From assembly GCA_003650125.1 (NCBI GenBank), contig QNFX01000014.1:1-45092 (forward strand): a stretch of 45,092 bases of DNA, in the 5' to 3' direction. The notes below the pieces were generated by a model, which was not told the origin of the DNA, made no database searches, and saw only the letters and a list, made by a program, of their open reading frames with translations. The stretch is from Campylobacterota bacterium (GTDB lineage: Bacteria; Bdellovibrionota; Bacteriovoracia; Bacteriovoracales; Bacteriovoracaceae). The position numbers and the translations under genes were made by a program. The stretch's first letter is position 1; the number at the start of each line of letters is the position of its first letter. Below are positions 1 through 45,092 of this stretch, piece by piece.

Positions 1-1
1 C

Positions 2-877
2 TCTCCTGGAAGCTCCATGGCGCTTTCAATATTTGGTAAACTCTCAGAAAAATTTGGCATGAAAGGGCATATTAAAGAAAGGGCAATGGAGCTGATTGAT
101 AATGAAAAAATCTCTTATGAAGGACTTTTACAAGACTTGACCATTAAGCAATCCAAACTTGACTCACTCTTAATCGAGAATAACTCCATCAATTTAAAAT
201 TAAAGGCAAAAGCAAAATCTCAAGAAGGCCTTTTAAAACTAGAGAAAGAAGGTCTTTGGGAATCTTATAATGAGAAGCTTCAAAAGCTTATTGATCATGC
301 CGATCACACACTTAAAAGCGAACAGGTAAAAGGACGGAAAACTTTTTATAAAGAGAGCTCACAATTAAAGCAAACGATGAGAGAACTTGATCCTGGTAAA
401 AAAGAAGAACATTCTCCCGAATTTAAATCGCCAACTCTTTCTAATATCAGACCTGGCGATTTTTATTTTTCAAAACTCTTAAAATCCCAAGCAGAAGTTT
501 TGAAGGTAAATGAGCGAAAAAAGGAAGTTCAAATAAAAAGCAAGAATCTCACTCTTTGGTGCCCCGTCGAAACGCTGGGGATTCTTAAAGAGCTTCATGT
601 CCGAGAGATTAATGTAAAGATTAAAAGAGAAGTACTGGGGAAAATAGAGCTCGACTGCAGAGGAATGAGGCTTGAAGAATTTGAAAATGCCGTGGAGAGA
701 TCTCTAGGTGAATTATTAACCGGCGATATCCCATTTTTAAAAATTATCCACGGTCATGGTGAAGGTATTCTAAAAAAGTGGATCAGAAATCATCTTAAAA
801 ACAACCCTGACTTTGAGGGTAGACCCGATGATCAAAATGATGGAATAACGAGGATTGATTTAAAAAAGGTTAATTAA
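2..877 (+). CDS. mutS2: MutS2 C-terminal part (5' truncated by window edge)
   Basis: This is the 3' end of a MutS2-type gene. The reading frame is open to the window edge, and before the first ATG (17) it reads SPGSS, which fits the end of the MutS ATPase domain, so the ATG is internal and the gene starts outside the window. After the ATPase end comes a charged helical stretch (about residues 20-130 from the ATG) and then a C-terminal Smr domain with LDCRGMRLEEF and the IIHGHGEGILK loop, the usual nuclease region of this family. MutS2 proteins act on branched DNA or on collided ribosomes; which applies here cannot be told from sequence. The last 8 nt overlap the convergent lepB. Confidence 0.9.
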   Translation, partial: SPGSSMALSIFGKLSEKFGMKGHIKERAMELIDNEKISYEGLLQDLTIKQSKLDSLLIENNSINLKLKAKAKSQEGLLKLEKEGLWESYNEKLQKLIDHADHTLKSEQVKGRKTFYKESSQLKQTMRELDPGKKEEHSPEFKSPTLSNIRPGDFYFSKLLKSQAEVLKVNERKKEVQIKSKNLTLWCPVETLGILKELHVREINVKIKREVLGKIELDCRGMRLEEFENAVERSLGELLTGDIPFLKIIHGHGEGILKKWIRNHLKNNPDFEGRPDDQNDGITRIDLKKVN

Positions 878-1625
878 TTGGTGTTCCAATTCTCCATGGC
901 CTAAATTTGAATGGATGCTCTCCTCCGGGGAAAATCATCGAAAACCACACAAATAGGGCCTTTCCTTTAATTACCTCTCTAGGAACAAAACCCCAGAATC
1001 TAGAATCAGAACTATAATCACGATTATCCCCCATAACAAAGTAATGTCCTGGAGGAACGGTCTTTTTACTAAAATTTGTCTGATAAAAGGCATCTGCATC
1101 TAATTGAATAGTGTGCTCTGCCTCTCCCGTTTTTGCCTTATAAAAACGAAAGTTATAAACCTTAAATTTATCATCCATATCATCCATATAATCTTTTCCA
1201 GAAATTTCCTGAGCATTTATAGGATTTCCATTTACATAGATAACTTTATCCCTCATTTCTAAGATGTCTCCGGGGAGACCTACGACTCTTTTAATGTAAT
1301 TAATGCTTTTGTCTCTAGGATATTTAAAGACAATAACATCTCCTCTTTCTGGATCACTTTTACCAAAAAAATATTTAGGGCTAGAGTCAAAGCCAAAAAG
1401 ATTAATATCAGTGAAGGGAATTTTAACCCCATAGGATAGTTTATTAACCAGAATAAAATCCCCAATCATTAAAGTTGGAATCATGGAGCCTGAAGGTATT
1501 CTAAAGGGCTCAGCGATAGTAGAGCGAAAAACTAAAACGAGTAAAATAATAAATGAGATCGACTTTGTCTCTTTGATAAATTTTTCTTTTTTAGTCATTG
1601 CAAGTTCTTTTTCACTACCTGACAT
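870..1625 (-). CDS. lepB: Signal peptidase I
   Basis: Membrane serine protease that removes signal peptides from exported proteins. One N-terminal membrane segment (about residues 23-39) precedes the periplasmic domain. The catalytic serine lies in PSGSMIPT (Ser47) and the general-base lysine in YIKRVVGLPGD (Lys112). The later box MGDNRDYSSDSRFWGFVP is also typical. At 251 residues it has the family's usual size. The ATG at 1625 is preceded by AAGGAA at good spacing, which favours it over the internal Met10. It is the last gene of a minus-strand run and lies 10 nt after a penicillin-binding protein gene. Its 3' end overlaps mutS2 by 8 nt. Confidence 0.95.
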   Translation of the reverse strand: MSGSEKELAMTKKEKFIKETKSISFIILLVLVFRSTIAEPFRIPSGSMIPTLMIGDFILVNKLSYGVKIPFTDINLFGFDSSPKYFFGKSDPERGDVIVFKYPRDKSINYIKRVVGLPGDILEMRDKVIYVNGNPINAQEISGKDYMDDMDDKFKVYNFRFYKAKTGEAEHTIQLDADAFYQTNFSKKTVPPGHYFVMGDNRDYSSDSRFWGFVPREVIKGKALFVWFSMIFPGGEHPFKFRPWRIGTPIN

Positions 1626-1635
1626 TTTTATTTCC

Positions 1636-2865
1636 TTACGATTTAGTAACCCTGCGCGCTAGAGGACTGATTTTCCTATAGTAGTAATCTATAACCTTTT
1701 TGGCCAAAAAAGATGATTTAACATACCACTTTTTCACATTTATGTTCATAACACAGATGGAAATTCCTTTTCCCAGTGATTTAAGTTTAGGTCTGGCAAA
1801 TACCGTAATCCAATCCCTCTTTCCAAAAGGATCGCCACCAGTAATGCTTCCTGTTTTTCCGCCAATGAATAGATTCTTTTTCAAAAATCTATTCAAATTT
1901 CGAAAACCTCCACGGGCCGTTCCTCCTTTGATAGTCATTTTCATCATCTCTTCTAAATCTCGAGAGACCTGGGCCTTAAGAACTCTATGTACCTTTGGAA
2001 TATTATTCCAAATAGTCTCTCTTTTTTTTATGTCATAAATTCGAGAGACAATTCGTGGGTAGGTCAAGACTCCCTCATTGGCCACCACTGAGCTAAGTAA
2101 GGCCCCATGTATGGGGGAGATAAGTGTTTCCTTATTAAAACCGGTGGCCAGTTCGGCCATATGATAGTTGTCTTTTGGGCGATTAAACTTAGATATAGAT
2201 AGTGGGATCTCTTCCATTAACTTAGAATTAAAACCAAAATCTATCGCCTTTTTATAAATTCCTTCGGAGGTCAAATGATTAATTGCTGCCCTGCCAAACA
2301 CGACATTATTAGACCTTGCAAAGGCCCTCTTAAGTGAGGTTTTCCGATCCCATCTAGTTCTTCTATTTCGTAATTGATATTTGTAAAGAGTTGATCTTTT
2401 CCCTCGATATCTAAAAGAAGTTTCATCTTTAATATTGGGGCGCTCTAATAGAGAGGCCGATGTTATAATTTTAAACAAGCTAGCAGAGGGATGACTGCCG
2501 GAAAAAACAATTTTATTATTAAAGGAGTGAGTTTTCTTTTCATACCCAACTGCACTTAAAATCGCCCCTGATTCATTGTCTAAAACTATTATGGCCGAAT
2601 AATCCGAGCGATATCTCTTAAGTAGCTTTCTTATATATCCGTCTAACTCAAAGTTTAGGGTATAATCGACTTTAAATTGTTCTTCTAAAATTTTAAGCGT
2701 CTTGGGAAATTGGCCTTTACCAATAATATTTTCACTTAATTCATCTTTTATAATTTTAAAACGGCCAATTTTAATTTCACGATCAATTTCTTGGTATTTG
2801 TTATAGGTCCAAAATCCCAAACCAAAAAAAAGCAAGATGATGAAAGTTAATTTAACAAGTTTCAT
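1636..2865 (-). CDS. Small penicillin-binding protein (transpeptidase domain)
   Basis: Probable peptidoglycan transpeptidase or carboxypeptidase with the three penicillin-binding motifs in order: SLFK (Ser129-Lys132), SNN (185-187) and KTGS (337-340). One N-terminal membrane segment (about residues 5-20) anchors it, and the catalytic domain follows after about 60 residues. There is no glycosyltransferase domain, and at 409 residues it is shorter than standard class B PBPs such as the FtsI elsewhere in this window. Its ATG overlaps the rlmE stop as ATGA, so the two are probably translationally coupled; lepB follows. I cannot assign a specific role. The motifs are seen directly; the activity is inferred from the family. 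Confidence 0.85.
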   Translation of the reverse strand: MKLVKLTFIILLFFGLGFWTYNKYQEIDREIKIGRFKIIKDELSENIIGKGQFPKTLKILEEQFKVDYTLNFELDGYIRKLLKRYRSDYSAIIVLDNESGAILSAVGYEKKTHSFNNKIVFSGSHPSASLFKIITSASLLERPNIKDETSFRYRGKRSTLYKYQLRNRRTRWDRKTSLKRAFARSNNVVFGRAAINHLTSEGIYKKAIDFGFNSKLMEEIPLSISKFNRPKDNYHMAELATGFNKETLISPIHGALLSSVVANEGVLTYPRIVSRIYDIKKRETIWNNIPKVHRVLKAQVSRDLEEMMKMTIKGGTARGGFRNLNRFLKKNLFIGGKTGSITGGDPFGKRDWITVFARPKLKSLGKGISICVMNINVKKWYVKSSFLAKKVIDYYYRKISPLARRVTKS

Positions 2866-3446
2866 CCTTGATACCCTTTGCCAATCACAAAAAATTCTTT
2901 ACTGACAGACCTCGTAGATTTTGGCCTAAAGTAATTAAATGATTTAAAAAGTTTTTTATTATTTTTTAAAAATATTTGAGCATCATTGCCGTCAAAGACT
3001 TTAATAACAAAATTTCCATCCTTATTTAAAAAAGTCGGTAATATTTTAAAAACTTTTTCAACCAAAGCAAGAGATCTATCTTGGTCAACCGATTTTATTC
3101 CCGTTGTATCTGGGGCCATATCTGAAAGGATTACATCAAATTTTTGATCTACACCAAGCTCACTTATATCTTCTATATCAAATGCATCCTTTTTAAAAAG
3201 ATCTACATTTGATATATTTATTATCTTTTTATTCACTTCTTTAATATCTATGCCAATAACTTTTTTAACTTTTTCAGCAGTATATTGGATCCATGATCCT
3301 GGGTAATAACCAAGATCAAAAACTATATCACTTTTTTTTAAGACCTTAAATTTCTTGTCAATTTCTTCTAGCTTATAAACACTTCGAGCAAGGAACTGCT
3401 CTTTTTTTGCCTTTTTGAAATAATGATCTTTTACTTTAAATCCCAT
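2862..3446 (-). CDS. rlmE: 23S rRNA 2'-O-ribose methyltransferase RlmE (FtsJ/RrmJ)
   Basis: SAM-dependent methyltransferase of the FtsJ family, which methylates the A-loop uridine of 23S rRNA (U2552 in E. coli). The Lys-Asp-Lys-Glu catalytic set can be followed: RSVYKLEEID, SDMAPDTTG, FVIKVFDG and SKEFFVIGKG. The SAM-binding loop is DLGYYPGSW, a mild variant of the usual DLGAAPGGW. The 194 residues are close to the usual length of about 200. The stop overlaps the next start (ATGA), and the gene begins one base after the phosphatase stop, so it sits firmly inside an operon. Confidence 0.9.
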   Translation of the reverse strand: MGFKVKDHYFKKAKKEQFLARSVYKLEEIDKKFKVLKKSDIVFDLGYYPGSWIQYTAEKVKKVIGIDIKEVNKKIINISNVDLFKKDAFDIEDISELGVDQKFDVILSDMAPDTTGIKSVDQDRSLALVEKVFKILPTFLNKDGNFVIKVFDGNDAQIFLKNNKKLFKSFNYFRPKSTRSVSKEFFVIGKGYQG

Positions 3447-3447
3447 T

Positions 3448-4188
3448 TTATTTTAGCAGTCCTTTTAGCAGTTCAAAGTGCTCTTCTCTACACCAAAGCA
3501 TAGGAGAATCTGATTTTTTACTTTCCAATGTTTCAATCTTTCCATCTCGTCCATAGAGGTAGATACCCCTAGTGTAACAATTAATTGTTCCGGCCGCGAT
3601 ATCCCATATGTGTTTGGGTCTTTTAGTAATGACAAAATCACATCCACCACTGGCCAAAATCCCTAATTTAAAAGCAATACTGCCTTTTGGAGCAATCACA
3701 AAGGGCCCCGAATCAAAACCTGCGTAAAGTCCTCGGTCCCACTCGCTTCTAGAGACCAGACCCAATAACTTCCCTTTCGGTGTATTTGGTGCCATTTGAA
3801 ATATCTCATCAGAATAAATTGAAAGTCCGGTAAAAGGATTATAGATCCAACCCCATCCTTCACTAATTTTGCCTGTTTTCATTAAGGCCAAAGAGAGAGA
3901 ACATTCCGGAAAGCCCTCTAATAATCCTCGAGTTCCATCAATAGGATCTAAGATAGAGGCCGGAAATAGCAATTTATCATGATCTTCTTCGCTAAAATAA
4001 TTGTAATCAGCGGTCTTATCAAAGGCCGCTAATTCGGCCTTAACCGTTTTACAAATGAAATAGTCCACTTCTGTAACCACAGTATTATCTGCTTTTTTAT
4101 CAACTTTTAAATTTTCAAATAGCTTTTCCGTCTGGAAAAAATCTATAATTTTTTGTTTTATTCTTTCTTTTATTTCAATTGTTAACAT
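3448..4188 (-). CDS. Inositol-monophosphatase-family phosphatase
   Basis: Member of the Li+-sensitive, Mg2+-dependent IMPase/CysQ/FBPase superfamily. Metal-binding signatures are visible: SEEDHD, then LDPIDGTRG (the DPxDGT motif), and the C-terminal IWDIAAGTI (WDxAAG). The N-terminal TVVTEVDYFI matches the usual VTxxD box. The 246 residues are normal for the family. The substrate cannot be read from the sequence: inositol phosphate, 3'-phosphoadenosine 5'-phosphate (CysQ) and histidinol phosphate are all possible. It follows a membrane protein gene by 12 nt and precedes rlmE by one base. Confidence 0.85.
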   Translation of the reverse strand: MLTIEIKERIKQKIIDFFQTEKLFENLKVDKKADNTVVTEVDYFICKTVKAELAAFDKTADYNYFSEEDHDKLLFPASILDPIDGTRGLLEGFPECSLSLALMKTGKISEGWGWIYNPFTGLSIYSDEIFQMAPNTPKGKLLGLVSRSEWDRGLYAGFDSGPFVIAPKGSIAFKLGILASGGCDFVITKRPKHIWDIAAGTINCYTRGIYLYGRDGKIETLESKKSDSPMLWCREEHFELLKGLLK

Positions 4189-4200
4189 CTTATTCCTTCT

Positions 4201-5706
4201 CTAATTTTGGATTATTTTAATAAATATTTTCACTCTCTCTTCAAAATGAGAATCTAAAAGGCAGATTAATATATAACAAAGATAAATCATATTTCTAGAA
4301 GATCTAAGACGACTTATCTTCTGGAATAGGAACTCAAGTGGTATCAAACTTAAAAATACAATCGGCCACATATAAGAATATTGCTTAAAACCACCCATGT
4401 TAAATACATAATCAAAAGCTAGATATAAAGAGATAAAAAAGATCAATTCTTTAAATTTATTCAAATTAAAGTGAAACTGTTTTAAATAATAAGTATTTTT
4501 AAAAATTATTTTCAAAGTCAAAATAAAAAAACCTATTATGGAAAGAGCAAAAAATCCTTTCCGTACTACAAGCTCATATAAATCTCTAAGTATTGGTGCA
4601 CTCGATCCTTGAAAGGGTGTTACATTTAATGACGAATCTATAATTAAAACACTAATCAACAGCACATAGCCAAAAGCTGAGTATTTTAAAAATTGCTTCC
4701 TAAACCACAACGTATTGGACTTGAAAAGGCCGAAATAAAAAAGTGGAATTTGCACCAACATCAAATAAAACATTGACGAATTAAACAAGGCCCCTAAGAA
4801 GGTAATCAGCCCTAAAAATAATCCTGTCCTATAAGACAGGGCCCTGGTGGCCCATAGCATGACCCATACCCAAATAAGCAGATAAGTTGAAAAAATTGTG
4901 GCGCCCAGATCGCTCATCAAAATAGTTGAATATTTCCAAGATGAGAGAAGAGCAAATACTCCTAAAAGCGATAATCTTCGGGAAAAAAAGAATCTAAGAA
5001 GGGCATAAAAAGTTACGAGAAAAGTACCTAAAAATATTAAATAGAAAAAGGTTGAAACGGCCAAATTATAAAGACGAAAATCTTTCATAAAAGGATGAAA
5101 ATTAACCTGTAGAAAGCTCCAAAAGAGAGAGGAAATCTTTCCCTCTGGGTCAATCAGAAACTTTAATTCCTCGATACTCTCAACTGCTGGGATCATGGGC
5201 ATGGAGAAAATAAACATAACAAAAGTAAGGGTCAAAAGGGTTTTCTCAAAAGAATCTAAATATTTAAATTCGGTAAAATTTGTAGTCACCGATTCTTTAA
5301 TAATTTTCCCTCTCGTAGGCCAAGAGAAAAAGGCCCCTATCAGGGCCCATGTTACCCAATACATATTATTAATCCACTTTAAGGGAAATAGATTTAAAAA
5401 ATTAAAATAAATTATAAATAGAGATAACCCCAAAAATAATCGATAAATAATACGATCCATATTGGAATTAACTCTAAAAAATATTTTAAGCCGATAATCC
5501 ACTTCTTTGCCTAAAAGAAACCACTGTCCAACGAGGAACAAGAGATAAAAACACATCATGGGAAAAGCAAAAGATTGATCAAAAGGGATATATTTGAGGG
5601 TATAGACTGGTACAAAGAGAAAAGAAAAATAGCCTATCAAACGATAGAAAAAAAACTTATATTTTTCTGACCAACTCCACGTGTTATATCTAGCCGTAAT
5701 TTCCAT
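4201..5706 (-). CDS. Multi-pass membrane protein of unknown function
   Basis: I do not recognise this 501-residue protein. It is rich in Phe, Leu, Ile and Tyr and has roughly ten or more hydrophobic membrane-spanning stretches, separated by short loops with Lys/Arg. Aromatic-rich helices and a long non-membrane stretch near residues 175-205 resemble polytopic glycosyltransferase or O-antigen-type membrane enzymes in general look, but I see no diagnostic motif. It is the first gene of a five-gene minus-strand operon (IMPase, rlmE, PBP, lepB follow). A promoter-like pair lies just upstream. The function is unknown. Confidence 0.75.
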   Translation of the reverse strand: MEITARYNTWSWSEKYKFFFYRLIGYFSFLFVPVYTLKYIPFDQSFAFPMMCFYLLFLVGQWFLLGKEVDYRLKIFFRVNSNMDRIIYRLFLGLSLFIIYFNFLNLFPLKWINNMYWVTWALIGAFFSWPTRGKIIKESVTTNFTEFKYLDSFEKTLLTLTFVMFIFSMPMIPAVESIEELKFLIDPEGKISSLFWSFLQVNFHPFMKDFRLYNLAVSTFFYLIFLGTFLVTFYALLRFFFSRRLSLLGVFALLSSWKYSTILMSDLGATIFSTYLLIWVWVMLWATRALSYRTGLFLGLITFLGALFNSSMFYLMLVQIPLFYFGLFKSNTLWFRKQFLKYSAFGYVLLISVLIIDSSLNVTPFQGSSAPILRDLYELVVRKGFFALSIIGFFILTLKIIFKNTYYLKQFHFNLNKFKELIFFISLYLAFDYVFNMGGFKQYSYMWPIVFLSLIPLEFLFQKISRLRSSRNMIYLCYILICLLDSHFEERVKIFIKIIQN

Positions 5707-5739
5707 AAATCCAAACTTCAGTTAACTGATTTAAAAGCC

Positions 5740-5768
5740 TTTATAACGGCTTTTACTCTTTTTGTCGG
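5740..5768 (-). promoter_or_regulatory. Candidate sigma-70 promoter of the 5706-870 operon
   Basis: On the minus strand CCGACA (5763-5768) is followed after 17 nt by TATAAA (5740-5745), 34 nt upstream of the first ATG. The -10 sits in the loop of an inverted repeat AAAAGCC/GGCTTTT (5733-5739 and 5748-5754). A 12-bp palindrome, TCAGTTAACTGA (5718-5729), lies between the promoter and the gene. Seen by eye only. Confidence 0.45.
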
Positions 5769-5845
5769 GTAATTACTTCCTCCCTGCGACGCACTACGCC
5801 CTAGTGCTATGCTTATATTATTAAAAATTTGCGGAGGTAAGGCAA

Positions 5846-7234
5846 TTGGGCATCAGCTTTGGATCTATTAACACAGGGCTACCCAAAAATATCGTTGAGC
5901 AAATTGTTGCCGCAGAAAAAATTCCTATCCAAAAAATGCAGGTTAAGAAGACCAAAATTAAAGAAAAAGAGGGGCTTCTTAATGAGTTAAAAGGATATGT
6001 GCAAAATCTCCGTACCAAAGTAAACAAAAACCGTAATTATCGAGATTTTGGTGAAATAAAAGTTTCTACCAACGAAGATATCGTTTCTGTCATGGCCGAT
6101 AAGAAAATGGCAAAACCAGGTGAGTTTCGATTTGAAGTAAAAAGAATGGCCCAAAAATCATCCGCCCTAACTTCAGGCTTTCCCGATAGTGATAAAAGTT
6201 ATGTTGGTGTTGGTTTTATAGAATACTATCTCCCCGATGGGGAAAACTATTCCATGTTCATTGATACAAATGATGCCACTTTAGATGGGGTTGCCAAACT
6301 AATCAATGATGACAGAGGTAATGGCCTACATGCGACTGTAATAAATGATGGAACCGATACTAAGCTTCCTTGGAGAATTCTTATTTCCCTGGATGATATG
6401 GGTGATCAAAAAGCTGCCAAATTTCCTTATATTTATTTAGTTGATGGAGAAGAAGATCTCTACATTGATAAAGAAAGAAAAGCACATGATGCGATTGTAA
6501 AGCTTGATGGCTTTGAAATTGAGACTCCAAATAATCATATAACTAATTTAATTCCGGGATTAACAATTGACTTAAATCGGGCAGAAGAGGGCAAAGAATT
6601 TTCCATCAAAATTTCTCAAGATACCGACAAGGCCGGATTAAAAATCCTTGGATTCGTAAAAGAAATCAACAATATTTTAAAATTTATTAATGTGCAAAAT
6701 TCGATGGACGAAAATACTGATACGACTAGAACCCTTGGTGGAGATTCAATGCTACGGGCCCTTGAGAGTAAAGTTCGCCGAACTATCTTCACGCCCATAA
6801 AAACAAGTAAAGGCAATATCCGAATAAGCTCTCTTGGTATCACTTTTCAAAAAAATGGTCTCTTAAAAGTAGATAAAAATAAATTTTTCTCAGAGTTAAA
6901 CTCAGACTTTAACAAAACCTCTGAAATCCTTTATGGCTTCTTTAATAACAAAGGAGATAAGACTTCAGGTTTTATCGATAATATACATTCATTTGCCGAT
7001 CAATCTCTCAAATTCCCTTATGGCCCTCTCGCCCTTAAAAAACAAACGCTCAGACAAAATATCGATCAAATTAATCGTAGCATTCAAAATAAAGAGCGAA
7101 TAATTTCTCATAAAGAAAAAAATATAAGAAATCGTTTTGCCCGCCTAGAAAGACAAATATCCAATCTTAAAGGCCAAGGTGCAGGCCTTGCGGCACTTGG
7201 GGTCAATACTGGGTCAGGGCCAAAGCTTGGATAA
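5846..7234 (+). CDS. fliD: Flagellar hook-associated protein 2 (filament cap) FliD
   Basis: FliD caps the flagellar filament and folds arriving flagellin. The N-terminal region reads FGSINTGLPKNIVEQIVAAEKIPI, matching the start of the FliD N domain. The middle holds the FliD_C-type region, and the C-terminus is a coiled coil (about residues 395-445), as expected for a pentameric cap. The start is TTG at 5846, supported by a strong GGAGG at 5833-5837; no ATG fits the conserved beginning. fliS follows after 12 nt. Upstream, GTCGGGTA near 5764 with TAAC 16 nt before it is at best a degenerate sigma-28 site; compare the clear one at the flagellin gene. Confidence 0.9.
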   Translation: MGISFGSINTGLPKNIVEQIVAAEKIPIQKMQVKKTKIKEKEGLLNELKGYVQNLRTKVNKNRNYRDFGEIKVSTNEDIVSVMADKKMAKPGEFRFEVKRMAQKSSALTSGFPDSDKSYVGVGFIEYYLPDGENYSMFIDTNDATLDGVAKLINDDRGNGLHATVINDGTDTKLPWRILISLDDMGDQKAAKFPYIYLVDGEEDLYIDKERKAHDAIVKLDGFEIETPNNHITNLIPGLTIDLNRAEEGKEFSIKISQDTDKAGLKILGFVKEINNILKFINVQNSMDENTDTTRTLGGDSMLRALESKVRRTIFTPIKTSKGNIRISSLGITFQKNGLLKVDKNKFFSELNSDFNKTSEILYGFFNNKGDKTSGFIDNIHSFADQSLKFPYGPLALKKQTLRQNIDQINRSIQNKERIISHKEKNIRNRFARLERQISNLKGQGAGLAALGVNTGSGPKLG

Positions 7235-7246
7235 AGGAGTCTATAA

Positions 7247-7627
7247 GTGAATTATGGTTTAGGGGCCTATAAAAAAACTTCTATCAATACTGCTAGAAAA
7301 GAAGAGATCCTTTTAATGCTTTATGAAGCTGCTGTTAAATTTTGCAAAAAAGGGATTGAGGCCATCGAGAATAAAGATATCGCAAAAAAAGGTGAGTGCA
7401 TTGGAAAACTTCAAGATATCGTCATGGAGTTAAATAATTCTCTTGATCATAAAGTAGGTGGAAAAATAGCTGATGAGCTGTCGTCTCTATATGACTATAT
7501 TTTTTACTCTTCAACACAGGCAAATATAAATATGGATACAAAACCACTCCAAGACTCACTGAAGGTTTTAATCACCTTACAGGAGGGATGGGTTGAGGCC
7601 GTCAAATCAATAAAAAAAGTCATTTGA
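7247..7627 (+). CDS. fliS: Flagellin export chaperone FliS
   Basis: Small all-helical chaperone that binds the C-terminus of flagellin and stops premature polymerisation. It has the family look: an N-terminal GAYKKTSINTARKEEILLMLYE, with the conserved LLxMLYE-type helix, followed by the central AIENKDI segment. The 126 residues are normal. The start is GTG at 7247 with AAAGGAG at 7233-7239. The order fliD-fliS-fliT-like is the classical one, and the next gene begins 12 nt after the stop. Confidence 0.9.
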   Translation: MNYGLGAYKKTSINTARKEEILLMLYEAAVKFCKKGIEAIENKDIAKKGECIGKLQDIVMELNNSLDHKVGGKIADELSSLYDYIFYSSTQANINMDTKPLQDSLKVLITLQEGWVEAVKSIKKVI

Positions 7628-7639
7628 GAAGGCAAAATA

Positions 7640-8038
7640 ATGAGTAAAAAACTTAAACAAGAATTTTTAGAAGAGCTCTCTGCATATTTAAGATATTTAA
7701 ATCATCTTTTAACTAGTTCACTTAAAATTAAAGCATTAACTGATATTAGAGATCTCGAGAATCTAGATCTTGCTATTGATAATCGAGAACGATTAATTAA
7801 AATCATACAAGTTTATAAGGCCAAGATTGGAACAAAGCTGGATAAAAAAGATCGGTTAAATCTAGGTCCTGATTTTTTTCACAACTTTGAAAAAGTTGAA
7901 AAAGATATCCAAATATTCTTTGGATTTATTAAAAAAATTGATGAGCAAGCAATTTCCGGACTAAACCAAGAAAAAAATGAAATGGCCAAACAGGCCTCAT
8001 CTTTTTCCAAAATAAAATCATATCTGAAGGCCATTTAA
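7640..8038 (+). CDS. Small helical protein, possible FliT/FlgN-type chaperone
   Basis: A 132-residue, predominantly helical, charged protein. I do not recognise it by strong motif. It occupies the fliT position right after fliS, and it contains LDLAIDNRERLIKII (about residues 41-55), resembling the (L)xxReeLi helix common in FliT and FlgN-type secretion chaperones. The ATG at 7640 has GAGAAGG upstream. Assignment as a flagellar secretion chaperone is inference from size, helicity and position. The alternative is a lineage-specific flagellar accessory protein. Confidence 0.6.
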   Translation: MSKKLKQEFLEELSAYLRYLNHLLTSSLKIKALTDIRDLENLDLAIDNRERLIKIIQVYKAKIGTKLDKKDRLNLGPDFFHNFEKVEKDIQIFFGFIKKIDEQAISGLNQEKNEMAKQASSFSKIKSYLKAI

Positions 8039-8046
8039 ATCAACTT

Positions 8047-8104
8047 TTGACACTAAATTTCCCTCATGGTCAAATAATAGAATATTAGACCACTACCGTG
8101 AGGG
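8047..8104 (+). promoter_or_regulatory. Candidate promoter with inverted repeat over the next gene's ribosome binding site
   Basis: TTGACA (8047-8052), 17 nt, TCAAAT (8070-8075) is a plausible sigma-70 promoter in the 73-nt gap before the Maf-like gene. An inverted repeat overlaps it: CCCTCATGGTC (8061-8071) against GACCA (8088-8092) and TGAGGG (8099-8104). The right end is the ribosome binding site of the ATG at 8112. The dyad could be an operator, or a hairpin hiding the RBS in read-through transcripts from fliDS. Confidence 0.45.
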
Positions 8105-8111
8105 CCAAATT

Positions 8112-8768
8112 ATGCCTCTTCCTTTTATTCATTCATATGAAACCGAAATGACTAAAACCAATTTGAAAGTTCCCGTCATAAATGGAATTCATCTGCATTC
8201 TATTTATGATCCAGAAAGAGAGTCTCGGGATCTTCTAAAAGAAAATCTAGGAATGATCAGTACCAAGAAAACCATTTTAGTTTTCGGTCTTGGATTTGCT
8301 TATCATCTCAAGGAACTAGTGAATTATTTAAAAAACCACTGGGGCAAAGATTTTCTAATCGCAGTAGTTGAACCTCTCGATCAAACGGTTAGCGAATGCG
8401 ACAAGCTAGGTCTCTTGCCGCCTGAAAATGTCCTGATCTTTTCAGGCATGGAAATAAAAGAGTTATATGCCAATACATCCTTTACAAATTTTTTATTAAA
8501 AAGACCCGGGATCTTACCTCATCCATCGTCTCTAAGCTTTTTTAATGATTATTTCAAAGAGCTCATGTCACAAAGGGCAACAAAAGATCTTGGTAGTATC
8601 ATCGAGCTTGTTAACTCCCCTGAAATTAAAAAATATTTATCAGACTTTTCCCCAAGCTCATCATTGGATCATTTTCTAAAGACCGATTTAATAGAAAAAC
8701 CAATTTTAAATGACCCCAACGATTTTTTATTCCATGCCTTAAAAGAGCTCAATTTGGAGAGAGTATAA
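8112..8768 (+). CDS. Maf-like N-terminal domain protein (motility-associated)
   Basis: A 218-residue protein resembling only the N-terminal part of Maf (motility-associated factor) glycosyltransferases. The segment IHLHSIYDPERESRDLL followed by KTILVFGLGFAYHLKEL and then VVEP matches the way those proteins begin. The central DUF115 catalytic domain that should follow is absent; the protein ends in a helical region. The next gene starts at the base after this stop codon, so the two products are almost certainly made together. The position after fliD-fliS fits a role in flagellin glycosylation. The family match is from memory of the pattern; a stand-alone N-domain is unusual. Confidence 0.6.
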   Translation: MPLPFIHSYETEMTKTNLKVPVINGIHLHSIYDPERESRDLLKENLGMISTKKTILVFGLGFAYHLKELVNYLKNHWGKDFLIAVVEPLDQTVSECDKLGLLPPENVLIFSGMEIKELYANTSFTNFLLKRPGILPHPSSLSFFNDYFKELMSQRATKDLGSIIELVNSPEIKKYLSDFSPSSSLDHFLKTDLIEKPILNDPNDFLFHALKELNLERV

Positions 8769-10292
8769 ATGAAAAATATTCTAATTCTCGGTTTAGATAG
8801 CGCCGAATACTTATTTACTCTAGGTCGGTTGATTAAAAGCATGCCAGATCAAAAAATAAGTTTATTGATTCTAGATAAAGAAATAAATGCTGCCGGCCTA
8901 ATTCCCGGAGTAGATGAGATTTACACTATTGAATCTAACAAAATTTGTGGCCATTTAAAAAATGAATTGTTCTCTGATGCCTTGGCGATAAACCTTTTAA
9001 GCGAAAGCTTAGCGAAGGTTGAGCAAAAAACGTGGGATAAGATTATTAATTTTGGGACAACTGAATTTGGGAGATATCTCTCAAGCTATCTATGCCTTAA
9101 ACATCCTGAAAGCTCTTTTATTGGGTATAGATACGATAGAGCTGGCGAGCTTATTCCTATTGACCCATGGCATACCCTTTCATATGCCTTGAGAGATTAT
9201 AAATTTTATCCATTAAATGAACTAGAAGTCTCCCATCTAAGTCTTGAAACTACTTTACAATTATCTTCTATCGCCAAAAATGAAGAACAGGGTGATATAA
9301 AAGTAGGGATTCAAATACCACGTTTTACTGATGACAAAAATTTATCCTTTAAAACCCTCATCGAATTTATAGATATTTTAAAAACTGACTTGAATTATTT
9401 CCCCATTCTACTTTTTGATCCGGCCGATTCAAATGATGAATATGCTGGAAAAATTAATAGATACTTTGATAATGAATTAGAAATTATAAGTACCAACTAT
9501 TTAAACCTTACTAAAGTATTGCCTCTGCTTGATTCGCTTATAACCATTAAGTCCAATTTAAAAAATTTGGCCCAGCAAATGGGGATCCCCGTAATTGAGA
9601 TCATTTGCGGAGAAGAGCAACTCGGTGTCACGTGGGCCCCCGGTGAAAGAGATATCACTGTAATCAGCATGGATAGAATAAAAGGGGAAGATCTATATAA
9701 TGTTTTAACCCAGCAATTTGAGCTTATCGATCCAGAGCTAAAGATCTATCATTCCCAGCAAGATTTAATCGGAGCACGTCCCATTCAGTTAATAGGTGAT
9801 CGAATCCTCTCTCGAGATATATCTATTTCCATGTCACGCTATCTCATCGGCAAGTTATATTTAAATATATCCGAATCTAAAATATTAGATGAAATGATCC
9901 TGACACCAGTGGAATATCTCAATGAGTGGCAACTACAGGAAAAGAAATTTCTCGCTGAAGTCTCTAGAATAATTTTAAATTCTTTAAGACTCTTAAAGCA
10001 AATATCTGAAAGTGAGCAAAAAATAAATGAGTTTGTTGAATCCATTGATGAACTCATAAGTCTTGGAAAATCAAATAGCTTAGTTTCAATTCCTATTCTT
10101 CTTTTTAAATACCAGATAGATTTGATTCCTTCAAAAACAGAACTCGAATCAATTGAAAAATTAATTTTCAATTTAAAAGAGGGAGTTCAAATTGTAATCA
10201 CTGTTTTAAAAGACTTAGAAAATGCTATATGGAATAAAAAGAAGCGGATCATCATTGAGAAGTCTATAAAAAATAAAACTCTAACTTTGTAA
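8769..10292 (+). CDS. GT9-like (heptosyltransferase-fold) glycosyltransferase, probably flagellar
   Basis: A 507-residue protein. The first 340 residues look like glycosyltransferase family 9: the start ILILGLDSAEYLFTLGRLIKSMP with GVDEIYTI, and later LITIKSNLKNLAQQMGIPVIEI, which corresponds to the nucleotide-sugar-binding region with a conserved HLAxxxGxP-like pattern (here NLAQQMGIP). The last 150 residues are helical and charged, with no recognised domain. It abuts the Maf-like gene with no intergenic base. I infer that it transfers a sugar to flagellin, with the Maf-like protein as partner. LPS core synthesis is the alternative. Confidence 0.65.
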   Translation: MKNILILGLDSAEYLFTLGRLIKSMPDQKISLLILDKEINAAGLIPGVDEIYTIESNKICGHLKNELFSDALAINLLSESLAKVEQKTWDKIINFGTTEFGRYLSSYLCLKHPESSFIGYRYDRAGELIPIDPWHTLSYALRDYKFYPLNELEVSHLSLETTLQLSSIAKNEEQGDIKVGIQIPRFTDDKNLSFKTLIEFIDILKTDLNYFPILLFDPADSNDEYAGKINRYFDNELEIISTNYLNLTKVLPLLDSLITIKSNLKNLAQQMGIPVIEIICGEEQLGVTWAPGERDITVISMDRIKGEDLYNVLTQQFELIDPELKIYHSQQDLIGARPIQLIGDRILSRDISISMSRYLIGKLYLNISESKILDEMILTPVEYLNEWQLQEKKFLAEVSRIILNSLRLLKQISESEQKINEFVESIDELISLGKSNSLVSIPILLFKYQIDLIPSKTELESIEKLIFNLKEGVQIVITVLKDLENAIWNKKKRIIIEKSIKNKTLTL

Positions 10293-10329
10293 TGGCCTTT
10301 TAAGAATATCTCGTTTTAAACTATTTAGT

Positions 10330-10779
10330 ATGAACCAAATTACTATTGAAACTATCCCAACAAAAACCCAATTGTTTGAAGATGCACTAAGGGCCTGTCT
10401 ATTTTCCATTGATGCTATTAAAGAAAAAACGAATGAGGCACTTCAAAGCTTTCATAAAAGTCAATTTGAAAAGTTTGATAAACAAATCCTTGAGATACTG
10501 GAAACGCTCGATGCTTTTGTCCGCCTTTCTTCAGTAATAAAAAACTCGCTTAGAGAAAATTATCATTTTTCCCTAAAAGATTTATCTCCCTTTATTAAGT
10601 TGCAATTTAACATACTCAATATTTTAAAGAAGATTGCTAAGGCCAGAAAAAGCAATGATCTAATTTTACTGCTTGATTTATTTGAATATGAGCTAGGAAA
10701 TAACCTCAAAAAGTTTAAAATAGAGGTCTTACCTGCCTTTGCTCGGGCCTTAAATGACAATCCAACATTAATTAATTAA
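10330..10779 (+). CDS. Helical hypothetical protein, end of the flagellar block
   Basis: A 149-residue protein with no family I recognise. It is nearly all amphipathic helix, rich in Leu, Lys and Phe, without signal peptide or membrane segment. Its heptad-like pattern (for example around residues 45-60 and 85-105) resembles the tail of the preceding glycosyltransferase, which is also helical. It lies 37 nt after that gene on the same strand and probably belongs to the same transcript. No clear ribosome binding site precedes the ATG at 10330. Confidence 0.55.
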   Translation: MNQITIETIPTKTQLFEDALRACLFSIDAIKEKTNEALQSFHKSQFEKFDKQILEILETLDAFVRLSSVIKNSLRENYHFSLKDLSPFIKLQFNILNILKKIAKARKSNDLILLLDLFEYELGNNLKKFKIEVLPAFARALNDNPTLIN

Positions 10780-10794
10780 GATTAGCTTAATTAA
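10772..10794 (+). repeat. Inverted repeat at the end of the flagellar block
   Basis: TTAATTAAG (10772-10780), ATTAG, CTTAATTAA (10786-10794): 9-bp perfect arms covering the stop codon of the preceding gene. It is AT-rich and lacks a following T-tract, so it is a weak terminator candidate at best. Confidence 0.4.
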
Positions 10795-10817
10795 CCTCGA
10801 GAGGCTGGGGGCGTCAT

Positions 10818-11717
10818 TTGAGTCTAAACACTATTTCATTCGTATTAAAACCAAGAGTAACTGCTGAATATTCTAGTATTCTTCCAAACCTCGCCAGATG
10901 GCTAGGCAAAAGAAAAAAGAAAATGCTCTTTGATATTAAAGATGAAAAAAGAGTTCTCAAGGCCCTAAAAAAGATACCTCCCCGACTAGAGTTTGTAGAA
11001 GAGGCACAGATCCATACAGAATCGGACCTCATTATCTCTCTAGGTGGTGATGGAACACTTCTCGGGGCCTGCCGAAAGACACATAAACAAGGACCTCCCA
11101 TTTTTGGCGTCAACCTAGGTAAATTAGGTTTTATAACTGAATTTTCTCAATTTGATTTTTATGAAGCTTTAGAGGCCACAATTACGGGGAAATTTGAAAC
11201 CATAAAAATGCCCCTTTTTAGAGTTGAGGTCTTTGAAAAAAATAAGGCCATCTTTAAAAGTTATTTTATGAATGATGCTGTTATTAATAAGATAGATATC
11301 TCACGAATTTTCACCCTTAATATTGAGGCCAATGATCAGCAAATTTACAGTGTTTCAGGAGATGGTATTATTGTCAGCTCTCCTATCGGTTCAACTGCCT
11401 ATTCTCTTGCTGCCGGAGGCCCAATCATTCACCCAGCGGTAAAATCATTAGTCCTTACGCCTATTTGCCCTCATAGCTTAACTAAAAGGCCCATTGTACT
11501 ACCTGATAATTCAACTATTTGTTTAAAAATCTATCCTACCAATGGGCAAGTCCATCTCACTTTAGATGGACAAGAGGTGATTGAAATTACCAACAAACAT
11601 AATATCAAAGTAAAAAAGAGCTCGGGCCTTTCTGCAAGACTTATAAAAAACCCTGAACGATCGTATTTTCGAACTCTTAAAGAAAAATTCGCCCAGGGGA
11701 AGGTAAGTATTAAGTAA
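10818..11717 (+). CDS. nadK: NAD kinase
   Basis: Phosphorylates NAD to NADP. The GGDGT motif (LIISLGGDGTLLGACR) and the glycine-rich GDGIIVSSPIGSTAYSLAAGGP block are both present, and the C-terminal TLDGQ is also typical. The 299 residues match the family. The start is TTG at 10818 with a G-rich stretch (10806-10811) upstream; no in-frame ATG precedes the conserved beta strand ISFVLKP. The 3' end overlaps the convergent lpxH gene by 8 nt. Confidence 0.93.
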   Translation: MSLNTISFVLKPRVTAEYSSILPNLARWLGKRKKKMLFDIKDEKRVLKALKKIPPRLEFVEEAQIHTESDLIISLGGDGTLLGACRKTHKQGPPIFGVNLGKLGFITEFSQFDFYEALEATITGKFETIKMPLFRVEVFEKNKAIFKSYFMNDAVINKIDISRIFTLNIEANDQQIYSVSGDGIIVSSPIGSTAYSLAAGGPIIHPAVKSLVLTPICPHSLTKRPIVLPDNSTICLKIYPTNGQVHLTLDGQEVIEITNKHNIKVKKSSGLSARLIKNPERSYFRTLKEKFAQGKVSIK

Positions 11718-12471
11718 TTTCCATAAACTTAAGGTCTGGGCCCTCAATAAGTAGATATTTATTTGATACAGGAGGAAGACCTATGTTTATATATCGTCCA
11801 TTCTCCCCAAGAGGATAATCATCTAAGACATGGCTATGGCCACATATTAAATAGTCACATTTATTTTTTGTCCAAAAATCTCTAGCAAATTTCCTAAATT
11901 TTTCTTTAATCAATTTTTGTCCAGAGGTATCTCCAAACTTGGAATCATTATATTTACGAGAGTTTCCTGACATTAAAGAGCCTATTTTTTGTAATAAAAA
12001 AAATGACGCTAATTTATTTATAATAAGGCCCGATAAAGGATTTCTTAAAAGATACTTTAAAAAAACATAACCAAAATTTCCTGATTGAATATCATCACCA
12101 TGACAAAAATAAAAACTCTTACCATTTAATTCTTTTCTAAAGGCCTCTCGGTGATAAAAAAACTTATCCGCTGGAATATTTCTCATCTCTAAATATTTTA
12201 AAAATAGTCCTTCCAGATGAAAATCATGATTCCCCTCCAGGTAGTGTACTGATCCACCATTTTTTAAATACTCTGCTAAACGATTGAAAAATTCGGGGAA
12301 TTTTTCAAAGTACTCCAAATGATTTCCTATCATAAGATCAAAAATATCTCCCAGGAAATACCAGGTGGAACTCTCCAACACTTCTTTCTGAGATAAAAAG
12401 GAAAGAAAAAGCCTATAGGACTTCGTCTCAGGGCCTTTAATATGAATATCAGAAATTACTGCACTGTTCAT
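11710..12471 (-). CDS. lpxH: LpxH-like UDP-2,3-diacylglucosamine hydrolase (metallophosphoesterase)
   Basis: Lipid A pathway enzyme that forms lipid X, or a close relative. All calcineurin-fold metal motifs are in order: SDIHI, GDIFD, GNHD, CHGDD and GHSH. I start the gene at the ATG at 12471, which has AAGGAGG just upstream (spacing 2 nt, short) and gives MNSAVISDIHI, the usual way these proteins begin. The longer TTG start at 12510 has no ribosome binding site. The length from ATG is 253 residues. Other YbbF/LpxH-type phosphoesterases share these motifs, so the substrate is inferred from family only. Confidence 0.82.
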   Translation of the reverse strand: MNSAVISDIHIKGPETKSYRLFLSFLSQKEVLESSTWYFLGDIFDLMIGNHLEYFEKFPEFFNRLAEYLKNGGSVHYLEGNHDFHLEGLFLKYLEMRNIPADKFFYHREAFRKELNGKSFYFCHGDDIQSGNFGYVFLKYLLRNPLSGLIINKLASFFLLQKIGSLMSGNSRKYNDSKFGDTSGQKLIKEKFRKFARDFWTKNKCDYLICGHSHVLDDYPLGENGRYINIGLPPVSNKYLLIEGPDLKFMEIT

Positions 12472-12537
12472 CTCCTCCTTATAGAAGGTAGAGAGCAAAT
12501 AATCAACCAAAAGGGGGGGAGTTTTCAGCTTTTGAAA

Positions 12538-13359
12538 CTATAATAATTTTAAAACCAAGGCGGAATTTAGATTGGCCTGAGCTAGGGCCGCTTGGGAATA
12601 ATTCTGTAAAATCTTGGCCTTGAGAAGAGTACTTATAGAGTTTGCATAATCCACATCTTCAATGATGGCACGAGCATCTTCTTTATGAAAAATCATAGTG
12701 TCTAAGTGGGAAGAGGCAAACCCCAGTCTTGCTTGGATTGCCCCTAAATAGGCCCTTTGACTTGATACTCTGGAAAGGGCGGTATCGACTTGTTCTAAAG
12801 TATCCCTTGAATCATCAAGATAATAAATCCCCTGGTCTCCAATCTTTAAGGCCTTAGTGGTAGTATTGATCCTTTCATTTTTTAAAGTAATGATATTACT
12901 TTTTCCTCTATTTGGGCCCACTTGAAAGTCTAAATTTTTGGCCTGTCCATTGAGCAGAGGAATTCCATTATAGAAAGTTTGATGCGAAATTCGATTTATT
13001 TCCTTTCTCAGTTGTTTGTATTCAATATCTATTAGTCTTGCGTCCTCATCTCTCGTGGATCTACTTCCATTTTCCAGAACTAACTCCCGCATCCTAATTA
13101 AAATATTTTGGATTTCATTTAAGGCCCCTTCTGAGGTTTGCACCAGTGATAAGGCATCATTAGTATTTTTTTTGGCCTGCTTTAGGCCCATAACATCGGC
13201 ATTTATTTTAGAGGCAATAGCGGCGCCAGCAGCATCATCTCCAGCATAAATAATTCTTTTACCCGAAGAAATTTTCATGGACTCATCACCAATAGTTTTT
13301 GAATGCTTATTGATATTGTTGGCAATTGCCATTGTATTGCTTGAGAGTCTTAGGCCCAT
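12538..13359 (-). CDS. Flagellin
   Basis: Structural subunit of the flagellar filament. The conserved N-terminal D0/D1 region (SSGKRIIYAGDDAAGAAIASKI, followed by DALSLVQTSEGALNEIQNILIRMREL) and the C-terminal D1/D0 region (AIIEDVDYANSISTLLKAKILQ, AQANLN) are both present, with a short variable middle, giving 273 residues. Some normally strict positions differ: the segment before SSGKRI is unusual, and the protein ends in ALVLKLL. It could be a minor or divergent filament subunit. The ATG at 13359 has GGAG upstream, and a sigma-28 type promoter lies at 13391-13417. No strong terminator is seen after the stop. Confidence 0.92.
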   Translation of the reverse strand: MGLRLSSNTMAIANNINKHSKTIGDESMKISSGKRIIYAGDDAAGAAIASKINADVMGLKQAKKNTNDALSLVQTSEGALNEIQNILIRMRELVLENGSRSTRDEDARLIDIEYKQLRKEINRISHQTFYNGIPLLNGQAKNLDFQVGPNRGKSNIITLKNERINTTTKALKIGDQGIYYLDDSRDTLEQVDTALSRVSSQRAYLGAIQARLGFASSHLDTMIFHKEDARAIIEDVDYANSISTLLKAKILQNYSQAALAQANLNSALVLKLL

Positions 13360-13390
13360 AGTTCTCCACTATAAAAGTCAAGTACTAGAC

Positions 13391-13417
13391 CTATCGACAA
13401 GAAACTTGACTGCCTTA
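13391..13417 (-). promoter_or_regulatory. Sigma-28 (FliA) type promoter of the flagellin gene
   Basis: On the minus strand TAAG (13414-13417), a 15-nt spacer, then GTCGATAG (13391-13398). This is close to the known flagellar consensus TAAA-N15-GCCGATAA with exactly the right spacing, and it lies 31 nt upstream of the flagellin ATG. Confidence 0.8.
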
Positions 13418-13441
13418 GTCGATTAAATAAAATTTAGGGGA

Positions 13442-13897
13442 TTAGGACTTACCTTGAAGCTTTTTAATGAGATTAGTGGTGGAATGACCATCTTTAAAGG
13501 CAAGAGAATAGACTTCTCCCCCCGCGGCCTGAACAAACTCAGCGCCTACAATATCTTTAATTTCCCAATCTCCACCTTTTACCAAGATATCAGGGGATAG
13601 TGCCTCAATGAGCTCAAGTGGAGTAGATTCATCAAAAATTTCCACAAAATCTACTGCTTTTAGGCCCTCAAGCATGAATTTTCTATTTTTCTCATTATTG
13701 ATAGGCCTATCTGGGCCCTTAAGCTTTTTAACTGAATTATCTGAATTAAGGCCTATAACTAAAAAATCACCTAGCTCTCTGGCCGCGGCCAAATAGCCTA
13801 CATGTCCTGGATGAAGAATATCAAAGCAACCGTTGGTAAAAACAATTTTTTTACCTTCCGCGGACTTTAAAAATTTTTGGGCCTGTTCAGATAACAT
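13442..13897 (-). CDS. rfaE2: ADP-heptose synthase, adenylyltransferase subunit (RfaE2/HldE C-domain)
   Basis: Nucleotidyltransferase that makes ADP-glycero-manno-heptose from heptose 1-phosphate. The cytidylyltransferase-fold signature FTNGCFDILHPGHVGYL (with HxGH) and the later GLNSDNSVKKLKGPDRPIN, then LVKGGDW, are diagnostic for RfaE domain II. At 151 residues it is the stand-alone form, without the kinase domain of E. coli HldE. The gene starts at the base after the RDD gene's stop. It lies directly upstream of the flagellin promoter, in the same direction. Confidence 0.92.
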   Translation of the reverse strand: MLSEQAQKFLKSAEGKKIVFTNGCFDILHPGHVGYLAAARELGDFLVIGLNSDNSVKKLKGPDRPINNEKNRKFMLEGLKAVDFVEIFDESTPLELIEALSPDILVKGGDWEIKDIVGAEFVQAAGGEVYSLAFKDGHSTTNLIKKLQGKS

Positions 13898-14533
13898 CTA
13901 CTTCTTATAAATTTCAGATTCGGAAAGCCTATTTTGGAAATTGGAAAGAAGAGGAAGTCCTAAAAGAGCAAGGGATAGTAAGGTTACTAATGCCCGGGGA
14001 AAAGAATTTGCTAAAAAAGGTCTCTTTCCATTTTCCAACTTGAGTTCCAAACCCATTAAGGATTTACCTATAGTTGAGGTTAAATCCAAGATTGAAAAAT
14101 AGATGAGAAAATACAGGGAGAAGATCCCAAAAGTAAATAGAATTATTTCATGAGTTTCTAGAATAGAGATAAGTACTTGAATATTGAGATCGGCCCCATA
14201 CACCAGGGTAAATACCGTGAAGCTCGTTACGAGTAAAACCACTATAAGGTCGATTAAAAAGGCCAAAATTCGCTCTCGATAATCTGCTTGTAGCAGAACT
14301 TTTTCTTCCTTAACTTTTTTTATCGGTTCTTTAAAAGGGGTTCTTAGATTCTGAGTTGGTGTATAAGCTCTAGGCCTTGGACTGGGTCTGAAATTTCTTA
14401 CTTCAGTTTCTTTTTTATGATGAAAACCAAGTCCCTTAGTGATTGGTTTAAAGGAGAAGTCATCTAGATCTAAATCTTGATCCAATGTTGGTGGCTTTTT
14501 CTGTGTATGTTGTTTTTGTGGAGTCCGTTCCAT
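13898..14533 (-). CDS. RDD family membrane protein
   Basis: A 211-residue protein: an N-terminal hydrophilic, proline- and lysine-rich tail (about residues 1-88, with several PxxP-like stretches), then an RDD domain. The signature region YRERILAFLIDLIVVLLV gives the Arg and Asp, and LDLTSTIGKSLMGLEL the second Asp. Three to four membrane segments follow in the usual RDD layout. RDD proteins have been linked to ion exchange in a few bacteria; no specific role can be given here. The long tail is probably cytoplasmic. rfaE2 follows immediately. Confidence 0.8.
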   Translation of the reverse strand: MERTPQKQHTQKKPPTLDQDLDLDDFSFKPITKGLGFHHKKETEVRNFRPSPRPRAYTPTQNLRTPFKEPIKKVKEEKVLLQADYRERILAFLIDLIVVLLVTSFTVFTLVYGADLNIQVLISILETHEIILFTFGIFSLYFLIYFSILDLTSTIGKSLMGLELKLENGKRPFLANSFPRALVTLLSLALLGLPLLSNFQNRLSESEIYKK

Positions 14534-14572
14534 TATTAAAGTGTTTCACAAAATTAACTCTCCGCCAATAGA

Positions 14573-15283
14573 CTAATTGGGCATCTTGGCAAAAAGCCAA
14601 CCTGAACAAACACTGACAGCGGTAGGTGTTTTTAAAATATAGGAAGGTAAATTGATAAAAGAGACGTTCTTATGAGTACTTAGGGCCTCTTCTTCTGCTG
14701 CTGATAGACCTCCTTCAGGCCCTATAACCATTAACACGCGATCTGATGCTGTTATTTCTAATGTCTTTTTAACAGGAAAATTCTGGTGAGAACAAAAATA
14801 AAAGACTCTATCATAAGAAGAAAATAATTCAGTAAGGTTTTTAAAATTTATAAGATCTTTAATATCTAGAAAAAATGGATTGTTTGATTGTATAAGGGAG
14901 CTTTCAATTAATTTATTTAATCGATCATTTTTTTTAGGTGTAAATTGAGAGTACTCCATTTGCACTGGAATAATACTCCCAAGTCCTATCTCACAGGCCG
15001 CTCGTACACTATCTTCAAAAGCATCTTTTTTGGGTATTCCTAATGCTAGATCAAATCTTTTGGTGTTAGAAAAATACTCAACATTTTTAACGGTAAGAGT
15101 AATCTTTTTATCTTCAATACTTTTAACAAGCCCTATAATCTGCGTACCATTTCCATCAAGAACCATTAACTTTTCGTTAGCTCTTATCCTCACTACTGTT
15201 ATCAAATGGCGAGCATTACTTCCTTCAATGATTATTTCATCTACTTTTTTATCACCGATATCTGCAATGAAAACGGCCCTCAT
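14573..15283 (-). CDS. rsmE: 16S rRNA m3U1498 methyltransferase RsmE
   Basis: SPOUT-class methyltransferase acting on U1498 of 16S rRNA. The C-terminal trefoil-knot signature VIGPEGGLSAAEEEAL and the final region LRxxTA-equivalent (LPSYILKTPTAVSV) are present. The N-terminal PUA-like domain contains HLITVVRIRANEKLMVLDG. The usual Arg of LRxETA is replaced by Lys in ILKTPTA. The length is 236 residues. The ATG overlaps the prmA stop as ATGA. This pair (prmA-rsmE) is a common neighbourhood. Confidence 0.93.
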   Translation of the reverse strand: MRAVFIADIGDKKVDEIIIEGSNARHLITVVRIRANEKLMVLDGNGTQIIGLVKSIEDKKITLTVKNVEYFSNTKRFDLALGIPKKDAFEDSVRAACEIGLGSIIPVQMEYSQFTPKKNDRLNKLIESSLIQSNNPFFLDIKDLINFKNLTELFSSYDRVFYFCSHQNFPVKKTLEITASDRVLMVIGPEGGLSAAEEEALSTHKNVSFINLPSYILKTPTAVSVCSGWLFAKMPN

Positions 15284-16236
15284 GAAATTGCCTCAAATAA
15301 AATAGCACACCAATCACCGATAAATTCTGTTTTTATTTTCTCCAACTTTTTCTCTGAGTCAAAGTTTGCTAAAAAACCTTCCTCCTGATTTTTTAAAAGG
15401 CCTGAGACAATTAGTTTGCCTCCCTTTTTTAAGCTAGAAATTATGACCTCACTTTCCTTAAGCAGTATATTTTCCAAAATATTAGCATAGACCAAGTCAA
15501 ATCCCTCTGACGGTTTAAAGCGATCACGAGCGATAAGACTAGAGCCATGTAATCTATCATCGTTGAAGTTTAGGTAGAGATTTTTCTTACAATTATCCAA
15601 GGCCTCTCTATCTACATCGCAAAACAAGACATTGGTATAAGTCAGTTTTAAAGTTGCCACGCCTAAAATACCTGAGCCGCAACCAAAATCCAGACAACTT
15701 GCAGGTTTAAAACCACTTTTAAAAAGATCCGTGAACATTTTCAAGCAGAGAAAAGTTGTTTCATGAGTCCCAGTGCCAAAGCCCATTCCCGGATAGATGT
15801 AGATACAATCATCTTCTCTGATAAATTCTTTGTCTTCTTCTAATATCGGTATGATTTTTAACTCTGGAGAAACCACGATAGGTTTATAAAATTGTTTCCA
15901 TTTTTTATTCCAATCATCCCAGGGATTTCGAGCAAGCTCGACTTTAAAACCTTTCTCTTCTAGATATCTTTTAAAATCTTCTGCTCCCTCACCAATAAAG
16001 TGATATTTTATTTTTTGAGATTTTCCTTCGAGTTTCTCAATAAGTTCTAGAGGGATTTCGGCCCCTAGATAGGCCTCTCTTCCCAGAATTTCATCAATCG
16101 ACTCTTCATCTAAGTTGTATTCTTCTATCCCTTCACAGTTAAAGTCATCGAAGGCCTTTTGGTTAATTTCTATTAATTCCTCTTCCGTAGCGGAATTGAG
16201 TATAGCAATCACGGAAAAATAATATTTCTGATTCAT
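15280..16236 (-). CDS. prmA: Ribosomal protein L11 methyltransferase
   Basis: Methylates ribosomal protein L11. The SAM-binding motif LDFGCGSGILGVATLKL, the acidic CDVDREALDNCKKN and the catalytic-region VYANILENILL are all typical of PrmA, as is the GMGFGTGTHETTFLCL lead-in. I start it at the ATG at 16236, which overlaps the stop of the upstream gene as ATGA. A GTG three codons earlier is the alternative. From the ATG it has 318 residues, normal for the family. Confidence 0.93.
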   Translation of the reverse strand: MNQKYYFSVIAILNSATEEELIEINQKAFDDFNCEGIEEYNLDEESIDEILGREAYLGAEIPLELIEKLEGKSQKIKYHFIGEGAEDFKRYLEEKGFKVELARNPWDDWNKKWKQFYKPIVVSPELKIIPILEEDKEFIREDDCIYIYPGMGFGTGTHETTFLCLKMFTDLFKSGFKPASCLDFGCGSGILGVATLKLTYTNVLFCDVDREALDNCKKNLYLNFNDDRLHGSSLIARDRFKPSEGFDLVYANILENILLKESEVIISSLKKGGKLIVSGLLKNQEEGFLANFDSEKKLEKIKTEFIGDWCAILFEAIS

Positions 16237-17741
16237 TTTGTGCACTTATTTTTTATGTTTAAAAGAGGTAGAAAGCTTCCATTTGGCATTAACCCAACGT
16301 TGGCCAGACATTTTCTCCCAACCCAAGAAATCTTCGGATGCCACAGGTTTATATAAGAATAATCAACATTAGCAAGAGCTTGTGCTTTTTTATAAAGGTC
16401 AGATCTTTTTTCAGGACTGCTCTCACTTTCCGCCAAGAATAAAAGAGAATCCATTTTCTTATTAATATATCGTCCTCTATTCCCTCCTTTAGGGGGAATA
16501 CTTTCACTGTGGAAAACAAAATTTAACATATCAGGGCCTGTAAACCCCATCCACTGCCCAAGAATTATGTCATAGTTCCCGGTCTTAAAATTACGCATAA
16601 AGGTTCCCCACTCTTGAGAAGTAAGTTTTACCTTTATCCCATTTTTTTCAAATATGCTTTTAATGATCTTAACCAATTCGATGGTTGCCATATTATTGTT
16701 GGTTTTCCAGTCGATAGTAAAAACTGCTCCATCTTTTTGGTAAAGGCCATCGCTATTTAAAGTAAACCCTTCAGCTTCAATTAAGGCCTTTGCCTCTTGA
16801 GGTGAAAACTGATCAATCGGAAGACTTTCATAAAGTGATAAAAAAGCTGGTGAAAATAGTCCCCCGGCCAAAATGGCCTGGCCTTTTAACTTGAATTTCA
16901 AAATATCTTTCCGTGGAATGAGAAGAGATAGGGCCTTCCTTATATTTTTTATTTTTAAGTATTTTTTTGAATGATTTATACTTAGATATTTGTAGTTAGA
17001 GCTAGAACTTTCCCAAAATTTTAAATTATTTTGGGAGTTTTTCAACCAATTCAATTTTCTAGGAGAAATAGAGGCCAATGAGAGATCAATTTCTCCATTT
17101 ATAAGTTTTAGCGCCAAGGTTGTTTCATCTTTTACTATTTTAAAATTAAGTTCAGGAAGATATTTATTAAACACCGGTTTTAAAATCAACTCTAAAGGCC
17201 TTGCTAGACTAATACGATAAGGTCCGGCCCCGGTAATATTTCCGATATGATGATCTCGACCTTTTTGATACTTTATAATTTTAAGCAGAGAGAGATTTGA
17301 TAAATTTTCCTGATCAAATTTTTTATAAATCAACTTTACTTTATATTTTCCTAGGATTTCCACTTTAATGATCTTTAAAAAGGCAAACCTGAAAATAGAT
17401 TTGATCGCTGGGTCCGTCGAAAAATATTTAACCGATTTTTTAACATCTTTTGCGCTAACTTCTTCTCCATCCCAAAATCTTTCACCTTTTTTTAAAACAA
17501 AGGTAATTTCATGCCTACCTGCGATTACTTCCTCACGATAGCTCTCACAAAGCCTGCACTCAAATTCCATATTAGAATTAAAATCTGTAAGAGTCGTATG
17601 AACCAAGCGATTTATATTTTGCGAATTTCCATCCGTTGAAAAAAATGGATCCAAATTAGTCGGCCTTGCCGAGAGAGCAATTCGCACGCCTTGGGCATAG
17701 GTAACTTGGGTAAGAAGAAATATTAAAAGGAAAAACTTCAT
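16233..17741 (-). CDS. Peptide-type ABC transporter substrate-binding protein (family 5)
   Basis: Exported solute-binding protein of the oligopeptide/dipeptide (SBP_bac_5) family. The start of the mature part reads RIALSARPTNLDPFFSTD, and FWDGEEVSAKDVKKSVKYF with the later NNNMATIELVKIIKSIFEKNGIKVKL region is typical. A signal peptide (MKFFLLIFLLTQVTYAQG) begins at the ATG at 17741; the TTG three codons earlier would only lengthen it. No permease or ATPase gene is nearby, so it is an orphan binding protein or works with a transporter elsewhere. It is coupled to prmA through ATGA. Confidence 0.85.
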   Translation of the reverse strand: MKFFLLIFLLTQVTYAQGVRIALSARPTNLDPFFSTDGNSQNINRLVHTTLTDFNSNMEFECRLCESYREEVIAGRHEITFVLKKGERFWDGEEVSAKDVKKSVKYFSTDPAIKSIFRFAFLKIIKVEILGKYKVKLIYKKFDQENLSNLSLLKIIKYQKGRDHHIGNITGAGPYRISLARPLELILKPVFNKYLPELNFKIVKDETTLALKLINGEIDLSLASISPRKLNWLKNSQNNLKFWESSSSNYKYLSINHSKKYLKIKNIRKALSLLIPRKDILKFKLKGQAILAGGLFSPAFLSLYESLPIDQFSPQEAKALIEAEGFTLNSDGLYQKDGAVFTIDWKTNNNMATIELVKIIKSIFEKNGIKVKLTSQEWGTFMRNFKTGNYDIILGQWMGFTGPDMLNFVFHSESIPPKGGNRGRYINKKMDSLLFLAESESSPEKRSDLYKKAQALANVDYSYINLWHPKISWVGRKCLANVGLMPNGSFLPLLNIKNKCTK

Positions 17742-17769
17742 GAAGCTCAATTTAGCACGAAACTTTACA

Positions 17770-17786
17770 AATCTTAAGCTAAGATT
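17770..17786. repeat. Inverted repeat between divergent genes
   Basis: AATCTTA-AGC-TAAGATT: 7-bp perfect arms in the 50-bp gap between the binding-protein gene (minus) and the zinc-protein gene (plus). It could be an operator for either gene. I could not place a convincing promoter around it. Confidence 0.35.
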
Positions 17787-17791
17787 ATGAT

Positions 17792-18163
17792 ATGACCTTA
17801 AACTGCATCACTCATAACAAAAGTAGGGCGACAGGTAGTTGCCAGATTTGTGATAAAACCTTTTGCAGTGAATGCTTAGAGAATTATCGAGGCCTACTCC
17901 TTTGCTCGGGGCATCATCTCTTGGCACAAAAATCCTGCTGGACTTCTATTAAATCGGTGAGACTTTCCAGTGAAAACCCCAAAAAGGGCCTTATGCTTCA
18001 AGAAATTAAGGAGAAACTATGGGAAGAGATGAGTCTTCCCGCTTATATCATTACCCACTATCGTCTAAATTTAGAGTTAGATATTATTGAATCTCATATG
18101 GACTTATATGTCCGCCGAGAAGATCAAAACTTCTTTAAAGAAAAATTAAAGGATCAGGCCTAG
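17792..18163 (+). CDS. Small B-box-like zinc-binding protein
   Basis: A 123-residue protein with an N-terminal zinc-ribbon/B-box pattern: Cys5, His8, Cys17, Cys20, Cys25, Cys28, Cys38, His41/42. This C-x2-H ... C-x2-C ... C-x2-C ... C-x2-H spacing can hold two zinc ions. The rest is helical and basic, with no membrane segment. I do not know its function; similar fingers in bacteria are often fused to membrane domains, absent here. It is convergent with ftsZ, and the two stop codons overlap inside a 22-bp palindrome. Confidence 0.7.
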
Positions 18164-18172
18164 GCCTGATCC
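18151..18172. repeat. 22-bp perfect palindrome over two convergent stop codons
   Basis: The half-site is GGATCAGGCCT and the second half is its exact reverse complement. It contains the last codons of both the zinc-protein gene and ftsZ; both proteins end Asp-Gln-Ala-stop. It could act as a hairpin terminator in both directions, but neither side has a clear U-tract. Confidence 0.85.
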
Positions 18173-19383
18173 CCTCTACCGGTTATTACTCGGGTTTTTT
18201 CCCCTTCTTCGCGTCTTAGATAACTTGGTCTATCAAGTTCTTCTTCATTAAATTTAATAAATCCAAGTTTTTCAGCAATAGATTTACCTTTAGACATATC
18301 CATACGACCAGTGAAGTTTTCTTGCTCTCTTGTCGGCTCGATGTAGGTGCCATTTAAATTTTGGTTTCCAAGACTGTCACTGTTTCTCATGGAAGTAGTT
18401 GTTACTCGATCTTGTCCTCCAAGTCCTGTCGCGATGACGGTAACTTTTAGATCATCTTCCATGTCATTATCAATAACAGTTCCAAAGATAATTTCTGCTT
18501 CCTCATCGGCCGCTTCCATAATTAGGGTAACTGCTTCATTAGCTTCATGCATTGAGAGATCTTCACTTCCGGTAATATTAATAATAATTCCGGTGGCCCC
18601 ATCGATACTCACATCTTCCAGAAGAGGTGAGCTAATCGCTTCGGTTGCCGCTTTAATAGCACGATCAGGCCCTTGAGCAACCCCTGTTCCCATAAGTGAA
18701 AGACCTTTATTGGCCATAACAGTAGCAACATCAGCAAAGTCTGCATTGATGTGACCAATATTATTGATTAGATCAGAAATTCCTCTAACAGCATTTAAAA
18801 GGATCTCATCTGCTTTTTTAAAGGTATCAATTAAAGAGAGAGAATCTCCCGCTAGATATAACAGCCTTTGATTAGGAATTGAGATTAATGAATCAACATT
18901 TTCCTCTAAAACCATTATTCCGCTTTCCGCTTGTCTAAATCTTCTTTTTCCTTCAAATAAAAATGGCTTGGTCACAACCCCAACTGTTAAGGCCCCAAGT
19001 TCCTTGGCAAGCTTAGCGATTACTGGAGCTCCACCAGTTCCCGTTCCTCCTCCCATACCAGCGGTAACAAAAACCATATCCGCACCTTCTAAAGCTTCGG
19101 TAAGTTTTTCATATTCATCGAGTGCGGCCTTTCGTCCAACTTCAGGATTGGCCCCTGCTCCAAGTCCTTTAGTAACATCAACCCCAAGTTGAATTTTATT
19201 CGGTGCTAAGCTGACATCCAATGCCTGAATATCGGTATTGGCCACAATATATTCAACACCTTCAAGCCCAGATCGAATCATGGTGTTGACGGCATTACAT
19301 CCACCTCCACCTACGCCTATAACTTTAATCTTAGCGCCAAATTTACTTTTCACCTTTTCACCATTTTTGGTAATTTCAAACAT
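18160..19383 (-). CDS. ftsZ: Cell division GTPase FtsZ
   Basis: Tubulin-like GTPase that forms the division ring. The GTP-binding GGGTGTG is at 111-117, the T7 synergy loop NADFAD at 213-218, and the C-terminal partner-binding peptide around LDRPSYLRR at 383-391. After this peptide there are 16 more residues (to GRGDQA), so the conserved peptide is not at the very end. The length is 407. The ATG at 19383 follows AGGAGG. It is the last gene of the dcw cluster, 10 nt after ftsA, and shares its stop region with the convergent zinc-protein gene. Confidence 0.98.
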
Positions 19384-19393
19384 ACTATGCCTC

Positions 19394-20632
19394 CTAAAAG
19401 ATTTCTTTAATTACTGATTTGAGGGATTCTTTTATTTTCCCAATAAAATGCCCATGCCCACTAAAAAACTTATGTCTTTCTGGTGTTTTCGCCACACGTT
19501 TCTTAGCTAATTGTAAAAGCCCCATGACAGTAGCGTATTGAGGACTCTCCATACTTTTAGTTATCCCGCCAAAAGGAATTGGGTAACCTACTTTTGTTGG
19601 AAAATCGAGTAAGAATTCACTAAGAGCGGAAAGTCCCTTAATCATGGAACCTCCTCCGGTAAGCACAATGCCTCCGGCTATTTTATTAAGTGAATGTGAA
19701 TCTTCCGCTACTTTTTTTATTAATTTAAATAATTCTTCAGCACGGGCGCCTAAAATATCTGACACCATTTTAAGTTCAACTTCTCTTGGTGCTGTTCCTG
19801 AAAGTCCTTGAATCTTAACTTTGGAGTTTTTATTTTGTTCGTCTTTTAAAACGCTGCCCGAATTGATCTTTAATTTTTCTGCCTCATGAAAAGGAATTTT
19901 TAAGGCCAGAGCAAGATCGTTGGTAAAATGATTTCCCCCAATGGGAATAATTTGGGAATGGGCCAGAGATCCTTCACGCCAGATAGCGATATCTGTCGTT
20001 CCCCCACCGATATCGACTAAGATAACTCCAAGCTCCTTCTCTTCTATCGTTAGAACTGCTTCTGAAGAGGCGATAGGTTGTAAGGTTATCTGGTTGGCGG
20101 TGATACCCGTCATCTCCACACATTTAATTAAATTTTGAATTAGTGAAATTTGACCAGTAACTACATGGACATTGGCCTCAAGACGAATTCCACACATACC
20201 AATGGGGTCTTTAATTCCCGGAACATTATCAACTTTAAACTCTCGAGGAATAACATGTAATATTTCTCGATCTGAGGGTAGGACGACTGCTTTAGCGGCC
20301 TCTATTACTTTATGAATATCTTCTAAAGTTACCTCTTCTCCTTTAATGGGCACGACTCCAGAGGAGTTAAAACTATAAATGTGTCCCCCGGCTATCCCCA
20401 CCGTTGCGGAGTCAAATTCCATCCCGGCCATCAACCTCGCATCATCAACTGATTTTTTTATAGACTCTATGGTTTTTTCAATATTAACCACAGAACCTTT
20501 TCTAAGTCCGTGCGAAGGTTGATTTCCTATGCCTAAAATTTCAAGGGAAGAATCCTCATTTTGGTGGGCAACTAAGGTGCAAACTTTAGTTGTTCCAACA
20601 TCAAGGCCTACAATCAATTTTTTTCTATTCAT
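19394..20632 (-). CDS. ftsA: Cell division protein FtsA
   Basis: Actin-like protein tethering FtsZ to the membrane. The phosphate-1 motif [14 protein letters not shown] is at the N-terminus, [13 protein letters not shown] is phosphate-2, and [15 protein letters not shown] is the adenosine loop. The last residues ([16 protein letters not shown]) form the expected amphipathic membrane-targeting helix. The length of 412 is normal. The ATG at 20632 has AAAGGA upstream. The 70-nt gap to the gene before it is the largest inside the cluster and holds two dyads and a promoter-like pair. Confidence 0.97.
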
Positions 20633-20652
20633 GAGAGTCCTTTCTCATAAAT

Positions 20653-20691
20653 GACAGAATCATTCTGTCTTGTTGATAAAGATCTTATCAA
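20653..20691 (-). promoter_or_regulatory. Two dyads and a candidate promoter before ftsA
   Basis: TTGATAA-AGATC-TTATCAA (20673-20691) and GACAGAAT-C-ATTCTGTC (20653-20669) stand side by side. On the minus strand TTGATA (20686-20691), 18 nt, CAGAAT (20662-20667) could be a promoter whose two elements each lie in a dyad. This would give ftsAZ their own regulated transcription. Confidence 0.45.
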
Positions 20692-20702
20692 TACTTTAAA
20701 TT

Positions 20703-21419
20703 TTAAATTTTGTCTTTAAACTTGACAACAATTTTCTTGGAGTGAGTCAAATTGATGATGGAAGGCATACGTTTTTTAGACTGCATATATCTGACTATTT
20801 TTTGCAACTTCTTTATTTTTATATTCCAAGCATCCTCGCCAAAGAAAACGCTCGTAGCATTTCCTTTCATTGAAAAGATAATAGTCAACTCATTTGATTC
20901 ATTAAGAATGACTTCAGCAAGCTTTGCTCTTAACTCTTTATTTAGGCCCATAACCACTCCAGTGATACTAAGCCTAATCTCTTCTTTTAAATTACCCACA
21001 GGAAGTGCTAAGAAAGGGAGCTCCTTTTTTATCTTTTTCTCTTCTTTTAGCAGAACCAGATAAGTGGGGTCATAGAGTCTGCCATTCTCAACTAATATGG
21101 CATCATAGGAATCAATGGCATTCCTCTTATAGATCTGAACCTTCATTAAGGGTTTAGGGCATTCGAGATTAAAGCCAATTATTTTTTTCAAAGGATCATA
21201 GTTAATCTGATAATTGGATAAAAAGTACTTATCCATTATCTTTTCATCACGAATATAGTCCTTGACGTCTTTTAGTGAACTATTTACCTCAAATATTTTC
21301 ACCAACTTTAAAGTAAGGCTTCCGGCCGTCCTAGAAGGGCAGCTACCAAATGAAGTACGATATTTAATCGTCGCATTTGCAGTATTTATAAGACAAAAAA
21401 TCAAAAATATATATTTCAA
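20703..21419 (-). CDS. ftsQ: Divergent FtsQ-like protein at the ftsQ position
   Basis: A 238-residue protein between murB and ftsA, the standard site of ftsQ. The C-terminal half has FtsQ-like traits: DAILVENGRLYDP (the variable strand followed by a G-x-x-x-D turn), LPFLALPVG, then SVFFGEDAWNIKIKKLQKIV and a final strand ending in KKIVVKF. The N-terminus differs from FtsQ: there is no cytoplasmic tail, and MKYIFLIFCLINTANA looks like a cleavable signal peptide (ANA, residues 14-16). A POTRA-like region would be residues 20-100 but is poorly conserved. The call rests mainly on position. Its ATG overlaps the murB stop. Confidence 0.65.
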   Translation of the reverse strand: MKYIFLIFCLINTANATIKYRTSFGSCPSRTAGSLTLKLVKIFEVNSSLKDVKDYIRDEKIMDKYFLSNYQINYDPLKKIIGFNLECPKPLMKVQIYKRNAIDSYDAILVENGRLYDPTYLVLLKEEKKIKKELPFLALPVGNLKEEIRLSITGVVMGLNKELRAKLAEVILNESNELTIIFSMKGNATSVFFGEDAWNIKIKKLQKIVRYMQSKKRMPSIINLTHSKKIVVKFKDKI

Positions 21420-22300
21420 AGTTCAACTTCCCTATTAAACTTTATTCCATAATGGAGCTCTAATTCTATTTTAACCATTTCAAGGACATTTAAAACATCA
21501 AAATAATCTGCTTCGCCTATATTTTCTAAAAAATTGCCATGTTTTGAACTTACTCTAACATCTCCGAGGCCAAATCCTTTTAAACCAAGTAAATCAATAA
21601 ATTTTCCCGCAGGGCCGCTCTCTGGATTTTTAAACATACAACCAAAGGTTTTAGCATCTAAAGGTTGAGAGCTATTTCTAAAAGCTAGGTAGTTTTTAAT
21701 CTTTTCTGAAATTTCCTTACTTATGCCTTTATGGGACATTTCCACTTCAAATATCACCTCACCTTTTTTCAGGAAATTATTAGTGCGATAGGAGAAGGAA
21801 CCATTGTTGATGACCTCCTTCCTTTCTCCCCCGGCAGGTGTGGCAATATGAACTGATTTTATCAAATTTCCAATCTCCCCCAATGAAGTTCCCGCATTCA
21901 TAAAAACGGCCCCCCCAAGACTTGCAGGAATGCCCGTAAAAGATTCCCAGCCAAGAAGTCCAAACCTAATCGCATGAGAGGTTAATACATTTAAAGTAAC
22001 CGAAGCGGGCAAAGGATAGACATCCCTTGGTGAGCTTAAAAGATCTCTATTAAAAGGAAAATCTAGTTTTAAATAAACATAATCAGGATTTGGATGAAGA
22101 ACTTGATTGGCCCCAAGGCCTAAAACTCTATAAGAATGAGCATTTTGATTTAGTTTTTTAAGTGTTTCTTTTAAGGCCGAGATCGATCTGATGGTAATAA
22201 GATCGCCGAAGGCCTTTAATCTCATAGTGGATTTATTAGTTAAATCCTTATTTATCTCGACTTTAATATCCGAAATATTATTAAGCTCTAAAAGATTCAA
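21416..22300 (-). CDS. murB: UDP-N-acetylenolpyruvoylglucosamine reductase
   Basis: FAD enzyme making UDP-MurNAc from the enolpyruvyl intermediate. The FAD-binding residues are in YRVLGLGANQVLH, and GWESFTGIPASLGGAVFMNAG is the central box. The catalytic acid position, usually Ser in (A)GSxFKNP, is Cys here (FGCMFKNP). This occurs in other MurB proteins and should be active. The length is 294. It overlaps murC by 4 nt upstream and the ftsQ-like gene by 4 nt downstream. Confidence 0.95.
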   Translation of the reverse strand: MNLLELNNISDIKVEINKDLTNKSTMRLKAFGDLITIRSISALKETLKKLNQNAHSYRVLGLGANQVLHPNPDYVYLKLDFPFNRDLLSSPRDVYPLPASVTLNVLTSHAIRFGLLGWESFTGIPASLGGAVFMNAGTSLGEIGNLIKSVHIATPAGGERKEVINNGSFSYRTNNFLKKGEVIFEVEMSHKGISKEISEKIKNYLAFRNSSQPLDAKTFGCMFKNPESGPAGKFIDLLGLKGFGLGDVRVSSKHGNFLENIGEADYFDVLNVLEMVKIELELHYGIKFNREVEL

Positions 22301-23682
22301 AAATTACTCACAATCTGTCGGGCCCTCTTTCCAATGGAGCCGGCCCCTAAAACTAAAATAGTAACTTTTTCTTTAGAGTTTGGAATTAGATGCTCTTTTA
22401 TATTATCTAACTTCTCTAACGGTGTAGCGAGTCCTGGGTAAGTCTTATTTATTTCACCAGCGAGTTTAACAGAATTGATTCCTGATATAGGGACTTCTCC
22501 TGCAGGATAAACTGGGCAGAGGATCATTTCATGGGCCCCATTAAAGCAATGAATAAATCTATCCCAACAATCTTTAGTTCTCGAAAATCTATGGGGCTCA
22601 AAGATTACTTTAAGCTTATCGGCCCCACGAGTTTCAACAACGGTTTTAATAGTTGAAGATATCTCAGTTGGATGGTGGGCATAATCATCAATGATCTCTA
22701 CATTTGGCCCTTCATATAAAAGTTCAAATCTTCTTCCGACGCCTTTAAATTTAGCGATAGAGCCAGCTATTACATCTATATCAATATTTAAATTATAGGC
22801 GAGAGCAATGGCCCCGAGAGAATTGATTACATTGTGCTCTCCAGGAATATTGATGGTGATCTTAGTGGCAAACTCTCCTTTATAGAAGAGATCATACTGT
22901 GTTTTGAATTTAAAACTAACTATATTTTCTGCCCAAAAGTCAGGTTCTTTTTCCCCTACTTCTTTCATTCCAAAGGTCGTGTAGGGTTTTTTCATTCGAC
23001 TTTTAAGTTTTTTAACCAAAGGATCATTTATATAAAGAGCACAAAGCCCATAAAAGGGAACTTTGTTGGCAAAATCTACAAAGGACTCAAAGAGTTTTTC
23101 TTTTGATCCATAAAAATCAAGGTGATCATTATCTATATTAGTAATTACAGACATAATCGGGGAGAGAAGCAAAAATGATCCATCGGATTCATCGGCCTCG
23201 GCCACGAGAAAATCTCCTTGGCCGACTTTGGCATTGCCTTCAAGATTTTCTACAATCCCGCCAATAATATAAGTAGGATCAAGCCCACCCTCTTGTAAGA
23301 TGGTAGCGAGAAAACTGGTAGTCGTTGTTTTTCCATGGGTCCCGGCAACCGCCAGTCCTACTTTAAGGCGCATAAGTTCGGCCAGCATCTCGGCCCTTTT
23401 CATTAATGGAATATTTAATTCTTTGGCATAGGCCATTTCTGGATTTGTAAAATCAATGGCGGAGCTATAAACCACTAAGGTAGCATCCTTTATATTTTCT
23501 TTTGAATGTCCGATGAAAATTTCCGCCCCGGCCTTTTTTAACCTTTCAGTATTAACGGAAGAGTTAATATCAGAACCAGAGACGAAGTGTCCTAAAGAGA
23601 TAAGGCATTCGGCGATTCCGCTCATGCCGATACCACCGATCCCAATAAAGTGTAATTTCACTTTTTTTTGCCCAGGAAACAA
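22297..23682 (-). CDS. murC: UDP-N-acetylmuramate-L-alanine ligase
   Basis: Adds L-Ala to UDP-MurNAc. The N-terminal Rossmann signature FIGIGGIGMSGIAE, the Walker A AVAGTHGKTTTTSFL, the TNIDNDHLDFYG box and DDYAHHPTEI are all canonical. Its intact P-loop makes a direct comparison for the altered one in the neighbouring murD. The length of 461 is normal. It follows ftsW after only 14 nt; murG, which often lies between them, is absent. Confidence 0.97.
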   Translation of the reverse strand: MFPGQKKVKLHFIGIGGIGMSGIAECLISLGHFVSGSDINSSVNTERLKKAGAEIFIGHSKENIKDATLVVYSSAIDFTNPEMAYAKELNIPLMKRAEMLAELMRLKVGLAVAGTHGKTTTTSFLATILQEGGLDPTYIIGGIVENLEGNAKVGQGDFLVAEADESDGSFLLLSPIMSVITNIDNDHLDFYGSKEKLFESFVDFANKVPFYGLCALYINDPLVKKLKSRMKKPYTTFGMKEVGEKEPDFWAENIVSFKFKTQYDLFYKGEFATKITINIPGEHNVINSLGAIALAYNLNIDIDVIAGSIAKFKGVGRRFELLYEGPNVEIIDDYAHHPTEISSTIKTVVETRGADKLKVIFEPHRFSRTKDCWDRFIHCFNGAHEMILCPVYPAGEVPISGINSVKLAGEINKTYPGLATPLEKLDNIKEHLIPNSKEKVTILVLGAGSIGKRARQIVSNF

Positions 23683-23696
23683 TTTTTTCTCCTAAT

Positions 23697-24845
23697 TTAA
23701 CTCTCTGAATTACTCTTGCCGAATAAAAAGAAACTCTCGCCTTCTTTTCTCAGGTTTTCCTTTACCGCAGAAAGGATCAGTCCGACACCAAAAAAATTCG
23801 AGACGAGGCTTGACCCACCGTAGCTAATAAAAGGCAGATTCAATCCTTTGGTGGGAAGCAGGCCTAGGACTACACCCATATTTAATAAAGACTGAAGGCC
23901 GATAATAAAGATCACTGTGGAGGCCGCAATGAAGGCCCATCTATTTTTCATTCTCACTGCTATTTTAAGTCCTAAATATATAAAGGTAATAAATAGGCCT
24001 ATCATTAGAGTAACGCCTACAAACCCTAGTTCTTCACCAATGACGCTGAATATAAAGTCGTTGTGGGCCTCTGGAAGATAGAATAATTTTTCATTACTAT
24101 TGCCCAGGCCCTGGCCAAAAAATCCTCCATTCGCGAAAGCGAGAAATGATTGGATAATTTGAAATCCTGAGGTCTTGGGATGTTTCCAAGGATCTAAGTA
24201 AGTGAGAAGTCTCTCAATCCTATAGGCCTTTAAAAAAAGCAGGCCCGTTCCTATAATTATTCCCGAAGTAAAAATACCATAAAAATATTTGCGGGGAAAA
24301 GAAGATAGGTAGCAAACAAAGCTAATCACCAAAAAGCACACAAAAAAGGTTCCAAAGTCCGGTTGTCTAATCAAAATAAGTAGGGGGGCCGCTAGGGGAA
24401 TAGCGTATTGTATTTTCTCCATTGATGTAAATTTAGAAAAATTCTCAAAATAGAGCATAGAACTTAAAACTAGGGTGTACTTTATTATCTCCCCTGGTTG
24501 TAAGCTAAGACCTAGGACATTGATCCAGCGATGTGCTCCCTTTACCTCTACGGCAAGGCCTGGAATAAGAGTCAAGGCCAAGACAATGATCCAAAAGAGG
24601 TGGATATAAACCCCGTATTTGACCCAAAAACTAAATTTAGAGCTTCCCACTAGCATGGCAAAAATTATTCCCACTATAATAAACGTTAATTGCCCAGAGA
24701 AAAAATAAGTAGAGCTGCCAAAATTTTCTTTAGCATAGATATAGCTAGCAGAATAAACCATGATGGCGCCAACAGATAATATTATTGCCAAGGTTATTAA
24801 AAACCATTTTGACAACTTGTTCATGTTGGTTACATTTAATGCCAT
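23697..24845 (-). CDS. ftsW: Peptidoglycan glycosyltransferase FtsW
   Basis: SEDS-family polymerase of lipid II at the division site. About ten membrane segments are visible, with the conserved KGAHRWINVLGLSLQPGEIIKY box, the periplasmic catalytic-region QGLGNSNEKLFYLPEAHNDFIF and the end GLLPTKGLNLPFISYGGSS. The length of 382 is normal. Either the ATG at 24845 or the one at 24824 could be the start; neither has a clear ribosome binding site. It lies 20 nt after murD. Confidence 0.95.
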   Translation of the reverse strand: MALNVTNMNKLSKWFLITLAIILSVGAIMVYSASYIYAKENFGSSTYFFSGQLTFIIVGIIFAMLVGSSKFSFWVKYGVYIHLFWIIVLALTLIPGLAVEVKGAHRWINVLGLSLQPGEIIKYTLVLSSMLYFENFSKFTSMEKIQYAIPLAAPLLILIRQPDFGTFFVCFLVISFVCYLSSFPRKYFYGIFTSGIIIGTGLLFLKAYRIERLLTYLDPWKHPKTSGFQIIQSFLAFANGGFFGQGLGNSNEKLFYLPEAHNDFIFSVIGEELGFVGVTLMIGLFITFIYLGLKIAVRMKNRWAFIAASTVIFIIGLQSLLNMGVVLGLLPTKGLNLPFISYGGSSLVSNFFGVGLILSAVKENLRKEGESFFLFGKSNSES

Positions 24846-24865
24846 AGGAAAATTATAACAGGAAA

Positions 24866-26248
24866 CTAAAGTTGATAAACCAACTTTTTAAAGTAATTAC
24901 CTCTTTCCACATAATCTCGGAAAAAATCCGATGCTGGATTTCCTGGAGAGAGAAGAATTACATCTCCAGTTCTCGATTTTTGATAGGCAAAAAGAACAGA
25001 TTCTTCAAAAGAACCTACGATATAAGTTTGATTAAACTCACCTAAAGCGCGGTTTAATCTTTCTTTACACTCTCCCACGAGTACGATGACTCTGACATTT
25101 TTAACCATCTCATTAACATATGGGTCAAAATCGATATCTTCGTTCTCTTTTCCACCAGCGATTAGAATCACTTGCCTTTTAAAAGAATGGGTCGATTTTA
25201 TCAACTCTTCCATCGTTTCGGCCTTAGAATCGTTATAAAAAGAAACCCCATTTTTTTCCATGAGGAATTCAAGACGGTGAGGAATTCCCGGAAATTTTTC
25301 AATACAAGACTGGATTGATTTGTCGGAAACATTCATCGCCTTTAAGGCGGTGACGGCAGCTAAAAGATTTTCTCGGTTATGTTGGCCTACTATTCTCATA
25401 GTGGTTACAACAAAGTCTGAATGATAATTTATATTGCAATTAATCCGCCGATTGTGAAAATGAGTCCCTTGAATTTCATTCATCACACCCATTTTTACGA
25501 AAGATTTTCTGGAGTACCAATATTTCTTACAATTAGCATTTCTAAAGAAAGCATTATTGGCCAATTTATCAAAATTGATCACTAAAATATCATCAGGTGA
25601 GAGTGTTTTAATAATTGATAATTTAGTTTCAATATATTCGCCAGCAGATTTAAAATGGATTTTAGAATAGTGCTCACCAATATTGGTAAAGACCACCATC
25701 TGAGGATGGAAATTCGTCAGGCATTTCATCTGCACAGCAGAGACTTCAACTACCACGTAGTCGATTTCATCTTGATTTGGAAGCATACAGTATTCGATAA
25801 AAGGAGCTTCTGAAGTTCCTCCCACGAAAACATTCTTACCTTCAAGTTTTAAAGCAAAGCCAATCATATGGGCCACAGTAGTTCTGCCAAAAGAGCCACA
25901 AACAGCTATGATTGGTTTTCTACACAATTTATTGGCCAGAGCAAATTCTGAATAAACTTCTTTCCCTGCTCTTCTGGCCATCTCTAGCTGGGGAAGTTCA
26001 GGGTTTACAGCGGGAGAATAAACGATTACGTCCGCTTCGAGAAAATCTTCCTCTCGATGTTCACCAAATACCATCTGAGGATTGGGAGTAATTTTTTTAA
26101 GTTTTTTAATTGCTTTATTGAGATCAAATATAGGCTTGATATCTGTGACTTTAATTTCACATTCAAGTGTATTGAAAAAATTGATTAGGGTGAATCCCGT
26201 TCTTCCAATCCCAACTACAAGGATTTTTTTATTTTTAAATCGATCCAT
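24866..26248 (-). CDS. murD: MurD-like ligase with degenerate ATP-binding site
   Basis: At the murD position, and recognisable as UDP-MurNAc-L-Ala-D-Glu ligase by the N-terminal Rossmann fold (VVGIGRTGFT), GQHNREN (288-294), HRLE (324-327), NDSKA (339-343) and LSPGNPASDFFRDYVERG. However, the Walker A loop, normally GTNGKTT, reads GSFGRTT (118-124): the phosphate-binding Lys is Arg122 and the Asn is Phe120. SSFQL is SAVQM, and the DHLDRH metal-side box is GEHYSKIH (191-198). The lysine that is carbamylated in the family (about 209) is kept. The 460 residues and the whole fold are intact, so this is substitution, not truncation. It may be an altered or weakened ligase. Confidence 0.85.
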   Translation of the reverse strand: MDRFKNKKILVVGIGRTGFTLINFFNTLECEIKVTDIKPIFDLNKAIKKLKKITPNPQMVFGEHREEDFLEADVIVYSPAVNPELPQLEMARRAGKEVYSEFALANKLCRKPIIAVCGSFGRTTVAHMIGFALKLEGKNVFVGGTSEAPFIEYCMLPNQDEIDYVVVEVSAVQMKCLTNFHPQMVVFTNIGEHYSKIHFKSAGEYIETKLSIIKTLSPDDILVINFDKLANNAFFRNANCKKYWYSRKSFVKMGVMNEIQGTHFHNRRINCNINYHSDFVVTTMRIVGQHNRENLLAAVTALKAMNVSDKSIQSCIEKFPGIPHRLEFLMEKNGVSFYNDSKAETMEELIKSTHSFKRQVILIAGGKENEDIDFDPYVNEMVKNVRVIVLVGECKERLNRALGEFNQTYIVGSFEESVLFAYQKSRTGDVILLSPGNPASDFFRDYVERGNYFKKLVYQL

Positions 26249-26258
26249 CCTACTCTCC

Positions 26259-27335
26259 TTACCTAATTTTAAGGGTTGCTACGGAAAGAATGGCCAAAAA
26301 TACACTTATAATCCAAAACCTAACTATTACCTTCGGTTCGGGCCATCCCTTTAATTCAAAGTGATGGTGAATTGGTGCCATTTTAAAAATTCTTTTCTTC
26401 CGCAGTTTATACGAGCCCACTTGCAAGATGACTGAGATGGTTTCAATAACGAAAATCCCACCTATTAATAAAAATAGGATCTCACTCTTACAAAGGACTG
26501 CTACAATACCTAGCACTCCTCCCAAAGACAGGGAACCCACGTCCCCCATAAAAATCTGGGCAGGGTAGGAGTTGTACCATAAAAAGCCGACTCCTGCACC
26601 TATTATGGCCATGGCGAGCACCGACAATTCTCCAGCATTTTCAATATAAGGAATAAAAAGATAGGCCGAAATCTCTTTATGACCTGTTGCATACGCAATA
26701 ACTGCCAAAGAAGATGCGCTGGTCAATATAGGTCCAATGGCCAGTCCATCTAGGCCATCAGTTAGATTAACCGCGTTACTAGAGCCCACAATAACAAAAG
26801 CACCTAGTAGGAGATAAGACCATCCCATGTCTATAACTGGCCCTTTTACAAAGGGAACATAGAGATTGGTATCTATTATTTCAAATTTGATTAAATACCA
26901 CATGGCCAAAAAGGCAGTTAAGAATTGCCAAACTAACTTACCTTTAGCGGAAAACCCTTTGGAATTCTTTTTTAAGACCATCAGGTAGTCATCTGTAAGA
27001 CCTAAAAAAAATAGAGAAGTCATCACAAAGAGGGAGGTTAGCACTGGGGGTGAAGTAAAGTTGCCAAAAAATAGCAGGGCAATCCAAATACTACCTAAAA
27101 GAAAAACTCCTCCCATAGTAGGGGTTCCGGCCTTTTTATAATGAGATTCTGGCCCATCTGTTCTTATCACCTGGCCAAATTGTCTTAGCTTCATGAAGGC
27201 GATAAATCTTTTGCCCCATAAAATAGAAACGGCCGTGGCCAAAAGAAAGGCCATCAGTGAGCGAAACGTAATATAGCGAAAAATATTAAACGCTGCGAAG
27301 TTTTCGCTTAATGGATAAAGTAAGTGATAAAACAT
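26259..27335 (-). CDS. mraY: Phospho-MurNAc-pentapeptide transferase MraY
   Basis: Integral membrane enzyme that makes lipid I. About ten membrane helices, with the Asp-rich FLGLTDDYLMV, the loop NLTDGLDGLAIGP and the Mg2+-binding region MGDVGSLSLGG, and the C-terminal MAPIHHHFELKGW His motif. The length of 358 is standard. It lies 7 nt from murF and 10 nt from murD. No anomaly seen. Confidence 0.97.
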   Translation of the reverse strand: MFYHLLYPLSENFAAFNIFRYITFRSLMAFLLATAVSILWGKRFIAFMKLRQFGQVIRTDGPESHYKKAGTPTMGGVFLLGSIWIALLFFGNFTSPPVLTSLFVMTSLFFLGLTDDYLMVLKKNSKGFSAKGKLVWQFLTAFLAMWYLIKFEIIDTNLYVPFVKGPVIDMGWSYLLLGAFVIVGSSNAVNLTDGLDGLAIGPILTSASSLAVIAYATGHKEISAYLFIPYIENAGELSVLAMAIIGAGVGFLWYNSYPAQIFMGDVGSLSLGGVLGIVAVLCKSEILFLLIGGIFVIETISVILQVGSYKLRKKRIFKMAPIHHHFELKGWPEPKVIVRFWIISVFLAILSVATLKIR

Positions 27336-27342
27336 AAATCTT

Positions 27343-28689
27343 TTAGGTTATATCGAGTAATGACTCGAGTTGTAAAGAGCGAGAGCCTTTTAAAAAGAAA
27401 TATTTGAATGACTTTAAAAGTAAAGGCCAATCTTTTTCAAAGTTTGGTTTATTTAAATAAATTTTTGCTGGATTTTTATACCCTTTCCCATAATTTTCAG
27501 AAAACCTGCCAAGGAAAGCGACATTTTTAACGCTTAATTCTTTGAGCAAGGATCCTATGTTGTGATGAAAGGTCTCAGACTCTTCACCTAGCTCGTTCAT
27601 ATCGCCAAGAATAAATAAACATTCTTCCTGAGGAATATTATAAGTCTTGGTAAACTTAATAAAGGCATTTAGGGATGCTTTCATGGAATCTGGATTGGCA
27701 TTATAGGCATCTAGAAAAAACTTTTTCTCTCCTTTTTCAATCCATAGTGAACGATTATTTCCTGGAGTAAAACTGCTTGCTGCAGAAATAAAGACCTCTT
27801 TTTTTGAGGAAAAAAGAGAATAGGATAGCAGGTAGGCGGCAGCTAAATTTTCAAAGTTATGCCGTCCCATTAGATGTTCATTTTTTAAAATTACATTGCC
27901 TTTTAAATTAACTTGATTTTGTTGCCAGATGTCGCCATTTTTTTCACCAAAGGTAACAAGCCCTGTAAAAGGCCTAACACTATCAAGATAGGGATCATCA
28001 ATATTTATTACAAACGTTCCCTTGCCTTTGACAAAGTCTAGTAGTTCTCGCTTTTCAGCAAAAATATTTTCCACCGACTTAAAAAACTCTAAATGGGCGG
28101 GTCCTATGTTGGTTATGATCCCATTATCAGGACAGGCCAGTTCACAGAGAAATTTAATTTCTCCCGGGTGATTAGTTCCCATCTCTACAATAGCTACTTG
28201 ATGATTCTCATTTAAACCTAATAAGGTAAAAGGAACGCCTAGATGATTATTAAAATTTCCCGTCGTTTTATGAATCGCTCCTGGATAGGCGGTATGCAAA
28301 AGATGATAAAGCATTTCTTTGGTGGTGGTTTTACCATTAGACCCTGTGATTCCAATAACAATTTTATCTTCTTTTTTCCAATCCATTAGGTGAAGATGGG
28401 CGAGTTCCTGGAGATATTTTATGGTATCTGAAACCTCGATAAAAACCGTCTGAGGATAAGTCTCTACAAGCTTTTTTGAAATTTTATTTACAACCACTAG
28501 AGGACAACCACGACTCAAGATCTCGGCCAAAAAATCTGTCGCATCAAATTTATCACCCTTTAAGGCAATAAATCCCTGTCCTTTTTCATGGGACCTACTA
28601 TCCCATGAAAGATTCATGAGGCCATCATTTAACTCTCCCCAAGCTTTCAAAAAGCTCTCTGGTTTGGTGAAAAGTTTATTTGCTATCAT
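27343..28689 (-). CDS. murF: UDP-MurNAc-tripeptide:D-Ala-D-Ala ligase
   Basis: Adds the terminal D-Ala-D-Ala. The Walker A GITGSNGKTTTKEML is canonical, followed by VEMGTNHPGEI, NIGPAHLEFF and DAYNANPDSM, all typical of MurF. The length of 448 is normal. Its first 14 nt overlap the end of murE, so translation is coupled. The intact ATP site contrasts with that of murD nearby. Confidence 0.96.
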   Translation of the reverse strand: MIANKLFTKPESFLKAWGELNDGLMNLSWDSRSHEKGQGFIALKGDKFDATDFLAEILSRGCPLVVVNKISKKLVETYPQTVFIEVSDTIKYLQELAHLHLMDWKKEDKIVIGITGSNGKTTTKEMLYHLLHTAYPGAIHKTTGNFNNHLGVPFTLLGLNENHQVAIVEMGTNHPGEIKFLCELACPDNGIITNIGPAHLEFFKSVENIFAEKRELLDFVKGKGTFVINIDDPYLDSVRPFTGLVTFGEKNGDIWQQNQVNLKGNVILKNEHLMGRHNFENLAAAYLLSYSLFSSKKEVFISAASSFTPGNNRSLWIEKGEKKFFLDAYNANPDSMKASLNAFIKFTKTYNIPQEECLFILGDMNELGEESETFHHNIGSLLKELSVKNVAFLGRFSENYGKGYKNPAKIYLNKPNFEKDWPLLLKSFKYFFLKGSRSLQLESLLDIT

Positions 28690-30052
28690 TTTTAAAATCC
28701 TCCACCACTTTAAAGTCGCTAAAGGGATATTTCACTCCGTCAATCTCCTGGTACTTTTCATGCCCTTTCCCGGCGACTAAAAGTATTTCACCCTCTTTTA
28801 GATCGGAAAGTGCCAACACCAAGGCCTCTTTTCTTCCCACAATAACTTGGGGGTTAATATTTTTCATACCCGCTTTAATCTGGGAAATTATTTCAACTGG
28901 ATTTTCTCCTCGCGGGTTATCTGAGGTCAAATATATTTTGCCTTTATCCACTAACTTCGCGGCCATCTCCCCCATTAAGGGCCTTTTACCTCGGTCTCGA
29001 TCACCACCGCAGCCAAATAAGAGGTTTAATTTTTTATGAGGAAATTTATTTTTTAAATCTTGTAAAATATTTTTCAGAGCATCTGGAGTGTGAGCGTAGT
29101 CAATAACTACAAGGCCTTCCCCCACGTCCACAAGAGAGCTTCTGCCCTCAGGACCTTTAAGTTTATTTAAATCAATCTTTTTAATTGATCCCCAGACCTG
29201 TTCATTTACCTCAAGTGCGACCTCTAGATTTTGTTGATTAAATCCGCCCTTAAAAGTTAAAGGAATATCAACATATCCTCTTTCATTTAAGTTTTTAGCA
29301 ATGCAAAGATCACTTCCCTCTAAATTCTCAATTAGGTCTCTTTGCTCTACCGGGATAATTAGAGGCGTTTTTATATAGTTTAATATTTTTTTCTTGGCCT
29401 TAAAGTAATCATCCATATTGTGATGATAGTCTAAATGATCTTGAGAAAAATTAGTCCAAATCGCTCCATCTAACTTGAGATCATATAAACGCTCTTGTTC
29501 TAATCCGTGACTTGAAACTTCAATAAAAAAAGCGTCAAAGTCTTGCTGATATTTAAAAAGAATTTTTCTAAGCAAAATATAAGAAGGAGTAGTCATGCCG
29601 AAATCATTCAAAAGCGTTTCACATGTATTTATTCCTAAGGTTCCAATACTTATGGCCTTATATCCTAGGGCAGATGAAATTTCCCTTGATAGGTGTGCAA
29701 CCGTAGTTTTTCCATTGGTTCCGGTAATTCCTATTAATTTAAAAGAATCCCTTTTAAGTGGATAGAACTTATCCATTACAATCTTCTGCACCTTTAAAAA
29801 ATCTTTAATCAATATTAAATTTTTAGGCCTAAGGCCTTCAGGGATGCGATTTACCACGAGCAGAAAATCGCCCTCACTATACCTTTTAAAAAATTTATCT
29901 TCTTTACCTGCTTCAAAAAAATAAAAGATAATTTGACCCGATTTGGCGGTATCAAGATTAATAGAGATATCACTATAGGTTAAGGAGTCATCAATATCTA
30001 TGATCTCCAATATATAAGGGCCTATAAGTTGGGTTAGTTCATTATTATTCAT
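28676..30052 (-). CDS. murE: UDP-MurNAc-tripeptide synthetase, meso-DAP type
   Basis: Adds the third residue of the stem peptide. The P-loop GITGTNGKTTVAHL is canonical, with DFDAFFIEVSSHGLEQERL and NFSQDHLDYHHNM. The substrate-specificity loop reads DNPRGENP, the form that goes with meso-diaminopimelate rather than lysine. The length is 458. Its start overlaps ftsI by 8 nt and its end overlaps murF by 14 nt. Confidence 0.96.
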   Translation of the reverse strand: MNNNELTQLIGPYILEIIDIDDSLTYSDISINLDTAKSGQIIFYFFEAGKEDKFFKRYSEGDFLLVVNRIPEGLRPKNLILIKDFLKVQKIVMDKFYPLKRDSFKLIGITGTNGKTTVAHLSREISSALGYKAISIGTLGINTCETLLNDFGMTTPSYILLRKILFKYQQDFDAFFIEVSSHGLEQERLYDLKLDGAIWTNFSQDHLDYHHNMDDYFKAKKKILNYIKTPLIIPVEQRDLIENLEGSDLCIAKNLNERGYVDIPLTFKGGFNQQNLEVALEVNEQVWGSIKKIDLNKLKGPEGRSSLVDVGEGLVVIDYAHTPDALKNILQDLKNKFPHKKLNLLFGCGGDRDRGKRPLMGEMAAKLVDKGKIYLTSDNPRGENPVEIISQIKAGMKNINPQVIVGRKEALVLALSDLKEGEILLVAGKGHEKYQEIDGVKYPFSDFKVVEDFKNDSK

Positions 30053-31994
30053 ACTTAGGTGGCGAATAAATTAGCTCAACAGTTGTTTCCTCACCCATAA
30101 CGCTCTTCGGTGATGGGGTCTGCGAGGTTACTACACCTATACCTAAATGGACAATTTTCAACGCCTTTTTGTGCGCCAAAGCTATAGAAGAGATTTTATC
30201 TAAACCTAGGAAATTAGGGATTTCATTTTCTCCCATATGGCGATCATTTGAATCCTTTTTAATCAATTTTGAAATGGCACCTTCCCTCTCTTCTCCGAGA
30301 TTGGCCAAGTTATTAAATTCCTTATTTTTATAGATTAGAAATTTTGCCACTTTTTTAAAGACTGGAGCTGCCACTGAATTGCCAAAATAATTTTTCCCAA
30401 TTGGGCCATCCACATATACATAAATCACAAATCTTTTATCCACATTTACCGGATAGCCCACAAATCCTGGGACATACCCCTCATAACCACCACCCTTAGC
30501 GGGCCTTTGTGCGGTTGAAGTTTTACCGGCCATTTGGAAAAAAGGAATTTTCGCTTTAGATCCAGTTCCCTCTGCCACTACTCCTATCAACATTTTAGTA
30601 ATTTCATCTGCCGTTTTTTTCGAGATGATCCGTTGTCTCTTAGGGTCACGCTTTTCTTTTTTAATAATTGTCGGTGTCACATAAAATCCCCCATTGGCCA
30701 AAGAGGCATAGGCCGAGAGAATTTGAATTCCGGTGGTGGCTATTCCCTGACCAAAGCTTATATTTGAAAGCTTAAGAGGCGTAGGATTTTCTTTATTAGT
30801 AAAAATCCCTCTGGATTCTCCCGGGATTTCAATTCCTGTTTTTTCTCCAATATTAAAATTTTTAAGAGTCTCTTTTAAACGAGGAAAGGTCAGGTCAAAA
30901 GCAATTTTTGTGGTTCCGATATTCGAAGAATATTTTATAATTTCACTCATCGAGAGCCATTCATATCCTTTGTCTTTTTCCGCCTCATTAATTACATGAT
31001 TTCCAACTTCAAAACTTCCTTTTTCACAATAATAGTTGGTATCAGGTCTCGCTATCTTATGTTCAAGCGCCGAGGCCACGGTAAATGATTTAAAAATAGA
31101 ACCAGGTTCAAAAGGATCACTGATAAAGGCCAGCTTTCGGTCCACCGGTCTTGAATTATTAATGATATTAGGGTTGAACGTTGGATAATTGGCCATCGCC
31201 AAAATTTCCCCAGTGGTAACGTCCATTACTCCGATGCCACCTTTGTGGGCATTAAATTTAATGACAGCATCTTTTAAGGCCTTTTCTGCTACCGCCTGTA
31301 AATTTTTATCGATCGTTAAATAGAGATCTTTGGCATCCTCTTTTAAAATCTCTGTTTCATATTTTATGGGCCGACCTTTAGCATCTTTAATATATTTAAA
31401 AACCCGGGCCTTACCTTTTAAGTATTCATCAAAGTGATATTCAAGACCTGCAAGTCCGGTGTTATCAAGCCCTACAAAACCAAGAGTTTGAGCGAGTAAT
31501 TCATTATTGGGGTAAAATCTTTTAGGAACAGGTTCTAGATATATCCCTTTTATTTTTTTTACTTCCGCTACTTGTTTTTCCGTTAAAGAAATTTTTCGAG
31601 CAAGCCACGTATATCTTTTACGATTTTTAATGATTCCTCTGATTTTGGCATAATTAAGAGCGGGAACAATCCTTGCCAATTTTTTATAAGCATTTCTGGC
31701 ACCTTGGATCTGTTTTGGTATGACGAAAATACTCCAAGTCTGGATATTAATGGCCAAGGGGGAACCCTCGCGATCGTAGATATTCCCTCTATTAGGATAA
31801 ATTTTTCTTTCACGAAAAATTTGTCCTTTAGAATATTTTATCAGTTCTGTTCGATTAAATATTTGTAAATAGAATGCCTTGCCTAAAATTATTAAAAAAG
31901 CTGCTGCGAAAAATAAAAAAACAAACGCAACTTTGTTTTTTTCCGCTAAGATTGAGTTGGATTTCCCCAGGTCAAAGTAATCTTTTCTATCCAT
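30045..31994 (-). CDS. ftsI: Division penicillin-binding protein FtsI (PBP3) with PASTA domain
   Basis: Septal transpeptidase. An N-terminal membrane segment (about residues 23-45) is followed by the PBP dimerisation domain and the catalytic domain with SIFK (299-302), SSN (356-358) and KTST (491-494). Residues about 590-649 form one PASTA-like domain (IPNFLGLDKISSIALAHK to the end), more common in Gram-positives but also known in deltaproteobacteria-like lineages. The length is 649. The ATG overlaps the ftsL stop as TAATG. Confidence 0.95.
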   Translation of the reverse strand: MDRKDYFDLGKSNSILAEKNKVAFVFLFFAAAFLIILGKAFYLQIFNRTELIKYSKGQIFRERKIYPNRGNIYDREGSPLAINIQTWSIFVIPKQIQGARNAYKKLARIVPALNYAKIRGIIKNRKRYTWLARKISLTEKQVAEVKKIKGIYLEPVPKRFYPNNELLAQTLGFVGLDNTGLAGLEYHFDEYLKGKARVFKYIKDAKGRPIKYETEILKEDAKDLYLTIDKNLQAVAEKALKDAVIKFNAHKGGIGVMDVTTGEILAMANYPTFNPNIINNSRPVDRKLAFISDPFEPGSIFKSFTVASALEHKIARPDTNYYCEKGSFEVGNHVINEAEKDKGYEWLSMSEIIKYSSNIGTTKIAFDLTFPRLKETLKNFNIGEKTGIEIPGESRGIFTNKENPTPLKLSNISFGQGIATTGIQILSAYASLANGGFYVTPTIIKKEKRDPKRQRIISKKTADEITKMLIGVVAEGTGSKAKIPFFQMAGKTSTAQRPAKGGGYEGYVPGFVGYPVNVDKRFVIYVYVDGPIGKNYFGNSVAAPVFKKVAKFLIYKNKEFNNLANLGEEREGAISKLIKKDSNDRHMGENEIPNFLGLDKISSIALAHKKALKIVHLGIGVVTSQTPSPKSVMGEETTVELIYSPPKYE

Positions 31995-32302
31995 TATTTT
32001 TCTTTATGAGGAATAACTATAATTTGACTCTGGGCCGGTTGTTTTAATTTATATCTCTTTGCAAGTTTTCGAAGGTTATTAACTGATAAAAGGCCTGCCT
32101 TTTTAGCATTCAATTCTTTTTGTTCCAAACGCACCTTGGAAATTGCTTTATTAATTTCGGTTATTTTGTAATCAAGCTCAACCGATTTCATGCGGAATAA
32201 AACAAACAAGACACCTAAAATAGAAAACATTAAAAGCAGGGGAAAACCCTGGGAACTGAAAATAAAGTCTCTTATTTTCCCAGCAAATGACTTTTTAAGC
32301 AT
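31994..32302 (-). CDS. ftsL: Cell division protein FtsL-like
   Basis: A 102-residue bitopic membrane protein: a short cytoplasmic N-terminus (about 19 residues), one membrane helix (about residues 20-37), then a periplasmic coiled coil (about residues 40-75) ending in NNLRKLAKRYKLKQP, the usual FtsL tail. The sequence is always weakly conserved in this family, so the call rests on architecture and on the position between rsmH and ftsI. Confidence 0.85.
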   Translation of the reverse strand: MLKKSFAGKIRDFIFSSQGFPLLLMFSILGVLFVLFRMKSVELDYKITEINKAISKVRLEQKELNAKKAGLLSVNNLRKLAKRYKLKQPAQSQIIVIPHKEK

Positions 32303-32323
32303 AACAAACCTTCCTGGTTTCTT

Positions 32324-33226
32324 TTAAATCCTTTCTATTACTCTTAGTTTAGCACTTCTTGAGCGTGAATTGGTGGCAATCTCCCTTTCGCTTGGCGTCA
32401 GTGGTTTCTTGGTAAGAATTCTAAATGGGCCATCTTTGCTGCCAAGTTCTTTAAAAGCTCTTTTTACAATTCGATCTTCAAGGCTATGAAAGGAAATTAC
32501 AGCAAGCCTCCCACCACTTTTTAACAGCCCTACTAACTGAGGTAAAACCTCGGATAAAACCCCAAGTTCTTCATTAACCGCGATTCTAAGTGCCTGAAAG
32601 CATCTGGTGGCCGGATGAGTTTTTCCAAAACGCATTTTTTTTGGATAGCAGTGAAAAATTATATCCTCTAAATCCTTAGTAGTGGCAATGGGTCTTTCTT
32701 CCACAATTTTTTCTGCGATTCTTTTGGAAAACCTCTCTTCCCCATAAGTTTTAAAGATCTCCTCCAGCTCATCAACATCTCTTGTATTGCAAATATCTGC
32801 GGCGGTTTCTATGGAATCATCATCATAGTTCATGCGCATATCGAGAGGGGCCTCGTGTTTAAAAGAAAATCCTCGTTCAGGGATATCAAATTGATGAGAG
32901 GAAACTCCAAGGTCCATTAAAATTCCCTGAAATTTAACCTCTGGATATTTTTCTTTCATTAAATCTGGAAATTTAGAAAAATTAGAGCTGATCAAATCAA
33001 TTCGATCGCCCATTTTTTTTTCGGCAATTAATTTAGCTCCATTGTTAAGCGCATCTGGATCTTGGTCCACACCAATTAGTTTGTAGCTCTGATCCTTTTC
33101 TACAAGAGCGAAGCTATGGCCGCCGCCACCAAAGGTGAGATCGGCAAAATAAGAGTTTGGACTCGCATTTTCCGTTAAAAATGTTAGGCATTCATCTTTT
33201 AAAACAGAAAAATGAACAAAGGACAT
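32324..33226 (-). CDS. rsmH: 16S rRNA m4C1402 methyltransferase RsmH (MraW)
   Basis: Methylates C1402 of 16S rRNA. It has FADLTFGGGGHSFALV, IGVDQDPDAL, LMDLGVSSHQFDIPERGFSF, FQALRIAVNEEL and VISFHSLEDRIVKRAF. I start it at the ATG at 33226, giving MSFVHFSVLKDE, which matches the family beginning and lies 2 nt after the mtnP stop. The TTG at 33274 would add 16 residues inside mtnP. From the ATG it has 300 residues. It is normally the second dcw gene after mraZ, which is absent. Confidence 0.95.
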   Translation of the reverse strand: MSFVHFSVLKDECLTFLTENASPNSYFADLTFGGGGHSFALVEKDQSYKLIGVDQDPDALNNGAKLIAEKKMGDRIDLISSNFSKFPDLMKEKYPEVKFQGILMDLGVSSHQFDIPERGFSFKHEAPLDMRMNYDDDSIETAADICNTRDVDELEEIFKTYGEERFSKRIAEKIVEERPIATTKDLEDIIFHCYPKKMRFGKTHPATRCFQALRIAVNEELGVLSEVLPQLVGLLKSGGRLAVISFHSLEDRIVKRAFKELGSKDGPFRILTKKPLTPSEREIATNSRSRSAKLRVIERI

Positions 33227-33228
33227 AG

Positions 33229-34071
33229 CTACCCCAATAGGACTTCTAAATAACTTTTCTGTTTCTTTGTCCAATGCTCTTTAGGAGTTAAAACAGAGTG
33301 TTTATTTTCCGTGGTATATTCCACAGGATTTTTAGCAAGCTTTTTAATTACTTTCAAAATAAGTTTTTGTGCCTTTTTATTATTCTCTCTCATAAATTTT
33401 AAAACTTCATCCAAAGAATACATACTTGATTTCCAACAATCATAATCTGTCACCATTCCCACCGTGGAATAGGCCATGCCTGCTTCCTTGGCCAGATAAG
33501 CTTCCGGAAGATTGGTCATACCAATGATATCTGCTCCGATAGATCTATAAAAGAGAGATTCTGCTTTCGAAGAAAATTGCGGCCCTTCAATACCTAGATA
33601 AGTTCCTCCATTATGGTGGGGAATATCTAGACTTTCACAAGCGCTACTTATAAGTCCTGCGAGTTCTATATTTATGGCAGAATCTGTGGGTACATGTCCT
33701 ACTACACCGCCACCAAAAAAGGATCTTGCTCTCAAACCTTTGGTAAAATCCATAAACTGCTGGGGAAGTACAAAGTGGGTCGGGGGAAACTCTTCTCTTA
33801 AAGATCCACAGGCGGAAATAGAAATGAGATATCTCACTCCCAAACTTTTTAAGGCAAAAATGTTCGCGCGATAGTTAATTTCACTTGGAGTTAGCCTATG
33901 GGTTTTTCCATGACGGGGTAAAAAGAAAAATTTTGTGCCCTCAAGTTGGCCTTCTATAATCAGATCTGAAGGATCTCCCCAGGGAGTGGACATCTTATGT
34001 TCTTTAACTATCTCAATTTTTGAGACATCATAAACTCCACTTCCTCCAATAATCCCAATATGATTGCTCAC
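33229..34071 (-). CDS. mtnP: S-methyl-5'-thioadenosine phosphorylase
   Basis: Phosphorylase that recycles methylthioadenosine from polyamine or SAM metabolism. Family signatures: IGIIGGSGVYD, LPRHGKTHRLTPSEINYRAN, YLGIEGPQFSSKAE, GMTNLPEAYLAKEAGM and TDYDCW, the MTAP form. The start is GTG at 34071, 5 nt after GGAGG; the ATG at 34083 overlaps that ribosome binding site and is less likely. From the GTG it has 280 residues. It lies where mraZ usually stands, 2 nt before rsmH. Confidence 0.92.
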   Translation of the reverse strand: MSNHIGIIGGSGVYDVSKIEIVKEHKMSTPWGDPSDLIIEGQLEGTKFFFLPRHGKTHRLTPSEINYRANIFALKSLGVRYLISISACGSLREEFPPTHFVLPQQFMDFTKGLRARSFFGGGVVGHVPTDSAINIELAGLISSACESLDIPHHNGGTYLGIEGPQFSSKAESLFYRSIGADIIGMTNLPEAYLAKEAGMAYSTVGMVTDYDCWKSSMYSLDEVLKFMRENNKKAQKLILKVIKKLAKNPVEYTTENKHSVLTPKEHWTKKQKSYLEVLLG

Positions 34072-34154
34072 CGGCCCCTCCATTTAGGCCCCAAAATACC
34101 TGAAAAAGCGCTCCTTTTATATGAAAAAAATACAACGAGTTGACGGCAGGTGCT

Positions 34155-35351
34155 ATGAGTTTAAAAATAGGATTCATGAAAAGCCGCTTTATCGACGCCA
34201 TGCCCAAGAAGTTCCTTGAATACTTGGCACGGACAAAAAGAACTAAAGTCTTTCTAAAAAATGCCTCAACCACTTCTTATATGGAACTTAAGTCGGGACT
34301 CAAAAACTTTCATAAAAATCCAACTACTAAAAATGCTATTACCTTGGGTAAAATTCTTACCAACTCAAGTACCTGGGTTAGTAGCTCATCTATTCGTTAT
34401 GGCCAGTCCTTATTAAATATTGGTGCCCCCTTTAAATCCCCTCAAGATAATAAAAGAAAGCTGAAAATTATCAGAAAAGTTAGTCGAGGCGAAGAAGTTA
34501 AGGCCTGTGATCAAGAGATCTTTAAATCCATCTATCGAGAGCGGCTCTATCATCACCTAAATCCCATTGCGCCATCGATGCTTAAGTTTCCAGAAACAAA
34601 AATAACGGTTGTCCTCGTTGATGGAATCTTAAATGAAATTTTTTCCACCTCCATGTTTGAACGTGGGCTTGAAAACCTAAACCGTCTTCATGGGCTTAAA
34701 TATTTTATTCCCAAGGTAAAGGGAACTAAAGGTTCTAAATACAATTCTAGGTTTTTAACCATTCAACTTAAACGATATATAAAAAAAAATCCCGGCGTTA
34801 AACTGTGGATTATGGCCTACTCCAAGGGAGGAGTAGACTCTCTGCACTTCCTAAAAAACAACAAAGATCTGGCCAATGAAAATATTTTGGGAATTTCCAC
34901 TATTGCCACTCCTATTTTGGGCTCTAATAAATTTAATAACAATATTTTAAAATTTATAAATTTTATGGCCGATCGACCGCAATTTGATAAATATGATAAT
35001 TTTCTATTCAAAGATTTTCAAAAATTTTTAAATCCCCGTCATCAAACACCATGGTTTTGGCGTAATCATAGAAAGCTTCCTAAAAATTTATTTTATACTT
35101 CCCTGGCCCTTAGGGCCGATTGGCATGAAAGCCATGCCTGGATGATACTGACAAAAATGTTTTTTAGAAGCAAAAATATCAATGATGGAATTGTTGATGT
35201 CACCAAGGCCCACTTTCCAAAATACTATCCCGCCATAAACCTTGGAACCGTACGTGGCCATCATATGATTGGCACTAGATCTAGCTATTTTTCCCAGGAG
35301 GCCTTAATTGAGTCTCTTTTAATCTTTCTCAATTACAAAAAATTAATTTAG
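34155..35351 (+). CDS. Lipase-like alpha/beta hydrolase of unknown substrate
   Basis: About 398 residues from the ATG at 34155; a TTG at 34140 is the alternative. Residues 1-140 are basic and unrecognised. The second half looks like an alpha/beta hydrolase: TVVLVDGIL (a strand with oxyanion-type loop), the nucleophile elbow IMAYSKGGVDSL (Ser about 223, AxSxGG instead of GxSxGG), ISTIATPILGS, then an acid in NDGIVDV and a His in TVRGHHMIG. The order Ser-Asp-His is right for the fold. No signal peptide is seen. It is transcribed away from mtnP and overlaps the convergent dksA-like gene by 9 nt. The substrate is unknown. Confidence 0.7.
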   Translation: MSLKIGFMKSRFIDAMPKKFLEYLARTKRTKVFLKNASTTSYMELKSGLKNFHKNPTTKNAITLGKILTNSSTWVSSSSIRYGQSLLNIGAPFKSPQDNKRKLKIIRKVSRGEEVKACDQEIFKSIYRERLYHHLNPIAPSMLKFPETKITVVLVDGILNEIFSTSMFERGLENLNRLHGLKYFIPKVKGTKGSKYNSRFLTIQLKRYIKKNPGVKLWIMAYSKGGVDSLHFLKNNKDLANENILGISTIATPILGSNKFNNNILKFINFMADRPQFDKYDNFLFKDFQKFLNPRHQTPWFWRNHRKLPKNLFYTSLALRADWHESHAWMILTKMFFRSKNINDGIVDVTKAHFPKYYPAINLGTVRGHHMIGTRSSYFSQEALIESLLIFLNYKKLI

Positions 35352-35687
35352 CTCACTTTTTTCCTGACAGACCACACAGCGAAGCGCCGTGGGGTTTAAT
35401 TTTAGACGACGAATAGCTATAGGCCCATCACATTCTTCACAAAGCCCATATTCTCCAACAGAAATTTTATCTAAGGCATAATTTAGTTCTTTCTCTTTAT
35501 CTACATATCTCGCTCTAAAAAGAGTTTCTAATTTTCCACTCATATCGGAGTTGGCAATATCTACCATATCACCTGATTTTGCTCCGTCTATTTCTCCCGG
35601 AAAATTTTTTTGAAAGTTTAAATTCTCTTCTTTGCTTGAAAGCAATTTTGCTTTCAGTGAATTAATCTGATCGGAGGTGATTTCCAT
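35343..35687 (-). CDS. DksA/TraR-family zinc finger regulator
   Basis: A 114-residue protein of the DksA/TraR family that binds the RNA polymerase secondary channel. The coiled-coil tip motif DxxDxA is present (DMVDIA), and the C-terminal C4 zinc finger is [17 protein letters not shown] followed by RCVVCQ. Smaller than E. coli DksA (151 residues). The start overlaps the end of mglA by 26 nt, a sign of coupled translation. It could be DksA itself or one of the smaller paralogues. Confidence 0.85.
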
Positions 35688-36288
35688 TTTCTTCCCTTTT
35701 ATTAAGTCCCCCTCTTAAATTCAGGAGAACCAATTTGCTGACCGCTTTTAAAGAATCAAAAACACCTTTCCCACTCGTGGCAGTTGCCGAAAAAGTTGGA
35801 AAATTCCATTTATTCAGCTGTTTTTGCAGTTCCTCTTCAGGGGTCGTATTAGGAAGATCTCTTTTATTCCATTGCAGTACAATCGGAAGCTTATCTATTT
35901 CATATCCTTGCTCTTTTAGGTTTCTTTCTAAACCTTTTAAGCTCTCTAAGTTCGCTTCCATCTTTTCCACTTGCGAATCAGCTACAAAGATAATCCCATC
36001 AACACCTCGAAGGATTAACTTTCTACTAGCTTCATAGAATACTTGTCCAGGGACGGTGTATAAGTGAAAGCGCGTCTTGAATCCTCTTATGTTGCCAAGG
36101 TCTAGTGGCAAAAAGTCAAAAAACAATGTGCGCTCATTTTCTGTGTTAAGCGAAATGATTTGCCCTTTATTGTCACCACTTGTTTTTTGATACACATATT
36201 GAATATTCGTTGTTTTACCGCCCAGTCCCGGCCCATAGTAAACAATTTTGCAATTAATCTCTTTAGTATTGTAATTTACAAATGACAT
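35662..36288 (-). CDS. mglA: Ras-like polarity GTPase MglA
   Basis: Small GTPase that sets the leading cell pole in gliding bacteria; in Bdellovibrio it is known to affect prey invasion. G1 reads [10 protein letters not shown], the G3 region [21 protein letters not shown] and G4 WNKRD, all in the MglA-specific form (VPGQ in place of DTAGQ). The length of 208 is slightly longer than usual, with a charged C-terminal tail. It is 2 nt after the MglB-like gene and overlaps the dksA-like gene downstream. Confidence 0.93.
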
Positions 36289-36290
36289 GG

Positions 36291-36791
36291 TTACGCTTCC
36301 TTAACAGAAAATAGCTGGTCCATTTCTTGATCAGTAATATCATTGAAGAGAAAGTCTTCTTTTTTCTTTTTCATACTAGGTCTTACGCCTTTAATATAAA
36401 TATTAAGCTTTTCTAAAATTTGTCGCATCTTTGATTTCATTAAACCTGGATTTATTTCGTCAAAAAAGATTCCTCCAAAAATGAAACTTGCGTCATCGAT
36501 ATTAAATGGCAGGATATAAATGCCACGCTCTGAAGTATCAAAACTAAATCTAAATATACGAGATTTATCATCATCTTTAGGTAAAAAAGAGGCAAGAGCG
36601 TTGGCCGCTTGCCATGACCCACCCATTAAGGCCCCAATTGCATTATTATCCATTTCTTTTGTTAGATCGCTTTTGATGAACATAGGAATGCCATCTTCCC
36701 TAAAAACAAAAAAGCTACAGTTAGCAAAAGAAGACAGTTCGTCTTTAAAGAAAATATTAAAATGATCTTCCCAGTTCAAATTAGACCTCAC
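36291..36791 (-). CDS. mglB: MglB-like roadblock/LC7 protein
   Basis: A 166-residue protein with a roadblock/LC7 look: [15 protein letters not shown], then [21 protein letters not shown], then a beta-rich part. MglB is the GTPase-activating partner of MglA. The C-terminus, [13 protein letters not shown], matches the acidic MglB tail (ISDDDIDNLFSE-like) that I recall from Myxococcus. The start is GTG at 36791; a TTG at 36779 with GAGGT upstream is a real alternative. It stands immediately before mglA. I am fairly sure of the pairing, less of the exact family. Confidence 0.75.
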
Positions 36792-36831
36792 TTTTAAGTA
36801 AATTTTAAACTGAGCGTAAAGAGATTGTAAA

Positions 36832-37425
36832 TTACATGGGTTTTTTATTTTCTAATGCTTTGGAGATAGTCATGGAATCGAGGTATTCAAGGCTTCCTCC
36901 CATAGGAATACCAAAACCGATACGATCTACAGATATTTTATCATTTAGGGAATTTTTAATATAAGAACAAGTCGCATCACCTTCAACACTTGGATTTAGC
37001 GCCAATATCAAACTTTCGATCTCCCGTGTGGACACACGACTTATTAATCGATCAATTTTTAAATCATCAGGGCCTATACCCATTAAAGGATTTAAAACAC
37101 CTCCAAGAATGTGATAGAGGCCTTTAAACTCACCACCTCTTTCGATTGCTAGACAATCGGCAATAGATTCTACGACGCAAATGATCTTTGCATCAGAGCG
37201 AGAGTGATTTTCACAGATATGACAAATAGCAACTTCTGCAAACATACCGCACTGTTCGCATTTTTTTAGCTCACTCAACTCTTTTATGCTCTGCCCGAAC
37301 TTTAAAAGATCTTCATTATCCCATGCCGTTAAAAGCAGAGATTGTCTCAGGGCGGTCTTTTCCCCAATTCCGGGAATTTTGCGAAATTGTTCAACCGCCT
37401 GAAGAATTTTTTCCGGAAGTTCCAC
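36832..37425 (-). CDS. recR: Recombination mediator RecR
   Basis: DNA gap-repair protein working with RecF and RecO. The N-terminal helix-hairpin-helix (FRKIPGIGEKTALRQSL), the C4 zinc finger (CEQCGMFAEVAICHIC) and a Toprim domain (IICVVESIADCLAIE, then ILALNPSVEGDATCSYI) are in order. The C-terminus GIPMGGSLEYLDSMTISKAL is typical. The length is 197. It starts with GTG overlapping the ybaB stop (TAGTG). Confidence 0.96.
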   Translation of the reverse strand: MELPEKILQAVEQFRKIPGIGEKTALRQSLLLTAWDNEDLLKFGQSIKELSELKKCEQCGMFAEVAICHICENHSRSDAKIICVVESIADCLAIERGGEFKGLYHILGGVLNPLMGIGPDDLKIDRLISRVSTREIESLILALNPSVEGDATCSYIKNSLNDKISVDRIGFGIPMGGSLEYLDSMTISKALENKKPM

Positions 37426-37739
37426 TAGAAAAGGCCTGGAATATTCATCCCGCCGGTAATTTTATTCATGGCGGTAGAAACCATTTCTTGAGATTCCTTT
37501 GTCGCCTGGTTTACCGCAGTTTTTACCAACTCTTCTAGCATTTCAACATCTGAAGGGTCCACGCATTCGGGATTTATTTTAACTTCTAAAAGTTCTTGTT
37601 TGCCGTTTATTTTAATTTTAATCATTCCACCACCGGCGGAAGTTTCCAGCTCTCTAGCATCTAGTTCTTTTTGTAAAACTGAGATTTTTTGTTGCATTTG
37701 CTGTGCTTGTTTCATTAATTGATTCATATTTGCCATCAT
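37425..37739 (-). CDS. ybaB: Nucleoid-associated protein YbaB/EbfC
   Basis: Small DNA-binding dimer. It has the family order: NQLMKQAQQMQQKISVLQKEL (helix), SAGGGMIKIKINGKQELLEVKINPE, and LEELVKTAVNQATKESQEMVS. The 104 residues are normal. The ATG at 37739 overlaps the dnaX stop (TAATG), and a second ATG directly follows with better spacing from GGGAG. The dnaX-ybaB-recR order is widely conserved. Confidence 0.95.
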   Translation of the reverse strand: MMANMNQLMKQAQQMQQKISVLQKELDARELETSAGGGMIKIKINGKQELLEVKINPECVDPSDVEMLEELVKTAVNQATKESQEMVSTAMNKITGGMNIPGLF

Positions 37740-39220
37740 TACTCCCTTATAAAAACCTTATCGACCTTGGTATTAAAGATGGCCTCGGCCTCTTTTATAA
37801 TTGGTGTATTCAAGATTTCTTGTTTCTTTGCATCGATTACTTCATCTGTTTTTTGCTGTCGAATATCTGCTTTAGACTTAAATTTCCCTTGTTCCAGTCT
37901 GGTTTCAAATTTTATATTTGAAACTGCAAAATATATTTTTAAAAAATTAACTAGATTTGCTTTGATCTCATCATCTTGCAGGTATTCATAAAAGACCTTA
38001 CTCGATGGGGGGAAGCCAAAATAGACAATCAGTCCATCTTCTCCTAGTTCAATTGGTTTTATTAAATTTCCCTGTTCTAAGTTAGATGCAGTAGCAGGAG
38101 ACTTTTTAATTAGGTGAGCGAGGAAGCTCTCCCAAGTTTTTTTTTTAACTGCACTCTCAGTTTTCTCTACTTTATCGGTAAAAAAAGTTTTTCTTAGTGC
38201 TAATTTTTGCAGCACAATCTCCATTACCTTTTCAGGACTAAGTGAGGTGAGTCCCCACTGACTATCCTTGCTCAATGTTTCATAGATCCAAAAAAGTTCC
38301 GGTCTTGAATACTCATTAAAATTGCCTCTTTCGATCAGCTCAAATACTTGATCTAAAAGTGCATAGACAATATTTTTAAGTGGTATATTTTCGTTTAAGA
38401 GTCCCCGATACTTACTTGAGCAATCTTTAACATCGCCATTTAAAAGGGCATACATTAACCCTCTAACCGCTGTCGTTCTAGCAAGACCTAGAGATGTTAC
38501 AAGGATTTCTTCAGTGACAAGTTTATCCCCGGCAAAGCTTAGAACCTGATCCAGCAAAGTCAAAGTATCCCTTACGGACCCTCTGCCTTCTCTGCAGATT
38601 TGTTCAATGGAATCAATACTTTCAAATTCGATGCCTTCAGCGCTTGCTATTTTTTTAACATGGTTAACAAGATCTGCCTGGGTGGCCATCTTAAAATCAA
38701 ATCTCTGGCATCTACTTAAAACTGTTCCTAGAAGTTTTCCGGGATCAGTAGTAGCAAAGATAAAAATTACATGTTCTGGCGGTTCTTCTAAGGTCTTTAA
38801 TAAAACATTAAAGGCCGCAGTAGAGAGCATGTGAACTTCATCAATTATATAAATTCGATATTTCCCACTGGTGGGAAGAAAGTGAACTTCCCCAATTAGA
38901 TCTCTAATATTGTCGACACTATTATTACTGGCACCATCAATTTCATGAACATTTAATGAATTACCAGTATTGAATTCCAAACACGATGAACAAGTGCCGC
39001 AGGCATTGCCATCTTCTAAGACGTTGTTACATCGAAGGGCCTTGGCAAAAATTCTCGCTACCGAGGTTTTTCCGATTCCTCTGGTTCCACTTAAAAGATA
39101 AGCGTGTCCTATCTTTTTTCGTAGAATCGCATTAGCGAGAGATCTCGTGATATGTTCTTGTCCGATAACATCTTTAAACGTTGTGGGGCGCCATTTTCTG
39201 GCCAGTACTTGATAGCTCAT
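37739..39220 (-). CDS. dnaX: DNA polymerase III gamma/tau subunit
   Basis: Clamp-loader ATPase. It has GTRGIGKTSVARIF (Walker A), the four-Cys zinc module around CNNVLEDGNACGTCSSC, YIIDEVHMLSTAAFNVLLKTLEEPPEH (Walker B) and the SRC motif in VLSRCQRF. The C-terminal part after about residue 370 is short, so a full tau polymerase-binding domain is unlikely to be large. The length is 493. It lies 44 nt downstream of the SRP RNA on the same strand. Confidence 0.95.
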   Translation of the reverse strand: MSYQVLARKWRPTTFKDVIGQEHITRSLANAILRKKIGHAYLLSGTRGIGKTSVARIFAKALRCNNVLEDGNACGTCSSCLEFNTGNSLNVHEIDGASNNSVDNIRDLIGEVHFLPTSGKYRIYIIDEVHMLSTAAFNVLLKTLEEPPEHVIFIFATTDPGKLLGTVLSRCQRFDFKMATQADLVNHVKKIASAEGIEFESIDSIEQICREGRGSVRDTLTLLDQVLSFAGDKLVTEEILVTSLGLARTTAVRGLMYALLNGDVKDCSSKYRGLLNENIPLKNIVYALLDQVFELIERGNFNEYSRPELFWIYETLSKDSQWGLTSLSPEKVMEIVLQKLALRKTFFTDKVEKTESAVKKKTWESFLAHLIKKSPATASNLEQGNLIKPIELGEDGLIVYFGFPPSSKVFYEYLQDDEIKANLVNFLKIYFAVSNIKFETRLEQGKFKSKADIRQQKTDEVIDAKKQEILNTPIIKEAEAIFNTKVDKVFIRE

Positions 39221-39264
39221 AGGCTTCCCCTTTTATCATCGGGGGCCAATAAAGAAAAGAAGCA

Positions 39265-39367
39265 GCGGCCGGGCGTATAGACACAAGGCATCGTTTGGGT
39301 ACCGTTGCTCCCTTCCGGGCCTGGCGGAGTTAACCACCAATGCAATTGCCTAAGGCCCAACCACCGC
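39265..39367 (-). ncRNA. ffs: Signal recognition particle RNA (4.5S type)
   Basis: On the minus strand the apical Ffh-binding hairpin is clear: CAGGCCCGGAAGGGAGCAAC, with the GGAA tetraloop and asymmetric loop. The ends pair as GCGG/CCGC and GGGC/GCCC, with AGGCA/TGCCT further in, giving about 103 nt. The promoter just upstream fixes the start near 39367. The 3' end is estimated from pairing. It is directly upstream of dnaX, as in Bacillus. Confidence 0.93.
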
Positions 39368-39372
39368 GTGCG

Positions 39373-39401
39373 ATATTACTGATCTCGAGGTGAAATATCA
39401 A
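39373..39401 (-). promoter_or_regulatory. Sigma-70 promoter of the SRP RNA
   Basis: On the minus strand TTGATA (39396-39401), 17 nt, TAATAT (39373-39378), then a GC-rich discriminator CGCACG before the paired 5' end of the RNA. The distance puts the start near 39367. GC-rich discriminators are typical of stable-RNA promoters. Confidence 0.75.
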
Positions 39402-39483
39402 GTTCGTGAGTCATTATTTTGTATCAAAAGAGTCCATTAAAAAAGTCTAGTCATTTCAAATCGTTAGAAGATAAAAAGGTGCT

Positions 39484-40089
39484 ATGAAACTACTCTCTAT
39501 CGCCTTATTTTTCATTTCACTGCCTGCCTTTTCAGCAACTGTTAATATGGCGGTCGATTTAGGTGGTTCCTTAATAACCATCCATGGAGACTCAAATCTT
39601 AAAAAGTGGGTGGTTAAGGCCAAAAGTTTTTCCGGGTCAGGTTCTTTTGAGATGGAAGGCGAGAGACTTAAAGAGGTCAAAGATTTTACTCTCACTTTAG
39701 ATGCTAAAAAAATAAAAGGTGGACGCCATTCTATGGATAAAAAAACTGCCGAAACTCTCGATGTAGCACACTTTCCAATAATTGCTGGCACCATTAAAAA
39801 ATCCACTATCAAAGATCATGCTATTAATGGATTGATGGAATTTAATCTTCATGGCGTTAAAAAGACACTTAAATTTAGCGCCCAACTTTCTTATTCACGT
39901 GGAAGGATAAAAGTAGAAGGTGAGCAGAATTTGGATATGACTGATTTTGGGATAAGGCCACCGGTATCTAAAATTTTATTTATCACTGCCACGGTGATGC
40001 CAAAGCTTGTTATAAAATATAAATTTGAATTAATTCCTATTTGGTTAAAAAGAGTTGGAAATCAATTTCAATTAGATCCTTTACTCTAA
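39484..40089 (+). CDS. YceI-like exported protein
   Basis: A 201-residue protein with a signal peptide (MKLLSIALFFISLPAFSA) and a YceI-like lipocalin-type domain. Typical pieces: a first strand with ITIHGDSNLKKW, KIKGGRHSMDKKTAETLDVAHFPII, NGLMEFNLHGVKKTL, and NLDMTDFGIRPP near the end. The family binds polyprenoids; the ligand here is unknown. Its 3' end overlaps the convergent paralogue at 40037 by 53 nt. AAAGGTG precedes the ATG. Confidence 0.82.
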   Translation: MKLLSIALFFISLPAFSATVNMAVDLGGSLITIHGDSNLKKWVVKAKSFSGSGSFEMEGERLKEVKDFTLTLDAKKIKGGRHSMDKKTAETLDVAHFPIIAGTIKKSTIKDHAINGLMEFNLHGVKKTLKFSAQLSYSRGRIKVEGEQNLDMTDFGIRPPVSKILFITATVMPKLVIKYKFELIPIWLKRVGNQFQLDPLL

Positions 40090-40630
40090 TTAGACCGAAG
40101 AGATAATGTTTGGGTTCTATTTTGAAATCGGTCATTCTTAGTTTTTTGCTGCCGCTCAATTGATAGTTTTCCTCATCAATCTTAACCAGGTTTAAATGAA
40201 TCGGATATTCTCGAGCTATACCTGCTATAGTAATTTTAATTTTTGAAAGAGCGCTGGAGGAAAAAGATTTTTCCTCTTTTTCCCATTGAGGCGTCTGAAG
40301 TTCAATGAAATCTAGAATAATATTTGGATATTTTTTTTGTTGAAGCATCTCCCACATATCCTGGTTCATTCCTCTTGAACCGCAATCTAGATTTCTTGTG
40401 GGGACAATTATTTCCCCTTCATTAAAATATAGCTTCTTTCGTTTTTCTTTTCCTTTCATTTTAAAAGGAGTGTTATCAAATGCATCCTTTAACATACAGG
40501 TAAAATCTATTACATTGGACTCTCCGTGAATTAGGAGTTGAGACTCTTTTTTGATTAAAAAATCGGCCTCTTTATCTGCTCCAAAAACTTCAGATGATAA
40601 GAGAGCAATTAATAGTAGTATCTTAGACAT
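40037..40630 (-). CDS. Second YceI-like exported protein, convergent
   Basis: A 197-residue protein with a signal peptide (MSKILLLIALLSSEVFGA). It shares the layout of its convergent neighbour: LLIHGESNVIDFTC, DCGSRGMNQDMWEMLQQKKYPNIILDF, KIKITIAGIAREYPI, RMTDFKIEP and a final beta strand. It has two cysteines (CMLK and LDCGS) not seen in the neighbour and may carry a disulfide. The overlap of 53 nt means each stop lies within the other's coding sequence. Confidence 0.75.
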   Translation of the reverse strand: MSKILLLIALLSSEVFGADKEADFLIKKESQLLIHGESNVIDFTCMLKDAFDNTPFKMKGKEKRKKLYFNEGEIIVPTRNLDCGSRGMNQDMWEMLQQKKYPNIILDFIELQTPQWEKEEKSFSSSALSKIKITIAGIAREYPIHLNLVKIDEENYQLSGSKKLRMTDFKIEPKHYLFGLIRVKDLIEIDFQLFLTK

Positions 40631-40705
40631 CCTTTCTAATCGGACAAATTTAGAGAAAAATTTAAAGAATTTTTATTTTCAGGGTATTTCTGACAGAATC
40701 TACTG

Positions 40706-41884
40706 ATGAAGCTCTTATTACTTATATTTTTCACCCTCTTTTCTTGGAATGCCCTGGGAGATTTAAAGATTACTGGTAATAATCGTACTCAAGATAAGTT
40801 CATCAAGTTCATTTTTAAAAGATGTCTTAAAAAAACCAATAAACCCAGTGAACTCTCTCAGTGCATAATGAATGAGCGAATATTTCATAATGTTACTATT
40901 TTAAAAACTAAAGCTGGATGGAATATAGATGTAAAAGAGAGGTGGACACTTATCCCCATACCTAGATTTGAGGCCGATACTCAGGGGAACAAGTACTATG
41001 GACTCGGACTAATAGAGTCAAATTTGTTTGGCCGTCGAATAATTACCTATATGCAATTTTTAACCGGTACGGTAAGTCAATTTTCCATCTTTTATATAGA
41101 TCCTTCCTTTTTACTCACTAATAATGTTTTCCGCTGGCGAGTAAAACTCGATCACAACGATCTTCAACAAGTCTCTGAAAATGAATTCATTAATGGTTTT
41201 AATGAAAGAGAATGGCGTTTCAATGTCGGTTTTGGCCATGAATGGGGGCCATCTATCTTAACTGGTATTGTTGAATACTCTAATAAAAATTATGATCCAT
41301 TAAAAAATTATGATGTCCCTAAAGATTATGAAAAGCTTAGTCTGGGATTTAATTTTTTCTATGACACTCGAGATTTTAAATTGAGTTATGATCAAGGTTT
41401 TAGTGCCCTTGTAAGACTTCGTTTACAGTTGTATCGATCTGATGAGGCCCCTGCCGCTAATACGCTCTCCGGAATAGTAAATTACACGAGACAAGGATTT
41501 TGGGACCATATTTTAAAAGTGACAGGCCATTTTTCCATGACCACCACTGATGATGAGCGGGATGCTTTGAAAAAAGGAAGAACTAGAGGATTTAGAGGAA
41601 CACTTCAATATTCAATCTGGGCAAAGTCTTATGCAGGTCTTATCTTAGGTTATGATGTCCCTCTTATAAAGTGGGATTTTGGAACCTGGGTAGCGGGACT
41701 TTTTTCTGATCTCACTTATATAAATAACATAAATAACCTTCCTGCTACTAAATTTTATTCCGGTGGAGTTGGTACTTATTTCTACCTAAAAAAATTAATG
41801 GTCCCTGGTATCGGTATAGAATATGGATGGCAAAATAAGGCCAGATCGACCTTTTGGGCATTTAATGTTGGATTTACTTTTTAA
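40706..41884 (+). CDS. Short Omp85-family outer-membrane protein (one POTRA)
   Basis: A 392-residue protein with a signal peptide (to about residue 18), one POTRA domain (LKITGNNRTQDKFI ... ERIFHNVTILKTKAGWNIDVKERWTLIPI, about 19-83), then a beta-barrel rich in alternating aromatic strands. It has RTRGFRGTLQYSIW, a loop like the VRGF motif of Omp85 proteins, and ends with Phe (VGFTF), an outer-membrane insertion signal. BamA and TamA have more POTRA domains and are much longer. It is probably a small Omp85 member; the partner and substrate are unknown. Confidence 0.75.
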   Translation: MKLLLLIFFTLFSWNALGDLKITGNNRTQDKFIKFIFKRCLKKTNKPSELSQCIMNERIFHNVTILKTKAGWNIDVKERWTLIPIPRFEADTQGNKYYGLGLIESNLFGRRIITYMQFLTGTVSQFSIFYIDPSFLLTNNVFRWRVKLDHNDLQQVSENEFINGFNEREWRFNVGFGHEWGPSILTGIVEYSNKNYDPLKNYDVPKDYEKLSLGFNFFYDTRDFKLSYDQGFSALVRLRLQLYRSDEAPAANTLSGIVNYTRQGFWDHILKVTGHFSMTTTDDERDALKKGRTRGFRGTLQYSIWAKSYAGLILGYDVPLIKWDFGTWVAGLFSDLTYINNINNLPATKFYSGGVGTYFYLKKLMVPGIGIEYGWQNKARSTFWAFNVGFTF

Positions 41885-42957
41885 TTATTCTCTTCAAGTG
41901 GAATAATCTCTTCATAAAGCCACCACTGTAACACCTTATGGCCAAGAGAAAATACTACTGCGCCAACAAAAAGTCCTATTAGTCCCGAGAGAAACAATCC
42001 CCCAATAGCACCAATTAAAATTACTGGCATAGGAATTTTCACCCCTCTACCTAAAAGCAGAGGTTTTAAAAAAGGGTCTGTAGATGAAACTAGGAGACAC
42101 CAAATTAAAAAGATAACGGCAGAGGTAGTTGAAGCATAGGTAAAAACATAAATAATAATAGGAGTAAAAACTACTAGAAGAGGAATTTGTACAATAGCAA
42201 TAATCAACATCAGGATGGTCCAAATCGCAGCACCAGGTACCTGAATAAACATAAAGCCGGCCCCCGCAAGCAAGGCCTGAATAAAGGCAACGCCTAAAAT
42301 CCCTTGGGCCACACTTCTTATCGTGGCCCCTGTAAGGTCTGCGAATTCCTCTCCCTTGTTACCTAAGATACGTACACTTACTTTTTTTGCTGTTTTAATT
42401 CCTTCTTCTCCAAAAACAAAGAGAAACCCTGCAATAATAATTGCTATAATAAATTCGAGTATACTAACTCCCGCATTGGCAAAAAATTGAAGGACAAAAC
42501 CTCCGACAGGTTTTAACGATGGCCCAACTTTTGAAATCGCTCCAGCTAAATTAGAATGGGAGAGGTCCCACATCTTATAAATAGTGTTTCCCACCAAAGG
42601 CCATTCTGCAACGCTCAAAGGTGGTCTTGGAATTCCCATTTTTCCTTGCGTAATACTTATAATAATTTTTTTTCCACTTCCAATAAACGAATCAGTTAAA
42701 AGATAAGAGGGAACAAATAATATTCCGATGGTAATTAAAGTCAATAATATCGCTGCTATTTTTTTTCTTCCACCTAAAATTTTATTCAATTTTAAAAAGA
42801 TAGGATAAAGCCCAACAGCAAGAATAATTCCCCAAATAGTGGGAATGGCAAAAGGGCTAAAGATTAAGAAACACCAAATCGCAAGCCCTGCAACTAGAGC
42901 AATACGTATAGTGGCCTCAATTACGTTTGATAAGAATTCTTGCTTTGTTTTCATCAT
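41881..42957 (-). CDS. AI-2E family transporter
   Basis: A 358-residue polytopic membrane protein of the AI-2E (PerM/TqsA) family. Six to eight membrane segments, an amphipathic region (about residues 90-150), and a C-terminal half with RSVAQGILGVAFIQALLAG, then LLVSSTDPFLKPLLLGRGVKIPMPVILIGAIGGL, the usual C-terminal signature. The family covers putative exporters and Na+/H+-linked transporters; the substrate is unknown. The start ATG at 42957 has a promoter-like pair 30 nt upstream. It overlaps the Omp85 gene by 4 nt. Confidence 0.88.
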   Translation of the reverse strand: MMKTKQEFLSNVIEATIRIALVAGLAIWCFLIFSPFAIPTIWGIILAVGLYPIFLKLNKILGGRKKIAAILLTLITIGILFVPSYLLTDSFIGSGKKIIISITQGKMGIPRPPLSVAEWPLVGNTIYKMWDLSHSNLAGAISKVGPSLKPVGGFVLQFFANAGVSILEFIIAIIIAGFLFVFGEEGIKTAKKVSVRILGNKGEEFADLTGATIRSVAQGILGVAFIQALLAGAGFMFIQVPGAAIWTILMLIIAIVQIPLLVVFTPIIIYVFTYASTTSAVIFLIWCLLVSSTDPFLKPLLLGRGVKIPMPVILIGAIGGLFLSGLIGLFVGAVVFSLGHKVLQWWLYEEIIPLEENN

Positions 42958-42986
42958 TAAATCCTATATATTTTCTATACTCTAAC

Positions 42987-43015
42987 ATTATAAGTTCCCA
43001 CTTAAAAAGTGGCCA
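42987..43015 (-). promoter_or_regulatory. Candidate promoter for the AI-2E gene, sharing its -35 with the carbonic anhydrase
   Basis: On the minus strand TGGCCA (43010-43015), 17 nt, TATAAT (42987-42992). The hexamer TGGCCA is its own reverse complement and also serves a matching promoter on the plus strand. A hairpin CCACTT-AAA-AAGTGG (42998-43012) lies within the spacer. Confidence 0.5.
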
Positions 43016-43038
43016 AAGTAACTGACTAATCCTATTAT
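43010..43038 (+). promoter_or_regulatory. Candidate promoter for the carbonic anhydrase
   Basis: TGGCCA (43010-43015), 17 nt, TATTAT (43033-43038), 22 nt upstream of the ATG, with GAGGAAA as ribosome binding site. The -35 is shared with the divergent AI-2E promoter. Confidence 0.45.
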
Positions 43039-43060
43039 TTATAAAAATTCAGAGGAAATT

Positions 43061-43645
43061 ATGAATATTAAAAAGGTTCTTGAAAGTAATTCCTCTTGGG
43101 CCCAAGGCAAGGACCAGGAATTTTTCACCAAAATCTCAGCAGGTCAAAATCCTTCCTCTTTGTGGATTAGCTGTAGTGATAGCAGGGTTTGCCCTGATAC
43201 CATTACCGGAAGCGACTTGGGAGAAAATTTTGTTAACCGAAATATCGCCAACCAAGTACGTCCTGACGATATAGATCTATTATCTTCATTACAATTTTCC
43301 GTGAATGTCCTAAAAGTTAAATACGTTATCGTCTGTGGACACAACCTTTGCCAAGGAATCAAATCCTCTTTTAATAGAGATAATGGTTTAGATAAGGTTG
43401 ATCGCTGGATAGATCCGATAAGAGAGATTATAAATCAAAATAGAGAAGAATTAGATTCCTTAAATGAATCGACCAAATACAGCAGGCTGATTGAGTTAAA
43501 TGTCAAAGCACAAGTGAAAAACCTTATTAAGACAGAAACAATTCAAAATGCCTGGAAGAGAGGAGATAGTCCTATAATCTATGGATTCGTTTTTGATTGT
43601 GGAACAGGGCTTCTAAAAGAGATATGTGAAGAAAAGAAACTCTAA
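43061..43645 (+). CDS. Beta-class carbonic anhydrase
   Basis: Hydrates carbon dioxide. The zinc ligands are Cys38 (CSDSRV), His94 and Cys97 (CGHNLCQG), with Asp40 and Arg42 as the catalytic dyad. The second box is usually CGHxxCGG; here the first Gly after Cys97 is Gln. The ATG at 43061 has a good ribosome binding site. The length of 194 is on the short side but complete. It is convergent with the protease gene and overlaps it by 4 nt. Confidence 0.93.
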   Translation: MNIKKVLESNSSWAQGKDQEFFTKISAGQNPSSLWISCSDSRVCPDTITGSDLGENFVNRNIANQVRPDDIDLLSSLQFSVNVLKVKYVIVCGHNLCQGIKSSFNRDNGLDKVDRWIDPIREIINQNREELDSLNESTKYSRLIELNVKAQVKNLIKTETIQNAWKRGDSPIIYGFVFDCGTGLLKEICEEKKL

Positions 43646-44988
43646 TCGAGTACGTCTCTTTGAAATGCCTCAACTTTTCTTTTTAGTTCTCCAATTTCTA
43701 TATTTATCTTTTTTCTTATAATTTTAAGTCCATGAATATCACCCGATTCAAGCTCCCATTTTTGAAAAGTTTTATCCATCGTCACTCTCATATTATGCAG
43801 TTCTATTCCAAGATCAGATTTTTTATCTTTAAATGGTTTAATCTTTTTTCTAAGTCTACTTCTTTTTATAGGACCTCGGGTAACTAGGGCCCTTTCTTCC
43901 ATAGTGTTGATATCTTCCTCTAACTTATCAATTTGAAAAATTAGCTCTTCACTTTCCTCTGTAAGAGTAAAATATTGATCAATATCTTGGCGTAACGCTT
44001 TTCGCTTTTTAGAAAGATTATAGATTTTTTTATTAATTTTTTTAATCCTATATCTAGCTATTTCTTTAATATCTTCTAGGTCTCTTATTTTTTTTTCTTC
44101 CTTAATAAGCTCTAATAATACTGATATTCTTGTGACCCTTTCCCATCCTGAATACTCATCATATTCAATTGACTTCCTACATCCTGAAGGATCTTGCTCA
44201 TAGTCCGTATTTCCAGATACGAGAATTCCCTCTACTTTCCCTGTTGATTCATTAAAAACTGGAGACCCAGAATTTCCATTAAAAGTGTCAAGATTGGTAG
44301 TAAATACGTTCTTAGAATAGTTATCGATAACTTTTCCACCATTGGTTATTTTAAGTGGAAGTCCTGAGGGGTGGCCAATTACGACTAATTTTCCACGACT
44401 TGAGACTTTCCCTTTTTTTCTAAATACAAGAGGTGTTCTGTTTCCCACCTTTCTATCCAGTTCAATCAGGGCGTAATCAAGAGTGCCTTCCTTTGAAATG
44501 ATTACTGACTTACAAGCGTAGACATTTTTCTCATCTAAAATCTCGTTTTCATATTGCTTACTCTCTATATGATAATCAAAAATCCATCTTGAATTCGGAC
44601 AAGTTTCAGAGTTAACACAATGGCCTGCAGTTACCAACAAATCAGGAGCAACTAGAAAACCACTGCAATTAGGAAGTGTTCTCTGCTTCGAAAACTTTTC
44701 CTCTAAACATAAATTTTCATCATAAGAGGAAAACTTAAACCCATATCTTCTCTCTCTTAAGCGGTATGCTGGAATTTGTCCCGCAACAGCTTTAGACCAC
44801 TTCAAATATTTAGGTAATGTTTTTGAGGAGATATCCTCTCTGTTATCTTCACCATAAATAGCACGTGAATTAACCATAGAGATTTCATCATTTCCACTCC
44901 TGCTACAAGAGATCAAGGAAGGTAATATAATTAAAGTTGAAACTAGAATTAGATTCTTAATAAAGCTCTCCTTAAACGATTTCCTCAT
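43642..44988 (-). CDS. Trypsin-like serine protease lipoprotein with coiled-coil tail
   Basis: A 448-residue secreted protease. The N-terminus is a lipoprotein signal (lipobox LISC, Cys28). The S1 triad is complete: His123 (TAGHC), Asp171 (LDYALIELD) and Ser240 (GNSGSP). Residues about 290-448 are charged and strongly helical, a coiled-coil tail not found in ordinary trypsins. Several Cys pairs suggest disulfides. It is anchored in the inner or outer membrane with the protease in the periplasm or outside. An AAGGAG lies inside the coding start, but no nearby in-frame start follows it, so I keep the ATG at 44988. Confidence 0.88.
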   Translation of the reverse strand: MRKSFKESFIKNLILVSTLIILPSLISCSRSGNDEISMVNSRAIYGEDNREDISSKTLPKYLKWSKAVAGQIPAYRLRERRYGFKFSSYDENLCLEEKFSKQRTLPNCSGFLVAPDLLVTAGHCVNSETCPNSRWIFDYHIESKQYENEILDEKNVYACKSVIISKEGTLDYALIELDRKVGNRTPLVFRKKGKVSSRGKLVVIGHPSGLPLKITNGGKVIDNYSKNVFTTNLDTFNGNSGSPVFNESTGKVEGILVSGNTDYEQDPSGCRKSIEYDEYSGWERVTRISVLLELIKEEKKIRDLEDIKEIARYRIKKINKKIYNLSKKRKALRQDIDQYFTLTEESEELIFQIDKLEEDINTMEERALVTRGPIKRSRLRKKIKPFKDKKSDLGIELHNMRVTMDKTFQKWELESGDIHGLKIIRKKINIEIGELKRKVEAFQRDVLD

Positions 44989-45048
44989 CTGTTGTAATGC
45001 AAAGTAGGGGCCAGCTTAGGTATAAGATTTCGATCACTTAATCTATAA

Positions 45049-45090
45049 AAGTGTACAAAATATCTACAGCTGTATATTTTTTCTACACTT
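45049..45090. repeat. Tandem TGTA-N9-TACA dyads upstream of the protease gene
   Basis: Two 17-nt units of the form TGTA-N9-TACA (45052-45068 and 45071-45087) stand 2 nt apart, and the whole is a larger dyad with AAGTGTA (45049-45055) and TACACTT (45084-45090) at its ends and TACAGCTGTA at its centre. Probable paired operator, at the window edge. The rest of 44989-45092 has no gene I can support. Confidence 0.5.
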
Positions 45091-45092
45091 GA

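Follow-up and report, generated by a model that had tools for sequence, protein, structure and literature searches.

A conserved MurD-like protein of the dcw cluster in Bacteriovoracaceae lacks catalytic residues and is accompanied by an intact MurD encoded elsewhere

The window analyzed in this work, i.e., the whole stretch of 45,092 nucleotides of contig QNFX01000014.1, harbors a set of dcw genes in which the position between mraY and ftsW is occupied by a gene encoding a MurD-like protein with an unusual P-loop, GSFGRTT. Two questions are raised by this locus: whether a protein carrying Arg in place of the P-loop Lys might still ligate D-Glu and, if not, which protein performs the ligation and what the dcw copy is retained for. 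The features of the region are reported in Table 1. The unusual P-loop is present as the initial annotation had described it, and the same is true for the intact P-loops of MurC, MurE, and MurF encoded by the same cluster. A 238-aa ORF with no Pfam match is located between murB and ftsA (20703-21419), in the usual place of ftsQ.

Table 1. Features of the dcw MurD gene and of its neighbors in the window (residue names such as Lys115 follow the E. coli numbering).
Feature	Position	Strand	Basis
dcw-cluster MurD-like protein (pseudo-MurD), 460 aa, ATG start	24866..26248	-	ORF; TIGR01087 284.5 bits; AF2/Foldseek; family-wide loss of catalytic residues
Degenerate P-loop GSFGRTT, residues 118-124; R122 at the Lys115 position	25877..25897	-	R in 101/101 distinct family sequences
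Degenerate metal/UMA loop IGEHYSKIHF, residues 190-199; Y194 at the His183 position	25652..25681	-	His in 0/101 of the family; outgroup dcw MurDs retain it
Segment under new constraint, candidate interface, residues 241-285 (KKYWYSRKSFVKMGVMNEIQGTHFHNRRINCNINYHSDFVVTTMR)	25394..25528	-	Hardly varies among 101 pseudo-MurDs; varies among 57 dcw proteins of single-MurD genomes
NDSKAET, residues 339-345; D340 and K342 (Asp317, Lys319) kept, E344 for Thr321	25214..25234	-	D in 100/101, K in 100/101, E at T321 in 92/101
mraY, directly upstream of pseudo-MurD	26259..27335	-	ORF; adjoins in 111/113 family loci
ftsW, directly downstream of pseudo-MurD	23697..24845	-	ORF; adjoins in most family loci
murC, P-loop GTHGKTT intact	22297..23682	-	TIGR01082 483 bits
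murF, P-loop GSNGKTT intact	27343..28689	-	TIGR01143 319 bits
murE, P-loop GTNGKTT intact	28676..30052	-	TIGR01085 324 bits

The score of the dcw protein on the MurD equivalog TIGR01087 (Table 1) is above the cut-off of 211.95, and Pfam recognizes all three Mur ligase domains (N-terminal, middle, and C-terminal). The AlphaFold2 model, built on an input of 20 family sequences, has a mean pLDDT of 85.3 and a pTM of 0.79; when it was searched against the PDB with Foldseek, the first 33 matches were all MurD, and the E value to the S. agalactiae enzyme (3lk7) was 5e-34. Compared with canonical MurD (TIGR01087; E. coli PDB 2jfg/4uag; S. agalactiae 3lk7), the dcw copy shares fold, length, mraY-ftsW position, equivalog score, and the ND-K and HR motifs, whereas the P-loop Lys, His183, Asn138, Lys348, Thr321, and the SSFQLE box are replaced, and catalysis does not appear likely. 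The protein belongs to the MurD family by score, fold, and position; its catalytic residues speak against listing it among active MurDs.

The extent of the loss was evaluated on 101 distinct dcw sequences from Bacteriovoracaceae (Halobacteriovorax, Bacteriovorax, and relatives). At the threshold applied, the dcw copy, full or partial, was retrieved from 122 of the order's 129 genomes, although a few of the lowest-scoring among these 122 are matches to the off-cluster copy described below; it was retrieved from all the 73 good-quality genomes. The position of Lys115 is Arg in 101/101 sequences, which rules out chance, a sequencing error, or one odd strain as the origin of the motif. It had been recognized from the beginning that the observation would lose its meaning if ordinary MurD enzymes widely shared GSFGRTT; this motif occurs in none of the 57 genomes of the phylum possessing a single MurD, and the two residue-aligned PDB MurDs have Lys, so that an ordinary variant can also be ruled out. 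The proposed alignment with related MurDs gave the same picture, with the Arg P-loop extending to the whole family and His183 being kept in the outgroup dcw MurDs.

The P-loop is only one of the sites involved. His183 and Lys348 are lost in all the 101 family sequences (Tyr194 and Asn369 in the window copy), Asn138 is lost in 100 of them (Thr in 98; Thr145 in the window copy), Thr321 has been replaced by Glu in 92 (Glu344), and Ser415 corresponds to Ala439 of the window protein in the alignment to E. coli MurD. The initial annotation had correctly read the P-loop and had missed the changes at N138, T321, K348, and S415, as well as the correspondence of H183 to Tyr194. It had also considered the carbamylated-Lys position (Lys198) as kept; this holds for the window copy (Lys209) but not across the family, in which Lys is found in 63/101 sequences and is lost in 38/101. 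Glu157, Asn271, Arg302, Asp317, and Lys319 are kept in 99-100/101 sequences. It is known that the UMA-binding residues of E. coli MurD include Asn138 and His183 (PMC12844806), and that the carbamylated Lys198 supports the metal, mutants at this position being strongly impaired (PMC4816537). The loss thus covers the substrate, metal, and phosphate sites, i.e., more than one residue.

These data bear directly on the idea that ligase or ATPase activity persists in the dcw protein, with Arg taking over the role of the P-loop Lys. The K to R substitution is a conservative one, the loop is otherwise kept as GSxGRTT, and E157, D317, K319, R302, and N271 are retained, together with the carbamylated-Lys position in the window copy; however, practically every sequence has lost His183, Asn138, and Lys348 at once, 92/101 have lost Thr321, and 38/101 the carbamylated Lys. 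His183 and Asn138 bind UMA (PMC12844806), mutants of Lys198 are strongly impaired (PMC4816537), and an intact MurD is present in the same genome. Such a reading is, therefore, very unlikely. The altered ATP-site chemistry that had been offered at the outset as one of two options is also unlikely, given that UMA, metal, and D-Glu residues have been lost together with the Lys. Some residual nucleotide or other chemistry might still be carried out by the window copy, considering the kept E157, D317, K319, and carbamylated-Lys position.

The other option, an intact MurD elsewhere in the genome and a new job for this copy, is supported at the sequence level. When the MurD model was run on the genome to which the window belongs (103 contigs, 2.61 Mb in total, completeness 93%), it disclosed, as had been suggested, a second murD with GTNGKTT, encoding a protein of 411 aa (318 bits) located outside the cluster on contig C7 (C7:59413-60648, i.e., L009:9414-10649) and carrying also the ELSSFQLE and NDAKST motifs. 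A profile search for off-cluster MurD retrieved it from almost all genomes of the order and from about 70 of the 73 good family genomes; it was not detected in three of the latter (G022, G033, and G067), which are nominally at least 90% complete, fragmented, and all endowed with the dcw copy. Lys115, Asn138, Glu157, His183, Lys198, Asp317, Lys319, Thr321, and Ser415 are kept in 32/32 off-cluster MurDs of the family, and the Lys348 position is Arg in 31/32. The two proteins of the window genome are paralogues with the same domain plan; unlike the dcw copy, the off-cluster one possesses GTNGKTT and intact UMA, metal, and carbamyl-Lys residues, is fast evolving, and is encoded outside dcw. Within the family, the off-cluster locus is syntenic, with a divergent Methyltransf_32 gene, an M24 peptidase, and a type III glutamine synthetase, and for this reason the gene can be regarded as ancestral in the family.

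In one genome (G011), the off-cluster murD is directly followed by a gene encoding a 746-aa glutamate racemase-MurC (MurI-MurC) fusion (L090:918-3158), and a homologue of glutamate racemase is present in the window genome (C33:23304-23999), its 135 bits being slightly below the equivalog cut-off of 146.65. The fusion neighbor and the MurI homologue support, without proving it, the notion that the off-cluster gene may encode the working D-Glu ligase. A glutamate racemase match is absent in three Bacteriovoracaceae genomes, each at least 96% complete (G004, G009, and G021), where candidate sources of D-Glu are another enzyme, a MurL-type epimerase, or the prey. A different pathway is represented by MurD2/MurL of Xanthomonas oryzae, an L-Glu ligase and an epimerase (the name MurD2 is already taken by this ligase), in which Glu197 and R358 set the specificity for L-Glu (PMC8788868). 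The off-cluster MurDs of Bacteriovoracaceae (L009:9414-10649 and relatives) have Arg in place of Lys348, Pro in place of Ala414, and Phe in place of Leu416, i.e., the equivalents of R358, P433, and F435, three of the four Glu-site changes of Xanthomonas MurD2. However, they lack an equivalent of Glu197, the corresponding Asp182 position being occupied by Ser, Asn, or Thr, with the Arg358 equivalent in 31/32; moreover, the Xanthomonas-type pathway would be expected in a genome lacking glutamate racemase, while the window genome has a MurI homologue. On the basis of these two differences, a Xanthomonas-type L-Glu ligase is not favored.

If the dcw gene had simply become redundant after the acquisition of the second MurD, it might be decaying, and the loss of catalytic residues would be the expected first step. 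The degree of conservation tells otherwise. Averaged over the family, the identity to the window protein amounts to 70% for dcw MurD, which is the most conserved dcw protein measured, followed by MraY (69%), FtsA (62%), FtsW and MurC (54% each), MurB (48%), and MurE and MurF (42% each); off-cluster MurD stands at 38%. The identity of dcw MurD ranges from 58 to 94% within the family, and no complete family locus has an interrupted or shortened gene. The dN/dS of dcw murD, calculated for the window genome and its nearest relative, is 0.019, the lowest of nine dcw genes, with dS near saturation; for this reason, the values are NG86 estimates only. Decay is contradicted by these data, with full length in all complete loci, that identity range, that dN/dS in the closest pair, and a conservation exceeding that of MurC, MurE, and MurF; it was rejected, being hardly credible at all. 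The pattern is one of a gene kept under strong purifying selection.

The constraint acting on the protein has also moved. When the 101 family dcw MurDs were compared with 57 dcw MurDs from single-MurD genomes, the positions where conservation has been lost were found mostly in the active site (G73, N113, the SSFQLE box, H183, D185, R186, H267, and S415, in E. coli numbering), and the newly fixed residues include T110C, K115R, N138T, and T321E. Conservation has been gained chiefly at residues 241-285 (WYSRKSF...GV..EIQGTHFH.RRI); in both sets, the C-terminal domain is conserved. Such a shift is the pattern expected for a protein kept for binding rather than for chemistry. The genomic position is conserved as well: the gene abuts mraY in 111 of the 113 family loci examined, with ftsW usually on the other side.

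Two main alternatives to a structural or regulatory role have to be considered at this point. According to the first one, the dcw protein might be an inactive heteromer partner that allosterically activates the fast-evolving off-cluster MurD, in a prozyme-like fashion. MurD is known as a monomer, which counts against a heteromer of this kind. Moreover, with a mean identity of only 38%, the off-cluster MurD has diverged widely, so that the evolutionary rates of the two putative partners are unmatched, and it shows no obvious constraint that would correspond to the newly constrained segment of the dcw protein. In favor of this idea, the dcw copy is nearly always accompanied by an active-looking paralogue and retains the MurD fold and the interdomain nucleotide residues; a precedent exists in the trypanosome AdoMetDC prozyme, a dead paralogue activating its enzyme (PMC6221367), and which the dcw copy resembles in the loss of catalytic residues, the strong conservation, and the active-looking paralogue. 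On balance, activation of the off-cluster MurD is considered unlikely. The second alternative is that of a protein with a different activity or of a sensor of precursors or nucleotides, e.g., one gating MraY or FtsW according to the level of UDP-MurNAc-peptide or ATP/ADP. It agrees with the kept residues on the adenine-nucleotide side, with the fixed position beside mraY and ftsW, and with the newly fixed residues of the former substrate cleft (T110C, N138T, and T321E); against it, the loss of the UMA-binding N138 and H183 suggests that the ancestral precursor would probably be bound poorly, and a sensor appears quite unlikely.

The probable explanation, in our opinion, is that the dcw MurD, encoded beside mraY and ftsW, has been retained because of a structural or regulatory role, catalysis having moved to the off-cluster MurD. 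Loss of catalytic residues throughout a clade with retention of the fold is what distinguishes a pseudoenzyme, and both are observed here in sequences and in the AF2/Foldseek comparison. The gene product would be a pseudoenzyme, descended from the ancestral MurD of the dcw cluster, that keeps the three-domain fold and most of the adenine-nucleotide contacts, and that would have lost phosphate transfer (K115R), the binding of the metal and of UDP-MurNAc-L-Ala (N138T and H183Y), and that of D-Glu (K348 and T321). Ligation would be performed by the intact off-cluster copy, and we infer for the dcw copy a new job, most likely that of a non-catalytic structural or regulatory member of a cytoplasmic Mur/MraY/FtsW assembly, acting perhaps in a nucleotide-bound form through the newly constrained central segment and the conserved C-terminal domain. 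Binding of ATP or ADP is possible, since the residues on the nucleotide side are kept. A non-catalytic role in an assembly is plausible because MurD, MurE, and MurF bind MurG and MreB (PMC6420597). Counted against a scaffold role is the fact that murG, the proposed scaffold hub, lies outside the cluster in the subclade of the window: it is missing between ftsW and murC (22297-24845) and is found on another contig (G000:C2:74519-75502), and the same relocation is observed in seven other genomes (G003, G007, G010, G014, G029, G031, and G034), while murG is kept near murD in G019, G021, G028, G036, and G137. Searches of the open-access literature disclosed no description of a Mur-ligase pseudoenzyme in bacteria or of a second MurD in Bdellovibrio-like bacteria.

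A similar association can be observed in other families of the phylum. In five of them (f6, f7, f15, f17, and f22), the residues of the off-cluster MurD are those of the E. coli enzyme, and Asn138 or a different core residue is missing from the dcw MurD. When six core residues were scored (K115, N138, E157, H183, K198, and K319), at least one was found to be lost in the dcw MurD of 37/38 two-MurD genomes vs. 0/57 single-MurD genomes, the latter being those where a sensitive search disclosed only one MurD. In f6 (perhaps Bdellovibrionaceae), the core loss is that of Asn138 alone, with rare exceptions, and for this reason it is quite possible that the dcw MurD of this family is active. In the phylogenetic analysis (quick trees with some long branches), the dcw MurDs form one clade and the off-cluster copies fall in at least three places, those of different lineages having separate origins. 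The two-copy state has three to four independent origins, all in the expected direction and too few for a significant sign test.

A broader scenario can be put forward tentatively, and with some doubt: the gain of an unlinked MurD, which would have taken place separately in three or more lineages of Bdellovibrionota, might have freed the dcw MurD from catalysis, the latter being kept as a non-catalytic part of a precursor machine associated with MraY and FtsW, and in Bacteriovoracaceae having become more conserved than any other wall-synthesis protein of the cluster. If this were true, MurD would combine two functions that can be separated, the second one being structural or regulatory. The annotation of MurD, an essential enzyme and a drug target, relies on its place in the dcw cluster, and in Bacteriovoracaceae this annotation is probably on the wrong gene. 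A Mur ligase that is predicted to be dead, and that experiences stronger selection than the active neighbors, would also represent a natural separation-of-function allele for the multi-enzyme Mur complex, long suspected and poorly proven, and would provide a connection, open to testing, with wall biology in predatory bacteria.

A closed genome of f6 (G234), where only the off-cluster MurD is found, was considered as a natural experiment and dropped, mraY also being missing and a real loss being indistinguishable from a mis-assembly; in this genome (L342, i.e., G234:C1:624000-643000), no mraY over the cut-off and no dcw murD were found, and murE-murF are followed by a 3908-aa ORF. In f7, the off-cluster murD is located beside a MurF-like gene (L086:4721-6010 and L093:7282-8300).
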